Source: a bacterium (GTDB lineage Bacteria; SZUA-79; Acidulodesulfobacterales; Acidulodesulfobacteraceae). Taken from it: 64,000 nucleotides of DNA. Below the pieces are notes generated by a model. The model did no database searches and had not been told where the DNA came from. It worked only from the letters and a program-made list of their open reading frames with translations. Location of the stretch: positions 124,001 to 188,000 of the forward strand of contig JAJYDX010000001.1 of assembly GCA_021777135.1 (NCBI GenBank), given 5' to 3'. Shown one piece after another: positions 1 to 64,000 of this stretch (its first letter is position 1; every line of letters starts with the position of its first letter). Position numbers and translations under genes: made by a program.

Positions 1-2
1 AT

Positions 3-1520
3 TTAAAAAATTATCCTGCCTTGAAATTCATAAGATGCCGACTTTACGATATTTAAAAACTGTGGAGGGACATAAAACAATAATAAAGACGATACTAATA
101 AAAGAATCAACGGAACATATATCATAAAAGGGTGAACCGACCCTTCGGTTTTTTTACGTTTATTATCGTTAATCCCTCTATGAGTCACCTTTTCACTTTG
201 AAGTTCATTCATTCTTTCCGCGTTGTCCATGTTTCCCGTGTACATTTTAAGAACCTTGCCGAAAAGTCCTATAAATATAAAAATCAGCAGTATAAAAACT
301 AAAAAACCTAACAATATGTTGCTTCTAAACACGCCCGTCATAATGTAAATTTCCCCCAGGAACATTGCAAAAGGAGGCATTCCGCTTATTCCCATAACTC
401 CAAAAAGCAGTACTAATGAGGTAATCGGAAAATTATTAGACAAGTTTTTTATTTTTTCGATTTTTCTTTCATGTGTTACCGCAAGCACGTTGCCCGAAGA
501 TAAAAACAAAAGACCTTTATTTAAAGCATGAAAAAAAATCTGCAAAAGGCTACCTATTATAGCAATTCCGCCTATGCCAAAACCCAACGCTATAATACCC
601 ATATTTTCCATTGAAGAAAATGCAAACAAACGTTTATAATCAGTTTGTTTTATAATTGAAAGCGCCGAAACCATAATCGTTAAAAATCCGAAACCTATTA
701 AAAAATATCTCGGGTAATATATGCCCGCCGCCCAGTTTATCTGATAAAATCTTAAAATGCCCAAAAGCGCGGTGTTAAGCAAAACGCCGGAAAGCAATGC
801 ACTTACGGGACTCGGACCCTGCGAATGCGCATCCGGCAGCCAATTATGCATAGGAGCAAATCCTACTTTTGTACCGAATCCCACAAGCGCAAGAATAAAA
901 GCAAGCATAAGAAAATTCTTGTCTAATTCAGAACTAGCCCTCATAATACTTACAAAAGATAAGGATTGTAAACTTTCTCCGTAAACTTGCGAAGTCGTAA
1001 AATATAAGACGACTATCGCAAAAAGCCCTATAGCGATACCTACCGAACACATAATTACGTATTTCCAAGTGGCTTCAAAGGATTCTTTAGTCCTGTTAAA
1101 AGAAACTAATAATGCCGTGGCAAGTGTAGTTGCCTCAAGACCCGTCCAGTATATTCCAAGATTGTTAGACACTATGGAAATCATCATACTTAAAACAAAT
1201 AAATTCTTCCAAAAATAATAAAATTTAAATTTTCTTTTAGATATGCCGCTAGCAATCTCTGTTCTAACATATCCAAATGAATAAAATGCCACAAACATTT
1301 CAAGCGTCGAAACTGTTATTAATATAACCAAATTGATATAATCGATAAAGAAAAAACTGCCTAAAAAAACCGTTATATTACTAAAAGTCATGGCTATTGT
1401 TATAACCGTGGAAAATATAAGAACAGATATTACCAACTGCAAATAAGACATCCATAAAACATCTGCAAAAATCGAAATAATTAAAGCAACTGCGGGTAAA
1501 ATTAATATTAATTCATACAT
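3..1520 (-). CDS. hyfF: Hydrogenase-4 subunit F-like proton-pumping membrane protein
   Basis: This 505-aa polytopic membrane protein belongs to the NuoN/MrpD/HyfF antiporter-like family, which moves protons as part of a membrane-bound hydrogenase or formate-hydrogenlyase-type complex. Visible hallmarks are many hydrophobic helices, a helix carrying the family lysine and proline (MHNWLPDAHSQGPSPVSALL) and a lysine near KQTDYKRLFAFSS. The length fits HyfF. It is the last of four consecutive subunits in the order B, C, E, F. The large hydrogenase-like and small Fe-S subunits (G and I) would lie beyond the left edge. The choice of Hyf over Mrp or Nuo rests on the E-type subunit next door. The family is confident; the exact complex is inferred. 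Confidence 0.85.
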   Translation of the reverse strand: MYELILILPAVALIISIFADVLWMSYLQLVISVLIFSTVITIAMTFSNITVFLGSFFFIDYINLVILITVSTLEMFVAFYSFGYVRTEIASGISKRKFKFYYFWKNLFVLSMMISIVSNNLGIYWTGLEATTLATALLVSFNRTKESFEATWKYVIMCSVGIAIGLFAIVVLYFTTSQVYGESLQSLSFVSIMRASSELDKNFLMLAFILALVGFGTKVGFAPMHNWLPDAHSQGPSPVSALLSGVLLNTALLGILRFYQINWAAGIYYPRYFLIGFGFLTIMVSALSIIKQTDYKRLFAFSSMENMGIIALGFGIGGIAIIGSLLQIFFHALNKGLLFLSSGNVLAVTHERKIEKIKNLSNNFPITSLVLLFGVMGISGMPPFAMFLGEIYIMTGVFRSNILLGFLVFILLIFIFIGLFGKVLKMYTGNMDNAERMNELQSEKVTHRGINDNKRKKTEGSVHPFMIYVPLILLLVSSLLLFYVPPQFLNIVKSASYEFQGRIIF

Positions 1521-1547
1521 TTTTAGTTTTAATCCTATTTAAAATAT

Positions 1548-2165
1548 TTATGAAGCAACGTTTCTTCTAAGATTTAATATAAGAATAGATAATATAAGTA
1601 TGCTTACAAAAAGATCGAAAAGCACTCCTAATTCGACTAAAAGGGGCATACCGTGAGTAATGCTGTTTCCGGCTAAAAATATTGCATTGTCTATAGTCAA
1701 AAACCCTATAATTTGAGAAAATAACGTTTTTCGTGTAATCATAAGCATTGCGCCTATTAAAAAAGTCGCAAGTGCAATAGTAAACACAAATGAGCCAAAT
1801 GTTAAGCCAATTTTAATAATTTTTTGGGCTATTAAATTCGAAAGTAACGTTAAAGAACCGGCAAAAACTACTGCCTCGGGTATTCCTATGTACATATCGA
1901 TTTCTTTATCCATTTTAACTCTTTTAAGTGTTTTAAATAAAAAGTATGGTATTAAAATAACTTTAAAAATAACTGTAATAGCAAAAGACCCGTATAAATT
2001 TATAGAGTTAAAATGAATGGCACCCATAAAAATATAAAATGCGAGCATAAGAGACTGAAAAGAATAAAGTTTAATTGCAAATTTTAAAAAAGGCGAGCTT
2101 ACGTTTAATACAACAGAAACAAGTATTAAAATAATAAAAAGTTCGGCAATTTTTTCCATTATCAT
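1548..2165 (-). CDS. hyfE: Hydrogenase-4 subunit E-like membrane protein
   Basis: A 205-aa protein of about six hydrophobic helices that resembles HyfE, whose C-terminal half is related to NuoK of complex I. It is expected to sit between the antiporter-like subunits and the HyfC/NuoH-like anchor. The motif FLTIDNAIFLAGNSITHGMPLLVELGVLFD is typical of HyfE, with acidic residues inside helices that serve proton translocation in this family. The ATG at 2165 is followed by a second in-frame ATG two codons later, and either could be used. It lies 27 bp upstream of hyfF and 35 bp downstream of the HyfC-like gene, so co-transcription is likely. Confidence 0.82.
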   Translation of the reverse strand: MIMEKIAELFIILILVSVVLNVSSPFLKFAIKLYSFQSLMLAFYIFMGAIHFNSINLYGSFAITVIFKVILIPYFLFKTLKRVKMDKEIDMYIGIPEAVVFAGSLTLLSNLIAQKIIKIGLTFGSFVFTIALATFLIGAMLMITRKTLFSQIIGFLTIDNAIFLAGNSITHGMPLLVELGVLFDLFVSILILSILILNLRRNVAS

Positions 2166-2200
2166 CTTTTAAACTTAACGTTATTAAATTAATTAATAAA

Positions 2201-3175
2201 CTAAAATCCTCTTATTGATAAAATCATCGCTATTAAAGACAAAATAAAAGAAACTGAAAGTACGTTAGGCGCTCTGAATACGCGCATCTTGGGATTAACA
2301 ATTTCGACGCCGGCGATAAGACCGCACAAAATTATCATCTTTATAAAATAAGTTGTTAAGGCAAGAGGTACTTGATAAATATTTACCGCCATATAAGGAA
2401 ATAAGATGAGCGACATTATGGTTAAGAATATGGTAAGTTTTAAGTAACTGCCATATTCGTAAATTCCAAGATGTTTCCCGCTTGCCTCTAAAATATTTGC
2501 TTCATGAAACATGGTAAGTTCTAAATGGGTTTCTGGATTATCTATAGGAATCCTTGCATTTTCGGATATGCTTACTATAAAAAGCGAGATAAAAAGTAAA
2601 AAAGGAATAGCAATAGATACAGAACTAGAATGGGCTCCGGATAAAAAAGCGTTTTCAGCTCCATTCTGAATAAAATAAAAAATATCGGTTATTCTGCCTT
2701 GCTTTGTATAAATAGCAAGGGATATAAAAATAAATATTAAAGATGGCTCTGAAAGAACTGTTAAAAACCATTCCCTGCTCGCTCCTAAACCTCCGAAAGC
2801 ACTACCCTGATCCATTGCGTAAAGAGTCATAAAAAAAGTCGCAAGTGCGAGAGAATATGCTATCAATATTACGTCGGAAGATACGCCTAGCAAAGAATAC
2901 CTGTAAAAAGCTGGAAGCATTAATAATATTAAGAGATATGAAACAAAAACTATATAAGGAGCTAAACTAGATATTAAAGTTGCATCTTTCGATAAGACGA
3001 CTTCTTTTTTTAATAATTTATTAAAATTTATATAAAACTGCAGTATATTAATTCCTTTCTGTCCTCTTGCCCGCTGTTTTAATTTATGAATGAAACCGGC
3101 GAAAAAAGGGGCAAGAAGAACAATTATAAAAAATTGAATACAACCTAAAGCCAAATGTTCCGCATTATAATTCAT
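2201..3175 (-). CDS. hyfC: Hydrogenase-4 subunit C-like (NuoH-type) membrane anchor
   Basis: A 324-aa membrane protein of the complex I subunit 1 family (NuoH/HyfC/HycD). In this family it anchors the soluble hydrogenase-like arm to the membrane and helps form the quinone- or ferredoxin-linked coupling site. Recognisable features are the basic cytoplasmic segment after helix 1 (KLKQRARGQKG), the conserved loop with SENARIPIDNPETHLELTM and eight or so hydrophobic helices. The segment GLGASREWFLTVLSEPSLI is also typical. It lies 12 bp downstream of the HyfB-like gene, consistent with one operon. Confidence 0.87.
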   Translation of the reverse strand: MNYNAEHLALGCIQFFIIVLLAPFFAGFIHKLKQRARGQKGINILQFYINFNKLLKKEVVLSKDATLISSLAPYIVFVSYLLILLMLPAFYRYSLLGVSSDVILIAYSLALATFFMTLYAMDQGSAFGGLGASREWFLTVLSEPSLIFIFISLAIYTKQGRITDIFYFIQNGAENAFLSGAHSSSVSIAIPFLLFISLFIVSISENARIPIDNPETHLELTMFHEANILEASGKHLGIYEYGSYLKLTIFLTIMSLILFPYMAVNIYQVPLALTTYFIKMIILCGLIAGVEIVNPKMRVFRAPNVLSVSFILSLIAMILSIRGF

Positions 3176-3187
3176 AATTCTTATTTT

Positions 3188-5107
3188 TTATTTTATTATA
3201 AAAATATATAGAATAAAACAGGTTATTAACGATAAAAATAAATAACCCAAAGAAATATTTATATTTTCAGAATTAACCATTTTATTAAAAATTTCGGATA
3301 CTTTTAAATATAATTTTTCTATAGGAATATAAATATATTTTTCAAAAATATCGTTAATTTCTTCAGTATAAACAGATTTAGACCTAAAATATTTTTTTAC
3401 ATCCTTTTCAAAATTAATCTCGGAAACCGATGAGTAAAAAGAGGAAAAAACTTTCATTATGCTTGATGAAAATCCGCCACCGGAATACTGGGCTTTTAAA
3501 TTTTTTTCGTCAAGACCGCATGCCCATGTTTCAAATATTCTTTTTTTATTGGAAGAATATATTTTTAAGTAGAAAATAACTATCGATAAAATCGCCGCAA
3601 AAGCAATTATGACTAAAGCTGGCAGATAAAGAGAAAACGGGCGGGCGTTAATAATATGAACAGCAGAAAGCGGATATGGACTTACAGTTCCGCCGGTCAG
3701 ATAAAAAATTACGGCATTTAAACTTGCAATTATTTTATAGGGATAAATTCCTATAAAAATACACAATAAAACAGGTAGCGCTATTCCTATTCTTTCAATG
3801 ATATGCGGTTCGACGGCAATTTCAGCATTTTCAGTTCTCGGTCTGCCCAAAAAAGTAATTCCAAACAGTTTTGTAAAAGTAGCTCCTGCCGCAGCTCCGG
3901 TCAAGGAAAGAAGAGCAATAGCTATAATCGAAAAATATACCATATAAAGATTTCCTGTAAAAACCGAACTTATGAGCGAAATATATAAATACCACTCGCT
4001 CAAAAAACCGCTTAAAGGAGGCATAGCGGAAATTGACATAACGCCTATAAGAAACAAAACCGAAAGTTGTCCCATTTTTTTAGACAGACCCCCGAGTTTT
4101 TCCATATTTCTTGTATGTGTATATTTGTCTATCAATCCAGAACCCATAAACAGCGAACTTTTGCTTAATCCATGACTCACTATATGAAGCAAAACAGCCA
4201 GCATTGCAAGATACTCCAGGGATTTGAAATTCTCAACCAAAGCCCAGTAAGACAAACCTATCCCCATGAAAATTATGCCCATATTTTCTATTGTGGAAAA
4301 TGCCAGCAATTTTTTTATATCCTTTTGCGCCATTGCATACATAATACCGAAAAGCCCCGATAAAGCACCTATAATAAGAAGTATAATTCCTAAGAAAGAG
4401 CCGGAGCCGGAACTAAAGACAAATAAGAATTTTAAGATACCGTATATTGCCATATTAACCATAATACCGGACATAGCGGCCGAAATATTTGCCGGAGCTA
4501 CCGGATGGGCATAAGGAAGCCATGTGTGAAATGGCATAATGCCGGCTTTAATTGAAAACCCAGTTATTGCAGCAGCCAATATTATAATTCCGGCTGCGCC
4601 TTTATAATAGTCGAAGGAAAAAGATGAGGTTTTTAAATACAGCATTATAAAGCTTGCAGTGATAAGAACGGTTCCTATATGCGTCATTAAAAAGTACAAA
4701 AAACCAGCTTTTCTCGCTTCCTCGTTTCCCTCATAAATTACCAAAAGAAAAGAAAAAATAGACATTAATTCCCAGAAAATCAAAAAAGTCAGCATATCGT
4801 TGCTTATAACAAGAATTACCATAGACAATATAAAGAAAAAAGCATATATAAAAAGGGACGGTCTTTTATCGTATTTCTCCCCGTACTTAACGGAAAAAAT
4901 TGAAATGAATATAGAAATTAAAGATATAAATATTACAAACAATATGGAGAAAGGGCTAAATTTGAACGAAAAATCAACTAAAGATGATTGCAGGATAAAT
5001 TCGTTATTATAATTGTATAAGCTTAAAAAAGTAAAAAACGCTGCGGATAAAATGGAGAGATAGCTAAAAAAGTGCCTATATATAATATTAGGTTTATCAT
5101 GGGTCAT
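3188..5107 (-). CDS. hyfB: Hydrogenase-4 subunit B-like (NuoL-type) proton-pumping protein
   Basis: A 639-aa antiporter-like subunit of the NuoL/HyfB family. It shows the expected helix with histidine and proline (KAGIMPFHTWLPYAHPVAPANISAAMSG), the KDIKKLLAFSTIENMG lysine motif and a long C-terminal extension ending in one more hydrophobic helix (about residues 615-638). In this family the protein is a proton channel of an energy-converting complex. It is the first of the four Hyf subunits here. A promoter-like pair (TTGTAA, 17 bp, TATAAT) lies in the 89-bp gap before it, so it may be expressed separately from the molybdoenzyme gene upstream. Confidence 0.86.
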   Translation of the reverse strand: MTHDKPNIIYRHFFSYLSILSAAFFTFLSLYNYNNEFILQSSLVDFSFKFSPFSILFVIFISLISIFISIFSVKYGEKYDKRPSLFIYAFFFILSMVILVISNDMLTFLIFWELMSIFSFLLVIYEGNEEARKAGFLYFLMTHIGTVLITASFIMLYLKTSSFSFDYYKGAAGIIILAAAITGFSIKAGIMPFHTWLPYAHPVAPANISAAMSGIMVNMAIYGILKFLFVFSSGSGSFLGIILLIIGALSGLFGIMYAMAQKDIKKLLAFSTIENMGIIFMGIGLSYWALVENFKSLEYLAMLAVLLHIVSHGLSKSSLFMGSGLIDKYTHTRNMEKLGGLSKKMGQLSVLFLIGVMSISAMPPLSGFLSEWYLYISLISSVFTGNLYMVYFSIIAIALLSLTGAAAGATFTKLFGITFLGRPRTENAEIAVEPHIIERIGIALPVLLCIFIGIYPYKIIASLNAVIFYLTGGTVSPYPLSAVHIINARPFSLYLPALVIIAFAAILSIVIFYLKIYSSNKKRIFETWACGLDEKNLKAQYSGGGFSSSIMKVFSSFYSSVSEINFEKDVKKYFRSKSVYTEEINDIFEKYIYIPIEKLYLKVSEIFNKMVNSENINISLGYLFLSLITCFILYIFIIK

Positions 5108-5159
5108 TATATTAATTAAATTAATTCCTTTTTATAGAAATAGATTCTAATATTATCAT

Positions 5160-5188
5160 ATTATAAAAAATTACAAGCGGAATTACAA
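5160..5188 (-). promoter_or_regulatory. Candidate sigma70 promoter before hyfB
   Basis: On the minus strand, TTGTAA (5188-5183) and TATAAT (5165-5160) are separated by 17 bp. The -10 is a perfect match and the -35 matches at four of six positions. The gap between the molybdoenzyme gene and hyfB is otherwise non-coding. The AT-rich background makes chance -10 matches common, so this is only a candidate. Confidence 0.4.
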
Positions 5189-5194
5189 GCGGAA
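5171..5194. repeat. Tandem 12-bp duplication downstream of the molybdoenzyme gene
   Basis: The unit TTACAAGCGGAA occurs twice in a row, at 5171-5182 and 5183-5194, just after the stop codon at 5197-5199. The duplicated unit carries the TTGTAA -35-like element on the minus strand, so the second copy creates the 17-bp spacing to the TATAAT at 5160-5165. Confidence 0.85.
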
Positions 5195-5196
5195 TT

Positions 5197-7239
5197 TTAG
5201 ATTTTTTTAACTTCGACTTGCGCGGAAAAAAAAGTAGCTCCACCTCCTATATCAGATAAATCATCGGGTGTCAAAGCGTTTACTCCGGAACCGTTTAAAT
5301 AAGCGTCCTTCCACCATAAGCCTGCAGAAACGACTACTCCTGGTAAAACAGATTCCAAAACTTTTGCTTTTATAGTTAAAGAGCCGCGAACATTTTGAAC
5401 TATAACTAAATCTCCGTCCTTTATCCCCCTGTCTTCCGCATCTTTTGGATTAATTTCTATAAAAGGTTCAAGCGCTTTAACTTTTAAAGAAGAAACACCT
5501 GCAAAAGATGAATTTAAAAAAAAGTGATTAGGAGGGCTAATGAAAATTAAATTAGGTCCATGTTCTTCGGCCTTTAATATATTATTATTAACATAATTAA
5601 TTGGATTATATTCCGGTATATCTGAAAATCCATATGATAAAACCTTTTTACTCTTAAACTCGATTTTACCGGAAGGAGTTGAAAGCCTGCCGAATTCAAA
5701 AGGTGAATTTCCGGTATTAATATTTATAAACCGTTCTTTTTTTAGCCTTTCTAAAGTTATTCCTCTTTCTTTCCAGTAATTAACGTCTAATGCCTGTCGT
5801 GCTATATCTTCTTCCGTATCTAAAAAACATGCATCGTTAAAGCCTAATGAACGTGAGAGCATTTTAAATACTTCTATATTTGGTTTTGCTTCGCCTAATC
5901 TTGAAATTACCGGATTTGCCCATTGAATTAAGGTATGCCAATAGCTAATATAGAGATCGGCATGCTCAAAACTCGTGGTTGCGGGAAGAATAATATCGGC
6001 AAACTTTGCCGTATCGGTCATAGTCTGTTCATGGACTACCGTAAATAGGTCTTCCCTTGCAAGTCCTTTAATAACCAAGTTTTGATTGGGAGCTACGACT
6101 GCGGGATTACTATTATAAACATAAAGCGACCTTAAGGGGGGTTCAAGATCGCAAAGAGCTTTTCCAAGCTGAACCATATTGACTGTTCTTGTGGGATTTT
6201 TAATTAAATCCGGCCTTTTCAAAGCATCTTCGTTTAAAGGAAAATAACCGGAATTAGATTTTAACGCCCCTCCTCCTTTATAATTCCATGCTCCGGTTAA
6301 TGCAGGCAGAAGAGAAATTGCCCAGGTATTTATACCGCCGTTTCTATGATGCTGAAGACCGTTTCCTATTCTTATGAAACTCGGCTTGGCTTCCGCATAG
6401 ACTTTTGCCAGATTTTCTATCCGTTCTTCGGGCATACCCGTCAGTTTTGCAACTTTTTCTGGAGGATATTCCATGGCTTTTTTACGAAAATCGTCAAACC
6501 CGAGTGAATATTTATCTAAAAATAATTTATCTTCAGCTTTATCTCTTAATATTATATGGGCTATGCCTAAAGCCAGCGCCCCGTCTGAACCTGGCAATAT
6601 CATAAAAAATTCGTCTGACCATTTTGCCGTTTTGTTTTTATGAACATCTATGGAAATTATTTTAGCGCCGTTTTTACGTGCTGCATCAGATATAATAGCC
6701 TGATGTATATTGGTTTCTAAGGCGTTAATGCCCCAAAATATAATTAATTCAGCATTTACAACGTCTAGAGGATTTACACCTTTTGATGCGCCGTAAGCAA
6801 GCTGATAGCCCAAACTTCCAGCCGCTGAACAAATAGTACGGTCTATAGCCGTAGTGCCTATTTTATTAAAAAGACGCCTGTCCATGCTTGATTTATTAAC
6901 TATTCCTTCTGTTCCGCCGTAAGAATAAGGCATAATGCTTTCCGGACCATACTTGGAAATAAGCTTTTTCCAGCTGCTAGCAATTTCATCTACTGCTTCG
7001 CTCCAGCTTATTCTATTAAATTTGCCGCTTCCCTTCTTTCCTGCTCTGCGTAAAGGATAGAGTATCCTGTTGTTATAAATACGTTCTGGATAAGCCCTGA
7101 CTTTTTCGCAAATAACCCCGCGGGTTACGGGATGGGAAAGATCGCCGTCTATTTTTGTTATTACCCCGTTTACTATTTCTAATTTTAAAGCGCAGGTATC
7201 TGGACAGTCGTGCGGGCAGACGGAATATTGTATTTCCAT
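5197..7239 (-). CDS. Molybdopterin (bis-PGD) oxidoreductase with N-terminal [4Fe-4S] site
   Basis: A 680-aa catalytic subunit of the DMSO reductase/formate dehydrogenase superfamily. The N-terminus carries a [4Fe-4S] motif with Cys8, Cys12, Cys16 and Cys44 (CPHDCPDTC plus GVICEK). The Mo/W domains follow, and a C-terminal molydopterin dinucleotide binding domain starts near residue 560 (NHFFLNSSF, INPKDAEDRGIKDGDLV). Cys137 in DRTICSAAG aligns by position with the Sec/Cys metal ligand of formate dehydrogenases. No twin-arginine signal is seen, so the enzyme is probably cytoplasmic. The substrate is unknown: the CPHDCPDTC subgroup includes many uncharacterised enzymes, and formate is only one possibility. 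The hyf genes downstream raise the idea of a formate-hydrogenlyase-like partnership, but this is inference. Confidence 0.85.
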   Translation of the reverse strand: MEIQYSVCPHDCPDTCALKLEIVNGVITKIDGDLSHPVTRGVICEKVRAYPERIYNNRILYPLRRAGKKGSGKFNRISWSEAVDEIASSWKKLISKYGPESIMPYSYGGTEGIVNKSSMDRRLFNKIGTTAIDRTICSAAGSLGYQLAYGASKGVNPLDVVNAELIIFWGINALETNIHQAIISDAARKNGAKIISIDVHKNKTAKWSDEFFMILPGSDGALALGIAHIILRDKAEDKLFLDKYSLGFDDFRKKAMEYPPEKVAKLTGMPEERIENLAKVYAEAKPSFIRIGNGLQHHRNGGINTWAISLLPALTGAWNYKGGGALKSNSGYFPLNEDALKRPDLIKNPTRTVNMVQLGKALCDLEPPLRSLYVYNSNPAVVAPNQNLVIKGLAREDLFTVVHEQTMTDTAKFADIILPATTSFEHADLYISYWHTLIQWANPVISRLGEAKPNIEVFKMLSRSLGFNDACFLDTEEDIARQALDVNYWKERGITLERLKKERFININTGNSPFEFGRLSTPSGKIEFKSKKVLSYGFSDIPEYNPINYVNNNILKAEEHGPNLIFISPPNHFFLNSSFAGVSSLKVKALEPFIEINPKDAEDRGIKDGDLVIVQNVRGSLTIKAKVLESVLPGVVVSAGLWWKDAYLNGSGVNALTPDDLSDIGGGATFFSAQVEVKKI

Positions 7240-7252
7240 CGGTTTAATCCTC

Positions 7253-7462
7253 TTAATGAATCCTTGAAAATCCTATAATTACCAATATAATCATGGCAAG
7301 TATATAAATTCTTAAAAACCAGAAAGCTATCTGTATCCATCCTTTGACTCCGGCACGCTCTACAGGAATCTTATTATAATCCACCAAACCTTCTTCTTTG
7401 ATAAAATCTTCCCAGTCCTCATCGAGATTTATTTTTTTTGAAATCTTATTTTCCGTTTTCAT
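7253..7462 (-). CDS. Small single-span membrane protein, unknown function
   Basis: A 69-aa protein with a charged, acidic N-terminal half (DEDWEDFIKEEGLVDYNKIPVERAGVKG) and one hydrophobic segment at about residues 46-66. No family is recognised. It sits 13 bp upstream of the molybdoenzyme gene and 30 bp downstream of the Nramp-like gene in the same direction. The coding assignment rests on this tight spacing and the well-formed membrane segment. A role as an accessory or anchor peptide for one of its neighbours is a guess. Confidence 0.65.
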   Translation of the reverse strand: MKTENKISKKINLDEDWEDFIKEEGLVDYNKIPVERAGVKGWIQIAFWFLRIYILAMIILVIIGFSRIH

Positions 7463-7492
7463 TTTTATTCCTCACGTTATTTAAAAAATTAT

Positions 7493-8839
7493 TTAGCCAA
7501 ATATATGCGGAAAAACTACTGTTAATCCGTATATTCCGTTCATAATTATCAAAAACCCAACTATGGAAAACGCGGATATATTTTGCCAAGGCTTGTTCAC
7601 ATAGGCTCCCATTATCTCTTTATCGTTAAGAAGAAGTAACAAAAACATCATTGCCGCAGGCATAAAAATAGTAGCAATGACTTGAACTGTTAAATTTAAA
7701 AATCCTAAAGGCGCATCCGGAATCAAAACTATTCCACCGGCTATAAGCAGGCTTATAATTCCAGGCAGATAGAATTTCCAACCCTGCAAAGGCGGCATGT
7801 TAATGCTCTTAGGCCATCCGAATGCTTCACCCATTGCCCAAGAGGTGCTTGCCGAAATAGCAATAGCCGCAATAAGTCCGCCTTCTACAAGACCTAATGC
7901 AAAAAGCCTCATTGCCAATGGTCCCATTTTTGTTGAAATGGCGGAAAGAATGGTCTGTATATCTAGATTAGGAACATGAGTAAAACCGAAAACTGTTCCG
8001 GCTGCAATCAAAATAATAGCAATAGCAACTATTACCATAAAAAACGAACCTATAAATGTATCTATCTGCCCGTCTCTTATATCTTTAACTGTAAGCCCTT
8101 TATCGACAACTGACGATTGTTGAAAAAAAAGCATCCATGGAGCTATAGTAGTCCCTAAATTTGCAAGCACTACATATATAAAAAGGGAATTTACCCCTCC
8201 TGGTATATGCCATGAAATAAAACTTCTAGCAACTGCTCCCCAATGCAGGTGGGGGATAAAAAATACTAAAGGAACGAATATTAAATTAAATGCCGCTATG
8301 CTCAAACTTATCCATTCCCATGTAAAATATCGTAAAAATAACTGAATTGAAGCAATAATAGCAATAGCGATTATCGATGATACGACCGGCGGTATTCCGA
8401 AAACCTGCATTCCAAGCGTTATTCCTATAAATTCCGTTATTAAAGTTAGCACATTTGCCACAACAAGGTCAATTAACGAAAACGCGCCCCAGAATTTTCC
8501 ATACCTTTTCCATATCATTTCGGCGTGTCCTCTGTGCGTAACGGCGCCAAGCCTTACTGTCATTTCCTGAACAATATATGCAACTGGAAGCATTATTATC
8601 ATAAATGGAATAAAGAAACCTATTCCAAATATTGAACCGGTCTGGGCATAAGTCATAACTCCGCCGGCATCGTTGTCGGCAATCATAACCAATATTCCTG
8701 GACCTATCAGTGCCATTAAAAGACAAAGGCGCGAAAAATACCCGTATTTTTGCCTCATAAGATGAATTTTAAGTCTATCAGCTGCTCTTAGTTTTATGTC
8801 TACGGGAAGGTTTTCAAGTTTATCTTTATAATCTTTCAT
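7493..8839 (-). CDS. Nramp-family divalent metal transporter, divergent type
   Basis: A 448-aa, roughly 11-helix transporter of the Nramp (SLC11/MntH) fold. The TM1 metal-binding motif is normally DPGN; here it reads DNDAGG, in GPGILVMIADNDAGGVMTY. The TM6 motif, normally MPH, reads APWM (LGTTIAPWMLFFQQSS). Both changes place it in a divergent subgroup whose metal may not be Mn or Fe; related subgroups have been linked to Mg transport. A strong ribosome-binding site (AAGGAGA) precedes the ATG. It is followed by the 69-aa membrane peptide and the molybdoenzyme gene and preceded by a 43-aa ORF, all under one likely promoter at 9106-9078. Confidence 0.85.
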   Translation of the reverse strand: MKDYKDKLENLPVDIKLRAADRLKIHLMRQKYGYFSRLCLLMALIGPGILVMIADNDAGGVMTYAQTGSIFGIGFFIPFMIIMLPVAYIVQEMTVRLGAVTHRGHAEMIWKRYGKFWGAFSLIDLVVANVLTLITEFIGITLGMQVFGIPPVVSSIIAIAIIASIQLFLRYFTWEWISLSIAAFNLIFVPLVFFIPHLHWGAVARSFISWHIPGGVNSLFIYVVLANLGTTIAPWMLFFQQSSVVDKGLTVKDIRDGQIDTFIGSFFMVIVAIAIILIAAGTVFGFTHVPNLDIQTILSAISTKMGPLAMRLFALGLVEGGLIAAIAISASTSWAMGEAFGWPKSINMPPLQGWKFYLPGIISLLIAGGIVLIPDAPLGFLNLTVQVIATIFMPAAMMFLLLLLNDKEIMGAYVNKPWQNISAFSIVGFLIIMNGIYGLTVVFPHIFG

Positions 8840-8905
8840 TTTCTGTCTCCTTCTTAATAAATAACTTTAATTACTTAATTTAGAAAGAGAAGAATATTAA
8901 ATGGA

Positions 8906-9037
8906 TTATAAGAAGGGGGGGTAAAATGAGTAGAATTTATTTTTTTTACCGTTTAATATCATACTCTTTAATAAAGAATTAAAGTCATTTTCTATTTTTG
9001 TTAAGTAATAGTTACTACTGTCCGGTTCACTTCGCAT
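8906..9037 (-). CDS. Small 43-aa ORF leading the Nramp-like operon
   Basis: A 43-codon ORF starts at an ATG at 9037-9035 and stops with TAA at 8908-8906. AGGAGA lies 6 bp before the ATG, as good a ribosome-binding site as any in the window. The peptide is polar, starts MRSEPDSSNYY and ends FYSFYPPFL. It has no signal or membrane segment and no recognised family. It lies between the only clear promoter and the Nramp-like gene, so it could be a small protein or a regulatory leader peptide. It is below the length at which automatic callers are reliable. Confidence 0.5.
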   Translation of the reverse strand: MRSEPDSSNYYLTKIENDFNSLLKSMILNGKKNKFYSFYPPFL

Positions 9038-9077
9038 AAATAATCTCCTGTTAAATTTAAATTGATATATTATTAAA

Positions 9078-9106
9078 AGTATGCAATTTTAAAAAAATTA
9101 TGTCAA
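9078..9106 (-). promoter_or_regulatory. Sigma70 promoter of the Nramp/molybdoenzyme unit
   Basis: On the minus strand a perfect TTGACA (9106-9101) is followed after 17 bp by CATACT (9083-9078), a four-of-six match to TATAAT. Transcription would start about 35 bp before the 43-aa ORF. Confidence 0.6.
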
Positions 9107-9122
9107 GAAAAATATTTTAATA

Positions 9123-9138
9123 TGTTTCACGGGAAACT
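9123..9138. other. parS-like centromere site
   Basis: The 16-mer TGTTTCACGGGAAACT matches the widely conserved ParB-binding site TGTTTCACGTGAAACA at 14 of 16 positions. It lies 12 bp beyond the stop codon of mnmG, where parA and parB and their parS sites often sit near bacterial origins. One central and one terminal base break the perfect palindrome. The position and the core match support a real site, but ParB is not encoded in this window. Confidence 0.65.
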
Positions 9139-9150
9139 TATTAAATATAA

Positions 9151-10956
9151 TTAATTACGACAACGCATTAATAGAATACTCACGGCGGCAGGTGTTATAC
9201 CGGAAATTCTGCTTGCTTCCGCAATAGTACCTGGCTTGATTTTATTAAGTTTTTCAACAACTTCAAGTGAGAGTCCCGGAATAGCATTAAAATCTATATT
9301 ATCACCAAGCTTAACATTTTCAAACTTTTTTAACCTGCTTATCTCTTCTTTTTGCCTATTTATGTAACCTTCATACTTAACAAAAAGCTGGACTCTACTT
9401 ATGATATCTTTATTGAACTTTTTAATATTTTTTTTAAATTCGGGCATAATATCATCTATAGAAAAATCCGGACGCTTTAATAAAGCATAATATTTTCCAT
9501 TTTCATAAGTTTCTAAAAAAACCTTTAATTCGTTGAATTTAGTCAGTTTATCTTTGTACGCGGAATATCTAACTTCATCGAGCAATCCTATGTTTTTTCC
9601 GTATTCGCAGAGTCTAAAGTCTGCGTTATCTTCGCGCAATAAAAGCCTGTATTCGGCACGGGAAGTAAACATTCTATAAGGCTCTGTTGTTCCAAGCGTA
9701 ATTAAATCGTCGATTAAGACTCCTATGTACCCTTCGTCTCTCCCAAGAACTAAAGGATCAAGGTTTTTAATTTTCATAACGGAGTTAATTCCCGCAATGA
9801 TTCCCTGAGCCGCCGCTTCTTCATAACCGGAAGTGCCGTTAATCTGCCCAGCTAAAAAAAGACCTTCAATTTTTTTAGTTTCTAAAGAATGTTTTAACTG
9901 CGTAGGCAGAACATAATCATATTCTATCGCATATCCTGGCCTCATAATCTTTACGTTTTCAAGTCCTTTTATTGTACGCAAAAAATTAAGCTGGGTTTGT
10001 AGCGGGAGGCTTGTCGAAAGACCATTTGGATAATATTCAACCGATTCAAGACTTTCTCTTTCTAAAAATATCTGATGCCGCTCTTTATCTTTGAATCTAA
10101 CAACTTTATCTTCTATTGAAGGACAATATCTTGGACCCACTCCTTTAATAATACCGCAGTACAAAGGCGATTTATCCAAATCGTTTGCGATTATATTATG
10201 GGTGTTTTTATTGGTATATGTAATATGGCAACTAATACTATTGGTTATATTTTTATCGGCTATTGAAAAAGGAATAAAATCGTCTTCTCCTTTTTGCTCT
10301 TCAAGGTCGTAAAAATCTATAGTTCTTCCATCTAATCTAGGAGTTGTACCTGTCTTAAGCCTTCCAATTTCAATACCGTTTTCAATTAAACTCAAAGAAA
10401 GATTATTAGAAGCAAAATCTCCTGCTCTTCCGGCATTATAATTAAAGAGTCCTATATGTATAAGCCCCCTCAAAAACGTGCCCGTGGTTAAAATAACCGC
10501 ATCGGAATAAATATTATCTCCTGTCCATAAAGTTACCCCTGCCGCTTTCCCATTTTCGACTATAAGCGAATCTACCATAGACTGAATGACTGTTAGATTA
10601 TCGACGGATTCAATAATGTTTTTCATATAAGCTTTATAGCGAAACATATCGGCTTGCGCCCTAGAGGACCTTACCGCAGGACCCTTTTTAGTGTTAAGCG
10701 TTCTGAATTGAATGCCCGTTTTGTCTATAGCTTTTCCCATTTCTCCACCAAGCGCATCTATTTCACGCACAAGATGTCCCTTGGCCAAGCCTCCTATCGC
10801 AGGATTGCAAGACATTTGACCCATATTGTCTAAATTTATAGTAATAACGGCGGTTTTTAAGCCCATTCTGGAAGTGGCCAAACAAGCTTCTATTCCCGCA
10901 TGACCGCTTCCTACCACTATAACGTCAAAAAAATTATCGCCGTATTTTTTAATCAT
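9151..10956 (-). CDS. mnmG: tRNA uridine 5-carboxymethylaminomethyl modification enzyme MnmG (GidA)
   Basis: A 601-aa flavoprotein that, together with MnmE, installs the aminomethyl-type modification on U34 of certain tRNAs. The N-terminal FAD-binding motif is VVGSGHAGIEA, followed by SCNPAIGGLAKGHLVREIDALGG, a signature of the family. The substrate loop RLKTGTTPRLDGRTIDF and the C-terminal helical domain (RAEYRLLLREDNAD and the following ~150 residues) are present. Length is close to the family norm of about 620. It starts 2 bp after mnmE, so the two are translationally coupled, and it closes the rpmH-rnpA-yidD-yidC-mnmE-mnmG cluster. Confidence 0.97.
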   Translation of the reverse strand: MIKKYGDNFFDVIVVGSGHAGIEACLATSRMGLKTAVITINLDNMGQMSCNPAIGGLAKGHLVREIDALGGEMGKAIDKTGIQFRTLNTKKGPAVRSSRAQADMFRYKAYMKNIIESVDNLTVIQSMVDSLIVENGKAAGVTLWTGDNIYSDAVILTTGTFLRGLIHIGLFNYNAGRAGDFASNNLSLSLIENGIEIGRLKTGTTPRLDGRTIDFYDLEEQKGEDDFIPFSIADKNITNSISCHITYTNKNTHNIIANDLDKSPLYCGIIKGVGPRYCPSIEDKVVRFKDKERHQIFLERESLESVEYYPNGLSTSLPLQTQLNFLRTIKGLENVKIMRPGYAIEYDYVLPTQLKHSLETKKIEGLFLAGQINGTSGYEEAAAQGIIAGINSVMKIKNLDPLVLGRDEGYIGVLIDDLITLGTTEPYRMFTSRAEYRLLLREDNADFRLCEYGKNIGLLDEVRYSAYKDKLTKFNELKVFLETYENGKYYALLKRPDFSIDDIMPEFKKNIKKFNKDIISRVQLFVKYEGYINRQKEEISRLKKFENVKLGDNIDFNAIPGLSLEVVEKLNKIKPGTIAEASRISGITPAAVSILLMRCRN

Positions 10957-10958
10957 AT

Positions 10959-12365
10959 CTATTTACCTATGCAGAATTCTTTAAAAAGCAGGTCGAGAAC
11001 ATCCTCGCCTGTTACGCCTCCGATAATTTCCTCAAGAGCGTTAATTCCATCTTTTAAATCAATTGATATTAATTCAAGAGGTTGACCCTCCATAAATTTG
11101 TCTTTTGCTTTAGATAAAATATTTAAAGATTTTACCAATAAATTTTTCTGCCTAATAGTCGTAATGCCTATATCATCCTTAACCATTGATTCCATTTTTA
11201 AAATAACATCATGCACAGCTTTTTTCATCTCATCAAAACCATAACCGGTCTTGGCGCTGATAAAAATTGGACTATTGGCAAATTTAAATGCTTTCATAAT
11301 GTTTTTTTTTATTTGGTTTAGGTCCTCATCTTTAAGTAAGTCAACTTTATTTATAATCGGAATCAGAATTTCTCTTTTCTCTTCAAGTATGTTTCTTAAA
11401 ATTTCATTTTCCGATAAATCATTTATATCAAAAACATATAAAACAGAATCGGCTGTTTTAATTTGCCCGTAACTACGCTTTATGCCTTCATGCTCTAATG
11501 TTTCAGCGGTTTCCCTTAAACCTGCAGTATCGATTATTTTGATTGGTTTATTAGATAAGAACAAGTTTTCTTCAATATAATCTCTCGTAGTACCCGGGGA
11601 TTCCGAAACTATTGCCCTGTTTTTACCCGTCATCCGGTTTAATATACTTGATTTGCCTACATTAGGAGCACCTGTTATTACAACGCTAAAACCATGTTTA
11701 TTAAGTTCGTAGTTTTGATATGAATCTATTAAATCTCCGATTAGAAGAGATGCTTCTCCTGCCTTTTTAAAAAAATCTTCATTAATGGTTTCAAAAGTTT
11801 CCTCGGGAAAATCAATTAAAGCCTCAACGGAGGCAAGCAGATAAACATAATCTTCTTTTATTGTATTTATTTTTTTTTCTAATGCACCGTTAAGTTCGTT
11901 ATTGGCTATAACAAGTGTTCTTAAAGAATTTGCCTTGATTATTTCAAGGATAGCTTCGGCCTTTACAAGACTTATTTTGTTATTTAAATAAGCCCTTTTA
12001 GTGAATTCCCCGTTATACGCAAGCCTTGCTCCCAATTTAAGAATAATTTCGAGAATATATTTTGTGTTAAATATCCCACCGTGAGGATATAATTCGAACA
12101 TATCATCACCCGTGTAAGAACCAGGTCCTTTTATAAAAATGCATGCTGCTTCATCGACGTACGATTCTGTTTGAAAATCAAAAACTCTTCCTGTGTATAA
12201 GCGGCGAGATTTTATTTCGTAGAAATTATCGTTATAAGGCTTGAAAATTTTTTTTAATATATTTATGCTGTCTTCCCCTGATGCCCTTATAATGCTTATC
12301 GCCCCTTCCCCCGGAGGCGAAGAGATAGCACAAATAGTATCAATTTCATATGTTAAAGAAGACAT
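10959..12365 (-). CDS. mnmE: tRNA modification GTPase MnmE (TrmE)
   Basis: A 468-aa GTPase that partners MnmG in wobble-uridine modification. The N-terminal tetrahydrofolate-binding domain includes DTICAISSPPGEGAISIIRASG. An inserted Ras-like G domain shows G1 GAPNVGKSS, G3 DTAGLRET and G4 NKVD. The protein ends FCIGK, the C-terminal C-[IL]-G-K motif essential in the family. It lies 16 bp after yidC on the same strand. Confidence 0.97.
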   Translation of the reverse strand: MSSLTYEIDTICAISSPPGEGAISIIRASGEDSINILKKIFKPYNDNFYEIKSRRLYTGRVFDFQTESYVDEAACIFIKGPGSYTGDDMFELYPHGGIFNTKYILEIILKLGARLAYNGEFTKRAYLNNKISLVKAEAILEIIKANSLRTLVIANNELNGALEKKINTIKEDYVYLLASVEALIDFPEETFETINEDFFKKAGEASLLIGDLIDSYQNYELNKHGFSVVITGAPNVGKSSILNRMTGKNRAIVSESPGTTRDYIEENLFLSNKPIKIIDTAGLRETAETLEHEGIKRSYGQIKTADSVLYVFDINDLSENEILRNILEEKREILIPIINKVDLLKDEDLNQIKKNIMKAFKFANSPIFISAKTGYGFDEMKKAVHDVILKMESMVKDDIGITTIRQKNLLVKSLNILSKAKDKFMEGQPLELISIDLKDGINALEEIIGGVTGEDVLDLLFKEFCIGK

Positions 12366-12381
12366 GACGACATAACGCTAA

Positions 12382-13938
12382 TTATGCAAATTTTCTATTA
12401 ATTATGTATTGCTGGGTAATAGTCAAAATATTATTGACCGTCCAGTATAAAAGAAGTCCGGCTGGAAAATGAATAAAAATAAAAGTAAAAACCACCGGAA
12501 GTATAAGCATAATTTTAGCCTGGGCGGGATCTCCTACCATAGGGTTCATTTTTTGTGAAATTAACATTGATATACCCATTAAAATAGGCAAAATATAATA
12601 AGGATCTTGAACGGAAAGATTATGTATCCAGAAAACAAAAGGGGCATTTCGAAGCTGTATAGACATCAATAGCGTTTGATATAAGCCGTAAAAAACCGGA
12701 ATTTGCAGAAGCATCGGCAAACATCCGCCGAATGGGTTTACTTTGCTTTCCTTATAAAGCTCCATAATTTTTTTATTTAATTCGGCCTTATTATCCTTAT
12801 ATTTATCACGCATTTCATTGATTTTAGGGGTCAATTTTTGCATCTGCTTCATAGACTTAAATCCGGTATAGGTAAGCGGATAAAATACTATCCTTATACC
12901 TAAAACTAGAAGTATTATAGCAATGCCGTAGTTGTGTACAAATCCGTAAAAAAATTCAAGTATGTGAAGAAGTATTATTGAAAAAAATCCGAAAAATCCA
13001 AAACTCAAGGTAGAGTTAAGATTATGATTCATGGGATTGAGCAATGATAATTTTTTCGGACCTCCGTAAATCTTAAGAGAAGTTTCGTCAGTTTTTCCTG
13101 ATGGGACAGACAAAGTCTTAGGTATCTTAAAAGAAATAACATAGCCGTTTTTTTTGACTGTTACATCAGTACCAGGAGATATAGCCGAAAGAAGGAAATA
13201 TTTAGAGTTAAACCCCGCAAATGAAATATTCCCGGCATATTTTGTTTTTTCCTTAGTAACCGGGGTTATTAAATTCTTATTCAGATATAAGGCTGGAGTA
13301 AAATTAATATAATTAGAGCTCTTTGATGAAGAAGGCTTTACGCCCGCAGAAACAACAAAATAACCCTTAAACGTAACCGGTTTATTTGAGAGATTTTTAA
13401 TATAAACTGCGTCCGTAAAAAGATAATTTCCATTAGAAAATTTATATTCTTTCGTTAGAATTAACTTGTTACCTATGCCATAAATAAATTTTATTATGCC
13501 GCTTTCTTTAATTATTTTTATAAGTTTTATAGAATGGTTATCACTTTTGGGAATAAAATTAATTATTTCAGAAATATTTTTTGCATTGCCAAGATTAATT
13601 TTATTTGTTAAATCTTTTTCGGTATAAGAATAGTTTAAAAGTTTTAAGCTTGAGATTGCTCCGGTAGTTTTATCAAACCCCGCATAAATTTTTTTCCCTT
13701 CATAAGATACGTTTTTAATATTTTCGACGGATTTAGATAACGAAATTGAATTTTTTTGCTTTGCCGGAATATTTTTATTTGTTTTTAAAAGTGTAACTTT
13801 AGGGGCAATTACATTGCTGGAAACAACCGGCAATTTTTTAACCGGGGTTTGTTTGCGTGCCGCGTGAGGCATAAAATAACCCCATGCTAGAATTAAAACT
13901 ACTGATAATACAGAAGCTATAATAATCCTTTTTTCCAA
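12382..13938 (-). CDS. yidC: Membrane protein insertase YidC
   Basis: A 518-aa inner-membrane insertase and chaperone. The N-terminal helix (residues 5-22) is followed by a large periplasmic domain (about 60-300), the Gram-negative form. The C-terminal insertase domain (about 320-515) includes GIRIVFYPLTYTGFKSMKQM and the cytoplasmic coiled region KINEMRDKYKDNKAELNKK. The basic hydrophilic-groove residue is in the IVFYPLT helix region. It lies 27 bp after yidD, in the order conserved around many bacterial origins. Confidence 0.96.
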   Translation of the reverse strand: MEKRIIIASVLSVVLILAWGYFMPHAARKQTPVKKLPVVSSNVIAPKVTLLKTNKNIPAKQKNSISLSKSVENIKNVSYEGKKIYAGFDKTTGAISSLKLLNYSYTEKDLTNKINLGNAKNISEIINFIPKSDNHSIKLIKIIKESGIIKFIYGIGNKLILTKEYKFSNGNYLFTDAVYIKNLSNKPVTFKGYFVVSAGVKPSSSKSSNYINFTPALYLNKNLITPVTKEKTKYAGNISFAGFNSKYFLLSAISPGTDVTVKKNGYVISFKIPKTLSVPSGKTDETSLKIYGGPKKLSLLNPMNHNLNSTLSFGFFGFFSIILLHILEFFYGFVHNYGIAIILLVLGIRIVFYPLTYTGFKSMKQMQKLTPKINEMRDKYKDNKAELNKKIMELYKESKVNPFGGCLPMLLQIPVFYGLYQTLLMSIQLRNAPFVFWIHNLSVQDPYYILPILMGISMLISQKMNPMVGDPAQAKIMLILPVVFTFIFIHFPAGLLLYWTVNNILTITQQYIINRKFA

Positions 13939-13965
13939 AGAATCTCCAAAATTTAAATATTAGAA

Positions 13966-14196
13966 TTAATGTAAATGCCTTGGTACCGGATCATATCCGC
14001 CCTTAGACAGCGGATTGCATCTAATAATCCTGTAAATAGACATAAGTAAAGCCTTAATGAATCCGAAAGATTCAAAACATTCGACAGCATATTCAGAACA
14101 GGTAGGATAAAACCTGCAGCTTTGTGGCAGCAATGGGGATAAAAATTTTTTATAAGTAATTATCAGCAGTATAAAAAATTTATTTAAAATTCTCAT
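13966..14196 (-). CDS. yidD: Membrane protein insertion efficiency factor YidD
   Basis: A 76-aa protein with the family signature [20 protein letters not shown] followed by [17 protein letters not shown]. It has an N-terminal amphipathic/hydrophobic segment. YidD assists YidC-dependent membrane insertion. Its start overlaps the rnpA stop by 4 bp, which indicates translational coupling. Confidence 0.96.
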
Positions 14197-14519
14197 ATAG
14201 TTAACAGGAATTCAAGCTCTTTAAATAGCTGAACCCTGGAAGCAGGAAATTTAACTATTAATATTGCGCAATTTATTTTTTTTAGACTATATTGATTAAG
14301 TCTTATAAATTCCCTAATTTGCCTTTTTAATTTATTACGCTTTACCGAATTTAAGAGCCTTTTTTTAAAAGTAATTAAAAATTTAAACCGGGGGGATTGA
14401 ACGTAAAATATCACCGACACTCTTTGAGGTTTTTTACTTCCCTGCTTAAAGATATAATTTATTAACTCTTTATCTTTTAGTTTAATAAATTCATTTAACT
14501 TGAATTTTATTTCGGGCAT
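14193..14519 (-). CDS. rnpA: Ribonuclease P protein component
   Basis: A 108-aa basic protein that is the protein subunit of RNase P, which matures tRNA 5' ends. The diagnostic RNR-type motif appears as [16 protein letters not shown]. The N-terminal part ([18 protein letters not shown]) is typical though divergent. It sits directly downstream of rpmH, as in most bacteria, and overlaps yidD by 4 bp. Confidence 0.93.
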
Positions 14520-14537
14520 CTAACAAATTTATAAATT

Positions 14538-14687
14538 TTATTTAGAGCTAATAACTGGAACAAGTATCTTACGTCCCTTTCTCCTGCGTCTAGATAAAAC
14601 CAATCTTCCATTCTTTGTGCTCATTCTACTCAAAAAGCCGTGGGTTCTTTTTCTCTTTAATTTACTCGGCTGAAATGTACGCTTCAT
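14538..14687 (-). CDS. rpmH: 50S ribosomal protein L34
   Basis: A 49-aa, very basic protein read on the minus strand. It begins [18 protein letters not shown] and contains [19 protein letters not shown], the near-invariant L34 pattern. The short C-terminal extension [10 protein letters not shown] is slightly longer than the E. coli protein. It is the first gene of the cluster running to mnmG and is preceded by a strong TTGACA/TTTAAT promoter. Confidence 0.97.
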
Positions 14688-14731
14688 TAGATTCGCTCCA
14701 AACTAAAATATTAAAATTATGATAAATTTTT

Positions 14732-14760
14732 ATTAAAGCAAATATATGTAGGGATGTCAA
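14732..14760 (-). promoter_or_regulatory. Sigma70 promoter of rpmH operon
   Basis: On the minus strand TTGACA (14760-14755) and TTTAAT (14737-14732) are separated by 17 bp. Transcription would begin about 35-40 bp before the rpmH start. The perfect -35 and ideal spacing make this one of the best promoters in the window. Confidence 0.75.
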
Positions 14761-15008
14761 GCTTTTTTTATTTTAACTTTTAGCTCATAACTTATGATAT
14801 TATATGGGAGGAGGCAATCTTTTATTAATTAAAATATTGATTTTACTAGAAATAATTTATTGAAATTTTATTGAAATATATTTTAAAATCTGATAATGTT
14901 GATTTGTCTAATTCTATATAAGATTTAAATCATAAAAAAATATAAAAAATCAAAGCAAATTTATTATAAAATTTTAGTATAACTTTTTGTAATTATTATA
15001 CTATTTGA

Positions 15009-15030
15009 GTTATCAACAATTGTTGATAAC
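15009..15030. promoter_or_regulatory. Palindrome with two inverted DnaA-box-like sites upstream of dnaA
   Basis: A perfect 11+11 palindrome contains TTATCAACA (15010-15018) and its inverse TGTTGATAA (15021-15029). Each differs from the DnaA box TTATCCACA at one position. It lies 62 bp before the dnaA start and just downstream of a TATACT -10-like element, which suits DnaA autoregulation or origin function. Confidence 0.6.
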
Positions 15031-15091
15031 TTTGTTTAATTTTAATATCCCATCTTGCAATAAAAATATAAATTTCAAACTTATATATTTT

Positions 15092-16486
15092 ATGGATAAA
15101 GTCGAACCTCTGCTTGAAGAATTAAAGAAAGAAATAGGCGTAAGTAATTTTAATATGTGGTTTAATTCTACCGATATATGTTTAAACAATAATACCTTGA
15201 TATTTTCCGTTCCCAATAAATTTTTTAAAGATATTATTAACGAATCTTACAAGGAAACGATTTTAAATATCTGGAAAAGCTTAGATAACCATGAAGAGCT
15301 TAATTTTATTTATAATATTAACGAGGGATCTGAATCGTTGAACGCAAACGTCTCAGAAAATAATATTAAAATTGCCGACATAAAAAATGATAATTTTAAT
15401 AATTTTGTTTTTAATAAATCTGCTGATATCGAAACAATACAAGAAAATAAAAAAAACTTAAAAAAAACTTATTTAAATATTAATTCTAAATATACTTTTG
15501 AAAATTTTGTTATAGGCTCAGGTAATCAATTTGCGCACGCTGCAAGTTTTGCGGTTGCTAACCTGCCGGGTCAAACATATAATCCTATGTTTATATATAG
15601 CGACGTTGGTCTCGGCAAAACGCATCTGCTTAATGCAATAGCTAATAAAATAATAAAAGAAAAAAAATTAACGGTATACCTTGTTTCATCTGAAAAATTT
15701 ACTAATGAAATGATTACGTCTATCAGGGACGATAAGATGGTGGAATTTAGAAACAGGTATAGAAATGTAGACGTTCTACTTATTGATGATATACAATTTA
15801 TTGCGGGAAAAGAAAGAACTCAGGAAGAATTTTTTTATACTTTTAACGCTTTATACGAAAATCAAAAACAAATAGTTGTATCAAGTGATAAAATTCCAAA
15901 AGATATAGTAAGTTTGGAAGAAAGATTAAAGTCAAGGTTTGAATGGGGATTAATAGCCGATATTCAACCTCCTGATTTTGAAACCAGGGTCGCTATTCTT
16001 AAGAAAAAAGCTTTATTGAATAATATCAATTTTCCAGATGATGTTTTAAACCTTTTAGCTAATAAAATCTGCTCTAACATAAGGGAATTAGAAGGGGCTA
16101 TGATTAAGATATCCGCATATTCTTCTTTTACAGGGAAACCGATTAATATCGACCTTGCAATAGAAGCGACTTCGAATTTACTTAAAGAAAATGAAAAAGT
16201 TATAACAGCTGAAAATATTATAAAATCCGTATGTAATTATTTTAATATTAAAATTGGTGATATTAAATCAAATAAAAAATTAAAAGAATTTGTAGAACCA
16301 AGACAGATTGCTATGTATTTAATAAGAAATTATACAGAGTTGTCATTTCCGGAAATTGGCGATAAATTTGGCGGTAAAGATCATTCTTCTATAATCTACG
16401 CCGTTAATAAAGTTAAGAAAAAATTAGAAAACAATGAAAAAATAGAAAAAGTAATAAATAATATTATTAAAATGATAAAAAAATAA
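15092..16486 (+). CDS. dnaA: Chromosomal replication initiator protein DnaA
   Basis: A 464-aa initiator that binds DnaA boxes and opens the origin. The chosen start is the ATG at 15092 (MDKVEPLLEELKKEIG), which matches the family N-terminus. An upstream TTG reading would run through the DnaA-box palindrome. The AAA+ domain shows Walker A DVGLGKTH (about residue 168-176) and Walker B VDVLLIDDIQF (about 226-236). The C-terminal DNA-binding domain has the signature GGKDHSSIIYAVNKV (about 425-440). Domain II is short and lysine/asparagine-rich. It is followed by dnaN after a 212-bp repeat-bearing gap. Confidence 0.97.
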   Translation: MDKVEPLLEELKKEIGVSNFNMWFNSTDICLNNNTLIFSVPNKFFKDIINESYKETILNIWKSLDNHEELNFIYNINEGSESLNANVSENNIKIADIKNDNFNNFVFNKSADIETIQENKKNLKKTYLNINSKYTFENFVIGSGNQFAHAASFAVANLPGQTYNPMFIYSDVGLGKTHLLNAIANKIIKEKKLTVYLVSSEKFTNEMITSIRDDKMVEFRNRYRNVDVLLIDDIQFIAGKERTQEEFFYTFNALYENQKQIVVSSDKIPKDIVSLEERLKSRFEWGLIADIQPPDFETRVAILKKKALLNNINFPDDVLNLLANKICSNIRELEGAMIKISAYSSFTGKPINIDLAIEATSNLLKENEKVITAENIIKSVCNYFNIKIGDIKSNKKLKEFVEPRQIAMYLIRNYTELSFPEIGDKFGGKDHSSIIYAVNKVKKKLENNEKIEKVINNIIKMIKK

Positions 16487-16527
16487 AGTATATAACTATG
16501 TTTAATTTATGTTTAATATTTTTTATT

Positions 16528-16584
16528 AAAAAAAATTAAACAGTTTTATAAAAAAAATATAAAAAAATTAAACAGTTTTATAAA
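16528..16584. repeat. Two direct repeats between dnaA and dnaN
   Basis: The motif ATTAAACAGTTTTATAAA, preceded by a run of A, occurs twice with a 32-bp period (CAG at 16541 and 16573). The gap is almost pure AT. Two similar A-rich direct repeats next to dnaA could be part of a DNA-unwinding element or a regulatory site for dnaN, but simple-sequence drift is also possible. Confidence 0.6.
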
Positions 16585-16698
16585 CATTAATATATTTATA
16601 ATTATATACACTTAAGTATTTATAAACTTTTTAAACGTCATTATTATTACTAATATTTTAAAAATAAAATAATAAAAATAATAAAAGGCCTGTTGATT

Positions 16699-17928
16699 AT
16701 GTTAAATTTTAAAATTAAAAAACAATTTTTTTTAAATTGTCTATCTGTAGTTCAAGGAGCTTCTGAAAAAAAAGGCTCAATCCCAATAATATCTAATCTG
16801 CTTATAGAAAGCGTGGAAAATAATTTTATTAAAATAAGCGCTACGGATTTAGAGATAAGCATTGTAACTTATTGTAACGCTGAAATTATATCCGAAGGTA
16901 AAACAACGGTAAATTCAAAAAAAATATATAATATTATAAAAGAATTTCCAGAAATAAAAGGAAAGGAAGATGAAGATTTATTTATAAAATTTGTTGAGAA
17001 TGAAGCAGGAGTGGTTACTATAAGTTATAAAAAAACAGTTTTTAAATTAACCACTGTACCGGCAAGTGATTATCCTACTATAATAGATTTTAACTCCGAG
17101 GATAATTTTAATATCGAATTAAAAACATTTAAAACGCTTATTAGTAAAGTAATACTCTCTACGGCGGCATCAGAAGATACAAAAAGAAATCTTACGGGAG
17201 TATATTTTGTTTTAGAAGAGACAGGCGGAAAGGATTATCTTAGATTAGTCGCAACAGATGGACATAGATTATCTTTAGCTCAATCTGAAATTAATTATAA
17301 AGGTAAAAAGACCGAAGGCATTTATGATTTACTAAAAACAGGCGTTATTATTCCAAGAAAAATATTAACTGAAGTTTTAAAATTAGACAAAGAAGGTTTT
17401 ATTAATATTTTAATAAATTCTAATAATGTAATTTTTGAATTAGAAAAAAAATCGGAAGACCAAAATAAAAATACAAAATTCATATCAAGGCTTATAGAAG
17501 GAAAATTTCCTGATTATAATTCGGTTCTTCCCAAAGATGGCTATAAAACTTCTATAATCAACACTAAAAAATTTTATAATTCCATTAAAATGGTTTCATT
17601 ACTTGCCGAAGAAAAAAGCCATTCTATAGAGCTAAGTTTTAGTGAAAATAATTTATTAATTAAAACAGTTAATACTAATATAGGCGAAGGAAGCGATGAA
17701 TTAGAAATTAATTATAAAGGCGAACCTATAAGTATTAAATTAAATTCAAGATATATTATGGATTTTATTTCAAATATTACAGAAAATAATTTAAGCATAA
17801 GGTTTAATACTATTTATACGCCTTTTGTTATTGAACCATATATAATTCCAGAACGTGCTGAAAGCGGAAATGATAATATGGCAACTCCGATGCAGGTTAT
17901 AGGAATATTTATGCCGATGCGGTATTAA
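16699..17928 (+). CDS. dnaN: DNA polymerase III beta subunit (sliding clamp)
   Basis: A 409-aa clamp protein with three repeated domains. Typical elements are the N-terminal start of domain 1 (KKQFFLNCLSVVQGASEKKGSIPIISNLLI), LRLVATDGHRLSLA in domain 2, and the C-terminal MPMRY, a version of the conserved MP[ML]R[LY] end. The ATG at 16699 is preferred over an in-frame TTG two codons earlier because it matches the family N-terminus. The clamp is about 35 residues longer than E. coli, partly through short inserts such as GGKD near residue 175 and ERAESGNDN near the C-terminus. Confidence 0.97.
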   Translation: MLNFKIKKQFFLNCLSVVQGASEKKGSIPIISNLLIESVENNFIKISATDLEISIVTYCNAEIISEGKTTVNSKKIYNIIKEFPEIKGKEDEDLFIKFVENEAGVVTISYKKTVFKLTTVPASDYPTIIDFNSEDNFNIELKTFKTLISKVILSTAASEDTKRNLTGVYFVLEETGGKDYLRLVATDGHRLSLAQSEINYKGKKTEGIYDLLKTGVIIPRKILTEVLKLDKEGFINILINSNNVIFELEKKSEDQNKNTKFISRLIEGKFPDYNSVLPKDGYKTSIINTKKFYNSIKMVSLLAEEKSHSIELSFSENNLLIKTVNTNIGEGSDELEINYKGEPISIKLNSRYIMDFISNITENNLSIRFNTIYTPFVIEPYIIPERAESGNDNMATPMQVIGIFMPMRY

Positions 17929-17960
17929 ATTTAATTAAAAGTTTAAAGCTAAAATATTAA

Positions 17961-20779
<2,819 letters not shown>

Positions 20780-20839
20780 TTTTTGCCTCTCTTTTAAATA
20801 AATTATATAATAATTTATTTAAATATTCAAATTTCTTTT

Positions 20840-21484
20840 ATGTTATACGTAAATGATATTTTTTACAGCATTCAGGGTGAATCCTCTTTCGCAGGATATC
20901 CGTGCAAGTTCGTAAGGCTTGCCGGCTGCAATCTTAAATGTAGTTATTGCGACACTAAAGAAGCATTAGATATTAAAAATTCCAAACATTTAAGCATTAG
21001 CGAAATAATAAGCTCTTTATATTCGATAGGAGGCGGCAATAATATAAAGCTCATAGAAATAACAGGCGGCGAACCTCTCCTCCAGGAAGATATATTTAGC
21101 CTTTTTGAAGAGCTTATTAAATTAAACTATCATATTTTATTGGAAACCAATGGAACCATAAGTTTAAAAAAAGTGAATAAAAAAATTGTTAAAATTGTTG
21201 ATGTTAAATGTCCTTCAAGCGGTTTTTCAAAAGAATTTAATTATGAAAATTTAAAATATATAGGTATTTCGGACGAGGTAAAGTTTGTTATAGGAACAGA
21301 AGAAGATTACTGCTTTGCAAAAGATTTTTTAAAAGCAAATAAAATTAAAACTGATAAATTAATATTTTCTGCGGTCGAATTTGAAGGCTCTATTTCTTCA
21401 AAAGAACTTGCGGATAAAATTTTAAAAGACGGTTTAAAGGTTAGATTGGGGATACAGCTACATAAAATTTTGCGTTTAAAATAG
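20840..21484 (+). CDS. queE: 7-carboxy-7-deazaguanine synthase
   Basis: A 214-aa radical SAM enzyme that makes the 7-deazaguanine core for queuosine. The cluster motif is C30-x3-C34-x2-C37 (CNLKCSYCDT). The N-terminus VNDIFYSIQGESSFAGYPCKFVRLAGC is typical of QueE, and ITGGEPLLQ is the SAM-contact strand. It lacks SPASM cysteines, as expected. Neighbouring genes do not include other queuosine steps. Confidence 0.93.
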   Translation: MLYVNDIFYSIQGESSFAGYPCKFVRLAGCNLKCSYCDTKEALDIKNSKHLSISEIISSLYSIGGGNNIKLIEITGGEPLLQEDIFSLFEELIKLNYHILLETNGTISLKKVNKKIVKIVDVKCPSSGFSKEFNYENLKYIGISDEVKFVIGTEEDYCFAKDFLKANKIKTDKLIFSAVEFEGSISSKELADKILKDGLKVRLGIQLHKILRLK

Positions 21485-21520
21485 CTTGTTAACATTGCAG
21501 CAAAATAATAAGCAGGTTGT

Positions 21521-21943
21521 TTATATGGTTATTTTTCCGCCCCTGCCGGATAAAGTCATAATATTATTAAAAACAAAAAGACAAATCCCTATAAATTCCA
21601 TAGAAGCAAATACGCCAAGGATTAAAATAGGGTAAAATCCTGATACTGCATCGTTAAAAATAATCCAGGTTAAAGCCATTCCTATTAAACCTATATTGGT
21701 CAAGTAAAACTGAACGGCTATAATAAATTCGCTGTATAACTTAAATCCACTAAATCTCGGTAAAACATGGTAGCCTACGGAATAAATCATCATTGCGATA
21801 AAACCCAGCAAAAGAAAATGCACGTGCGCAAGAAGCAAATATCCTATGGAGTAGGGATATATCGCCATAATTAAGCCTAAACCCGCGCCTATTACGAGAT
21901 AAAACAGCGAAGATAGTGTAAAATATCTTATTATCGGACTCAT
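21521..21943 (-). CDS. Small heme-copper-oxidase-like membrane protein, unknown role
   Basis: A 140-aa protein with four hydrophobic helices. It resembles a fragment of cytochrome oxidase subunit I/NO reductase-type proteins, with a histidine-bearing helix LLAHVHFLLLGFIAMMIYSVGYHVLPRFSG. Several histidines could bind heme. Stand-alone proteins of this size exist in anaerobes, usually of unknown function. It is a complete ORF rather than an obvious remnant. No other oxidase subunit is adjacent; nth follows in the minus-strand neighbourhood. Confidence 0.6.
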   Translation of the reverse strand: MSPIIRYFTLSSLFYLVIGAGLGLIMAIYPYSIGYLLLAHVHFLLLGFIAMMIYSVGYHVLPRFSGFKLYSEFIIAVQFYLTNIGLIGMALTWIIFNDAVSGFYPILILGVFASMEFIGICLFVFNNIMTLSGRGGKITI

Positions 21944-21996
21944 AATACTATTATTATATCAAATTAATTTAAAAGCTTTTATGATAAATATCACGT

Positions 21997-22635
21997 TTAT
22001 TTATGCTTTAAGTTTTTATAATATTTGCAATAATTTTTCAAAAAACATTCCGGACACTTTGGATTTCTTGCCGTGCAATAAATTCTTCCATGTTGTATTA
22101 GCCATCGGTGCATTTTCATCCAAAGGCTAGGCGTTATTGTTTCTGTAAGTTGGTTTTCAGTTTTTTCAGGCGTATTAGAGTCAGCCAAGCCTATCCTATT
22201 TGCAACCCTAAAAACATGGGTATCTACCGGAAACCGATCTTCATTAAAATATGTGCCAAGTATAACATTTGCAGATTTTCTTCCTACGCCGGGTAGGGAT
22301 AAGAGTGCATCAAAATTTTCCGGAACAACGTCGTTATATTTTTCAGCAAGGATTTTTGAAGCTGCGATTAGATTTTTAGCTTTATTGTGAAACATACCGC
22401 AGGTTTTAATTTCTTCTTCAAAATTTTCTATTTTTTTTGATGCCAGGTCGGATGGTTTAAAATACTGTTTAAACAGCTTATCAGTAATTATGTTAACCCT
22501 TTTATCAGTACACTGCGCGGAAAGAACAACGGCGATTAATAACTGAAAAACATTGTTGAACTTTAAAAAAGGTTTTAAATCGCCGTAATTTTTATCAAAC
22601 TCATTTATTATGTATTCTAATTCGTAATATTTCAA
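21997..22635 (-). CDS. nth: Endonuclease III (DNA glycosylase/AP lyase)
   Basis: A 212-aa base-excision repair enzyme that removes oxidised pyrimidines and cleaves AP sites. The helix-hairpin-helix motif LPGVGRKSANVILG carries the catalytic lysine, and the aspartate is in PVDTHVFRVANRIG. The C-terminal [4Fe-4S] loop is C-x6-C-x2-C-x5-C (CTARNPKCPECFLKNYC). Length matches the family. It lies 14 bp downstream of ndk. Confidence 0.96.
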   Translation of the reverse strand: MKYYELEYIINEFDKNYGDLKPFLKFNNVFQLLIAVVLSAQCTDKRVNIITDKLFKQYFKPSDLASKKIENFEEEIKTCGMFHNKAKNLIAASKILAEKYNDVVPENFDALLSLPGVGRKSANVILGTYFNEDRFPVDTHVFRVANRIGLADSNTPEKTENQLTETITPSLWMKMHRWLIQHGRIYCTARNPKCPECFLKNYCKYYKNLKHK

Positions 22636-22649
22636 TATTTTTCAAAATA

Positions 22650-23066
22650 TTATAATATTTCAAATATATTAAAGAAATATGAAATTTCAAATCTTGCAGA
22701 TTCCAATGAATCTGACCCGTGGACAACGTTTCTTTCGATGCTTTCAGCGAATAATTTTCTAATCGTGCCGTCTTTGGCATCTTTAGGATTTGTGGCACCC
22801 ATTATATCCCTGTTTTTTAATATAGCGTTTTCGCAGGCTAAAACCATAGGAACAATTGGACCTTCTGTCATAAAGCTAACTAAACTGTTAAAAAAAGGTC
22901 TTTCTTTATGTATATAATAAAATCCTTCGGCCTGTTTTTTTGTGAGGTGTATTTTTTTTATTGCTTTAATTTCAAAGCCGTTTTCTTCAAATATTGAAAT
23001 TATTTTTCCGGAAATCCCTTTTTTTACACCATCCGGTTTAATAATTGAAAGCGTTTGTTCCGTCAT
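22650..23066 (-). CDS. ndk: Nucleoside diphosphate kinase
   Basis: A 138-aa enzyme that equilibrates nucleoside di- and triphosphates. The active-site histidine is His116 in RNVVHGSDS. The N-terminal [13 protein letters not shown] and the [17 protein letters not shown] segment are canonical. It lies 19 bp downstream of korC, so it may be read through from the TCA block. Confidence 0.97.
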
Positions 23067-23085
23067 TTTATTATACCCCTTTTTA

Positions 23086-23640
23086 TTATTTATTATTTTT
23101 AATTTCTTTGCCTAATCTGAAGCCAATTTCAAGGGCTTTTTTATTATAATCTTCAAAACCCTTTGGCACCCTTTTCATTAAGGCTTTTTCAATGGATTCA
23201 TGAGATACCACGCCTGATAATTCGACTAAAACTCCTAGGGCGATAATATTTAATCCCAAAAGTTTACCGAGTTCTTCTCGGGCAGATTTTACCATATCTA
23301 TGGCAAATAATTTTCCTTTTGCTTTAGACAAATCAGTTACAAGTTCTTTATCGGCTATGACTATTCCATTGTCGTTAACGTCATTTATATATTTATTAAA
23401 AGATTCCTGTGTTAAAGAAACCATATAATCGACCTTCGTAGCTTTAGGATATTCTATCGGCTTGTCAGATATTATTACTTCCGATTTACTTGAGCCTCCC
23501 CTTGCCTCAGGTCCATAAGACTGGGTTTGAACCGCATTTTTATTTTCGTAAATTGCCGCGGCGTCGGCCAGTATAATTCCAGCTAAAATTAATCCTTGAC
23601 CGCCGGAACCAGAAAACCTGAATTCAATTCTATCGCTCAT
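23086..23640 (-). CDS. korC: 2-oxoglutarate:ferredoxin oxidoreductase gamma subunit
   Basis: A 184-aa gamma-type subunit of the 2-oxoacid:ferredoxin oxidoreductase family. It starts with the [18 protein letters not shown] motif and has [19 protein letters not shown], which is typical of this subunit. It is expected to assemble with the korA, korB and korD products to interconvert 2-oxoglutarate and succinyl-CoA with ferredoxin. It is the last gene in the order korD-A-B-C. Confidence 0.92.
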
Positions 23641-23660
23641 ATTTAATTACCTCTTATTAT

Positions 23661-24488
23661 TTATTTTATTTTTATAGATTCTAATTTTTTATAATATTCA
23701 GAGCTGAATTCCGGCTTATCGGTTTTTTCAAACAATATACCGGTTTTAAATCTTCCCATAAGCTCTTCGTTCGACATATTTTCAGCGGATCGCGCCGGGA
23801 CGGCTTTTTCTTTTTGATATTTAACCATATCCACTGGAGATTTCATTTTATTTCTTCTGCCATATGAAATATGGCAGTTTGTAATAACGTCAAGTACGGA
23901 AAATCCGGTATGGCTCAATGCGTTAACCATAAATTTCTCAAGCTGAACTGCATGATATGAAGTTGAACGACCAACCCAGGTGGCTCCTGCCGCCTGTGCA
24001 AGATTACAAACATCAAAAGGAGATTCTATATTTCCGAAAGGCGTAGTGGTCGAATAACTGTCTAAAGGCTGAGTTGGTGAATATTGTCCGCCCGTCATTC
24101 CATACGTGTAATTGTTAAAAACTATTAGAGTCATATCAATATTTCTTCTGGCAGCATGAATAAAATGATTACCGCCTATAGCCAATGCATCTCCGTCGCC
24201 AGAAATAGTAATTACTTTAAGCCTCGGCTTATACATTTTAATTCCTATAGCAAAAGTCAATGCCCTTCCGTGAGTTGTATGAATAGTGTTAAAATCGACG
24301 TATCCAGGTAGTCTTGAGGCACAACCGATACCAGAGGTAATAACTACCTCGTCTTTGGAATATCCGCATTTATGTATCGCCCTTAATAAAGCTTTAAGAA
24401 TGATTCCGTCACCGCAACCCGGACACCAGATATGCGGAAGTGTATTTTTTCGCAGATAATAATCGTAATCGAATTTTGTTTTTATCAT
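23661..24488 (-). CDS. korB: 2-oxoglutarate:ferredoxin oxidoreductase beta subunit
   Basis: A 275-aa beta subunit that carries the thiamine diphosphate site. The TPP motif runs from GDGDALAIGG to VFNNYTYGMTGGQ. The N-terminal WCPGCGDG and the Cys in SGIGCASRLPGY are expected Fe-S ligands. The sequence HTTHGRALTFAIGIK is characteristic. Assignment to 2-oxoglutarate rather than pyruvate rests on the adjacency to sucCD and the D-A-B-C subunit pattern. Confidence 0.92.
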   Translation of the reverse strand: MIKTKFDYDYYLRKNTLPHIWCPGCGDGIILKALLRAIHKCGYSKDEVVITSGIGCASRLPGYVDFNTIHTTHGRALTFAIGIKMYKPRLKVITISGDGDALAIGGNHFIHAARRNIDMTLIVFNNYTYGMTGGQYSPTQPLDSYSTTTPFGNIESPFDVCNLAQAAGATWVGRSTSYHAVQLEKFMVNALSHTGFSVLDVITNCHISYGRRNKMKSPVDMVKYQKEKAVPARSAENMSNEELMGRFKTGILFEKTDKPEFSSEYYKKLESIKIK

Positions 24489-24521
24489 TTGCTAAATCTC
24501 CTAAATCAAGTTAAAGATTAA

Positions 24522-25658
24522 TTAAAGTTGCGACACGTCTTTTATTTTTGAGAAAATCTGATCGGGCGTAATAGGTTCACCGTTAACAATGTTTAAACCA
24601 TACACCTTAGCGCCGCAGGAGTTTCTCTGTACTTCTAAAATTACCTGCCCCATATTCATTTCAGGAACTAAAATCTTTTTTATCTTTTTTGAAAGGTTTA
24701 ATATTTGTTCTTCCGGAAATGGCCAAATTGTAATGGGGCGGAACATTCCTACTTTAATTCCGGCAGCCCTGGCCATCATTATAGCTTGCCTTGCCGATCT
24801 TGAAGTAGAGCCGTAAGCAACTATAAGAATTTCTGCGTCTTCAAGCATGAATTCTTCAAATTTTTCAATATCTTTAATATTTTTATATATTTTATCTATA
24901 AGCCAATTTTCTGCGTTTTGTATTACGTCGATTTTTTGCGAAGGGAATCCAGTTTCTCCATGGATAAGTCCTGTTACGTGATAGCGATATCCTTCACCCA
25001 TAGGAGCAAGAGGCGTAACCTTTCCCGAAGTAAAATTGTAAGGATTATATTTTTCCGCAGGAACATCCGGTAGTTTAACATCAATAATTTCAAGCTCATC
25101 TTTACTTGGAATTACAACTTTCTCTCTCATATGGCCTATAATTTCATCAGTTAAAAGCATTACGGGAGTTCTATATTTTACAGCTAGGTTAAATGCCCTT
25201 ATAGTTTCATATAAAGATTCGTTCACGCCCGAAGGAGTAATTGCTATAATAGCATGGTCACCGTGCGTTCCCCATCTTGCTTGCATAATATCACTTTGAG
25301 CAGGAAGCGTCGGCAGCCCGGTAGAAGGCCCACCTCTCATAACGTTAATAATTACGCAAGGAATTTCGCACATTGAAGCATAGCCTATATGTTCCTGCTT
25401 GAGTGATATCCCGGGTCCGGATGATGCCGTTATTGCTTTTGCACCGCCTAGCGCGGCACCTAGAACAGCCCCCAATGCGGCAATTTCATCTTCCATTTGT
25501 AAAAAAACCTTTCCAAGTTTAGGAAGTTTATTTGATAAAATTTCTGCTACTTCGGAAGACGGCGTTATCGGATATCCTGCAAAAAAATCACATCCTGCAA
25601 TAACCGCACCTTCAGCTATTGCCTCGTTGCCCTGCATTAATTTTATATCTTTACTCAT
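24522..25658 (-). CDS. korA: 2-oxoglutarate:ferredoxin oxidoreductase alpha subunit
   Basis: A 378-aa alpha subunit. It has the pyrimidine-binding domain start KLMQGNEAIAEGAVIAGCDFFAGYPITPSSE and the GISLKQEHIGYASMCEIP segment. GGPSTGLPTLPAQSDIMQARWGTHGDH is diagnostic of KorA/VorB-like alpha chains. The C-terminal part (about 280-378) forms the usual Rossmann-like domain. It follows korD by 34 bp. Confidence 0.93.
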   Translation of the reverse strand: MSKDIKLMQGNEAIAEGAVIAGCDFFAGYPITPSSEVAEILSNKLPKLGKVFLQMEDEIAALGAVLGAALGGAKAITASSGPGISLKQEHIGYASMCEIPCVIINVMRGGPSTGLPTLPAQSDIMQARWGTHGDHAIIAITPSGVNESLYETIRAFNLAVKYRTPVMLLTDEIIGHMREKVVIPSKDELEIIDVKLPDVPAEKYNPYNFTSGKVTPLAPMGEGYRYHVTGLIHGETGFPSQKIDVIQNAENWLIDKIYKNIKDIEKFEEFMLEDAEILIVAYGSTSRSARQAIMMARAAGIKVGMFRPITIWPFPEEQILNLSKKIKKILVPEMNMGQVILEVQRNSCGAKVYGLNIVNGEPITPDQIFSKIKDVSQL

Positions 25659-25692
25659 AAACTTATATTCCTCCGTTAATTATTATCTAAAT

Positions 25693-26019
25693 TTATTCTA
25701 TGCTAATGGAAAAGTCAGGACATAGGTACTCGCAAATGTTGCATTTTGTACATTTTGAAATATCCACCACTTCCGCAATCTCTTTATTCATTGCAAGCAC
25801 TCCTTCCGGACAGAATGCTACGCAAATTTCGCATCCCTTGCAATAATTAACGATAATATCGATTTTAACATCTTCCTTTTTGCCTTTTCCGGAAACTTCT
25901 TTTATTTTAAGGTTATTAACCGTTTTGATTTCGGCTTCTATAATCTCGCAAATTTTGTAGTTAGTTGGCGCATTAGCAACTGTAGAATTATCCGAGTTTT
26001 TACTTTCTTTTTCAGGCAC
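25693..26019 (-). CDS. korD: 2-oxoglutarate:ferredoxin oxidoreductase delta (ferredoxin-like) subunit
   Basis: A 108-aa protein with two [4Fe-4S] motifs in its C-terminal half, CKGCEICVAFCPEGVL and CTKCNICEYLCPD. The first 45 residues are a variable extension rich in charged residues. As the delta subunit it would pass electrons from the TPP site to soluble ferredoxin. It is the first of the four kor genes and lies 25 bp after sucD. Confidence 0.9.
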   Translation of the reverse strand: MPEKESKNSDNSTVANAPTNYKICEIIEAEIKTVNNLKIKEVSGKGKKEDVKIDIIVNYCKGCEICVAFCPEGVLAMNKEIAEVVDISKCTKCNICEYLCPDFSISIE

Positions 26020-26044
26020 GTTATCCTCCTGCTAAAATATTAAA

Positions 26045-26923
26045 TTAAAATAAATTTAAAGCTTTCTTTGCGGTTTCCGCAATTACTGACGGGTTATCCG
26101 CTATATGAATTCCATTTTTTTCCAAAGTTTTAAGCTTTTCCGACGCAGTTCCTTTTCCGCCAGATATTATTGCCCCAGCATGCCCCATTCTCTTTCCGGC
26201 AGGTGCAGTTTTTCCAGCTATAAAACCTATTACGGGTTTTTTCATGTTGTTCTTAACAAATTCGGATGCCTCTTCTTCGGCTGTTCCACCTATTTCTCCT
26301 ATCATGACAACGGCTTTTGTTTCAGGATCCTCCTCAAATTTTTTCAAAAAAGTAATAAAAGGAGAGCCTATAATAGGGTCGCCGCCAATACCTATACATG
26401 TGGTTTCGCCTAATCCTGCTTTTGTAAGCTGATTAACTGCTTCATAGGTTAGCGTACCGCTTCTAGATAAAACACCTACGCCACCCTTCTTATGAATAAA
26501 TCCTGGCATTATACCTATTTTGCACTCGTCCGCTGTAATAATCCCAGGACAGTTAGGCCCTATCATTATAGATTTTGAACAGTTAAGCGCCGCTTTTACA
26601 TTAAGCATATCCATAACGGGTATCCCTTCAGTAATACAAACAATTAAAGGAATTTCAGCTTCTATAGCTTCAATAATTCCAGAAGCGGCAAAACCGGCCG
26701 GAACAAAAATCATTGTAGCGTCGATCCGGTGTTCTTTTTTAGCTTCGACTATTGTATTGTAGACCGGAACTGAATCGTTAAATGATGTTTTTCCCTTAAA
26801 AGGCGTAACGCCGGCTATAACTTTAGTGCCGTATTCTATGCATTTTTGAGTATGAAACGACCCTTCTTTCCCGGTAATCCCTTGAACCAAAACATTAGTG
26901 TTCTTATTTACAAGAATACTCAT
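26045..26923 (-). CDS. sucD: Succinyl-CoA synthetase alpha subunit
   Basis: A 292-aa subunit with the CoA-binding Rossmann domain ([18 protein letters not shown]) and the ligase domain. The phosphorylated histidine is in [13 protein letters not shown]. The segment [20 protein letters not shown] is typical. It interconverts succinyl-CoA and succinate with nucleotide phosphorylation. It lies 25 bp after sucC and immediately before korDABC, coupling the two succinyl-CoA steps. Confidence 0.96.
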
Positions 26924-26948
26924 ATGTATATTTCCTTAAAATTTAAAG

Positions 26949-28112
26949 TTAACTGTTAACGATATTTGAAATTTTCGTTGCTCCGTCGGCAAGGCTTATT
27001 GCCGATACAAAATTCATTCCGGAATTTTCTATTATTTTAGCGGCTATATCTGCATTTGTGCCTTCTAGTCTTACGACGACCGGCAATTTTAACCCAATAT
27101 TTTTAGCGGCGGTTACGACCCCTTCGGCAACCATATCGCATTTGACAATCCCACCGAATATATTAATAAATATACCCTTAACGTTTTTATCTGACAGAAG
27201 AATGTTAAATGCTGTTTCAACCCTTTTAGCGTCAGCAGTTCCGCCTACGTCTAAAAAATTTGCCGGCGTTGCGCCGAATTCTTTAATTGTGTCCATAGTA
27301 GCCATTGCAAGTCCAGCGCCGTTTACCATACAACCTACGTTTCCATCTAATTTTATGTAATTCAATCCGACGCTTTTTGCTTTGACCTCTAAAGGCTCTT
27401 CTTCGTCTTCGTCAATAAAATCGTTAAAATAAGGGTGTCTGAATGAAGCGTTGTCGTCTAAAATTATTTTTGCGTCCAAAGGAATAAATATGTTGGAGCT
27501 TGTAAGAATCAACGGATTTATTTCCAGCATCGACATATCTTCTTTTATAAAAGCGCCGTATAAAAGATTTATTAGATTTGAAAATTCAGAATAAAGACTT
27601 TTTTCTATTCCTAAAAACAAAGCCATTTCAAGTATGTGAAACGATTTTAAGCCGTTGAGGGGCTTTATTGACATTGTTAAAATTTTTTCTGGATTGTTTT
27701 TGGAAACTTCTTCTATCTCAGTTCCGCCTTCCGCACTTAAAACAAAAGCAACACCCGCATTTTTTCTGTCTATAGTAAGTGATAAATAATATTCTTTAAT
27801 AATTTCTGCGCCTTCTTCAACCAAAACCTTTCTTACCAGTTTACCTTCTTTTCCAGTCTGCGCTGTTATTAAATTCATTCCAATCATTTTTTCTGCTATT
27901 GATTTAGCTTCATCGGCAGATTTTGCAATTTTTACTCCGCCGCCTTTCCCCCTGCCTCCGGCATGAACTTGTGCTTTAACAGCGACAACTGGAGCAGCCA
28001 GAGTTTGGTATGCCCTATATGTTTCTTCTCCGTTATGACATAAAATAGAGCGCAAAGTCTTTATGCTATGATTATTTAAAAGTTCCTTGGCCTGATACTC
28101 ATGAATATCCAT
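26949..28112 (-). CDS. sucC: Succinyl-CoA synthetase beta subunit
   Basis: A 387-aa ATP-grasp subunit. The start MDIHEYQAKELL is conserved. The nucleotide-binding region includes VKAQVHAGGRGKGGGVK, and the metal/active region ends with NGAGLAMATMDTIKEFGATPANFLDVGG. It pairs with sucD. It sits 17 bp downstream of the fumarase beta gene, indicating a fumarase-sucCD-kor transcription unit. Confidence 0.96.
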   Translation of the reverse strand: MDIHEYQAKELLNNHSIKTLRSILCHNGEETYRAYQTLAAPVVAVKAQVHAGGRGKGGGVKIAKSADEAKSIAEKMIGMNLITAQTGKEGKLVRKVLVEEGAEIIKEYYLSLTIDRKNAGVAFVLSAEGGTEIEEVSKNNPEKILTMSIKPLNGLKSFHILEMALFLGIEKSLYSEFSNLINLLYGAFIKEDMSMLEINPLILTSSNIFIPLDAKIILDDNASFRHPYFNDFIDEDEEEPLEVKAKSVGLNYIKLDGNVGCMVNGAGLAMATMDTIKEFGATPANFLDVGGTADAKRVETAFNILLSDKNVKGIFINIFGGIVKCDMVAEGVVTAAKNIGLKLPVVVRLEGTNADIAAKIIENSGMNFVSAISLADGATKISNIVNS

Positions 28113-28129
28113 AATATTTCCCGTTTTAT

Positions 28130-28699
28130 TTACTTTATGTTATTATATTTATTTTCGTATTTACGTCTTCCATCTTCGTAAAGGTCCCCGCCGTAAACGT
28201 CGTTGACAACTATAGCTGGAAAATCTTCTACCGTAAGACGGCGGACGGCTTCTGAAAGAAGGTCTTCATATGCGATAACCTTATTTGATTTTATGGCTTT
28301 CGATATTAAAGCTCCTGCTCCCCCTATAGCGCCGAAATATAAAGCTTTATATTTCTTGATAGATTCTTTCACGTCAACAGATCTCTTGCCTTTTCCTATC
28401 ATTCCTTTTAAGCCCTTCTCCATAAGTAAAGGCGCATACTTGTCCATCCTGTAGCTTGTGGTAGGCCCTGCAGAACCGATTATCTCCCCGGGTTTTTCTG
28501 GAGTAGGTCCGACGTAATAAATAATCTGACCTTCAAGGTCAAAAGGCAGAGGTTTATTTTCTTCTAAAAGCTTAACCAACCTATAATGAGCTTGGTCTCT
28601 TGCGGTGTAAATAGTCCCGCTAATTAAAACTTCATCCCCTGTTTTAAGGTTTAATATAATATTTTCCGTAAGAGGAGTAGTTATTTTTATTGCTTTCAT
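28130..28699 (-). CDS. fumB: Fumarate hydratase class I, beta subunit
   Basis: A 189-aa C-terminal-type subunit of the two-subunit iron-sulfur fumarase. The start used here is the ATG at 28699 (MKAIKITTPL); a longer in-frame reading would overlap the alpha gene and lacks family similarity. The motif GSAGPTTSYRMDKYAP is conserved in fumarase and tartrate dehydratase beta domains. Fumarate is preferred over tartrate because of the TCA neighbours. Confidence 0.92.
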   Translation of the reverse strand: MKAIKITTPLTENIILNLKTGDEVLISGTIYTARDQAHYRLVKLLEENKPLPFDLEGQIIYYVGPTPEKPGEIIGSAGPTTSYRMDKYAPLLMEKGLKGMIGKGKRSVDVKESIKKYKALYFGAIGGAGALISKAIKSNKVIAYEDLLSEAVRRLTVEDFPAIVVNDVYGGDLYEDGRRKYENKYNNIK

Positions 28700-28709
28700 A
28701 TACTTAAAC

Positions 28710-29549
28710 TTAAATAATAATTTCAGAATGCCTGTGCGAATGACATTCGATATTAACCGCAACCGGAAAACTGGCAATATGACAGGGTTCTTTAATTATG
28801 TGAACGCCTAGGACTGTGCATATTCCGCCAAAACCCATCGGCCCTGTTCCTATATTGTTTATTTTTTCAAATATAATGTTTTCCATTTCTGCCAGCTCAA
28901 AATCGTTGTTTATCTGTCCTAATTTTCTAAAAAGAGCTTTTTTTGCTATAATAGCAGACCTTTCAAAATTACCTCCTATGCCAACGCCAACAATATTAGG
29001 TGGGCAAGGGTTAGGTCCGGCTTCCTTCATAGTTTCCAAGACAAAATCAATAACCCCTTCTTTTCCGTCTGAAGGACGCATCATTTTAAGCCTGCTCATA
29101 TTTTCACTTCCCCCGCCTTTTGCCGCATACATTATTTTAATTTTATCGCCGTTAGTTATATCGTAATGTATTATCGCCGGAGTATTATCGCCAATATTTT
29201 TTCTAGAAATAGGATCACAGGTCGATTTTCTTAAAAAACCTTCTGAATAACCCATTCTAGTGCCGTCATTAATTGCATCAGTTAAATTTTTATCGGCTAT
29301 CGCAACATCTTTTCCTATTTCTACAAAAAAAACTGCAAGTCCAGTATCTTGACACAATGGTTTGAGCTCAGTTTTAGCAATTCCGGCATTTAACAGTAAT
29401 TGATTTAAAACTGTTTTCCCAGATTCGGAAATTTCTTTTTCGGAAGCCATTTGAAGACTTTTATAAGTGTCTTCAGGCAAGTTAACGCTCGAATTAATTA
29501 TTAAATTTTTAACGGCGTTTGAAATTTCTTCGGATGCTATAACCCTCAT
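28710..29549 (-). CDS. fumA: Fumarate hydratase class I, alpha subunit
   Basis: A 279-aa N-terminal-type subunit with the cysteines that bind the catalytic [4Fe-4S] cluster, in LCQDTGLAVFFVEIG, KSTCDPISRKN and PNPCPPNIVGVGIGG. The ATG at 29549 is chosen. A TTG two codons upstream is also in frame and cannot be ruled out. It starts the fumarase-sucCD-kor block and is 10 bp before the beta gene. Confidence 0.93.
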   Translation of the reverse strand: MRVIASEEISNAVKNLIINSSVNLPEDTYKSLQMASEKEISESGKTVLNQLLLNAGIAKTELKPLCQDTGLAVFFVEIGKDVAIADKNLTDAINDGTRMGYSEGFLRKSTCDPISRKNIGDNTPAIIHYDITNGDKIKIMYAAKGGGSENMSRLKMMRPSDGKEGVIDFVLETMKEAGPNPCPPNIVGVGIGGNFERSAIIAKKALFRKLGQINNDFELAEMENIIFEKINNIGTGPMGFGGICTVLGVHIIKEPCHIASFPVAVNIECHSHRHSEIII

Positions 29550-29637
29550 CGGCAATATATTCTTTTTAGTTATTTTTTTACGTTATAAATATTATAATGA
29601 TTTATAAAATAAATTCAAGCAAAAAAATAAACCGCGA

Positions 29638-30579
29638 TTATAAATTTTTATGAACGCAAAAACTATCAGTCATATTGCAAGCGGCTAATTCAGGTTGAAT
29701 TACCACATGATTTATTTTAAATTTTTCCGATAGCCTGTCTTGAATATTATTTATAATACAACAAATATCTGCTGATTTAACCGCGGTTTCTTCAACGAGA
29801 ATATGAGCGCTCAATAGTTTAAAAGATTTTGACATGCTCCATATATGGAGATCGTGAACATTTTTAACGCCCGGCGTTTTAAGTATTTCATCTTTTACAA
29901 GGCTAAAGTCAATTTCTTTTGGAACCCCTTCAAGCAATATGTTTATAGTTTCATTAATTACCGAGAATGCCCCTATAGCTATAAGAGGTGATATTATTAA
30001 GCCTATGGCGGGGTCTATATAATAAATTCCGGTGAAATATATAATTGCTCCGCCGGCTATAATTGAAATAGAAACTAAAGAATCTCCGACTATATGAAAA
30101 AAAGAACTTTTAAGATTTAAATTATGCCCTATGCCCTTGTGTATTTTTATACCTATGACTGAGTTTATAATAAGGCTTATGAAAGGAAAAATAATCATAA
30201 TACCTGAATTAATTCTCTCTGGATGCATTAGCCGTAAATAACTTTCATAAATCAATATTAAGGACAATATTAGAAGCAAAAGCGAATTTAAAAGGGCGGC
30301 GAGTATTCCTATCCTGTGGTAACCGTAAGTTTTTCTTATAGAAGGGCTTTTCCTAACCTGAATTTGTGCGACCCAAGCTAAAAGAAGCGAGGACGCATCT
30401 ACTAAAACATGCCCCGATTCTGAATATAAAGCCATGCTTTTTGACATTACCGCCCCGCTTAATTCCACAATCAGTATTACTAAGGTAAACAAAAAAGCAA
30501 ATTTTAAGCTTTTTTCAGTTTTAAAAGATTCGCCGTTTAAATTTAACGAGTGGTCGTGTGAATGGGTATGGTTTTCCAT
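29638..30579 (-). CDS. Cation diffusion facilitator (zinc-type) efflux protein
   Basis: A 313-aa six-helix transporter of the CDF family, likely exporting Zn and related metals across the inner membrane. The N-terminus is histidine-rich (HTHSHDHS). Metal-site residues occur in TM2 (SGHVLVDASSLLLAWV) and TM5 (HIVGDSLVSISII, HxxxD type). The C-terminal cytoplasmic domain includes VKNVHDLHIWSMSKSFKLLSAHI, which is typical. The ATG at 30579 is used because AAGGTG lies just upstream; an upstream GTG is less likely. Confidence 0.92.
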   Translation of the reverse strand: MENHTHSHDHSLNLNGESFKTEKSLKFAFLFTLVILIVELSGAVMSKSMALYSESGHVLVDASSLLLAWVAQIQVRKSPSIRKTYGYHRIGILAALLNSLLLLILSLILIYESYLRLMHPERINSGIMIIFPFISLIINSVIGIKIHKGIGHNLNLKSSFFHIVGDSLVSISIIAGGAIIYFTGIYYIDPAIGLIISPLIAIGAFSVINETINILLEGVPKEIDFSLVKDEILKTPGVKNVHDLHIWSMSKSFKLLSAHILVEETAVKSADICCIINNIQDRLSEKFKINHVVIQPELAACNMTDSFCVHKNL

Positions 30580-30602
30580 AATAAGCACCTTAATTTAAAA
30601 AA

Positions 30603-30608
30603 ATTATA
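30603..30608 (-). promoter_or_regulatory. Extended -10 promoter of the CDF gene
   Basis: On the minus strand TGCTATAAT gives a perfect TATAAT with the TG of an extended -10. The -35 region is weak. It is about 24 bp upstream of the CDF start codon, in the divergent gap with proC. Confidence 0.45.
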
Positions 30609-30753
30609 GCACAATAAGTTATTATTTTGCATTAAAAATTGCATTGATAGACCTTTTTATTTTTATAGTAAAATTTAAAAATTGCCTAAATTATTGAAAT
30701 TTTGTAGAATAAAAATTAATAATTTAACCTGTTTTTAAGTTAAGGGGGGATAT

Positions 30754-31608
30754 ATGCCGTCGCAAAAAACTACTATAGGTTTTATCGGTGCAGGCAATAT
30801 GGCTTACGGACTCATTAAGGGGATGGCCGATACAATCGGTTCCGACCTAAAAATTTTTATTTATGATACCGATCCTTCAAGGGTTGATTTTGTAAAAGAT
30901 TCCCTAGGAGTAAAACCGCTTAATAGTATAGGAGAAGTCGTAGAAAATTGCAGGCTAGTTTTTATAGCCGTTAAGCCTTATTCCGTGGAAAGTGTTCTTG
31001 AAGTTGCCGCAAGAGCTTTAAATAATTTTAAAAAAAATAAGGATTTTCCAATGTTTATTTCTATTGCTGGGGGCGTTAAGGTTGGATTTATAGAAGAAGT
31101 TTTAAACAGGTCTATTAATAATAATTTTCCAATAAAGGTATTTAGGATAATGCCAAACATAAATTCTTTAGTCGGAAAAGGAATGAGCGCGATGTGTTAT
31201 AACGGAAATATTACCAATGAAGACGCAGAAACTGTTTCGGAAATACTTGAAACATCATCAAAAGTTTTATTTATGAACGAAAAATATTTCGATGCTGTTA
31301 CGGCTTTAAGCGGAAGCGGACCTGCCTATATGTTTCTTATTGCGGAGGGACTAATTGAAGCAGGTGTAAAACTCGGTCTTCCGCGCGACATTGCAAAAAC
31401 TTTAACGGTCCAGACACTTCTAGGTTCCGCGGAATTATTAAGCAGTCCGGAGTTTTTCAATACATCAACGAAAGATTTAAAAGATATGGTAACTTCACCT
31501 GGCGGAACAACTGCCTTTGGACTTGCAAAGCTCGAAGAAGGAAGAATTAAATACGTTCTTGATTCCGCGGTAAATGCCGCATATTTAAGAGCGAAAGGCC
31601 TAGTTTAA
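30754..31608 (+). CDS. proC: Pyrroline-5-carboxylate reductase
   Basis: A 284-aa NAD(P)H-dependent enzyme for the last step of proline synthesis. The N-terminal Rossmann motif is GFIGAGNMAYGLIKGM. The C-terminal catalytic domain has ALSGSGPAYMFLIAEGLIEAGVKLGLPR and VTSPGGTTAFGL. Length matches the family. A run of six G precedes the ATG by 6 bp. The 3' end of the coding sequence forms the left arm of a long terminator hairpin. Confidence 0.96.
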   Translation: MPSQKTTIGFIGAGNMAYGLIKGMADTIGSDLKIFIYDTDPSRVDFVKDSLGVKPLNSIGEVVENCRLVFIAVKPYSVESVLEVAARALNNFKKNKDFPMFISIAGGVKVGFIEEVLNRSINNNFPIKVFRIMPNINSLVGKGMSAMCYNGNITNEDAETVSEILETSSKVLFMNEKYFDAVTALSGSGPAYMFLIAEGLIEAGVKLGLPRDIAKTLTVQTLLGSAELLSSPEFFNTSTKDLKDMVTSPGGTTAFGLAKLEEGRIKYVLDSAVNAAYLRAKGLV

Positions 31609-31640
31609 AGGGGTAATAAACCCCTTTAAACTAGGCCTTT
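31594..31640. terminator. Terminator with a perfect 20-bp stem at the proC end
   Basis: The left arm (31594-31613) and right arm (31621-31640) are perfectly complementary over 20 bp, with a 7-nt loop TAATAAA. The stem begins AAAGGCCTAG and includes the last four codons and stop of proC. The arms end in short A and T tracts, so it can serve both proC and the convergent HAMP-protein gene whose stop is at 31656. Confidence 0.85.
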
Positions 31641-31655
31641 GTTAAATTATAATAT

Positions 31656-32489
31656 TTATTCTTTGCCTCGTTTTAAAAGTTCCATAGCTTTTTTTAAACT
31701 TATCTCCATACGGTTAAAAGATTTTGCAAGAGAGCCTATCTCATCGTTCCTGGTATGCGCTATTTCTTCCTCAAAATGACCCTTTGATATTTCGTCTGCA
31801 AGTTTAGACATTTTTGCTATAGGCTTAATAATAGCGCTTTTTATAATGAAATATAAAAATAAGATTATAAGGATTATAAAAATTAATGCGATAATTAAAG
31901 TTTCTTTAGTGAAAATTTTTTGGGAATCCCTTAAAGGTTTAAGTGAATATATTAATTTAACGCCGCCGAGAATATCGCCGGAAGAAGCCTTGGTGTGGCA
32001 CATAAGGCAGTTTATGCCTCTGGAATTTGTTTTTGCCACAAAAGGGACCCCCACTATAATTTCATATGGCATGCCGTTTTTAGAAACAATTTTTGTTTGA
32101 GTTTTACGTGACTTTAATATTTTATCGTCAAAATTTGAATTTGGCATTTCTTCGCTGAGTCCTTTGCCGAATTCCATGTTTACAATACTTCCCCTTATAA
32201 CCTTAAATCCCTTTATGCCTTTAATTTTTTTATAAATAGAAAAAAGCTGTTTCCTGTCTATTTTTTTCATTATAGTTCCGTTAAGCATCATAGCGTTTAA
32301 ACTTGAAAGTGTAGTTTTTGCTGTAACTATCGCATCATGCCTAGTCAAAGATATTGTTAACTGTTTTTGAAGGTTGTATGTATTGTAAGCAATTAGCGCA
32401 ATCGGAATTATTACTAATAATAAGAGCGGAACTATAATTTTTGTTTTGATAGATACGTCTTTAATAGACTGAAAAAGGCCTTTTGACAT
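31656..32489 (-). CDS. Membrane c-type heme sensor with HAMP domain and no output domain
   Basis: A 277-aa protein with TM1 at about 18-37, a periplasmic domain at 38-196, TM2 at about 197-217 and a HAMP domain at about 218-270. The periplasmic domain resembles the DUF3365/Tll0287-like heme-sensor family and carries a c-type heme motif C161-L-M-C164-H165. HAMP features include KSAIIKPIAKMSKLADEISKGHF and RNDEIGSLAKSFNRM. The protein stops seven residues after the HAMP coiled coil, where a kinase or chemoreceptor signalling domain would normally follow. The gene ends cleanly, and no kinase lies downstream. It could signal through a partner protein or be a truncated receptor. Confidence 0.82.
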   Translation of the reverse strand: MSKGLFQSIKDVSIKTKIIVPLLLLVIIPIALIAYNTYNLQKQLTISLTRHDAIVTAKTTLSSLNAMMLNGTIMKKIDRKQLFSIYKKIKGIKGFKVIRGSIVNMEFGKGLSEEMPNSNFDDKILKSRKTQTKIVSKNGMPYEIIVGVPFVAKTNSRGINCLMCHTKASSGDILGGVKLIYSLKPLRDSQKIFTKETLIIALIFIILIILFLYFIIKSAIIKPIAKMSKLADEISKGHFEEEIAHTRNDEIGSLAKSFNRMEISLKKAMELLKRGKE

Positions 32490-32564
32490 AATAACACCCC
32501 TTAATTAATATTAATTAATTTAATATTTATTCATAATATTTTAGAACTTAAATTAAATCAATCT

Positions 32565-34922
32565 TTATTTTGCCTTTTCAGGTTGCAATGTCCATGAGGC
32601 ATAATCGCATTTAGGATAGTTAGAGCATCCGAAAAATTTTCTGCCTTTTTTTGTTCTTTTTTCAACAAGATAACCTCCGCATCCGGTCGGACAAGGAATC
32701 TTTGATTTATTATGCTTAGCCGGAATTGGTTTTATATTTTTACATTCCGGATATCCGCTGCAGGAAAGAAATTTTCCGTATCTGCCCATTTTAATTACCA
32801 TAGGTTTTCCACATTTTTCGCAGATCTCGCCGGTTTCTTCAGCCTCAGTTCCAGAATCTTTATCTCCGTTGGCTATGTTATCTTTAGGAAGCTCTTTTGT
32901 ATTTTTACATTCCGGATATCCGCTGCAGGCAAGAAATTTTCCGTATCTGCCCATTTTAATTACCATAGGTTTTCCACATTTTTCGCAAATTATATCTGTC
33001 GGTTCTGACGACCCCTTTATATTTTTAATACTGACTTTAGCTTCCTTAAAGCTTTTCATAAATTTATTATAAAAATCATTTAAAAGGTCGTTTTTTTCCA
33101 ATAAACCATTTTCTATATTATCTAGTTTTTCTTCCATATTTGCAGTAAACTTTAAATTTATAATGTCGGAAAATCCCTCCTTTAAAATATCAGAAACAGT
33201 CATTCCTAACTCGGTCGGTTTAAATTTTTGAGTTGAACCGCCTTTTTTAGACGTATCGGCAGATTCGGTAGTCATAATAACGTAATCTTTGGTTTTTATG
33301 TTTGTTATTATGCTCTGGTACGTTGAAGGCCTGCCTATGCCATTTTCATCTAAAGCTTTAACTAGACTTGCTTCCGTGTATCTGGGAGGAGGAGAAGTAA
33401 AATGCTGTAAGGTTTCAACTTTTTTTATAGAGGCTGAGTCGCCTTTTGATAGGAGTTCAAATATTTTTATTATCGAAGATGAAGGTTTTTCGGTCGTCTG
33501 TTCATTTGAACTTTGTGCAACTTCGTTTTCCTCATCCAAATATTCTTTATTTTTTAGATTTTCGTTAATAACTTTTTGAAATCCGTCAAATTTTAAAATG
33601 CTTTCCGTTGTTTTAAAAACATATTCGTCCGTTTTATCTTTTTTTTGTTCTTTGTGAACCCCTTTTATAGTTAAACCATATTGGTCATAAATGCTTTCGT
33701 TCATTAAAGAAGCTGTAAAATAAGTCCATATAAGATTATAGAGCTTATATTCGTCAGGGGTCAGATAGTTTTTAATTTTTTTTGGGGTTAAAAGAATGTT
33801 TGTAGGCCTTATGGCTTCATGTGCGTCCTGAACTTTTTTTCCTTCGTCGGATGACTTGCCTTTTCTTTTTATGCCAGATTTGTCAGAAAGGTAATCGGAG
33901 CCATATGTATTTATGATAAATTCTTTAGCGTGGCCTTCTGATTCAGCCGAAATTCTTGTTGAATCAGTTCTCATATATGTAATAAGACCCAAAGGACCTA
34001 TGGGTTTATTGCTGACGCCTTCTACTGCGCCAAGTTCTATCCCTTCATATAGTTTTTGGGCTACCGACATTGTTTTTTTAACAGGAAACCGCAATATTTT
34101 TGCCGATTCCTGCTGAAGAGTGCTTGTTATAAAAGGAAGAGGCGCTTTTCTAGAGGTTTGTTTTTTAATAATATCGCTAATTTCATAGTAGTTACCCAAC
34201 TTAATAAGATTTTCTTTCAAATCATCCGCTTCTTTTTCATTCTTTATTACCGGTTCTTTTCCGTTTATTTTAAAGAGGTCGCCTTCTATGATTGCCGAGT
34301 AACTCTTATCTTTGCTTTGTAAATTAAATAGGGCTTTAACGGTCCAAAACTCTTCTTTTGTGAAAGAGTTTATTTCTTTTTCTCTTTCTACTATAAGATA
34401 AAGCGCTATAGACTGAACTCTACCAGCCGAAAGCCCTCTTCTTATTTTTTCCCACAGGAACGGGCTTAGATTGTAACCCACCAGCCTATCCAATATTCTT
34501 CTCGCTTTTTGCGATTCATACATGGATTTATTTAACGCTGTAGGATTTTTTATCGCATCTAAAACTTTATCTTTGGTTATTTCGTGAAAAAGGACTCTCT
34601 TTATTTCAGGTTTTTTGCCTTTAATTTCATCTATAATCTCTTTTATATTCCAAGCTATCGCCTCCCCTTCTCTATCAGGGTCGGGAGCCAAATAAACCGT
34701 ATCTGCGTTTTTTGCAAGCTTTTTAATTTCTTCAACGGTTTTTTCTTTTCCTTTTATAGTTTCGTACTTAGGCTCAAACCCGTTTTTTATATCCACGCCT
34801 ATGGAATTCTTAGGTAAATTTTTAATATGTCCAACGGTAGCCTTAACGGTATAATTATTTCCTAAATATTTGTTTATAGTATTGGCTTTAGACGGAGATT
34901 CGACAAGAACAAGATTTTTCAT
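32565..34922 (-). CDS. topA: DNA topoisomerase I
   Basis: A 785-aa type IA topoisomerase that relaxes negative supercoils. It starts at the ATG at 34922 (MKNLVLVESPSKANTINKYLG), overlapping the dprA-like stop as ATGA. The Toprim acidic residues are in YLAPDPDREGEAIAWN and the catalytic tyrosine in GLITYMRTDSTRIS. Three C4 zinc ribbons follow at the C-terminus. The first two are nearly identical (CEKCGKPMVIKMGRYGKFL...CSGYPECKN), and the third begins CPTGCGG. The first two are also almost identical at DNA level. Confidence 0.96.
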   Translation of the reverse strand: MKNLVLVESPSKANTINKYLGNNYTVKATVGHIKNLPKNSIGVDIKNGFEPKYETIKGKEKTVEEIKKLAKNADTVYLAPDPDREGEAIAWNIKEIIDEIKGKKPEIKRVLFHEITKDKVLDAIKNPTALNKSMYESQKARRILDRLVGYNLSPFLWEKIRRGLSAGRVQSIALYLIVEREKEINSFTKEEFWTVKALFNLQSKDKSYSAIIEGDLFKINGKEPVIKNEKEADDLKENLIKLGNYYEISDIIKKQTSRKAPLPFITSTLQQESAKILRFPVKKTMSVAQKLYEGIELGAVEGVSNKPIGPLGLITYMRTDSTRISAESEGHAKEFIINTYGSDYLSDKSGIKRKGKSSDEGKKVQDAHEAIRPTNILLTPKKIKNYLTPDEYKLYNLIWTYFTASLMNESIYDQYGLTIKGVHKEQKKDKTDEYVFKTTESILKFDGFQKVINENLKNKEYLDEENEVAQSSNEQTTEKPSSSIIKIFELLSKGDSASIKKVETLQHFTSPPPRYTEASLVKALDENGIGRPSTYQSIITNIKTKDYVIMTTESADTSKKGGSTQKFKPTELGMTVSDILKEGFSDIINLKFTANMEEKLDNIENGLLEKNDLLNDFYNKFMKSFKEAKVSIKNIKGSSEPTDIICEKCGKPMVIKMGRYGKFLACSGYPECKNTKELPKDNIANGDKDSGTEAEETGEICEKCGKPMVIKMGRYGKFLSCSGYPECKNIKPIPAKHNKSKIPCPTGCGGYLVEKRTKKGRKFFGCSNYPKCDYASWTLQPEKAK
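32736..32987. repeat. 87-bp internal duplication in topA zinc-ribbon region
   Basis: Bases 32736-32822 and 32901-32987 match at 86 of 87 positions, with a 165-bp period. They encode zinc ribbons 1 and 2 of topA. Such high DNA identity, including silent sites, points to recent duplication or ongoing gene conversion. Confidence 0.9.
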
Positions 34923-35926
34923 ATTTTTTTTATAATCCCTCCAGGACATCTTTCTATTTCGGAATTCATTTCAAGTATCGAAATTGCCTCTGCTGTTTCT
35001 TTTTCTTCGGCATTTAATTTAATATTGCTTAGTTTTAATAAATTGTCAATAGCAATATTTTCTTTTTCTAAGGAGTCTAATATAAATTGCCGAATTGTGT
35101 TATGCCTAGTAATATTGCAAGTATCTTTATTCATATCTGATTTTTTAATAGTGGAACTTTTAAATATTTTTATTTTTTTACCTGCATTTTGAAATTTTTT
35201 AATTAAACTAGATAAAGAGCTTTTTTGGGACAAATATAATATACCTATTTCATTTGATAGGTGAAAAGCAAGTTTGTTCCTTAAAGCAAATCCGTATTTT
35301 GAATTTTTATAAAAAGGATCTAATGCGGAAATTTCTAAAAAATTAACTGATGATTTATTTATGGCGCTTAAGTTAGGATTAGTTAACGGGTTTGATGGTA
35401 AAATTATTAGTAAAATATTTCCGGAAAATTTTCTAATAAATTCTATTTCAGCTTCACTGTTTGTACCAATACATATAAAATCAAATTTTGGATTTCCTGC
35501 GTAATCGTACATATAAGAATTCAAGTTATTCAAAATATCGGATTCCGCCTTAAAAATTTTTGTCCCTTCAAATCTAGAAGATGTTAAAAAAATACCCTTA
35601 GCCGACTTTATTTTCGATGCCAATATGCCGCCAGTATCTAATAAGTCGTCTCGGTCGCATATGTGTAAAAATTGAGGCAAATTAGGAGAAAGATTTTTTC
35701 TTCCACGGTAATTTATTATACTATCGGTCCTTACCGGTTTTATTTTAAGTTTATTTAACAGATTAATTTCATTTTCCGCCGCAGTTTTATATATTGAATG
35801 AAAATCGTTATCTCCGAAATTATTTTTCTTAATTTTGTTTTGACTGCCTCCGGTTTTAAGACCTTCCGCTTTGGCCTTTAAAATAATCCTGTAATTTAGG
35901 TATAGTCTATGATCCTCAATAGTCAT
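34919..35926 (-). CDS. dprA: Divergent DprA/Smf-like DNA-processing protein
   Basis: A 335-aa protein placed directly upstream of topA, overlapping it by 4 bp, where dprA often sits. The central Rossmann-like part shows GFALRNKLAFHLSNEIGILYLSQKSSLSSLI (about 212-242), an echo of the DprA pattern with RNR, a leucine-serine turn and a valine-rich strand. The C-terminal 55 residues look like the DprA winged helix. The usual GSR and SGxAxGID motifs are not seen, and the N-terminal half is hard to align. It may be a degenerate or specialised relative of DprA, which loads RecA on incoming single strands. The family call is moderate. Confidence 0.6.
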   Translation of the reverse strand: MTIEDHRLYLNYRIILKAKAEGLKTGGSQNKIKKNNFGDNDFHSIYKTAAENEINLLNKLKIKPVRTDSIINYRGRKNLSPNLPQFLHICDRDDLLDTGGILASKIKSAKGIFLTSSRFEGTKIFKAESDILNNLNSYMYDYAGNPKFDFICIGTNSEAEIEFIRKFSGNILLIILPSNPLTNPNLSAINKSSVNFLEISALDPFYKNSKYGFALRNKLAFHLSNEIGILYLSQKSSLSSLIKKFQNAGKKIKIFKSSTIKKSDMNKDTCNITRHNTIRQFILDSLEKENIAIDNLLKLSNIKLNAEEKETAEAISILEMNSEIERCPGGIIKKI

Positions 35927-35995
35927 AAATTCAATAATAAGATAAAATAAAAAAAAATAAAATAATTATTTTATTTAAGCCTTGGGTAATTCAGG

Positions 35996-36024
35996 TTGAC
36001 TGTTATAAAGATTAGTTGTATAAA
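35996..36024 (+). promoter_or_regulatory. Sigma70 promoter of the periplasmic-binding-protein gene
   Basis: TTGACT (35996-36001) and TATAAA (36019-36024) are separated by 17 bp, five of six matches at each box. The start codon at 36061 lies about 30 bp after the expected transcription start. Confidence 0.65.
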
Positions 36025-36060
36025 TAAAATATTGTTAAATTTATAAAAAATATTACCGAA

Positions 36061-37386
36061 ATGCTTAAAGCTAAAATTCATTTTGCCAATACGGCCATAA
36101 TACTTATTCTTACCTTTTTCTTGTTTCCCTCTTTGTCTATAGGAAAAACTATTGTTAGTAAAAACATTATAAGCAAAAACAATACGGTTAGAGTGGCTTT
36201 AGCGCTTCCGACAACAGGAAGATTTGCATTTTTCACGAAGCAGTTTATAAACGGACTTCTCCTTAGCCTTAATAAAAAAGGAGGTTTAAATATAAAATAC
36301 TCAATAATAAACCTGCCAATAAGTGCGGGTAGCAAAAGTGTAGGTTATATATTTGATTCTTTCTCTAAAAAAAAGATAAACGCCGTTATAGGACCTCTGT
36401 TTGAGGGTCAGTTAAAATACTTCGGGGAGAATTCCGCTAAATTTAAAATTCCTGTTATTACCCCTTCACCTGTTATTTCAGAAAAGGATTTATACCCGTT
36501 TGTTTTTAGTTACGGCATGACTTTAAAACAAGAAATAAGGACAGAAATGAAATATGCGGCGTATGCCGGAATAAGGTCTATTTCAGTAATCTATCCCGAT
36601 AGCGGATACGGTTTAAAAATAATTTCTTATATAAACTTATTTTCAAAAAAATACGGCGTAAATATCTTAAATACCACCAAATATAGCAATAAAACAGTCG
36701 ATTTTTTTTATAATTTTAATTCTATAGTTAAATTTAACAATGTGGGTAATACTCACGTATCGAAAGCTGAAAAGGCCCAATTAGGCATTACTCCTTATAA
36801 TCTTATGCACGGAATAACTAAGTCCAAGCCTGAAATACCTTTTAAAGGTCTTTTTGTAATAGGGAACCCTTCAAAGCTAGAGTTGATTCTTACCCAACTT
36901 GCTTATTATAACGTTACAGGATTTCATATATTTGGTCTAAGTTCTTTTGATTCAAGGTCTTTTATAGAAAAATACGGCTTTTATATGCAAGATGCGATTT
37001 TTCCCGATGGATTTTTCAAGCATGACGATAATAAAACCGTTAAGAAATTCAATTCGGATTATAAAGATACATATGGCGAAATGCCCAACATACTTAGCGC
37101 CGAAGGATACGATATAGGAGGAATAATAATTAATGCAGCAAGGCATATGCACTTTTCCATTTTGACCTCGACCGCGGCTTCTAAAAGCCCGTATGGCTAT
37201 CCAAATTTAAACGGCTGGCAACCCAAAAAAATTAAAGTAATGCAATTTTACCGTGCCATCCTTAAAGTTAAAACATTTAAAGGAGTTTGCGGAATCAGCA
37301 AATTAACGGGGAATATGTTTAAAAAACCACTATATCTGTTTAAATATAAAAATAATAAAATTTATATCCTCGAAAGCCCGTTTTGA
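36061..37386 (+). CDS. Periplasmic ligand-binding protein (type 1 periplasmic-binding fold)
   Basis: A 441-aa secreted protein with a signal peptide (hydrophobic core about 12-28, probably cleaved after SIG). The rest resembles branched-chain amino-acid (LivJ/LivK-like) or LpoA-like binding proteins. Typical parts are VRVALALPTTGRFAFFTKQFINGLLLSLNKKGGL, INAVIGPLFEGQLKYFGENSAKFKIPVITPSP and FSYGMTLKQEIRTEMKYAAYAGIRSISVIYPDSGYG. No permease or ATPase gene is nearby, so it may act alone, for example as a regulator of peptidoglycan synthases like LpoA (a class A PBP gene lies 2 kb downstream). The ligand is unknown. Confidence 0.8.
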   Translation: MLKAKIHFANTAIILILTFFLFPSLSIGKTIVSKNIISKNNTVRVALALPTTGRFAFFTKQFINGLLLSLNKKGGLNIKYSIINLPISAGSKSVGYIFDSFSKKKINAVIGPLFEGQLKYFGENSAKFKIPVITPSPVISEKDLYPFVFSYGMTLKQEIRTEMKYAAYAGIRSISVIYPDSGYGLKIISYINLFSKKYGVNILNTTKYSNKTVDFFYNFNSIVKFNNVGNTHVSKAEKAQLGITPYNLMHGITKSKPEIPFKGLFVIGNPSKLELILTQLAYYNVTGFHIFGLSSFDSRSFIEKYGFYMQDAIFPDGFFKHDDNKTVKKFNSDYKDTYGEMPNILSAEGYDIGGIIINAARHMHFSILTSTAASKSPYGYPNLNGWQPKKIKVMQFYRAILKVKTFKGVCGISKLTGNMFKKPLYLFKYKNNKIYILESPF

Positions 37387-37438
37387 ATTTAGTAATGAAA
37401 TTAATTTACAGATAATATTGTGATTATTTTAATAAAAA

Positions 37439-37954
37439 ATGACGGAAGATGAATTTATAAATATTTTAAAAAACGGTGATTTTAAAGAACGTTTTGACGC
37501 CGTAAGCAGGACAGAACCAGCTTACCTTATACACGCTTTAACCGATAAAGATGAAAACGTAAGATATAAAGTCGCTTCGAGAATCCCGCCTGAAAATTTA
37601 ATGCTTCTTATAAACGATCCATACAAGGAAGTTCGCTTAATAGTTGCAAAAAGAATTGGTGCAAATGAATTGCCTAAAATGATGAACGATAAATCTTTTT
37701 GGGTAAGACATGCAGTGGCCGAAAGAATAGACGAATCTTATCTTTCTTCTTTAATTGTAGATAAAGAGCCTATAGTTAGAATTAAAGTGGCCGAAAGAAT
37801 AGATATGAAATATTTAAAAGATATGATGAAAGACGACGAAACATTGGTAAGAAAAGTTGTCGCAAAAAGGATTCCTAAAGAATATCTTTATTTGATGCAA
37901 AACGACGAAAGCGAAAGCGTAAGAAATATTATATCTGAAAGACTTTCGGAATAA
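37439..37954 (+). CDS. Leucine-rich-repeat-variant (LRV) helical repeat protein
   Basis: A 171-aa protein made of about five to six repeats of roughly 24 residues, such as DPYKEVRLIVAKRIGANELPKMMND and DKSFWVRHAVAERIDESYLSSLIVD. The pattern VRxxVAxRI is typical of LRV repeats, related to HEAT-like solenoids. The cysteines of the 4Fe-4S LRV proteins are absent, so no cluster is expected. It is probably a protein-binding scaffold in the cytoplasm. No partner is evident. Confidence 0.75.
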   Translation: MTEDEFINILKNGDFKERFDAVSRTEPAYLIHALTDKDENVRYKVASRIPPENLMLLINDPYKEVRLIVAKRIGANELPKMMNDKSFWVRHAVAERIDESYLSSLIVDKEPIVRIKVAERIDMKYLKDMMKDDETLVRKVVAKRIPKEYLYLMQNDESESVRNIISERLSE

Positions 37955-37985
37955 AAAGATTTCTATAATACCTGATTTTGAGTTT

Positions 37986-38405
37986 TTAAAAAATAAAAAT
38001 TCGGTTAAATAATCCTTTCTTTGGCATTTTTATGACAGGCTTATATGATTCTAAGTCTGCTATGCTCTCTGGTTTTTCTTTGGAAACGATAATCCATGGT
38101 GGAGGGGTAGTGCGTGAGCACCCCCCTCCTGACATTCTTGGATGGTAAATTTTTATTATAGAAGGTTCTTCTTTAGTATGAACGTAAAACCATCCGCAAA
38201 TCTTATCTAATTTTTTTAATTCCGACATCCTTGCCCTTAAAAAATCGGCGGCGGAGTCGGCATTCATTTCTCCTTTTTCGTCTTCATCCTGCGTATATAC
38301 AAAACTCCACTGCTCCATGGAATTTTTTACTCTATTTATAAGTTGTTCAACATCGTCCCATTCCAGAAGACCAGAAAAAGCGACTGTATCGGCTTTATAA
38401 GACAT
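37986..38405 (-). CDS. Conserved-looking hypothetical protein
   Basis: A 139-aa soluble protein with mixed charge. Recognisable stretches are MSYKADTVAFSGLLEWDDVEQLINRVKNSMEQWSFV at the start, the central AADFLRARMSELKKLDKICGWFYVHTKEEPSIIKIYHP, and a Pro/Gly-rich loop GGGCSRTTPPPWI. No family is recognised and no catalytic motif is evident. It is 22 bp downstream of the repeat lipoprotein on the same strand and may share its transcript. Confidence 0.6.
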   Translation of the reverse strand: MSYKADTVAFSGLLEWDDVEQLINRVKNSMEQWSFVYTQDEDEKGEMNADSAADFLRARMSELKKLDKICGWFYVHTKEEPSIIKIYHPRMSGGGCSRTTPPPWIIVSKEKPESIADLESYKPVIKMPKKGLFNRIFIF

Positions 38406-38427
38406 GCTTAATTATTTATTAATACAA

Positions 38428-39111
38428 TTAGTGATTATTTTTATGATTATTTTTTGAACTTTCATGCTGCCTGCCTGGTCCTCCCATCTGCCTGCCTTGT
38501 CCTCCCATCTGCCTGCCTTGTCCTCCCATCTGCCTGCCTTGTCCTCCCATCTGCCTGCCTTGTCCTCCCATCTGCCTGCCTTGTCCTCCCATCTGCCTGC
38601 CTTGTCCTCCCATCTGCCTGCCGTTCTGATATTCATTCATGTTTCCTCTGTAATTATGCATATGTTCCTGCCAAGTATTATAATTACCTAAGAAACGATG
38701 ATGTCTGCCCCACCAGCCAGGGTGATTAGAGCTATACCAAGGACCCACATTAGATTTCCACCAATTAAAATAGGGAACATTATTGTAAATTGGAGGAGGC
38801 GGTCCATATAGTAATTGTTGAGGAATAAACATTCCTGATGTAACAGGATAGTAAGGACCACCATAACCATTGGCATAAAGCCAACCGCCGTTCTGCCATC
38901 TATAATAATATCCATTATATCCATATATATATGCGCCGATAGAATTCATAAAATATGCATTTATCCCATCGCCAATCGAAAAAGCGAAATTAGGACCTGA
39001 GGCGCCTATATAGTATCCCTGAGAATAAGCAGGTTGAGAATAATATGCTGCACACCCGCTAAGAACAAAGGCTGTAAGAACAATAGCCGATATCAATGAA
39101 CTTTTTTTCAT
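38428..39111 (-). CDS. Lipoprotein with Tyr/Gly-rich body and GGQGRQM repeats
   Basis: A 227-aa secreted lipoprotein. The signal peptide ends in a lipobox LSGC (Cys19), consistent with an outer- or inner-membrane lipoprotein. The middle (about 25-150) is rich in Tyr, Trp, Asn and Gly (YIYGYNGYYYRWQNGGWLYANGYGGPYYP). This resembles small secreted bacterial proteins with YXXW-rich motifs of unknown function. The C-terminal part is a run of seven GGQGRQM-type heptads (one with GGPGRQ) and a histidine-rich tail ending KNNHKNNH. The repeats would be unfolded and very basic. The function is unknown. Confidence 0.75.
   Translation of the reverse strand: MKKSSLISAIVLTAFVLSGCAAYYSQPAYSQGYYIGASGPNFAFSIGDGINAYFMNSIGAYIYGYNGYYYRWQNGGWLYANGYGGPYYPVTSGMFIPQQLLYGPPPPIYNNVPYFNWWKSNVGPWYSSNHPGWWGRHHRFLGNYNTWQEHMHNYRGNMNEYQNGRQMGGQGRQMGGQGRQMGGQGRQMGGQGRQMGGQGRQMGGQGRQMGGPGRQHESSKNNHKNNH
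38470..38622. repeat. Seven 21-bp tandem repeats in the lipoprotein gene
   Basis: A 21-bp unit with core TCCTCCCATCTGCCTGCC repeats about seven times without gaps and nearly without change. The unit is a multiple of three, so gains or losses stay in frame and alter the number of GGQGRQM heptads. Other reading frames also stay open, which explains spurious ORFs here. Confidence 0.92.
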
Positions 39112-39393
39112 AATAAATTACCTCTTTCATTAGCTTAAATAATTAAAATAGAACATCTTTTAAATATAATATACCACAAAAAATAAAAAAATTATTACAA
39201 TTGTAAAATATTTTTCCTTATATAGGCAAAAATATATTATTAAGATTGCAGCATCCGCCGAGTTATAAAATTTCATATAATTAATTTGAATAAAGCCATT
39301 TCTCCCCTTAAACTTTTAAACTTAAAATTAATATTGTATAATATAAAAATGTGTAAAAATTTAATTTATATTTTTAATTAATCAGCAAAACTT
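39112..39393. other. 282-bp AT-rich gap between the lipoprotein and the PBP gene
   Basis: This is the divergent promoter region between the lipoprotein (minus) and the PBP (plus). On the minus strand TGGTATATT at 39173-39168 is an extended -10-like element for the lipoprotein. No RNA gene or hairpin terminator is apparent. Confidence 0.4.
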
Positions 39394-41781
39394 ATGACAG
39401 CAAACAATAGAACGTATAATAAGAAAGATAATAAAAATAAACCAAAAAAAAATAAACATAAATTATTCAAATTAATTTTTGCCGGTCTTTTTATATTAAT
39501 TTTTGCCCCGATAGTAATTTTTGTAATATTATACTTTCTTCTTGCTTCTTCCGTTCCAAATATAGTTTCACTTAAAGACTACCACCCAAAGGAAGTTAAT
39601 TACGTTTATTCGTCCAGCGGTAAATTAGTTGGTTATCTTGGGTCCGTCAACAGGGAGGTGGTTCCATTTTCGGATATCCCGCTGCAGGTGAGAGAAGCGT
39701 TCTTAGCGGCGGAAGATAAAAATTTTTATAATCAAGGCCCGCTTGACTATAAAGCTATAGCAAGAGCCTTTATTGTCAACCTTATGTCTGGACACATCGT
39801 TGAAGGCGGCTCGACGATAACCCAACAGGTGGCAAAAACACTTCTGGTGCCTTATGAAAGAACCTATATATGGAAACTGCGCGAAGCTATTTTAGCCTAC
39901 AGGGTTGCTGATAATTTATCTAAAAACGATATTTTAGATATTTATCTGAATCAAATTTATCTCGGAAACAATGCATATGGAATACAGGCAGCTTCATTGA
40001 CATATTTCGGGGTTCCCGTTTGGAAATTAAACTTATCTCAGGCCGCAATGCTAGGCGGGCTTCCGCAGGCGCCATCCTTTTTGGACCCGTATATTCATTT
40101 TAAAGACGCAAAAAGAAGGCAGAAATATGTACTTGAACAAATGGCAAACGATGGTTTTATAACAAAAACGCAGGCTAAAACCGCATACGATACAAAGCTT
40201 GTTTTTCATAATTTTTTTAAATATTACGGCGTAGCCCCTTATTATCTTGCCTATATAAAGCAGGATATTATAAATAAATACGGCAAAGCAGTTTACAAAG
40301 AGGGTGGACTCAGGGTATACGCGGCTTTAAGCGCGCGAGCCCAGCGTTACGCACGTCAAGCTGTAAAAAGCGGCTTGACAGAACTTTCCCACAAATACGG
40401 TTATGCCGGACCTATAAAAAAGCTTAATTATCGTGAAATGCTTAATAAAATTAATGATGAAAAAAGCCGTATAAATTATTTATATAAAGACGGTCTTTAT
40501 AAAGGATTTGTTACCGGAACTTCTAAAAATGGGCATAAAGCTTACGTAGCGGTAGGAAAATTCAGGGGAATATTGCCATTATCAAATATGAAGTGGGCTT
40601 CGCATTTTCAGCGCTATGTTTATTACACGTATAGAACTATTAGTGACGTTAATCAGGTTTTAAAGCCGGGATATGAAATATTGGTTAAATTTGACGGTTA
40701 CGACAAAAACGGTACGCCGGTTTTTTCTTTAGAGGAAAAGAATATTATAGAAGGCGCTTTAATTTCTTTAGACCCTAAAAACGGTTTTGTTAAAGCAATG
40801 GTTGGCGGGCATAGCTTTAGTCAAACTCAGTTTAACAGGGCGCTTTACGCAAAAAGGCAGACTGGTTCGGCTTTTAAGCCTATAGTTTACGCAGAGGCAT
40901 TAACCCTTGGATATACCCCATCCTCTATTATTAATAATACTCCTGTAATATATCCTACCGGAGTTCCCGGCAAATATTACAAGCCGCACAACTTTTCACG
41001 CAGATTCACAGGACCAACGACTCTTTTGATAGGACTTGCGCATTCTATAGACGTTGTCGCCGTTAAACTTTTGCAAAAAGTCGGTGTAAATAAAGTAGCA
41101 GATTTGGCTAATGAAATGGGAATACATCATGTTGTAAAAAATTTAACTATGGCACTGGGGTCGTCTAGCGTCAGTCTTATAGATTTAACGGATGCCTACA
41201 CGGCTTTTGCAAACGCTGGAAAAGAATGCAAGCCGGTTTTTATTATTAAGATTTTAACTCCTGGAGGTAAAATCTTATATGGTTATAAGCCGGAATGCAA
41301 ACAGGTTTTATCTCCGCAAGTTGCATACGTTCTGACGAATATGCTTGAAAGAGTTATTACTAACGGAACCGGAGTCACTATTTCCAACATAAGGAAGATT
41401 ACCCCTTACGTAGCCGGGAAAACGGGTTCTTCGAGCCAATACAGGGATGGAATATTCATGGGTTACACTTCTTCATTGGTAACCGGAGTGTGGACGGGTT
41501 TAGACGATTTTCATTCAATGGGCAGATTTATGGTCGGCGCTATCACAGCTGCACCTATATGGGACGCCTATATGTCAAAAGCCCTCAATATTTATCCTCC
41601 CGAAGCATTCGCAATACCTAAAGGAGTTGTTTTTGCAGAAATTAATCCGCAAACCGGTCTCATTGCGGATTCAACCTATAAAGACCCGGTGCTTATGCCT
41701 TATGTTGCCGGAACCGAGCCGACAATCGTTAAAAAACATAAAAAGATTAATAACCCACAGTCTTTCTTTGGATTATTTTAG
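39394..41781 (+). CDS. mrcA: Class A penicillin-binding protein 1A
   Basis: A 795-aa bifunctional peptidoglycan synthase. It has a cytoplasmic Lys-rich N-terminus, one membrane helix (about 28-50) and a transglycosylase domain with the catalytic Glu in AAEDKNFYNQGPLDYKA (about residue 105) and GGSTITQQVAKTL. The transpeptidase domain shows the Ser-x-x-Lys motif RQTGSAFKPIVYAEA (about 490) and KTGSSSQYRDG (about 675). An OB-like insert lies between the two domains (about 290-440). It builds the cell wall on the periplasmic side. Confidence 0.95.
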   Translation: MTANNRTYNKKDNKNKPKKNKHKLFKLIFAGLFILIFAPIVIFVILYFLLASSVPNIVSLKDYHPKEVNYVYSSSGKLVGYLGSVNREVVPFSDIPLQVREAFLAAEDKNFYNQGPLDYKAIARAFIVNLMSGHIVEGGSTITQQVAKTLLVPYERTYIWKLREAILAYRVADNLSKNDILDIYLNQIYLGNNAYGIQAASLTYFGVPVWKLNLSQAAMLGGLPQAPSFLDPYIHFKDAKRRQKYVLEQMANDGFITKTQAKTAYDTKLVFHNFFKYYGVAPYYLAYIKQDIINKYGKAVYKEGGLRVYAALSARAQRYARQAVKSGLTELSHKYGYAGPIKKLNYREMLNKINDEKSRINYLYKDGLYKGFVTGTSKNGHKAYVAVGKFRGILPLSNMKWASHFQRYVYYTYRTISDVNQVLKPGYEILVKFDGYDKNGTPVFSLEEKNIIEGALISLDPKNGFVKAMVGGHSFSQTQFNRALYAKRQTGSAFKPIVYAEALTLGYTPSSIINNTPVIYPTGVPGKYYKPHNFSRRFTGPTTLLIGLAHSIDVVAVKLLQKVGVNKVADLANEMGIHHVVKNLTMALGSSSVSLIDLTDAYTAFANAGKECKPVFIIKILTPGGKILYGYKPECKQVLSPQVAYVLTNMLERVITNGTGVTISNIRKITPYVAGKTGSSSQYRDGIFMGYTSSLVTGVWTGLDDFHSMGRFMVGAITAAPIWDAYMSKALNIYPPEAFAIPKGVVFAEINPQTGLIADSTYKDPVLMPYVAGTEPTIVKKHKKINNPQSFFGLF

Positions 41782-41797
41782 GATTACGTATAAATAA

Positions 41798-42811
41798 ATG
41801 GATAAATATAAACCCTTAATTGATAATTTTGGCAGGCAGATAAAATATTTAAGAATAAGCGTAACCGACAGATGCAACTTAAGATGCGTTTACTGTATGC
41901 CCGAAAACGGGGTTACGCCGTTAAGTCACGATGAGGTAATTTCTTACGAGGATATTTTAAGGCTGGTAAATATTCTTTCGAAGCACGGTGTGAATAAGAT
42001 AAGGGTTACCGGAGGAGAGCCATTGGTAAGAAAAGGCATGACCGGTCTTATAAAAAATATTAGCGGCATAAAAGGCATAAAAGATATTTCTATGACCACA
42101 AATGGAGTCCTGCTGGAAAAATATGCTCTGGAACTTTATAATATCGGGCTTAGAAGAATAAATATAAGCCTTGATTCTTTAAACGAGGAAAAATTTTTCC
42201 GTATTACTAGGACAGGCAGCTTAAAAGACGTTTTAAGCGGCATAAAACTTGTAAAAAAAAAAGGTTTTAATCCGATAAAAATAAATACCGTTTTAATAAG
42301 AGGAATAAATGACGACGAAATAATAGATTTCGTTAATTTTGCAAAAGAGTTTGGGCTTAATTTAAGATTTATCGAATATATGCCTATAGGCGGAAATATT
42401 GCCGAAGCGGTATCGTCTAAGGAAACAATAGAAAAAATTAAGTCTAAGTTTACCGATTTTGGTCCTGTTAGTGCAGGAAAAACAACTGCTTACGACGGGG
42501 TAAGCCGTTCATTCGGTTTCAAGGACGGCAAAGCAGTAATAGGTTTTATAAGCCCTTTGTCGGAGCATTTTTGCGGGGACTGCAACAGGTTGAGGCTTAC
42601 GGCATCGGGTAATTTGAGGCCATGCCTTTTTTACGATAATGAGTATAATATTAAAAACATTTTAAAAGAAAACAATGATGATGATGAAGTTTTTGAAAAG
42701 ATTTCAGATATTATAAAATTAAAACTTTTTAAGCATAACTTTGATATGAAAACTAATAACCGGGAGTGTTTATCATGGGCTAACGATTTTATGAACGGGA
42801 TAGGCGGATAA
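41798..42811 (+). CDS. moaA: GTP 3',8-cyclase (molybdenum cofactor synthesis)
   Basis: A 337-aa radical SAM enzyme for the first step of molybdopterin synthesis. The N-terminal cluster is C26-x3-C30-x2-C33 (DRCNLRCVYCMPENG). The C-terminal cluster region has CGDCNRLRLTASGNLRPCLF, and the protein ends in the essential Gly-Gly (MNGIGG). It supports the molybdoenzyme at 5197-7239. It is 16 bp after the PBP gene, and the other moa genes are not in the window. Confidence 0.96.
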   Translation: MDKYKPLIDNFGRQIKYLRISVTDRCNLRCVYCMPENGVTPLSHDEVISYEDILRLVNILSKHGVNKIRVTGGEPLVRKGMTGLIKNISGIKGIKDISMTTNGVLLEKYALELYNIGLRRINISLDSLNEEKFFRITRTGSLKDVLSGIKLVKKKGFNPIKINTVLIRGINDDEIIDFVNFAKEFGLNLRFIEYMPIGGNIAEAVSSKETIEKIKSKFTDFGPVSAGKTTAYDGVSRSFGFKDGKAVIGFISPLSEHFCGDCNRLRLTASGNLRPCLFYDNEYNIKNILKENNDDDEVFEKISDIIKLKLFKHNFDMKTNNRECLSWANDFMNGIGG

Positions 42812-42857
42812 AAAACCATAACAATACTCAAAATATAATAAGACAAGGAGAAAAATT

Positions 42858-45284
42858 TTGGATCAAAAGAGCATTATCAACATTAATATCGAAGACGAGA
42901 TGAGGCAGTCGTATTTAGACTACGCAATGAGCGTTATTATAGGCAGGGCGCTTCCAGAAGTCAAGGACGGCTTAAAGCCGGTTCATAGAAGGATTCTTTT
43001 TGCCATGAACGATATCGGCAATGATTTTAACAAGCCTTATAAAAAATCAGCAAGAATCGTCGGAGACGTTATAGGCAAGTATCATCCGCACGGCGATGCA
43101 GCGGTTTATGATGCGACGGTCAGAATGGCACAGGATTTCTCCTTGAGATATCCGCTTGTGGACGGACAAGGAAATTTCGGCTCTATAGACGGAGATCCGC
43201 CTGCAGCAATGCGATACACTGAAATCAGGATGACCAAGCTTTCATCGTTTTTATTAGACGATATAGATTTTGAAACGGTTGATTTTATTCCTAACTATGA
43301 CGGCTCGTTAAAAGAACCTTCGGTTTTGCCGGCCAAGTTTCCGAACCTGCTTGTCAACGGCTCATCGGGTATAGCCGTAGGAATGTCTTCTAATATACCC
43401 CCGCATAATCTTACGGAATCCATAGATGCAACCCTTCATTTTATAGATAATTCGGATTGCGGTATAGATGAATTAAAAAACATAATAAAAGGACCGGATT
43501 TTCCTACCGGAGGAATAATTTACGGCTATTCAGGAATAAATAACTATTTTAATACAGGAAGAGGACTTGTTAAGGTAAGGGCAAGGCATCACTTTGAAAA
43601 AGCAAAAATAATCATTACGGAAATACCTTATCAGGTAAACAAGTCAAAGATACTTGAACGCATAGCCGAATTAGTTAAGGAAAAAAAGATAGAAGGAATA
43701 TCCGACCTCAGGGACGAATCAGACAGAGAAGGGATGAGGGTAGTTATAGAATTAAAGAGAGACGCAAACGAAACTGTAGTAATGAATAACCTTTTTAAGC
43801 ATACGCAGCTGGAAGAAACATTTGGAGTAATTTTTCTTGCTATAGTGAATAACCAACCAAAAATATTAAACATCAAGGATATGCTGTCCCTTTTTGTTGA
43901 TTTCAGGAAAGAAGTAGTTATAAAAAGGACGATGTTCGAATTAAAAAAGGCTGAAGCGCGTTTGCATATATTGGAGGCTTTCAAAGTCGTCGCCCAAAAT
44001 ATTGATGAAGTCATAGAGCTTATCAAGACTTCTGAATCCCCGTCCGTCGCAAAAGAACGGCTTATGCAAAAATATAGTTTTTCTGATATTCAGGCTCGCG
44101 CGGTCCTAGATTTAAAATTAGAAAAAATTACCAATTTAGAGCGTGAACATATAATTAAAGAATACGAAGAAATACTCGACAAAGTGAAAAAACTAAGGGA
44201 ACTTCTCGCTAGCGAGAAGTTAATAAAAGACGTAATAAAAGAAGAACTTAAACTTATCAGGGATAAATTCGGAGATTCCAGAAAAACAGAAATAGTTCAG
44301 GAAGAAAACGAAACAGCTCTTATAGACCTTATTCCTAACGAAGCCATGATAGTTATGATGACGGAGAACGGATATATTAAAAGAACCAAGCTTTCTATCT
44401 TTAAGGCCCAAAATAGGGGAGGCAAGGGGCAAACTGGCATAAAATCTAAAGAAGAAGATTTTGTAGCAAACTCTTTTTGCGCAAATACCCATGATAATAT
44501 TTTGTTTATAACAAATTTTGGAAGCGCCTATAAATTAAATGTTTACGATATTCCGGAAACACTTAAAACCTCCAAGGGCAAGCCCATAGTAAATCTTCTT
44601 AATTTAAAAGAAAAAGAAACAATCTCGTCTGTGCTTCCGATAGAAAATTTTGATGAAAACTGCTCTATTTTTATTGCGACGAAAAACGGGCAGATTATAA
44701 AAACTTCGCTAGACAAATTTGCTAATATCAGGAAAAACGGTCTTATTGCTATAAAGCTCAAGGAAGGCGATGAAGTAATTAGTACGCGTATCGCCGATAA
44801 TAAAGTTAAAAATCAGCTCGTTACTATAGCCACAAAAATGGGAAAATCGATTTGCGCTGGCATAGACGGCTTTAGAACGCTTGGCAGGGGGGCGATGGGA
44901 GTAAGAGGAATAAGGCTTTCTAAAAACGATTCCGTTGTTTCCATGGATCTACTTTCTTCTGAAAACGACTATCTAATAGCTATAACCGAAAAAGGTTACG
45001 GCAAAAAAACTATAATGACGGAATTCAGAAAACAAAGCAGAGGCGGAAAAGGAATAATTGCCATTAAAACCGGACAGAGAAATGGATTTGTAGTTTCGGT
45101 GCTCAAAGCTTCGGGAGATAATGATATAATATTAATAACTTCGAATGGGAAAATAATCCGCATTAACGAGTCGAACTTAAGAAGCATCGGAAGGAATACT
45201 ATGGGCGTAAAATTAGTTAATCTTGACGAAAATGAAAGAGTCGTCAGCGCGATGATATCGGCAAATGAAATGATTGAAGAATGA
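42858..45284 (+). CDS. gyrA: DNA gyrase subunit A
   Basis: An 808-aa gyrase subunit with the catalytic tyrosine in [11 protein letters not shown] (about residue 120). A TTG start at 42858 is chosen because AAGGAG lies 8 bp upstream and the protein starts [27 protein letters not shown]. The C-terminal pinwheel domain begins after about residue 500, with GyrA-box-like [10 protein letters not shown]. It partners GyrB at 17976. Confidence 0.96.
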
Positions 45285-45315
45285 GTGTTTGCGAAGAGAA
45301 CCGGAGAATATAAAT

Positions 45316-46338
45316 ATGAATAAATCCGTAGGTATAATAGGTTCTGGAAGTTTTGGAACGGCCCTGGCCGTTAATTTTTCAAAATTTGCGGAGAGGGTTT
45401 ATTTAAAATGCAGAAACAAAGAACTTGCCGAAGAAATAAAAACGAAGAGATATAACGAGTATTATCTAAAAGGTGTTCGTTTAGATGAAAATATTATAAT
45501 AACTGATGATTATAATGATGTTTTTGAAAACTGCCGCATTATATTCCTTGCGGTTCCATCTTTCGGACTGAAAGCCTGTTTGATGGAAATAAAAAAATAT
45601 GAGGATAAATTTAACCTCAATGATTTTATATTTATAAATACTGCAAAAGGATTGGGCGATGAATCTATGAACTTGCCCAACGAGGTCTTTGAAAGTATAC
45701 TCGGCGCCCCCATGCTTCAAAGATATGCGGTTTTAAGCGGTCCGAGTTTTGCGGCTGAAGTTTCTAGACATCTCCCTGCCGCTGTCTGCGTAGCATCGTT
45801 TAACGATAAAATCTTAGAAGAATTAAAAAGTTTTTTTAAAAATATAATAAACTTCAGGATATATACTTTAAACGACGTTAAGGGTGTAGAATTAGGCGGG
45901 GCTTTAAAAAATATTATCGCTCTTGCCGCCGGCATATCCGATGGACTTGGACTAGGAAATAACGCAAGGGCAGCTCTTTTAACCCGCGGAATTGTTGAAA
46001 TAACAAGGTTTGGTGAGGCCCTAGGTGCTGAAAGATTAACCTTTACAGGGCTTTCCGGTCTCGGCGATCTAATGCTGACTGCCGCATCCGATTTAAGTAG
46101 AAACAGGACAGTTGGAATAAGAATTGGAAAAGGCGAAAGCATAAGTTCAATTTTAAGCGGAATGAAGATGGTTGCCGAAGGTGTTGCCACGGCTAAATCG
46201 GTTCATAAAATAAGTAAAGAAAAAAATATATATATGCCTATAACCGATGTAGTCTATTCAGTTATTTACGAAAAACTCAAACCCGAAGATGCTATAATTA
46301 AACTTTTAGAAAGAGATATAAAAGACGAGTTTGTCTAA
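45316..46338 (+). CDS. gpsA: Glycerol-3-phosphate dehydrogenase [NAD(P)+]
   Basis: A 340-aa enzyme that makes sn-glycerol 3-phosphate for phospholipids. The chosen start is the ATG at 45316 (MNKSVGIIGSGSFGTALAVNF), preceded by CCGGAGA; the longer reading would begin inside gyrA. The GSGSFGTALA motif binds NAD(P). The catalytic Lys is in ELGGALKNIIALAAGISDGLGLGNNARAAL. The end GLGDLMLTAASDLSRNR is typical. Confidence 0.95.
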   Translation: MNKSVGIIGSGSFGTALAVNFSKFAERVYLKCRNKELAEEIKTKRYNEYYLKGVRLDENIIITDDYNDVFENCRIIFLAVPSFGLKACLMEIKKYEDKFNLNDFIFINTAKGLGDESMNLPNEVFESILGAPMLQRYAVLSGPSFAAEVSRHLPAAVCVASFNDKILEELKSFFKNIINFRIYTLNDVKGVELGGALKNIIALAAGISDGLGLGNNARAALLTRGIVEITRFGEALGAERLTFTGLSGLGDLMLTAASDLSRNRTVGIRIGKGESISSILSGMKMVAEGVATAKSVHKISKEKNIYMPITDVVYSVIYEKLKPEDAIIKLLERDIKDEFV

Positions 46339-46351
46339 TGGGAGAATTATT

Positions 46352-46774
46352 ATGGGAATAAAGCTGGAGCATATAAAAGATTTGCAATTCAAAGCTTATT
46401 CGGACAAAGATAACGGCTATTCGGTTTTATTAGACACTTCTAAAGAAGTCGGTGGAAGCGACGAAGGCATAAAGCCTACCGATTTAATACTTGCGGGGCT
46501 TGCAGGGTGTAGCTCAATGGATATAGTTTCTATATTAAAAAAGAAAAAGCAGAATATAACAAGTTATAAAGTTAATGTTACAGGTGAAAGGGCAGAAAGT
46601 CACCCGCGCGTTTTTACAAAAATTTTTATAATTTATGAAATTAAAGGCGAAAATATAGATGAACAGGCGGTAAAAAGAGCCGTGGAATTATCTAAAGACA
46701 AATATTGCAGCGTATGGGCTATGTTAAAAAATTCAGTAGATATAGAATGGTCATATAAAATCGAAAATTGTTAG
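46352..46774 (+). CDS. OsmC-family protein
   Basis: A 140-aa protein of the OsmC/Ohr superfamily, whose members reduce organic or inorganic peroxides with two cysteines. Visible features are LAGLAGCSSMDIVSILKKKKQNI, which places one Cys in the usual helix, and YCSVWAMLKNSVDIEWSYKI with a second Cys. The start chosen is the ATG at 46352 preceded by GGGAGA. Peroxide defence is the family role, not shown here. Confidence 0.85.
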   Translation: MGIKLEHIKDLQFKAYSDKDNGYSVLLDTSKEVGGSDEGIKPTDLILAGLAGCSSMDIVSILKKKKQNITSYKVNVTGERAESHPRVFTKIFIIYEIKGENIDEQAVKRAVELSKDKYCSVWAMLKNSVDIEWSYKIENC

Positions 46775-46852
46775 AATAATTTAATAATTTAATATGATAT
46801 GGGGAATTACTTAGGTCTGTCTCAATAAAATAAAATTACAGAGGCGATTAAT

Positions 46853-47425
46853 ATGGTGCATTTTGATTTAACGGAAGATGAAAAATCTATCCTCTTAAAA
46901 ATAGCAAGGAAATCAATAGAAGACAACTTTAATAAAAGCGCGGACCAGTTTATCGGTTCTAAAGAGCTGACATCTTCTCTGACGGATAACCTTAAAACCA
47001 AAGCGGGTGTATTTGTAACTCTTAAAACCGTAGTGGAACAGCTAAGGGGGTGCATAGGCAATTTTAATTTCGACATCCCGGTTTATCAAAATGTTTATAA
47101 TATGGCAAAAGAAGCGGCTTTCAGCGATCCGAGATTTATGCCTCTAAATAGCGACGAACTTCAAAAAATAAAAATCGAGATATCGGTTTTAACGCCTCTT
47201 GAAAAGATATATGATTTCGACAATATAGAAATCGGGAAACACGGTTTATATTTAATAAAAGGACCGTACCACGGAGTACTGCTTCCTCAAGTGGCTACTG
47301 AATTCAATATGAACAAAGAGGGTTTTTTAGAAGCGGTTTCCAATAAAGCAGGTCTTCCGTCTGACGCCTATAAAACAGGTTCTGATATATACACGTTTTC
47401 AGCTATAGTATTTGGAGAAGATTAA
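46853..47425 (+). CDS. AMMECR1-domain protein
   Basis: A 190-aa protein of the AMMECR1 family. The signature LRGCIGNFNFDIPVYQNVYNMAKEAAFSDPRF and the segment SVLTPLEKIYDFDNIEIGKHGL are diagnostic. The molecular function is unknown; in anaerobes it often sits with radical SAM or MEMO-like genes. It ends 1 base into the next gene, so it is likely co-translated with the siroheme dehydrogenase. Confidence 0.88.
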   Translation: MVHFDLTEDEKSILLKIARKSIEDNFNKSADQFIGSKELTSSLTDNLKTKAGVFVTLKTVVEQLRGCIGNFNFDIPVYQNVYNMAKEAAFSDPRFMPLNSDELQKIKIEISVLTPLEKIYDFDNIEIGKHGLYLIKGPYHGVLLPQVATEFNMNKEGFLEAVSNKAGLPSDAYKTGSDIYTFSAIVFGED

Positions 47426-48081
47426 TGAAATATTATCCTGTCAACCTTAATATTTCTGGCAAAAGAGTTCTTGTAGTAGGAGGCGGTATGGTCGCTACGA
47501 GAAAAGTCGAAAGACTATTAGAAAGAGGAGCGGACATAATACTTGTTGCTCCTGAAATATCGAACGAAATAAAAGAATTCATTAAAAAATCTAAATTAAA
47601 ATGGACTGAAAGGACATATAGGGTTGGCGACGAAAAAGGCATGTTTGCAGTTTTTTGCGCAGTTTCTGCTGAAAAAAAGAACTTAAAGATGGAAGATGGA
47701 CTTTTTAAGCGATGCGTTAAAAAAAATATTTTAATCAATATTGCAGATAAACCTGAATTTTGCACTTTCACACTTCCGGCACTAGTTTCCAGGGGGGAAT
47801 TTGATATCGCAGTTTTTACAAGCGGACACAGTCCAAGGCTTGCCAGAAAAATAAGGGAAGATCTGGAAAAGGTTTACGGAGAAGAATACAATACATATGT
47901 TAAAATTCTAGGATTTATTAGAAAAGAAATTAAAATGAAAAAATATTCTCAGAGAATAAATGAAAAAATATTCGACGAATTAATAAATTCCGACCTTTTT
48001 GAACTTGTGAAAGATAAAAAATTTTCAGATGTCAGTCTTTTTATAAGCGATTTTCTTAAGAGGGCATCAAATTATGCTTAA
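47425..48081 (+). CDS. sirC: Precorrin-2 dehydrogenase (siroheme synthesis)
   Basis: A 218-aa NAD-dependent dehydrogenase equivalent to the N-terminal part of CysG/Met8. The start ISGKRVLVVGGGMVATRKVERLLERGADIILVAPEIS holds the nucleotide-binding loop. The middle shows SPRLARKIREDLEKVYGEEYN, which is typical of CysG. It oxidises precorrin-2 to sirohydrochlorin. It belongs to a tight operon with hemX-like, hemA, hemC, cobA-hemD and ahb genes, so siroheme is probably destined for heme synthesis. It overlaps the previous gene by 1 bp and the next by 8 bp. Confidence 0.9.
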   Translation: MKYYPVNLNISGKRVLVVGGGMVATRKVERLLERGADIILVAPEISNEIKEFIKKSKLKWTERTYRVGDEKGMFAVFCAVSAEKKNLKMEDGLFKRCVKKNILINIADKPEFCTFTLPALVSRGEFDIAVFTSGHSPRLARKIREDLEKVYGEEYNTYVKILGFIRKEIKMKKYSQRINEKIFDELINSDLFELVKDKKFSDVSLFISDFLKRASNYA

Positions 48082-48919
48082 AGAGCTATATTTAGTCCCG
48101 GCAGCAGTATATATATTTTCTTACGCTCTCCTTTTGTTTAAGGAAAAGAAAACGTACAAAGCCTTCATTTCTATAATTTATACCGGTTTTGTCTTACAAA
48201 CGTTAATATTTTTTATATTTTTGATTATAAAAGGACTCACACTGCCAGTCCATATCGACAGGTTTGTATTTTTTAATGCATGGATATTAATGTTTATAGT
48301 TGTGCTGTTCAGCCTTTTTTATAAAGTAGAATATATTCTTCTATACATTACGCCTTTAGTAGCAATAAATTTGTTGGTAGGTTTTTTCGTTCCTCATATT
48401 CATTTAAGGCCCGTTATATTGAATGTTGATAAAGCGATTTTATTCACGCATATATTGCTTATATTGATAGGCGATTCTCTTTTTGCTCTTGCTTTTATAG
48501 TTTCTTTAATATATATTTTTCAGGAAAGAAAAATTAAGAACAAGAAGAACCTTAAGCTATTTGACAAGAAAGATGTTCAGATTTCTACAGCTTTGCATCA
48601 GGGAGGCGGATATAATTTAGAATTATTAGATAATATTAATTATCAATGTTTAAAAATAGGATTTCCATTTATAACTGTAGGCATAATAATGGGCATATAC
48701 CTTTCAGGCACTTTATTTAAAACTTTCATAATAATAAAACCCATAGAGATTATATCTTTAATAACTTGGTTAATTTACGCTGTTCTCCTTCACGAGAGGA
48801 TGGCAAAGGGCATGAGAGGAAAAAGAGCGGCTATTTTTAGCGTTGCCGGCTTTTTACTTATACTTTTTAGTTTAAGTTTTTCTTTTTATTTATTTCCGGC
48901 ATTTCACGGATTAAAGTAA
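48074..48919 (+). CDS. hemX: HemX/CcsA-like heme-handling membrane protein
   Basis: A 281-aa protein with eight predicted membrane helices that resembles HemX and the CcsA/ResC cytochrome c assembly family. Conserved histidines appear in HILLILIGDSLFALAF and VLLHERMAKGMRGKRAAIFSVAGFLL. The gene lies just before hemA, which is the usual hemX position in Firmicutes and some deltaproteobacteria, where it tunes HemA levels. It might also take part in cytochrome c biogenesis. The family is moderately certain. Confidence 0.75.
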   Translation: MLKELYLVPAAVYIFSYALLLFKEKKTYKAFISIIYTGFVLQTLIFFIFLIIKGLTLPVHIDRFVFFNAWILMFIVVLFSLFYKVEYILLYITPLVAINLLVGFFVPHIHLRPVILNVDKAILFTHILLILIGDSLFALAFIVSLIYIFQERKIKNKKNLKLFDKKDVQISTALHQGGGYNLELLDNINYQCLKIGFPFITVGIIMGIYLSGTLFKTFIIIKPIEIISLITWLIYAVLLHERMAKGMRGKRAAIFSVAGFLLILFSLSFSFYLFPAFHGLK

Positions 48920-48936
48920 TTTTAAAATTAAACAAT

Positions 48937-50298
48937 ATGGATATTTTAATAATAGGACTAAATCATAAATCTGCGGAAATTTGCGACAGGGAAACAGTAT
49001 CAAAGAAACTTCTTACTGTTGAATTAAGGCATGATTTTGCCAATAAACTACTTGATTTAAAAAATGAAGACGGCAGGTCTTTAATTAAAGAGGTTGCGAT
49101 CCTTACCACGTGCAACAGGTCTGAGTTTATAATGGGATTATCTTCATGGGCGCAAGGTAAAGGCGGACATATAATTAAAAATTACATAGCAAAATATTTT
49201 TTTAGTGAAACCGAAAAAGAAAATATTTTTTATATGCGTCTTAACGAAGATGCCGTAAGACACTTATTCAGCGTTGCTTCAAGCCTTGATTCCATGATAA
49301 TAGGCGAACCGCAGATATTAGGACAGCTTAAAGAGGCATACAACGAAGCATGTGAATTTAAAACAAGCGGACAGTTTTTAAATAAACTTTTTCACAGAGC
49401 ATTTAATTGTGCAAAATCGGTGAGGACAGAAACTAAAATAGCTTCGTCTCCCGTTTCGGTCAGTTATGCGGCTGTAGAGCTTTCCAGAAAAATATTTAAC
49501 GGTCTAGACGAGAAAAAAGTCCTTTTGCTAGGGGCTGGAGAAATGGGAAAACTTACCGTAAAACATTTTATAAAATATGGGGTGCGAAATATTTATATAG
49601 CAAACAGGACAAAAAAAAATGCTCTTAAATTTATCGAAGAATCCTTCGGAACTGCAGAAAAAGATTGCTTAAACGTTATAGATTTCTCGGAATATTATAA
49701 GTTTTTACCGCAGTCCGATATAGTTTTATGTTCCACTGGTTCCGAAGATTATGTTTTAAAATATGCCGATATAATACCCGTAATAAAAATACGCAAACAG
49801 AAGCCTTTATTCTTAATCGATATTTCTATGCCCAGGAATATCGATCCTGAAATTAATAAAATATCAAATGTTTATCTGTTTGATATAGACGATATAGGAA
49901 AGATGATAGAAGACAATATAGAAATAAGGAGGCAGGAAGCCGCCGCTGCCAATGAGCTTGTAGAATCATCAGTCAAGGAGTTTATGAACTGGAAAGAATC
50001 GTTAAATGCCGTGCCTGTAATAATTTCTCTTAGAAACAAGGTGAAAGATATATTGGAAATAGAATTATATAAGTATATCGGAGATAAAAAGGAAAAAGAT
50101 TTAATAATAAATTCTTTGACAAATAAAATTCTCCATGAGCCGACTATGCTTATAAAAAGGGCATCAGCTAATCCTGAAGGAGTAAGTTCTATTGAAACGA
50201 TAAAGGCGCTTTTTAACCTTGAATCTACAGATTTAAGCGATACGGACAAAGATATAGAAAATGAAAACCCCGGCAAATATATAAAACTTATAAAATAA
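48937..50298 (+). CDS. hemA: Glutamyl-tRNA reductase
   Basis: A 453-aa enzyme for the committed step of the C5 heme route. The catalytic cysteine is Cys59 in TTCNRSEF. The N-terminal GLNHKSAEICDRE and the NADPH domain VLLLGAGEMGKLTVKHF are present. The C-terminal dimerisation domain is longer than average. It supplies glutamate-1-semialdehyde; hemL and hemB are not in the window. Confidence 0.97.
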   Translation: MDILIIGLNHKSAEICDRETVSKKLLTVELRHDFANKLLDLKNEDGRSLIKEVAILTTCNRSEFIMGLSSWAQGKGGHIIKNYIAKYFFSETEKENIFYMRLNEDAVRHLFSVASSLDSMIIGEPQILGQLKEAYNEACEFKTSGQFLNKLFHRAFNCAKSVRTETKIASSPVSVSYAAVELSRKIFNGLDEKKVLLLGAGEMGKLTVKHFIKYGVRNIYIANRTKKNALKFIEESFGTAEKDCLNVIDFSEYYKFLPQSDIVLCSTGSEDYVLKYADIIPVIKIRKQKPLFLIDISMPRNIDPEINKISNVYLFDIDDIGKMIEDNIEIRRQEAAAANELVESSVKEFMNWKESLNAVPVIISLRNKVKDILEIELYKYIGDKKEKDLIINSLTNKILHEPTMLIKRASANPEGVSSIETIKALFNLESTDLSDTDKDIENENPGKYIKLIK

Positions 50299-50307
50299 AG
50301 GTAAATT

Positions 50308-51264
50308 TTGAAAATTAAAATAGGAACCAGGGGAAGCAAACTGGCTTTATATCAGGCTAACCTCGTTAAAGAAAGGCTGTCGGAATATTACAAAGGACTT
50401 TCAAAAAATATTAGCATTGAAATAATAACCATAAAGACGACAGGAGATAAAATTTTAAATGCGTCTTTAAGCAGTTTTGGCGGAAAAGGTTTATTTGTAA
50501 AAGAAATAGAAGAAGCCCTTTTCGGCGGAGATATCGATATTGCGGTTCACAGCCTGAAAGACGTTCCGCAGATAATACCGGACGGCTTAATATTAGGCGC
50601 GACTTTAAAAAGAGACGATCCGAGAGACTGCGTAATTTTAAAAGACAAACCTCAAACTTTAGGAGAAGCCTATTCTGAAAACTTCGCCTCGTTGTTGAAA
50701 AGCCGTGCAATCGTCGGAACTTCGAGTTTAAGAAGAAGGTCGCTTATGGCAAGGTTAAGAAACGACCTTGTATTTGAGCCATTAAGAGGCAATATAGACA
50801 CGCGGCTAGAAAAACTCAAAAACGGTTTTTTCGACGCCATTGTTTTATCCTCGGCGGGACTTATCAGGCTTAATCTTGAACATCTCATAGATATATATTT
50901 AGACCCCATAAAATTCATTCCCCAGTGCGGACAAGGGGTAATAGCGATAGAACACAAGACCGGCAGGGACGATATTAAAGAAATTATTAGCCCTTTGAAC
51001 GATTCAGATACTTACGCCGCCGTATTTGCCGAAAGAGCCTGCATAAAAGAATTAAACTGCGGATGCGCTTCTCCTGTAGGGGCATATGCTTATCTGAAAA
51101 ACGGTGTTTTGTATATTAAAGGTTTTGTTTCGAACATTCAAGGAGAATATCTTGAAGATGAATTTAACGGCAAAAAAGATGATTACGAAAAAATAGGCAG
51201 AAGTTTAGCCTTAAGACTTATAGATAAAGGCGCTTTTCAAATATTAAGTAAAAATAATTTATAA
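50308..51264 (+). CDS. hemC: Porphobilinogen deaminase (hydroxymethylbilane synthase)
   Basis: A 318-aa enzyme that links four porphobilinogens. A TTG start is used (MKIKIGTRGSKLALYQANLV). The dipyrromethane cofactor cysteine is probably Cys253 in ELNCGCASPVGAYA. The domains appear in the expected order, including SLKDVPQIIPDGLILGATLKRDDPRDC and GTSSLRRRSLMARLRNDLVFEPLRGNIDTRL. It lies 9 bp after hemA. Confidence 0.97.
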   Translation: MKIKIGTRGSKLALYQANLVKERLSEYYKGLSKNISIEIITIKTTGDKILNASLSSFGGKGLFVKEIEEALFGGDIDIAVHSLKDVPQIIPDGLILGATLKRDDPRDCVILKDKPQTLGEAYSENFASLLKSRAIVGTSSLRRRSLMARLRNDLVFEPLRGNIDTRLEKLKNGFFDAIVLSSAGLIRLNLEHLIDIYLDPIKFIPQCGQGVIAIEHKTGRDDIKEIISPLNDSDTYAAVFAERACIKELNCGCASPVGAYAYLKNGVLYIKGFVSNIQGEYLEDEFNGKKDDYEKIGRSLALRLIDKGAFQILSKNNL

Positions 51265-51318
51265 AATTAATAAAATAATAAACATATAATAAATTTATTA
51301 AAAGGGATTAAAAATTAA

Positions 51319-52947
51319 ATGAAGACAAAAGGGGTTAAAAAAGATACCTTAACAGGCAAAAAGAAACAAATCGGCAAGGTATATCTTGCGGGAGCCGGTC
51401 CAGGCGATCCGGAACTGCTCACTCTTAAGACCAAAAGAGTTCTAGGCGAAGCAGACGTTATTGTTTATGACAGCCTTATTTCCGAGGAGATTTTATCACA
51501 CGCAAAAGAAGGATGCGAAATAATTTATGCAGGCAAAAGGTCTTCAAATCATACCCTACCGCAATATTCCATAAATGAGCTTCTTTCGGAAAAAGCAAAA
51601 ACCAACAGGATTGTTTTAAGGCTTAAAGGTGGAGATCCTTATCTTTTTGGCAGGGGCGGCGAAGAAGCAGAAAGACTTTTTAAAGACGGCATACCTTTTG
51701 AAGTAATCCCCGGCATATCTTCTTCCTTTGCCGTTCCGGCTTATGCGGGCATACCGTTGACCCACAGAGATTACGCTTCAACAGTAGCCATAGTTACCGG
51801 ACATGAAGGAGAACATAAGGAAAAAAGCACGATAAACTGGAAGGGATTGGCTGGAGCCGATACTATAGTTATATTAATGGGGTATAAAAATTTAGATTCC
51901 AACACGAAAAATTTAATTAAAGCTGGAAAAGATAAGAATACGCCTTGCGCAGTTATTCAGGAAGGAACAACTTTAAATCAGAAAGCCGCAGTTGCGACCT
52001 TAAGCACGATAGCCGAAGAAGTTGAAAAAAAAGGATTAAAAAGCCCGTTGATATTAATCGTGGGCAATGTAGTAAAATTAAGAAGCGTTTTAAACTGGTT
52101 TGAAAAAAGACCGTTAAACGGTTTAAGAGTTATGGTTACTAGAGGAGAAGGGCAGGCCGGAACTTTGTCCGAAAAACTAAAAAAACTCGGCGCATTCGTT
52201 ATTAATTTGCCGCTGATAAAAATATTAAGGGACGCTGAAGGAATAGATAACGCTAGAATAGATAAAGCTTTTAAGAATATTAAAAAATACGATTATTTAG
52301 TTTTTACGAGCGCTAATGCCGTTTCGGCCTTTTTCGAACGTTATTTTTCTAAAGGAATCGATGTTAGAACGCTTACCGGCATGAAAATAGTTTCCGTAGG
52401 CAAGGTTTCTTCTTCGGAACTGTTAAAATATGGGATACTTCCCGACTTAGTTCCGTCCGAGCCTTCGCAAACCGGAATAATAGATATTTTAAAAAATGCC
52501 GATTTGAAAGGTAAAAAGATTCTCTTTCCGCAGGCTTTAAAGATAAACAAGGAGCTTCCTGAATTTTTTAAATCAAAAGGCGCAAACACTGAAAATTTGC
52601 CCGTTTACGAAACCATAGTGCCTGGGGAATCCAAAGAAGCTATGGGTGAAATTTTTGGCTCCGTTAAAAAGACCGGAAAAAACATAGGGCTGCCGGATAA
52701 CATGGACTTAAAAAATCTTTTAATTACTTTTACAAGCTATTCTACCGTGGAAAATTTTGTAAATGCTTTGGAAGACATTAAAAAAGGGCTTCTAAAACAG
52801 GTAATCCGCTCCGGCGTCAAGTTTGCAAGCATAGGAAAGAAGACAGCCGATTATGCGTTGGGGTTTGGCATAAAATCTGATATAATATCTAAAGATGTCA
52901 ATATAGATTCACTGGTTGAAGAGATAGCAGGTTTTTATAAAAAATAA
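51319..52947 (+). CDS. cobA-hemD: Uroporphyrinogen-III C-methyltransferase/synthase fusion
   Basis: A 542-aa fusion. Residues about 15-265 are a SAM-dependent uroporphyrinogen-III methyltransferase (VYLAGAGPGDPELLTLKTKR, LKGGDPYLFGRGGEEAE, GVNxx-like VIPGISSSFAVPAYAGIPLTHR). Residues about 265-542 are uroporphyrinogen-III synthase (GLRVMVTRGEGQAGTLSEKLKKLGAFV). One chain therefore cyclises hydroxymethylbilane and methylates the product to precorrin-2, feeding siroheme, heme and cobalamin. The arrangement is common in anaerobes that use the siroheme pathway to heme. Confidence 0.95.
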   Translation: MKTKGVKKDTLTGKKKQIGKVYLAGAGPGDPELLTLKTKRVLGEADVIVYDSLISEEILSHAKEGCEIIYAGKRSSNHTLPQYSINELLSEKAKTNRIVLRLKGGDPYLFGRGGEEAERLFKDGIPFEVIPGISSSFAVPAYAGIPLTHRDYASTVAIVTGHEGEHKEKSTINWKGLAGADTIVILMGYKNLDSNTKNLIKAGKDKNTPCAVIQEGTTLNQKAAVATLSTIAEEVEKKGLKSPLILIVGNVVKLRSVLNWFEKRPLNGLRVMVTRGEGQAGTLSEKLKKLGAFVINLPLIKILRDAEGIDNARIDKAFKNIKKYDYLVFTSANAVSAFFERYFSKGIDVRTLTGMKIVSVGKVSSSELLKYGILPDLVPSEPSQTGIIDILKNADLKGKKILFPQALKINKELPEFFKSKGANTENLPVYETIVPGESKEAMGEIFGSVKKTGKNIGLPDNMDLKNLLITFTSYSTVENFVNALEDIKKGLLKQVIRSGVKFASIGKKTADYALGFGIKSDIISKDVNIDSLVEEIAGFYKK

Positions 52948-53003
52948 ATAAAATAGAATGCGGCCGGACCCCTCTAGGTCTGTCCGTTAAGGAGAAAATA
53001 TAA

Positions 53004-54194
53004 ATGATAGGTATTTCAAAACTTTACTGCGGCGGTGTTCATGCCTCTGACGCTCTTAGATACGGGCGTATGTCTAGCAAACTTCCTTCGCATCTTTTGC
53101 AGTTTTCCGAGGATAAAAAGCCGGTAATAGTATGGAATATGACTAGAACTTGCAATTTAAACTGCATACACTGTTATTCACAGTCTAAAAATCTTCAATA
53201 TAATAATGAGCTTACTCTCGAGGAGGGAAAAGCTTTTATTGACGATATATCCGCTTTCGGTTCTCCGGTTATGCTTTTTTCAGGAGGAGAACCATTAATG
53301 CATCCGCATTTTCTCGACTTGTGTTTTTACGCAAAATCAAAAGGCATGCGAGCGGTCATATCGACTAATGGAACGCTCATAACAAAAGAACTTGCTCAAG
53401 AATTAAAAAAAGTAGGCTTGTCGTATGTAGGCATAAGCCTTGACGGACTTGAATCTGTTCACGACAGGTTTAGGGGTAAAAAAGGTGCCTTCAGAGAAGC
53501 AATAGACGGTATAAACTATGCAAAAGAAGCAGGAATAAAAGTCGGTTTAAGATTTACTATAAACAAAAGAAATGCTCAAGAAATTCCTGGGATTTTTAAG
53601 CTTTTAGAAGAGGAAAATATCCCCAGGGTCTGTTTTTATCATCTTGTCTATGCCGGAAGAGGCACAAAACTTATAGAAGAAGATTTGTCACACGAAGAAA
53701 CTAGGCAGACGGTAGATGCTATACTCGAGCTTACGAAAGAAGTATATTCAAGAGATAACCAAAAGGAAGTTCTTACTGTGGATAACCACGCAGACGGACC
53801 TTATATTTACTTAAAACTTTTAAAAGAAGGAAAGACTGAAGAAGCCGCAAATGTTATGAGCCTTCTCAAAATGAATGGTGGGAACAGTTCAGGGGTAGGC
53901 ATCGGATGCGTCAGCTGGGACGGTGAAGTTTATGCCGACCAGTTCTGGAGGCACTATTCATTTGGAAACGTTAAAGAAAGAAAGTTCAGCGAAATATGGA
54001 CGGACACTTCTAATACCTTAATGAAACAGCTTAAAAATAAGAAAGAATACGTAAAAGGAAAATGCAAAGAATGCAAATGGCTTGATATCTGCAACGGTAA
54101 TTTCAGGGTTAGGTCCGAAGCAAAGGAAGACGATTTATGGGCACCGGACCCTGCTTGTTATCTAACCGACGAGGAGATATATAATGCAAAATAA
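53004..54194 (+). CDS. ahbC: 12,18-didecarboxysiroheme deacetylase (radical SAM, alternative heme pathway)
   Basis: A 396-aa radical SAM protein with C50-x3-C54-x2-C57 (TRTCNLNCIHCYSQ) and a SPASM-like C-terminal cysteine region (CKECKWLDICNGNFR, PDPACY). In the AhbC family it converts 12,18-didecarboxysiroheme to iron-coproporphyrin III. The N-terminus ISKLYCGGVHASDALRYGR is typical of AhbC. The gene overlaps ahbD by 11 bp. The substrate assignment rests on family and the ahbD neighbour. Confidence 0.9.
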   Translation: MIGISKLYCGGVHASDALRYGRMSSKLPSHLLQFSEDKKPVIVWNMTRTCNLNCIHCYSQSKNLQYNNELTLEEGKAFIDDISAFGSPVMLFSGGEPLMHPHFLDLCFYAKSKGMRAVISTNGTLITKELAQELKKVGLSYVGISLDGLESVHDRFRGKKGAFREAIDGINYAKEAGIKVGLRFTINKRNAQEIPGIFKLLEEENIPRVCFYHLVYAGRGTKLIEEDLSHEETRQTVDAILELTKEVYSRDNQKEVLTVDNHADGPYIYLKLLKEGKTEEAANVMSLLKMNGGNSSGVGIGCVSWDGEVYADQFWRHYSFGNVKERKFSEIWTDTSNTLMKQLKNKKEYVKGKCKECKWLDICNGNFRVRSEAKEDDLWAPDPACYLTDEEIYNAK

Positions 54195-55323
54195 CCATAT
54201 GTCATCTCCTCACGGACATCCAGCAGGCGTTATGCGCGGCGGTGCGATGCCCAAAAAAAACGAACTCAGGTTGGTTTTTTGGGAGCTTACCGCAAGATGC
54301 AATCTAAAATGCATACATTGCAGGGCTGAAGCACAGACTGAAAGGCAGGAAGACGAGCTTTCCACGGAAAAGTGCTTTAACGTAATAGACGAATTATGCA
54401 AATTTAGCAGTCCAATCCTTATTTTAACCGGAGGGGAACCCCTTTACAGGGACGATATTTTTGAAATAGCCGGCTATGCAACAAAAAAAGGTTTAAGGGT
54501 AGCACTTGCTACGAACGGAACATTAGTAAACGAAAAAGTTGCCATAAAAATTAAAGAAAGCGGAATTAAAAGAGTTTCTATAAGTCTTGACGGCGCAAAC
54601 GCGCAAACGCACGATTCTTTCAGGATGATACCCGGTTCTTTTGAAAGCGCGTTTAACGGTATTAAAAATTTGCGTAACGAAGACATAGAAGTTCAGGTGA
54701 ATACGACTATTGCTAAACATAACGAAAATGAAGTCAAAGATATTCTAGAATTGGCACTGCAAAATAGCATAAAAGCCCTTCATATATTTATGCTCGTGCC
54801 GGTAGGATGCGGAGTTCAGATAGCTGATTCCCAAATGCTGGATAAACAAAAATACGAAGATATACTTTCTTGGTTTTACGATAAAACTATGGAATTAAGA
54901 GGTAAAATAGAGCTTAAAGCAACTTGCGCGCCTCATTTCTTCAGAATAATGCACAAAAGGGCAAAAGACGAAGGCATAACGATAACTCCCGAAACGCACG
55001 GCATGAATGCAGTTACTAAGGGTTGTCTTGCCGGAAGCGGCGTTATGTTTATTTCAAGAAAAGGTATAGTCCAGCCTTGCGGCTATCTGCCGGTTCAAGC
55101 TGGAGACGTTACGAAACAGTCTGCGGAAGAAATATGGAGCGGTTCGGAAGTCTTTCTTAATTTAAGGGATACAGGGCTTTTAAAAGGTAAATGCGGAATT
55201 TGCGAATATAAAAAAGTTTGCGAAGGATGCAGGGCAAGGGCTTATTACGAAAAAGGCGACTATATGGAAGAAGAGCCTTATTGCATCTATGAACCGATAA
55301 AAGGAAGAATCGCCGGCAAATAA
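54184..55323 (+). CDS. ahbD: Heme b synthase (radical SAM, alternative heme pathway)
   Basis: A 379-aa radical SAM protein with C39-x3-C43-x2-C46 (ARCNLKCIHCRAE) and a SPASM-type cluster region CGICEYKKVCEGCRARAYY. AhbD oxidatively decarboxylates iron-coproporphyrin III to heme b. The N-terminal HMSSPHGHPAGVMRGG segment with several His is unlike AhbC. The pairing with ahbC, downstream of siroheme genes, supports this route. AhbA/AhbB siroheme decarboxylases are not in the window. Confidence 0.9.
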   Translation: MQNNHMSSPHGHPAGVMRGGAMPKKNELRLVFWELTARCNLKCIHCRAEAQTERQEDELSTEKCFNVIDELCKFSSPILILTGGEPLYRDDIFEIAGYATKKGLRVALATNGTLVNEKVAIKIKESGIKRVSISLDGANAQTHDSFRMIPGSFESAFNGIKNLRNEDIEVQVNTTIAKHNENEVKDILELALQNSIKALHIFMLVPVGCGVQIADSQMLDKQKYEDILSWFYDKTMELRGKIELKATCAPHFFRIMHKRAKDEGITITPETHGMNAVTKGCLAGSGVMFISRKGIVQPCGYLPVQAGDVTKQSAEEIWSGSEVFLNLRDTGLLKGKCGICEYKKVCEGCRARAYYEKGDYMEEEPYCIYEPIKGRIAGK

Positions 55324-55346
55324 TAATTTTATTGATAAATTGATTT

Positions 55347-55766
55347 ATGGATAAAAAGGCAAATGTTCTTCACAGGTTTATAGCCAAAGCTATAGATTTG
55401 CTAATCTTCGGTTTTTTAAGCGAGATGTTTTACCCTTACGGTTTTTTGGCGGGAGTACTTTATATTTTAATTTCGGACGGTTTTTTTGACGGCGCAAGTC
55501 TTGGCAAAAGACTTATAGGTTTAAAGGTGGTTACAACTCTTGACGAGAAAAGACCGGAATTTAAAGAATCAATAATAAGAAACTCATTTCTCGGAATTCC
55601 TTTGCTGTTTGCGTTCATTCCGTTCGTCGGCTATTTTCTTTTAGTAACTATTGGAATAGTTATATATGCCGCAGAGATTTATTTTATTATAAAGAGCCCC
55701 GAAGGCGAAAGAATTGGCGATAGATTTGCTTTTACCCGCGTGGTCGATATAAGAAGACATAAGTAA
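55347..55766 (+). CDS. RDD-family membrane protein
   Basis: A 139-aa protein with the RDD-family features: HRFIAKAIDLLIFGF at the start (here RFIAKAID), ASLGKRLIGLKVV in the middle, and three to four hydrophobic segments. RDD proteins are small membrane proteins of unclear function, possibly transport-related. It lies between ahbD and polA in the same direction. No special link to heme is known. Confidence 0.85.
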   Translation: MDKKANVLHRFIAKAIDLLIFGFLSEMFYPYGFLAGVLYILISDGFFDGASLGKRLIGLKVVTTLDEKRPEFKESIIRNSFLGIPLLFAFIPFVGYFLLVTIGIVIYAAEIYFIIKSPEGERIGDRFAFTRVVDIRRHK

Positions 55767-55769
55767 AAA

Positions 55770-58439
55770 ATGGAAAAAGACAGCATTAAAGCCGATCTTT
55801 TTTTAATAGATTCAAGTTCATATTTTTATAGGGCATTTTATGCCCTTCCTCCGCTTACAAATTCCAAGGGCAAACCTACCGGCGCATCGCTCGGATACAC
55901 CAGAATGCTTATGAAACTTATTAAAGATGCGGATATAAAATATGGCGCCTGTCTTTTCGATTCTAAAGAAAGCTTAAGAAAACAGTCTTATGAAGCCTAT
56001 AAAGCCAATAGGAAAGGCATGCCTGACGATTTAGTTTCGCAGGTAGGTTATCTGACCGATATCTCTTATCTGCTCGGTTTTGAAACATTTAAGCTTGAAG
56101 GCTATGAGGCGGACGATTTAATTGCTCGTACGGTTAAAATCTTCGAAGAAAGCCGTATATCTATCTGTATAGTAAGCAGCGATAAGGACTTAAAGCAGTT
56201 GTTGTCATCCAGCGTTTTTATATACGATGCACTTAAAAATAGGATAATAACAAACAAAATTTTTGAAGAAGAAAACGGGATAAAGCCCGAGGAATATAAA
56301 TACGTTTTGGCGCTTATGGGCGATGCGTCCGATAATATACCTGGAATTAAAGGAATAGGAGAAAAAACGGCATTTGCTTTAATTAAGGATTATCATAATT
56401 TGGACGGCATTTATAGTAATATAGACTCTATACATAAGCCTAAACTTAAAGAACTTTTAGTAAATTATAAGGAAGACGCCTATAAAAGTTTGGAACTCGC
56501 CTCCTTTTATAAAGACATAGATTTAACTGAAGCATATTTTACGCCTGATTCGGAAAAATCCACTAAAATATTTAATTGTCTTAGCGATTTTGCCTTAAAA
56601 GAAAAAAACAAAGAAGGACTTTACACAGTTTTTAAGGAGCTTGAATTTAACTCTTTAATAAGAGATTCAGGTATTATAAATAATGAACCGGACGATAAAC
56701 AATATGAAATAAACGAGGACACAAAGGACGATGCGGCCGCCGGGACATGCCTTTCGATTTATGTCGATTTCAGCGAAAAAAATAAAGAATTGTTCGATGG
56801 AGAATCAAATACTATATATATTCATTCGCAAGAAACAGGTCCGGCATCGTTTAATCCGAAAAATATCGCAGACGATAAAACTATTATAAATTTATTGAAA
56901 GATAATTCGGTTTTAAAGATAGGCTTTGGACTAAACGCCGTGAAGCTTTTTTTGGAACTTAACGGAATAGAAGTTAACGGGCTTTATTTCGATATAAAAA
57001 TAGCTTCCTATCTTTTAAATCCTATAAAACATTCTCATAGTTTTACCGATATAGAAACCGAATTTAAAGACCGGCTTTTTGCCTTAAAATGCGAGGATTT
57101 TGACAACTATGCACTCAAGGTCTATTTTCTGTATAAAATATTAAAAACAGAAATAGAAAAAGATGCCGATTTAAAATATCTGTTTTATGAAGTAGATATG
57201 CCCCTTTCCTCGGTGCTTTTTGAAATGGAAAAAACAGGGTTTAAAGTCGATAAAGATATGCTAATGTCTTTATCCGCCTCATTAGATTCGGATACGAAGA
57301 AACTTACGGGCATTATACATAAAATAGCCGGAAGGGCATTAAATATTAATTCACCTAAACAGCTAAGCGCGGTTATGTTCGATGAAATGAAATTTAAGCG
57401 GATTAAAAAAAACAGCACTGATATAGAGGTTCTTCAGGCGCTAAAAACTGAATTAGAAATAATTATAGGAAACAGCAACGATGACAGGACATTAAAAGAT
57501 TATCTTTTATTTATAGACAGTCTTATAGCATACAGAAACAAGGTGAAACTTAAGACTTCTTTCGTTGACGTGCTTTTAAGGGAAATCGATAAAAACGACA
57601 GGGTACACACGTCTTTTTCCCAGACAACCACTTCGACAGGCAGGCTTGCAAGTCAGAGTCCCAATCTTCAGAATATTCCGGTTTCTGGGACTGAGGGCTT
57701 TAAAATAAGGCAGTCTTTTATTGCAAAAGAAGGCTATATTTTGCTTTCGGCGGACTATTCGCAGATAGATTTAAGAGTTATGGCGTCTATTTCGGGAGAT
57801 ATAGCGCTAACAGAAAGTTTTAAAAAAAACGAAGACATTCATGCAAAAACTGCTTCGGAAATTTTTGGGGTCGCTGTGAATGCCGTAGATAAGGATATGA
57901 GAAGAAAGGCAAAAGTAATTAATTTCGGGATAATTTACGGCATGAGCCCTTTCGGACTGTCAAAGGAACTAGGTATCTCCGTTGAAGAGGCAAGAGTTTA
58001 TATAAATTTATATTTTAAAAATCACCCTGCCATTAAATACTATATGGAAAAAATAGTGAAAGAGGCAAGGTCTAACGGATTTGTCAGAACCGCCTTCGGC
58101 AGAAAATGTTATATAGAAAACATAAATTCCGGAATAAAAAATTTATCGTCGTTTTCCGAAAGAGCAGCTATTAATGCTCCTATTCAGGGAACCGCCGCCG
58201 ATATAATAAAAATTGCAATGGTAAATATTTATAAAAAACTTCAAGACAGTCCAAAATTAAAAGAATCCGCAAAAATGATTCTTCAAGTCCACGACGAACT
58301 CATATTTGAAGTCATTGAACCACTAATAGACGATATTAAAAATATCGTAACTCCTTTAATGACGGCTCAAACACTCCTGTCCGGCGTTCCGCTGGCTGTT
58401 AATATTGGCGTCGCAAAAAACTGGGCGGAAGGGCATTAA
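55770..58439 (+). CDS. polA: DNA polymerase I
   Basis: An 889-aa repair polymerase. The N-terminal 5'-3' exonuclease domain (about 1-300) has LFDSKESLRKQSYEAYKANRKGMPDDL and ALMGDASDNIPGIKGIGEKTA. The polymerase domain has DYSQIDLRVMASISGD, RRKAKVINFGIIYGMSPFGL and the C-terminal QVHDELIFEV. The middle domain seems to have lost its 3'-5' exonuclease residues: the first motif reads YVDFSEKN (Asp kept, Glu lost) and the second reads GLNAVKLF, where an Asp is expected. It therefore probably lacks proofreading, as in Bacillus and Thermus homologues. Confidence 0.95.
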   Translation: MEKDSIKADLFLIDSSSYFYRAFYALPPLTNSKGKPTGASLGYTRMLMKLIKDADIKYGACLFDSKESLRKQSYEAYKANRKGMPDDLVSQVGYLTDISYLLGFETFKLEGYEADDLIARTVKIFEESRISICIVSSDKDLKQLLSSSVFIYDALKNRIITNKIFEEENGIKPEEYKYVLALMGDASDNIPGIKGIGEKTAFALIKDYHNLDGIYSNIDSIHKPKLKELLVNYKEDAYKSLELASFYKDIDLTEAYFTPDSEKSTKIFNCLSDFALKEKNKEGLYTVFKELEFNSLIRDSGIINNEPDDKQYEINEDTKDDAAAGTCLSIYVDFSEKNKELFDGESNTIYIHSQETGPASFNPKNIADDKTIINLLKDNSVLKIGFGLNAVKLFLELNGIEVNGLYFDIKIASYLLNPIKHSHSFTDIETEFKDRLFALKCEDFDNYALKVYFLYKILKTEIEKDADLKYLFYEVDMPLSSVLFEMEKTGFKVDKDMLMSLSASLDSDTKKLTGIIHKIAGRALNINSPKQLSAVMFDEMKFKRIKKNSTDIEVLQALKTELEIIIGNSNDDRTLKDYLLFIDSLIAYRNKVKLKTSFVDVLLREIDKNDRVHTSFSQTTTSTGRLASQSPNLQNIPVSGTEGFKIRQSFIAKEGYILLSADYSQIDLRVMASISGDIALTESFKKNEDIHAKTASEIFGVAVNAVDKDMRRKAKVINFGIIYGMSPFGLSKELGISVEEARVYINLYFKNHPAIKYYMEKIVKEARSNGFVRTAFGRKCYIENINSGIKNLSSFSERAAINAPIQGTAADIIKIAMVNIYKKLQDSPKLKESAKMILQVHDELIFEVIEPLIDDIKNIVTPLMTAQTLLSGVPLAVNIGVAKNWAEGH

Positions 58440-58462
58440 TCCGCATTTCCATCATTTTTTTC

Positions 58463-58490
58463 TTGACAAAATTTTCACAAATGATATAAA
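58463..58490 (+). promoter_or_regulatory. Sigma70 promoter of cydAB
   Basis: TTGACA (58463-58468) and TATAAA (58485-58490) are separated by 16 bp. A 19-bp operator-like dyad begins 10 bp after the -10, so a repressor bound there would cover the start site. Confidence 0.65.
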
Positions 58491-58518
58491 TAAGATAAAT
58501 AAGATTAAATTAATCTTA
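58491..58518. promoter_or_regulatory. Rrf2/NsrR-like operator before cydA
   Basis: The dyad at 58500-58518 is TAAGATTAA, one central base, then TTAATCTTA, perfect over 9+9 bp. A further half-site TAAGATAAA lies at 58491-58499. The same TAAGAT...ATCTTA design occurs before the Rrf2 gene at 61142-61160. NsrR sites in other bacteria also have AAGAT half-sites. Confidence 0.6.
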
Positions 58519-58607
58519 AATTAAAAATATAATACAATTATAAATTTAAGGATATAATTAGAATATAAATATCTTTTATGTTAATTTAATTTCACGGAGG
58601 TATTTTT

Positions 58608-60023
58608 ATGGATAATCTGGCTTTATTATTGGCGCGATTCCAATTTGGAATGACTGCTTTTTTTCATTTTCTTTATCCGCCTTTGACTATAGGTCTTGGG
58701 ACTCTTCTTGTTATAACAGAAGGCATTTACGTTTTTTCTAAAAATCAGGAGTATTTAAGGATTACCCGTTTTTTTGCTAAATTATTCGCTATTAATTTTG
58801 TAGTAGGAGTTGCAACCGGAATCGTTATGGAATTTCAGTTCGGTACCAACTGGTCACAGTATTCTTCTTATGTAGGTGCTATATTTGGAGCGCCTCTCGC
58901 TATAGAAGGACTTTTTGCTTTTTTTATGGAGTCCATTTTCGTAGGCGTTATGCTCCTTGGCTGGAACAGGCTTTCGGCTAAAGCGCACTGGATATCTACA
59001 ATATTTGTAGCCTTAGGTTCGACTTTATCGGCAGTGTGGATTTTAGTGGCAAATTCCTGGATGCAGAGTCCGGCCGGATATAAAATAGGTTCAAACGGGA
59101 TACCCAAAATGACTAATTTTTGGCATGTAGTATTCAATCCTTATTTCCCGTCGGAATTTGTTCACGTTATAGCCGCCGCTTGGGAATATTCGGCTTTCTT
59201 TATGGCGGGCGTAGCGGCATGGTTTTTAATAAAAAACAATAAAGATATGATAATGAGAAAGGCATTAAAAATAGCCGTCATATCCGGTGTAATAGTCGCA
59301 TGCGTTCAAATTATATTAGGCGACATAAGCGCAAGGGAAGTAGTTAAGTACCAGCCTACCAAATTGGCTATGATGGAAGCGCAATGGCATTCTCAAAGGT
59401 ATGCTCCCGAGACGCTTTTTGCCCTTCCGAACAACGCAACAGAATCAAACGGACCGCAAATAGGAATTCCAGGTATGTTAAGTATGCTGGCATATATGAA
59501 TCCAGCGTCAAAAGTTATGGGATTTAACAAATCTATAAGCTATATTAACCATAAATATAACTTGAAATTGACGGCCGCTATGTTTCCTCCAGTTTCGTTG
59601 GTTTTCTGGTCGTTTCATATTATGATGTATTTTGGGTTTTATTTTGTTCTAATTATGATTATTGCACTGTATCTTTTATTTAAAGGCAAATTGTATGAAA
59701 GTCCGAAAATGCTTAAGGTTTTCTGGTTTTCCACTTTTTTGCCTTTAATAGCAATAGAGTTTGGATGGTTTACTACGGAAATAGGACGCCAGCCTTTTAC
59801 AGTTTATGGACTCTTAACTACCGTAAAATCAGTTTCTCCTAACGTCAGCGCGTTAGACGTAGGACTATCCACTTTAATGTTTACTTTGATTTATATTACG
59901 TTGGCTTCTTTTGCGATTTTCTTGTTTAAAAGAGAATTAAAGGAAAGAGCTGGAGGCAAAGACGAGCTTGCCGGCGAATCAAACTCAAAAGCCGATTCAA
60001 ATAATAAGGAGGCTTTATCATGA
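58608..60023 (+). CDS. cydA: Cytochrome bd ubiquinol oxidase subunit I
   Basis: A 471-aa membrane subunit that binds hemes b558, b595 and d. It has LARFQFGMTAFFHFLYPPLTIGLG with the axial His at the start, and helices such as MEFQFGTNWSQYSSYVGAIFGAPLAIEGLFAFFMES and WFTTEIGRQPFTVYGLLTT. Length is near that of short Q-loop forms. It reduces oxygen with quinol electrons and also gives tolerance to NO. It overlaps cydB by 4 bp. A Gly/Glu/Ser/Lys-rich C-terminal tail follows the last helix. Confidence 0.97.
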   Translation: MDNLALLLARFQFGMTAFFHFLYPPLTIGLGTLLVITEGIYVFSKNQEYLRITRFFAKLFAINFVVGVATGIVMEFQFGTNWSQYSSYVGAIFGAPLAIEGLFAFFMESIFVGVMLLGWNRLSAKAHWISTIFVALGSTLSAVWILVANSWMQSPAGYKIGSNGIPKMTNFWHVVFNPYFPSEFVHVIAAAWEYSAFFMAGVAAWFLIKNNKDMIMRKALKIAVISGVIVACVQIILGDISAREVVKYQPTKLAMMEAQWHSQRYAPETLFALPNNATESNGPQIGIPGMLSMLAYMNPASKVMGFNKSISYINHKYNLKLTAAMFPPVSLVFWSFHIMMYFGFYFVLIMIIALYLLFKGKLYESPKMLKVFWFSTFLPLIAIEFGWFTTEIGRQPFTVYGLLTTVKSVSPNVSALDVGLSTLMFTLIYITLASFAIFLFKRELKERAGGKDELAGESNSKADSNNKEALS

Positions 60024-61036
60024 ATTTAAATATATTGTGGTTTATTCTTGTAGCTGTTCTTATTTTTGGATGGTCGGTTATGGACGGTTTTGATTACGGC
60101 GTAGGCGGATTATTAAATTTTATAGCTAAAAACGACGAAGAAAAAAGGTATGTAATGAATGCAATCGGTCCAGTTTGGGAGGGAAATCAGGTCTGGCTCA
60201 TACTTGGAGGCGGCGCCGTGTTTGCAGCGTTTCCTTTAGTTTATGCGTCGATTTTCAGCGGATTTTATCTTGCAATGATGCTGGTAGTCTGGCTGATAAT
60301 ATTTAGGGCGGTGTCATTTGAATTTAGAAGTAAAGTCGAAAGTTTAGGCTGGAGAAAATTTTGGGATGCAGATATTACCGTTACAGGTCTTGGTATTGCA
60401 CTTTTGCTCGGCGTTGCAATCGCAAATGTATTAATGGGGATTCCGCTTAATAAAGACCATGTGGATTATCAGTCTTTGTTTAGCCTGTTAAATATTTTCG
60501 GATTAGCCGGAGGACTTATATCGCTCTCAATGTTTTTAATGCACGGCTCAGCTTATTTGATTATGAAAACAGAAGGGGAAGTCCAGCAAAGGGCAAGGGT
60601 TTTTACAAAACGTTTTGCTGTGGCATATATAGTCTTTACCTTGCTGTTTTTACTGATTTCTCCAATATTTGCGCCGAGGCTTCTAAACAATAGTCTCGGT
60701 ATTATAGGAGACATAGTGCCAGTTATAATGCTTATAGGCGGGATAGGCGTTATTCTTTCAGCAGGCTCTGCAAGCGACATTAAGCCGTTCGCCTATTCCA
60801 TAATAGGTATTCTGGGGGCGGTAGCAAGTCTCGCTGTTGGAATATTTCCCGATATTGTTCCTTCATCTATTAACCCAAAGTACAGTCTTAATATATATAA
60901 TTCAGCTTCTAATCATCTTACGCTTTTAGTTATGCTGATAGCTACGCTTATAGGTTTGCCGCTTGTTTTAATATATGCTTTTTATGCTTATAAAAAGTTT
61001 GGATTAAAGGTAAAAATTGACGACAGCAGTTATTAG
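60020..61036 (+). CDS. cydB: Cytochrome bd ubiquinol oxidase subunit II
   Basis: A 338-aa membrane subunit with eight or nine helices that pairs with CydA. Diagnostic stretches are VMDGFDYGVGGLLNFIAKNDEEKRYVMNAIGPVWEGNQVWLILGGGAVFAAFPLVYA. It overlaps cydA by 4 bp. A rho-independent terminator follows at 61070-61120, so cydAB is a two-gene unit. Confidence 0.97.
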   Translation: MNLNILWFILVAVLIFGWSVMDGFDYGVGGLLNFIAKNDEEKRYVMNAIGPVWEGNQVWLILGGGAVFAAFPLVYASIFSGFYLAMMLVVWLIIFRAVSFEFRSKVESLGWRKFWDADITVTGLGIALLLGVAIANVLMGIPLNKDHVDYQSLFSLLNIFGLAGGLISLSMFLMHGSAYLIMKTEGEVQQRARVFTKRFAVAYIVFTLLFLLISPIFAPRLLNNSLGIIGDIVPVIMLIGGIGVILSAGSASDIKPFAYSIIGILGAVASLAVGIFPDIVPSSINPKYSLNIYNSASNHLTLLVMLIATLIGLPLVLIYAFYAYKKFGLKVKIDDSSY

Positions 61037-61069
61037 TCAATTTTTCTATTTTATTTTAACCTTAATCTG

Positions 61070-61120
61070 ATGCCCTATAATTAAATTAACCCCCCTTAAT
61101 TTTTTATAGGGCATTTTTTT
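61070..61120 (+). terminator. Rho-independent terminator after cydB
   Basis: The left arm ATGCCCTATAA (61070-61080) pairs with TTATAGGGCAT (61104-61114), and the inner AATTAA/TTAATT can extend the stem around a C-rich loop. A T-run (61114-61120) follows. It separates cydAB from the Rrf2-type gene. Confidence 0.8.
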
Positions 61121-61141
61121 GCCGTATAATATATAATAATA

Positions 61142-61160
61142 TAAGATAAATTTTATCTTA
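61142..61160. promoter_or_regulatory. Rrf2/NsrR-like operator before the Rrf2 gene
   Basis: A 19-bp dyad with TAAGATAAA, one central base, then TTTATCTTA, perfect over 9+9 bp. It overlaps the promoter zone and lies 16 bp before the GTG start of the Rrf2-family gene, as expected for autoregulation. It shares the half-site design with the cydA dyad. Confidence 0.65.
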
Positions 61161-61175
61161 ATTAGGGGTGTTTAA

Positions 61176-61598
61176 GTGAATATTTCAAAAGCCAGCGATT
61201 ATGCTATAAGGGGGCTGGTATATATGGCAAAAAAACCTGCGGGGACGGTATGTTTCGTAAAAGATATAGCTAAAAACACCAACTCTCCGTCCTCTTTTAT
61301 GTCTAAGATATTTCAGACTTTAGCAAAAAGCGGTCTTGTACATTCTTTTATCGGAACCAAAGGCGGATTTACCTTTAATGCGCAGCCAGAAAATATTACA
61401 ATAAAAATGATAGTAGAAATTATAGACGGACCTATAGTTCTAAACAGATGCGTAGTTGATAAAAGTTCATGTCAAAACTCTGGTAATTGCGACGTGCATT
61501 TTATGTGGCTTGATATTCAAAAAATGCTGACTAAAGCGCTAAGTTCATATTCTATTGCAGATTTTGCAAATAATACTTTCAAAAATAAATTATCGTAA
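61176..61598 (+). CDS. nsrR: Rrf2-family NsrR-type regulator
   Basis: A 140-aa transcription factor with an N-terminal winged helix (MNISKASDYAIRGLVYMAKKPAGTV, SSFMSKIFQTLAKSGLVHSFIGTKGGF) and three cysteines, Cys92, Cys99 and Cys105 (C-x6-C-x5-C), that would hold an Fe-S cluster. This spacing fits the NO sensor NsrR. It is followed on the other strand by RIC and preceded by cydAB, genes typical of NO defence. The GTG start at 61176 follows AGGGG with a long 8-10 bp spacing. The exact ligand, NO or iron-sulfur status, is inferred. Confidence 0.82.
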   Translation: MNISKASDYAIRGLVYMAKKPAGTVCFVKDIAKNTNSPSSFMSKIFQTLAKSGLVHSFIGTKGGFTFNAQPENITIKMIVEIIDGPIVLNRCVVDKSSCQNSGNCDVHFMWLDIQKMLTKALSSYSIADFANNTFKNKLS

Positions 61599-61615
61599 TC
61601 CTATTTGAATTTTTT

Positions 61616-62305
61616 CTAAATTTTTTTGAAAAGAATGTTATTTTCCATATGGACGTGAATCATTATATCGTCCGAAATATTTTTAAGCAGTTCGTACGCG
61701 TGCTTATAAGATGCACAAGCGTCTTGTGGAACCGAATAGTTAGAACTTAAAAACAGCATTTCTTTAAGTATATGTCCTACGTATTCATGATAATATAACG
61801 CATCTTCGATTTCTTTTTTTATGTTTTCGGTTTTTCCGGTTTTTATAGCAGTTAAGAGCCCTTCCTCCTCTTTGTCTAAATGAAGAATCATAGCCTGCGA
61901 CATTTTAGTAAAAAGCTCCCTTATTTTAAGGAGTTCAGGGTGCCGGTTTCCGTGAACGTTAGCAATTTTTTCAATGTAGCTTTCTGCTTCCGGAATATGG
62001 ACTCTTAAAAACGTATGGTGTATGTTAACTATATAATCTATCAAAAAATTAACATCCCATTCTTTAGCGTTTTTGGTTAATGAATAATTTTCGTCTTTTT
62101 CGGTCGTCGCAGTCGAAGGTTTGTTTAATTCATCCGCTATGAGAAATTTGTCTATGCCGATTTCTTCGCATACGTCTTTTAAGGTTTTTGAGCCGCCACA
62201 GCAAAAATCAACCCCGTATTTTTTAAATACCCCAATTTTTTCAGGATTTTCCGATGCAATTTCGCCGACGCTTTTTAAAAGTAAAACATCCGCATTATTT
62301 TCCAT
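61616..62305 (-). CDS. ric: Iron-sulfur cluster repair di-iron protein (RIC/YtfE/ScdA)
   Basis: A 229-aa protein of the RIC family, which repairs Fe-S clusters damaged by NO or peroxide. The N-terminal ScdA-type domain has the CysCys motif at residues 35-36 (YGVDFCCGGSKTLKDVC). The C-terminal hemerythrin-like helices carry iron-binding His/Glu in VNIHHTFLRVHIPE, VHGNRHPELLKI, ILHLDKEEEGLL, YYHEYVGHILKEM and the final VHMENNILF. Its stop is 17 bp from the convergent nsrR-like gene. Its promoter region is shared with the divergent cytochrome c/nor genes. Confidence 0.94.
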   Translation of the reverse strand: MENNADVLLLKSVGEIASENPEKIGVFKKYGVDFCCGGSKTLKDVCEEIGIDKFLIADELNKPSTATTEKDENYSLTKNAKEWDVNFLIDYIVNIHHTFLRVHIPEAESYIEKIANVHGNRHPELLKIRELFTKMSQAMILHLDKEEEGLLTAIKTGKTENIKKEIEDALYYHEYVGHILKEMLFLSSNYSVPQDACASYKHAYELLKNISDDIMIHVHMENNILFKKI

Positions 62306-62400
62306 AGCAGTTTCTCCTTTAATATTATTAATTTAATTTTAAATTAGCAGTTAAATTTTTAACTTTAATTGTATTATCCTAAATTTTTAACTTTTAATAT

Positions 62401-62417
62401 ATGATTTTTGTCACATT
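62401..62417 (-). promoter_or_regulatory. CRP/FNR-family binding site facing the RIC gene
   Basis: Read on the minus strand this is TGTGA-N6-TCATA, close to the CRP/HcpR type TGTGA-N6-TCACA. The arm (62401-62417) is the inverse of the site at 62458-62474 with 16 of 17 bases matching. It lies about 100 bp before the RIC start. Confidence 0.55.
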
Positions 62418-62457
62418 AATAAAATAATTTTTTAAAAACAAAATTATAAAAAATAAA

Positions 62458-62474
62458 AATGTGACAAAAGTCAT
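62458..62474 (+). promoter_or_regulatory. CRP/FNR-family binding site facing cytochrome c/nor
   Basis: TGTGA-N6-TCATA lies about 100 bp before the cytochrome c start. With the opposite copy at 62401-62417, separated by 40 bp, it forms an inverted pair in the divergent region. HcpR and related regulators of NO genes in anaerobes use similar sites, so such a regulator is a good candidate; none is encoded here. Confidence 0.55.
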
Positions 62475-62570
62475 AACGTTTATTTTTTTATTTTTTTATA
62501 ATTTAATAAACTCAAATTAATTTGGATTTATAACGGAGTTTTATTAAATTTATTAAATAATATTATTATT

Positions 62571-63014
62571 ATGCCGAAAATTACCAAAAGATTCATGACC
62601 TTATGGGCGCCCGCCATTGCAGGATTGATTATTATAATTACGCTGTCTTTTGTAGAATTATATTATTCCTTGAAAATATCTGACGGAATCGGGTTGAATT
62701 CTAAAAAAGCAGGCACTCCGGAAGGAAAAAAAATATTTTATAAATTAGGATGCGTCAGATGCCATAACATAAGAGCCTTAGGCATTAAGGGCGGGCATGT
62801 AGGCCCCGACCTTTCAGGCGCTTATTCCGATGTAAAAAAAGTTTATAAAGAAGACGTAAATAGTTTTCTTAAAAATCCTACCGGAACAATGTATTTTGTA
62901 TTGCTGCTCAATCGTTTAAGCAAAGAAGACAGAAAAATCATAACGGCGGAATTAAAAAAGGCGCAGAATATTCAAGATAAAATGAAAAATAAAAAAGCAT
63001 ATAAAAGGGGGTGA
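62571..63014 (+). CDS. Membrane-anchored monoheme cytochrome c, NorC-like
   Basis: A 147-aa protein with an N-terminal membrane anchor (about 12-32) and a periplasmic cytochrome c domain. The heme motif is C61-V-R-C64-H65 (LGCVRCHNI), and Met107 in TGTMYFVLL is a likely distal ligand. It resembles the NorC subunit of cytochrome-c-dependent NO reductase, although the next gene looks like a quinol-type NorZ. It starts after a TAT-rich leader and lies 121 bp before the NO reductase gene. Confidence 0.8.
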   Translation: MPKITKRFMTLWAPAIAGLIIIITLSFVELYYSLKISDGIGLNSKKAGTPEGKKIFYKLGCVRCHNIRALGIKGGHVGPDLSGAYSDVKKVYKEDVNSFLKNPTGTMYFVLLLNRLSKEDRKIITAELKKAQNIQDKMKNKKAYKRG

Positions 63015-63135
63015 AAATATTTAATAGCCGACAGCGGCGTTGAATAATTTTAATATTTATAAGCGTTAAGTGTTTAAGTAAAAGGAAGTTTTAGTTTATT
63101 TTAATTAACTGTAATAAATGAAAATAGGAGAGTTT

Positions 63136-64000
63136 ATGGAAAAAAGCATTTATTATGACGAAAAAGCGGTAAACAAATTTTTAAAAATTACGTTATCGCT
63201 TACTGTTATCGTTCTCGTAGCAATACTGGTTTACGGAACGTTCAAGGTATATTACGGAGCGCCGCCTATTCCGGCGCAGGTCGTAACTCAAAAAGGCAAA
63301 ACCGTTTTTACCGGAAAAGATATTATTGCCGGCAAAGCAAGGTTTCAGGAGTTCGACCTTATGGATTACGGTTCTATTTACGGCAACGGCGCATATTTCG
63401 GCCCCGATTTTACAGACCAGTATATTCACAGGGAGGTTAAATACTACAGGGATTTCGAGGCGCAGAAGCTTTATAAAAAGCCTTACGCGCAAATCTCACC
63501 GAGGGATGAGGATTATATAAAGTCCATCGTAATATCCAAGATAAAGAAAAACAGGTTTTCTTCAGACGGCAGGCTCTTGACTTATACTCCAGGAGAAATA
63601 TATGCCTTCGATAAGATTCAAAAAAGAATCGAAAATCTTTACACGAAAGGCGACCGCAATCTTGGAATAGGAAGAAATTTGGTGGCTTCTAAACAGGATA
63701 TAAAAAGAATAGCGGAATTTTATTCGTGGGCGGCTTGGAGCGCTTCTACGTTAAGGCCCGGCGTTAACCATACATATACGAATAACTGGCCTTACAGCAG
63801 GGGCGCCGGTAATACTCCGCCGACGTATCTATATACATGGACCTTTGCATCTCTTGCTACTTTTATCGCTCTTGCGGGTCTTGTCATCTGGTTTTTCCTC
63901 AATTATATATCCCCAGGATGGCAGGAAGCTCCGGCATTGCTCGAAAACTGGAAACCCATGGTTGATTTGGATAATTTTAAAATTACCCATTCGATGAAAA
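63136..64000 (+). CDS. norZ: Quinol-dependent nitric oxide reductase (partial, 3' end beyond window)
   Basis: About 288 codons are visible from the ATG at 63136, preceded by AGGAGAG, and the frame is still open at the right edge. The N-terminal helix (about 17-35) is followed by the periplasmic domain typical of qNOR: GKARFQEFDLMDYGSIYGNGAYFGPDFTDQYIH. Membrane helices resume near TWTFASLATFIALAGLVIWFLNYISPGW. The enzyme reduces two NO to N2O in the inner membrane. No c-type heme motif is visible in this fragment, as in qNOR. The catalytic histidine ligands lie beyond the window. Confidence 0.92.
   Translation, partial: MEKSIYYDEKAVNKFLKITLSLTVIVLVAILVYGTFKVYYGAPPIPAQVVTQKGKTVFTGKDIIAGKARFQEFDLMDYGSIYGNGAYFGPDFTDQYIHREVKYYRDFEAQKLYKKPYAQISPRDEDYIKSIVISKIKKNRFSSDGRLLTYTPGEIYAFDKIQKRIENLYTKGDRNLGIGRNLVASKQDIKRIAEFYSWAAWSASTLRPGVNHTYTNNWPYSRGAGNTPPTYLYTWTFASLATFIALAGLVIWFFLNYISPGWQEAPALLENWKPMVDLDNFKITHSMK

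Follow-up and report, generated by a model that had tools for sequence, protein, structure and literature searches.

A putative Rrf2-type operator at the promoters of terminal oxidase genes in Acidulodesulfobacteraceae

Fe-S cluster regulators of the Rrf2 family are well documented (PMC9338935), and most points of comparison for the locus described here come from that family. In Streptomyces NsrR, Asp8 and three cysteines hold a [4Fe-4S] cluster, and Arg12 links the cluster to the DNA-binding part of the protein (PMC5411485). The published NsrR site is a 19-bp palindrome with G4 and C16 (PMC1274295), its half-site is gATGyAT, and its targets are NO-detoxification genes. IscR, another member with three cysteines, has a histidine two residues after the third of them and is linked to Fe-S assembly genes. 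A connection between the family and terminal oxidases has also been hypothesised: CtaR of Acidithiobacillus ferrooxidans, the product of an Rrf2-family gene, was proposed to regulate an aa3 oxidase biogenesis cluster and is said to adjoin cbb3 biogenesis genes in T. denitrificans. CtaR is described as iron-responsive, and the passages cited give no operator (PMC2754497). Finally, the NO regulation attributed to HcpR and other CRP-FNR-type proteins uses the consensus wTGTGAn6TCACAw (PMC1274295) and concerns a different motif and different genes from those considered below.

Here, we describe two matching inverted repeats that flank the cytochrome bd oxidase genes cydAB in the window, that is, the whole 64,000-nucleotide stretch that was analysed. 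These dyads probably mark the binding sequence of an Rrf2 repressor that would control the bd oxidase genes. The kind of regulator is a known one, while the operator sequence itself is probably new; at the level of search results, the open-access literature yielded neither an Rrf2 operator of this sequence nor an oxidase-only Rrf2 regulon.

An Rrf2-family gene and two dyads beside cydAB

The candidate regulator is the 140-residue product of a gene (rrf2, 61176 to 61598, plus strand) that belongs to the Rrf2 superfamily (TIGR00738, 108.3 bits, cut-off 73.3; PF02082, 110.6 bits, cut-off 30) and reaches the cut-off of no equivalog model. The nearest was the SUF regulator (TIGR02944, 83.2 against 110.65), and the others were IscR (TIGR02010, 70.5 against 207.55; NF008110, 52.2 against 275), CymR (56.2 against 195), RirA (NF008886, 56 against 193) and NsrR (NF008240, 50.7 against 182), so the label "NsrR-type" given to the gene in an earlier sequence-only reading finds no support as a family assignment. 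The nearest PDB chains by sequence are those of IscR and CymR, with NsrR weaker. The three cysteines to which the same reading drew attention are conserved in all 16 aligned orthologs, in which Asp8, Arg12 and the pattern C-X6-C-X5-C-X2-H are invariant. Asp8 is present in E. coli NsrR and not in E. coli IscR, which has Arg at position 8; the histidine after the third cysteine is shared with IscR, and the cysteine spacing differs from that of C93, C99 and C105 in NsrR. Judging by its residues, the protein resembles NsrR at a putative cluster site, which does not make it an NsrR. The IscR-type linkage to Fe-S assembly genes is likewise missing, the neighbours of rrf2 being cydAB and ric. In one relative (G012), two other Rrf2 genes adjoin cysteine-desulfurase-like genes (names from reading translations).

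The locus begins downstream of polA with a presumed cydA promoter, formed by a −35 box TTGACA (58463 to 58468, plus strand) that is found in 14 of 14 cydA promoters of the genus and a −10 box TATAAA (58485 to 58490, plus strand) that lies 16 bp further on, in a conserved region; a consensus promoter scan that requires a final T did not list the latter. Next come TAAGATAAA (58491 to 58499, plus strand), a direct repeat of the left half-site that abuts the first dyad, and the dyad itself, TAAGATTAAATTAATCTTA (58500 to 58518). They are followed on the plus strand by cydA, for subunit I of cytochrome bd oxidase (58608 to 60023; PF01654, 520.8 bits), cydB, for subunit II (60020 to 61036; PF02322, 324.2 bits; TIGR00203, 279.4 bits, above its cut-off), a long hairpin with a six-C loop and then a T run (61069 to 61115; −19 kcal/mol, z −5.4), which is presumably the terminator between cydB and rrf2, and finally rrf2. 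The hairpin is a single copy in its own genome and was not picked up by a simple terminator scan. It is recognisable in most relatives, in several genera, with a loop that varies, for instance in G019; in G003 and G010 only its right arm lies within the 150 bp stretch compared, and in G022, where rrf2 is relocated, there is none 5′ of the gene.

Both dyads are perfect, with two nine-base arms around a single central base, exactly as the sequence-only reading gave them in sequence and coordinates, and the shared site is indeed found before cydAB and before the regulator gene. The first was thought to overlap the start of cydAB; in fact, it ends 89 bp 5′ of the cydA ATG (58608) and sits at the presumed transcription start, just 3′ of the −10 box. 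The second (61142 to 61160) ends 15 bp 5′ of the GTG of rrf2 (61176), downstream of a presumed −10 box, TATAAT (61125 to 61130, plus strand), which matches 10 of 12 positions in the consensus scan together with a −35-like TTTATA (61103 to 61108); the scanned region holds six promoter-like sites, no excess over a shuffle mean of 9.9. At both promoters, the dyad follows the presumed −10 box after 9 to 11 bp, so that a protein bound to the dyad would cover the transcription start, a geometry that suggests a repressor.

The exact motif is not scattered at random: TAAGATNAANTTNATCTTA without mismatches occurs only at these two dyads, both in the window and in the whole genome assembly (G000; 2,123,485 bp in 92 contigs). 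Relaxed searches come closer to background, with four places in the window against a shuffle mean of 3.2 when three mismatches are allowed, and seven in the genome against three for a reversed control when two are allowed. We treated the five further genomic matches as chance after reading their context, as none looked like an oxidase or NO target. They lie at a nuoL/nuoM-like gene boundary, 5′ of a kinase-like gene, where a recA-like gene ends, 5′ of a pilT-like one, between two divergent genes, and inside a ribonucleotide-reductase-like gene (gene names from reading translations).

Another symmetrical element of the window is a perfect 12+12 palindrome at 15008 to 15031 that contains two inverted DnaA-box-like sequences, just 5′ of a dnaA-like gene and with rnpA/yidC-like genes on its other side (names from reading translations); this may be a replication origin region.

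Oxidase promoters across the family

In the genus, the site before cydA is part of a larger conserved unit. A composite element made up of the −35 box, the −10 box, the half-site repeat (TA(A/T)GA(T/C)AAA) and the dyad is present in 14 of 14 cydA promoters, in every one of which 37 bp separate the first base of the −35 box from the start of the dyad; the distance between dyad and cydA ATG ranges among relatives from about 108 to 344 bp. Across 13 of these promoters (G009 left out), mean pairwise identity is 0.86 for the 56-bp element and 0.83 for the dyad alone, and it reaches 0.92 in the −10 region (18 to 36 after the −35 start) against 0.61 to 0.71 in four flanking blocks. In G018, from another genus, the element lies directly 3′ of polA and is followed by an additional 152-aa ORF and then by cydAB. 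This ORF (L087:2340-2798), placed between operator and cydA, has no Pfam or NCBIfam match and possibly belongs to the same operon. In G019, G020, G022 and G045, TAAGATATAATTACTCTTA or a near variant (10 to 11 of 12 letters) is found nearer cydA, not as the composite element. Some relatives (L041, L042, L052, L085, L086, L088) also have a promoter-like element nearer cydA in which a dyad of the type AAGATATAnTTA(C/G)TCTT, or similar, lies within a larger inverted repeat; this type was not seen in the window genome.

When 15 cydA, 3 ccoN and 12 rrf2 sites were collected (30 sites, 19 of them distinct), A2, G4, A5, A8, T15 and C16 were invariant, which is partly built in because the sites were chosen by similarity. 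Eight of them have G3, with the matching C17 in four (three cydA, one ccoN) and not in the other four. Scoring by the 12 outer letters alone is a poor guide: the cydA sites of G002, G014, G015 and G004 score 9 of 12, a value reached by 102 to 132 of 200 shuffles, and that of G005 scores 10, reached by 20 of 200. As this scoring misses four cydA sites, position and the wider element were used for recognition.

Exact half-sites, TAAGAT-N7-ATCTTA, occur at 11 places in the 16 genomes of the genus, against three for the reversed control, and ten of the 11 precede cydA (seven), rrf2 (two) or ccoN (one). The one found elsewhere (L084, G012:C92:1771-1789) lies on a contig that, judged by eye, has virus-like ORFs; the one ORF of this contig that was searched had no Pfam match. 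The same search of further family genomes placed one exact half-site at the G018 cydA operon and four away from these genes (one in G019, one in G020 and two in G023). In 30 family genomes the composite pattern matches at 44 places, 18 of them with at most one mismatch, and all 18 are before oxidase genes, 15 before cydA and three before ccoN (G012, G019 and G022), with none elsewhere; since the pattern was built from these sites, the informative part is the absence elsewhere. There remain 26 matches, of which 24 have three mismatches and the other two have two, against 23 for the reversed control.

We set aside two kinds of weaker match. One, at G005:C64:358, lies 5′ of a kdpF/kdpA-like pair and has no −35 element, and we treated it as chance. 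The others come from a looser two-mismatch search, which proved too noisy as evidence of targets: among the matches listed there are many in each of the 16 genus genomes, and L092, L094 and L101 are all inside ORFs. Again among the matches listed, G014 stands out: its two strands give 29 and 26 matches where the reversed control gives 5 and 2, and no other genus genome shows so strong an excess.

A search of 25 family genomes found ccoN, for a cbb3-type oxidase, in three, and each of these three has the site upstream of it; in the ccoN promoter of G019 the dyad is also 37 bp from the −35 box. The cbb3-type products of G012 score below the cut-off of TIGR00780 (280.2 bits against 583) and above those of COX1 (PF00115, 274.8) and FixO (PF02433, 124.9), and identity to the CcoN of G012 is 92% for the G022 protein and 87% for the G019 protein. 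The window genome lacks any match to this ccoN. Thus, with the dyad in both bd and cbb3-type promoters, the putative operator precedes two unrelated kinds of oxidase.

Nitric oxide genes and the likely signal

Directly after rrf2 lie ric, on the minus strand, and cytochrome c and norB-like genes, on the plus strand. Between them are two sites (62399 to 62416 and 62459 to 62476) one mismatch away from the HcpR consensus, and these are the only matches in the window when one mismatch is allowed (shuffles average 0.31, and two are reached in 5 of 100). By eye, the pair is kept in six of six ric-cytochrome c stretches, and the ric-side copy in three of four stretches that contain ric only, the fourth (G009) having no copy in 299 bp. 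Conversely, none of the ten ric-cytochrome c or ric-side stretches contains a TAAGAT dyad with at least 10 of 12 letters. In the window genome, TGTGACAAAANTCATA with at most one mismatch is found at four places, namely the two intergenic sites, a position before a CBS-domain/HPP membrane-protein pair, and another before a 307-aa ORF without a family match. With conserved HcpR-like sites of their own and no dyad, the NO genes appear to have a separate circuit, probably one in which HcpR/CRP-FNR-type regulation acts on the ric and cytochrome c/norB side. For ric and the cytochrome c/norB-like genes, a clustering of matches upstream of NO genes was not borne out, the strong ones being at oxidase promoters and none at the ric side.

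These observations bear on the most serious competitor of an oxygen signal, in which the operator and the repressor are the same and the signal is NO, the protein being an NsrR-like sensor that derepresses an NO-tolerant bd oxidase. We consider this version unlikely. It would suit the position of ric and a norB-like gene directly downstream, but all ten ric-side stretches have the conserved TGTGAC-type site instead of the dyad, this type of site is also found 5′ of the CBS/HPP gene pair elsewhere in the genome, and the lone match to TAAGATNAANTTNATCTTA before ric (62323 to 62341), with three mismatches, is at chance level. The 19-bp frame with G4 and C16 does recall the published NsrR motif (PMC1274295), but length and these two positions are all that is shared: the half-site here is TAAGAT, and gATGyAT-N5-ATrCATc has ten chance-level matches within three mismatches in the window, the last at 41602 to 41620, and none from there to 64000. 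The remark that the site departs from the classical NsrR box thus holds. Similarly, although Asp8, Arg12 and the three cysteines are those of Streptomyces NsrR (PMC5411485), the protein falls far short of the NsrR model, and dyads of this kind precede cbb3-type oxidase genes in three relatives, rather than NO-detoxification genes. Of the NO- or Fe-S-responsive loop put forward in the sequence-only reading, the ligand residues are conserved and the link to NO is weakened.

An oxygen or redox signal fits better. Oxygen is what bd and cbb3-type oxidases have in common, and the lineage, if its match to Acidulodesulfobacterales is correct, has been described as facultatively anaerobic, four of four MAGs having cydAB (PMC6776010). 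Hence, oxygen or redox state would be the most likely signal, with NO as its main rival.

Site, regulator and proposed circuit

If the neighbouring Rrf2 protein binds the dyads as its operators, site and gene should be found together, and this is largely the case. Close orthologs occur in 18 family genomes, 14 of the genus and G018, G019, G020 and G022 (those of G008 and G020 are fragments), and all 18 have cydA, in G008 as a 31-residue fragment. On the other hand, in six of six genomes with cydA and without a close ortholog (G016, G021, G023, G042, G043 and G044, all from one genus), there is no site with at least 10 of 12 letters in the 600 to 800 bp upstream, and nowhere in these genomes does the composite pattern match with fewer than two mismatches. 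G007, with neither cydA nor ortholog, has no composite match better than three mismatches. In G022, rrf2 is upstream of cydAB, so the pairing outlives rearrangement. Nevertheless, given shared ancestry and the confinement of the six site-less genomes to one genus, as few as one or two events may account for the co-occurrence.

The site before rrf2 itself has a narrower distribution. Of the 13 genus genomes in which rrf2 and its upstream region are intact, 12 carry the dyad at position −34 relative to the start and match it in 10 to 12 of 12 letters; scores of 10, as in G001, G003 and G010, arose in 5, 7 and 11 of 200 shuffles, respectively. It is degenerate in G005 and absent upstream of rrf2 in G018, G019, G020 and G022. 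Autoregulation would therefore be at most a genus-level feature, and the idea of a self-site holds in this restricted form; relatives that keep the regulator do keep the cydA site, as conservation of the dyads would lead one to expect, and it is only the rrf2 site that is lost outside the genus. G015 also contains a second rrf2 copy (L075, G015:C42:1500-9500), truncated at its N-terminus, 3′ of polA, with cydAB missing and no dyad upstream. As this MAG has an intact locus as well, the truncated copy may come from another strain or be a decayed locus.

A different possibility is that the dyads serve another regulator, for example, one of the Fur/PerR type, and that rrf2 is merely a co-regulated neighbour. 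A 9-1-9 dyad is similar in length to Fur boxes, and two genomes have the site with no close Rrf2 ortholog found: G012, where it precedes ccoN and no cydA was found either (91% complete), and G045, with an 11/12 site before cydA (78% complete). Otherwise, however, site and ortholog are present or absent together, no match with at most one mismatch lies away from oxidases in 30 genomes, and the outer arms are the most constant part while the centre varies (partly built in, as sites were picked by their arms), all of which makes us think this alternative quite improbable, even more so than an NO signal. Chance likeness between two AT-rich dyads is scarcely credible: 9-1-9 dyads do arise about once per shuffled window (mean 0.995, against four in the window), but none of 200 dinucleotide-preserving shuffles gave two dyads whose arms agree in 8 or more of 9 letters, and conservation of position and sequence across the 14 genus cydA promoters and G018 contradicts it.

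On balance, we favour, with some reservation, the reading that the adjacent Rrf2 protein uses the dyads as its operators and is a repressor with an Fe-S cluster, devoted to terminal oxidases and released by oxygen. When oxygen is absent, TAAGAT-N7-ATCTTA, just past the −10 box, would be occupied by a cluster-loaded Rrf2 dimer, which would shut off both cydAB and rrf2. Exposure to oxygen or to some related redox stress would then disrupt the cluster and free the DNA, turning on the bd oxidase, and the site 5′ of rrf2 would provide negative feedback. More tentatively, we propose that a lineage-specific branch of Rrf2 proteins may be a dedicated oxygen-sensing terminal-oxidase repressor with a new operator, in which the same promoter-operator module is placed, depending on the relative, before either a bd or a cbb3-type oxidase, apart from the HcpR-like NO circuit.

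If this is true, an uncultivated lineage thought to alternate between anaerobic and oxygen-using metabolism would have a simple, testable oxygen switch, and the control of terminal oxidases, through a defined operator, would be added to the roles of Rrf2 Fe-S regulators. The presence of one promoter-operator module before two unrelated oxidases hints at the purpose of the circuit even without knowledge of the ligand.
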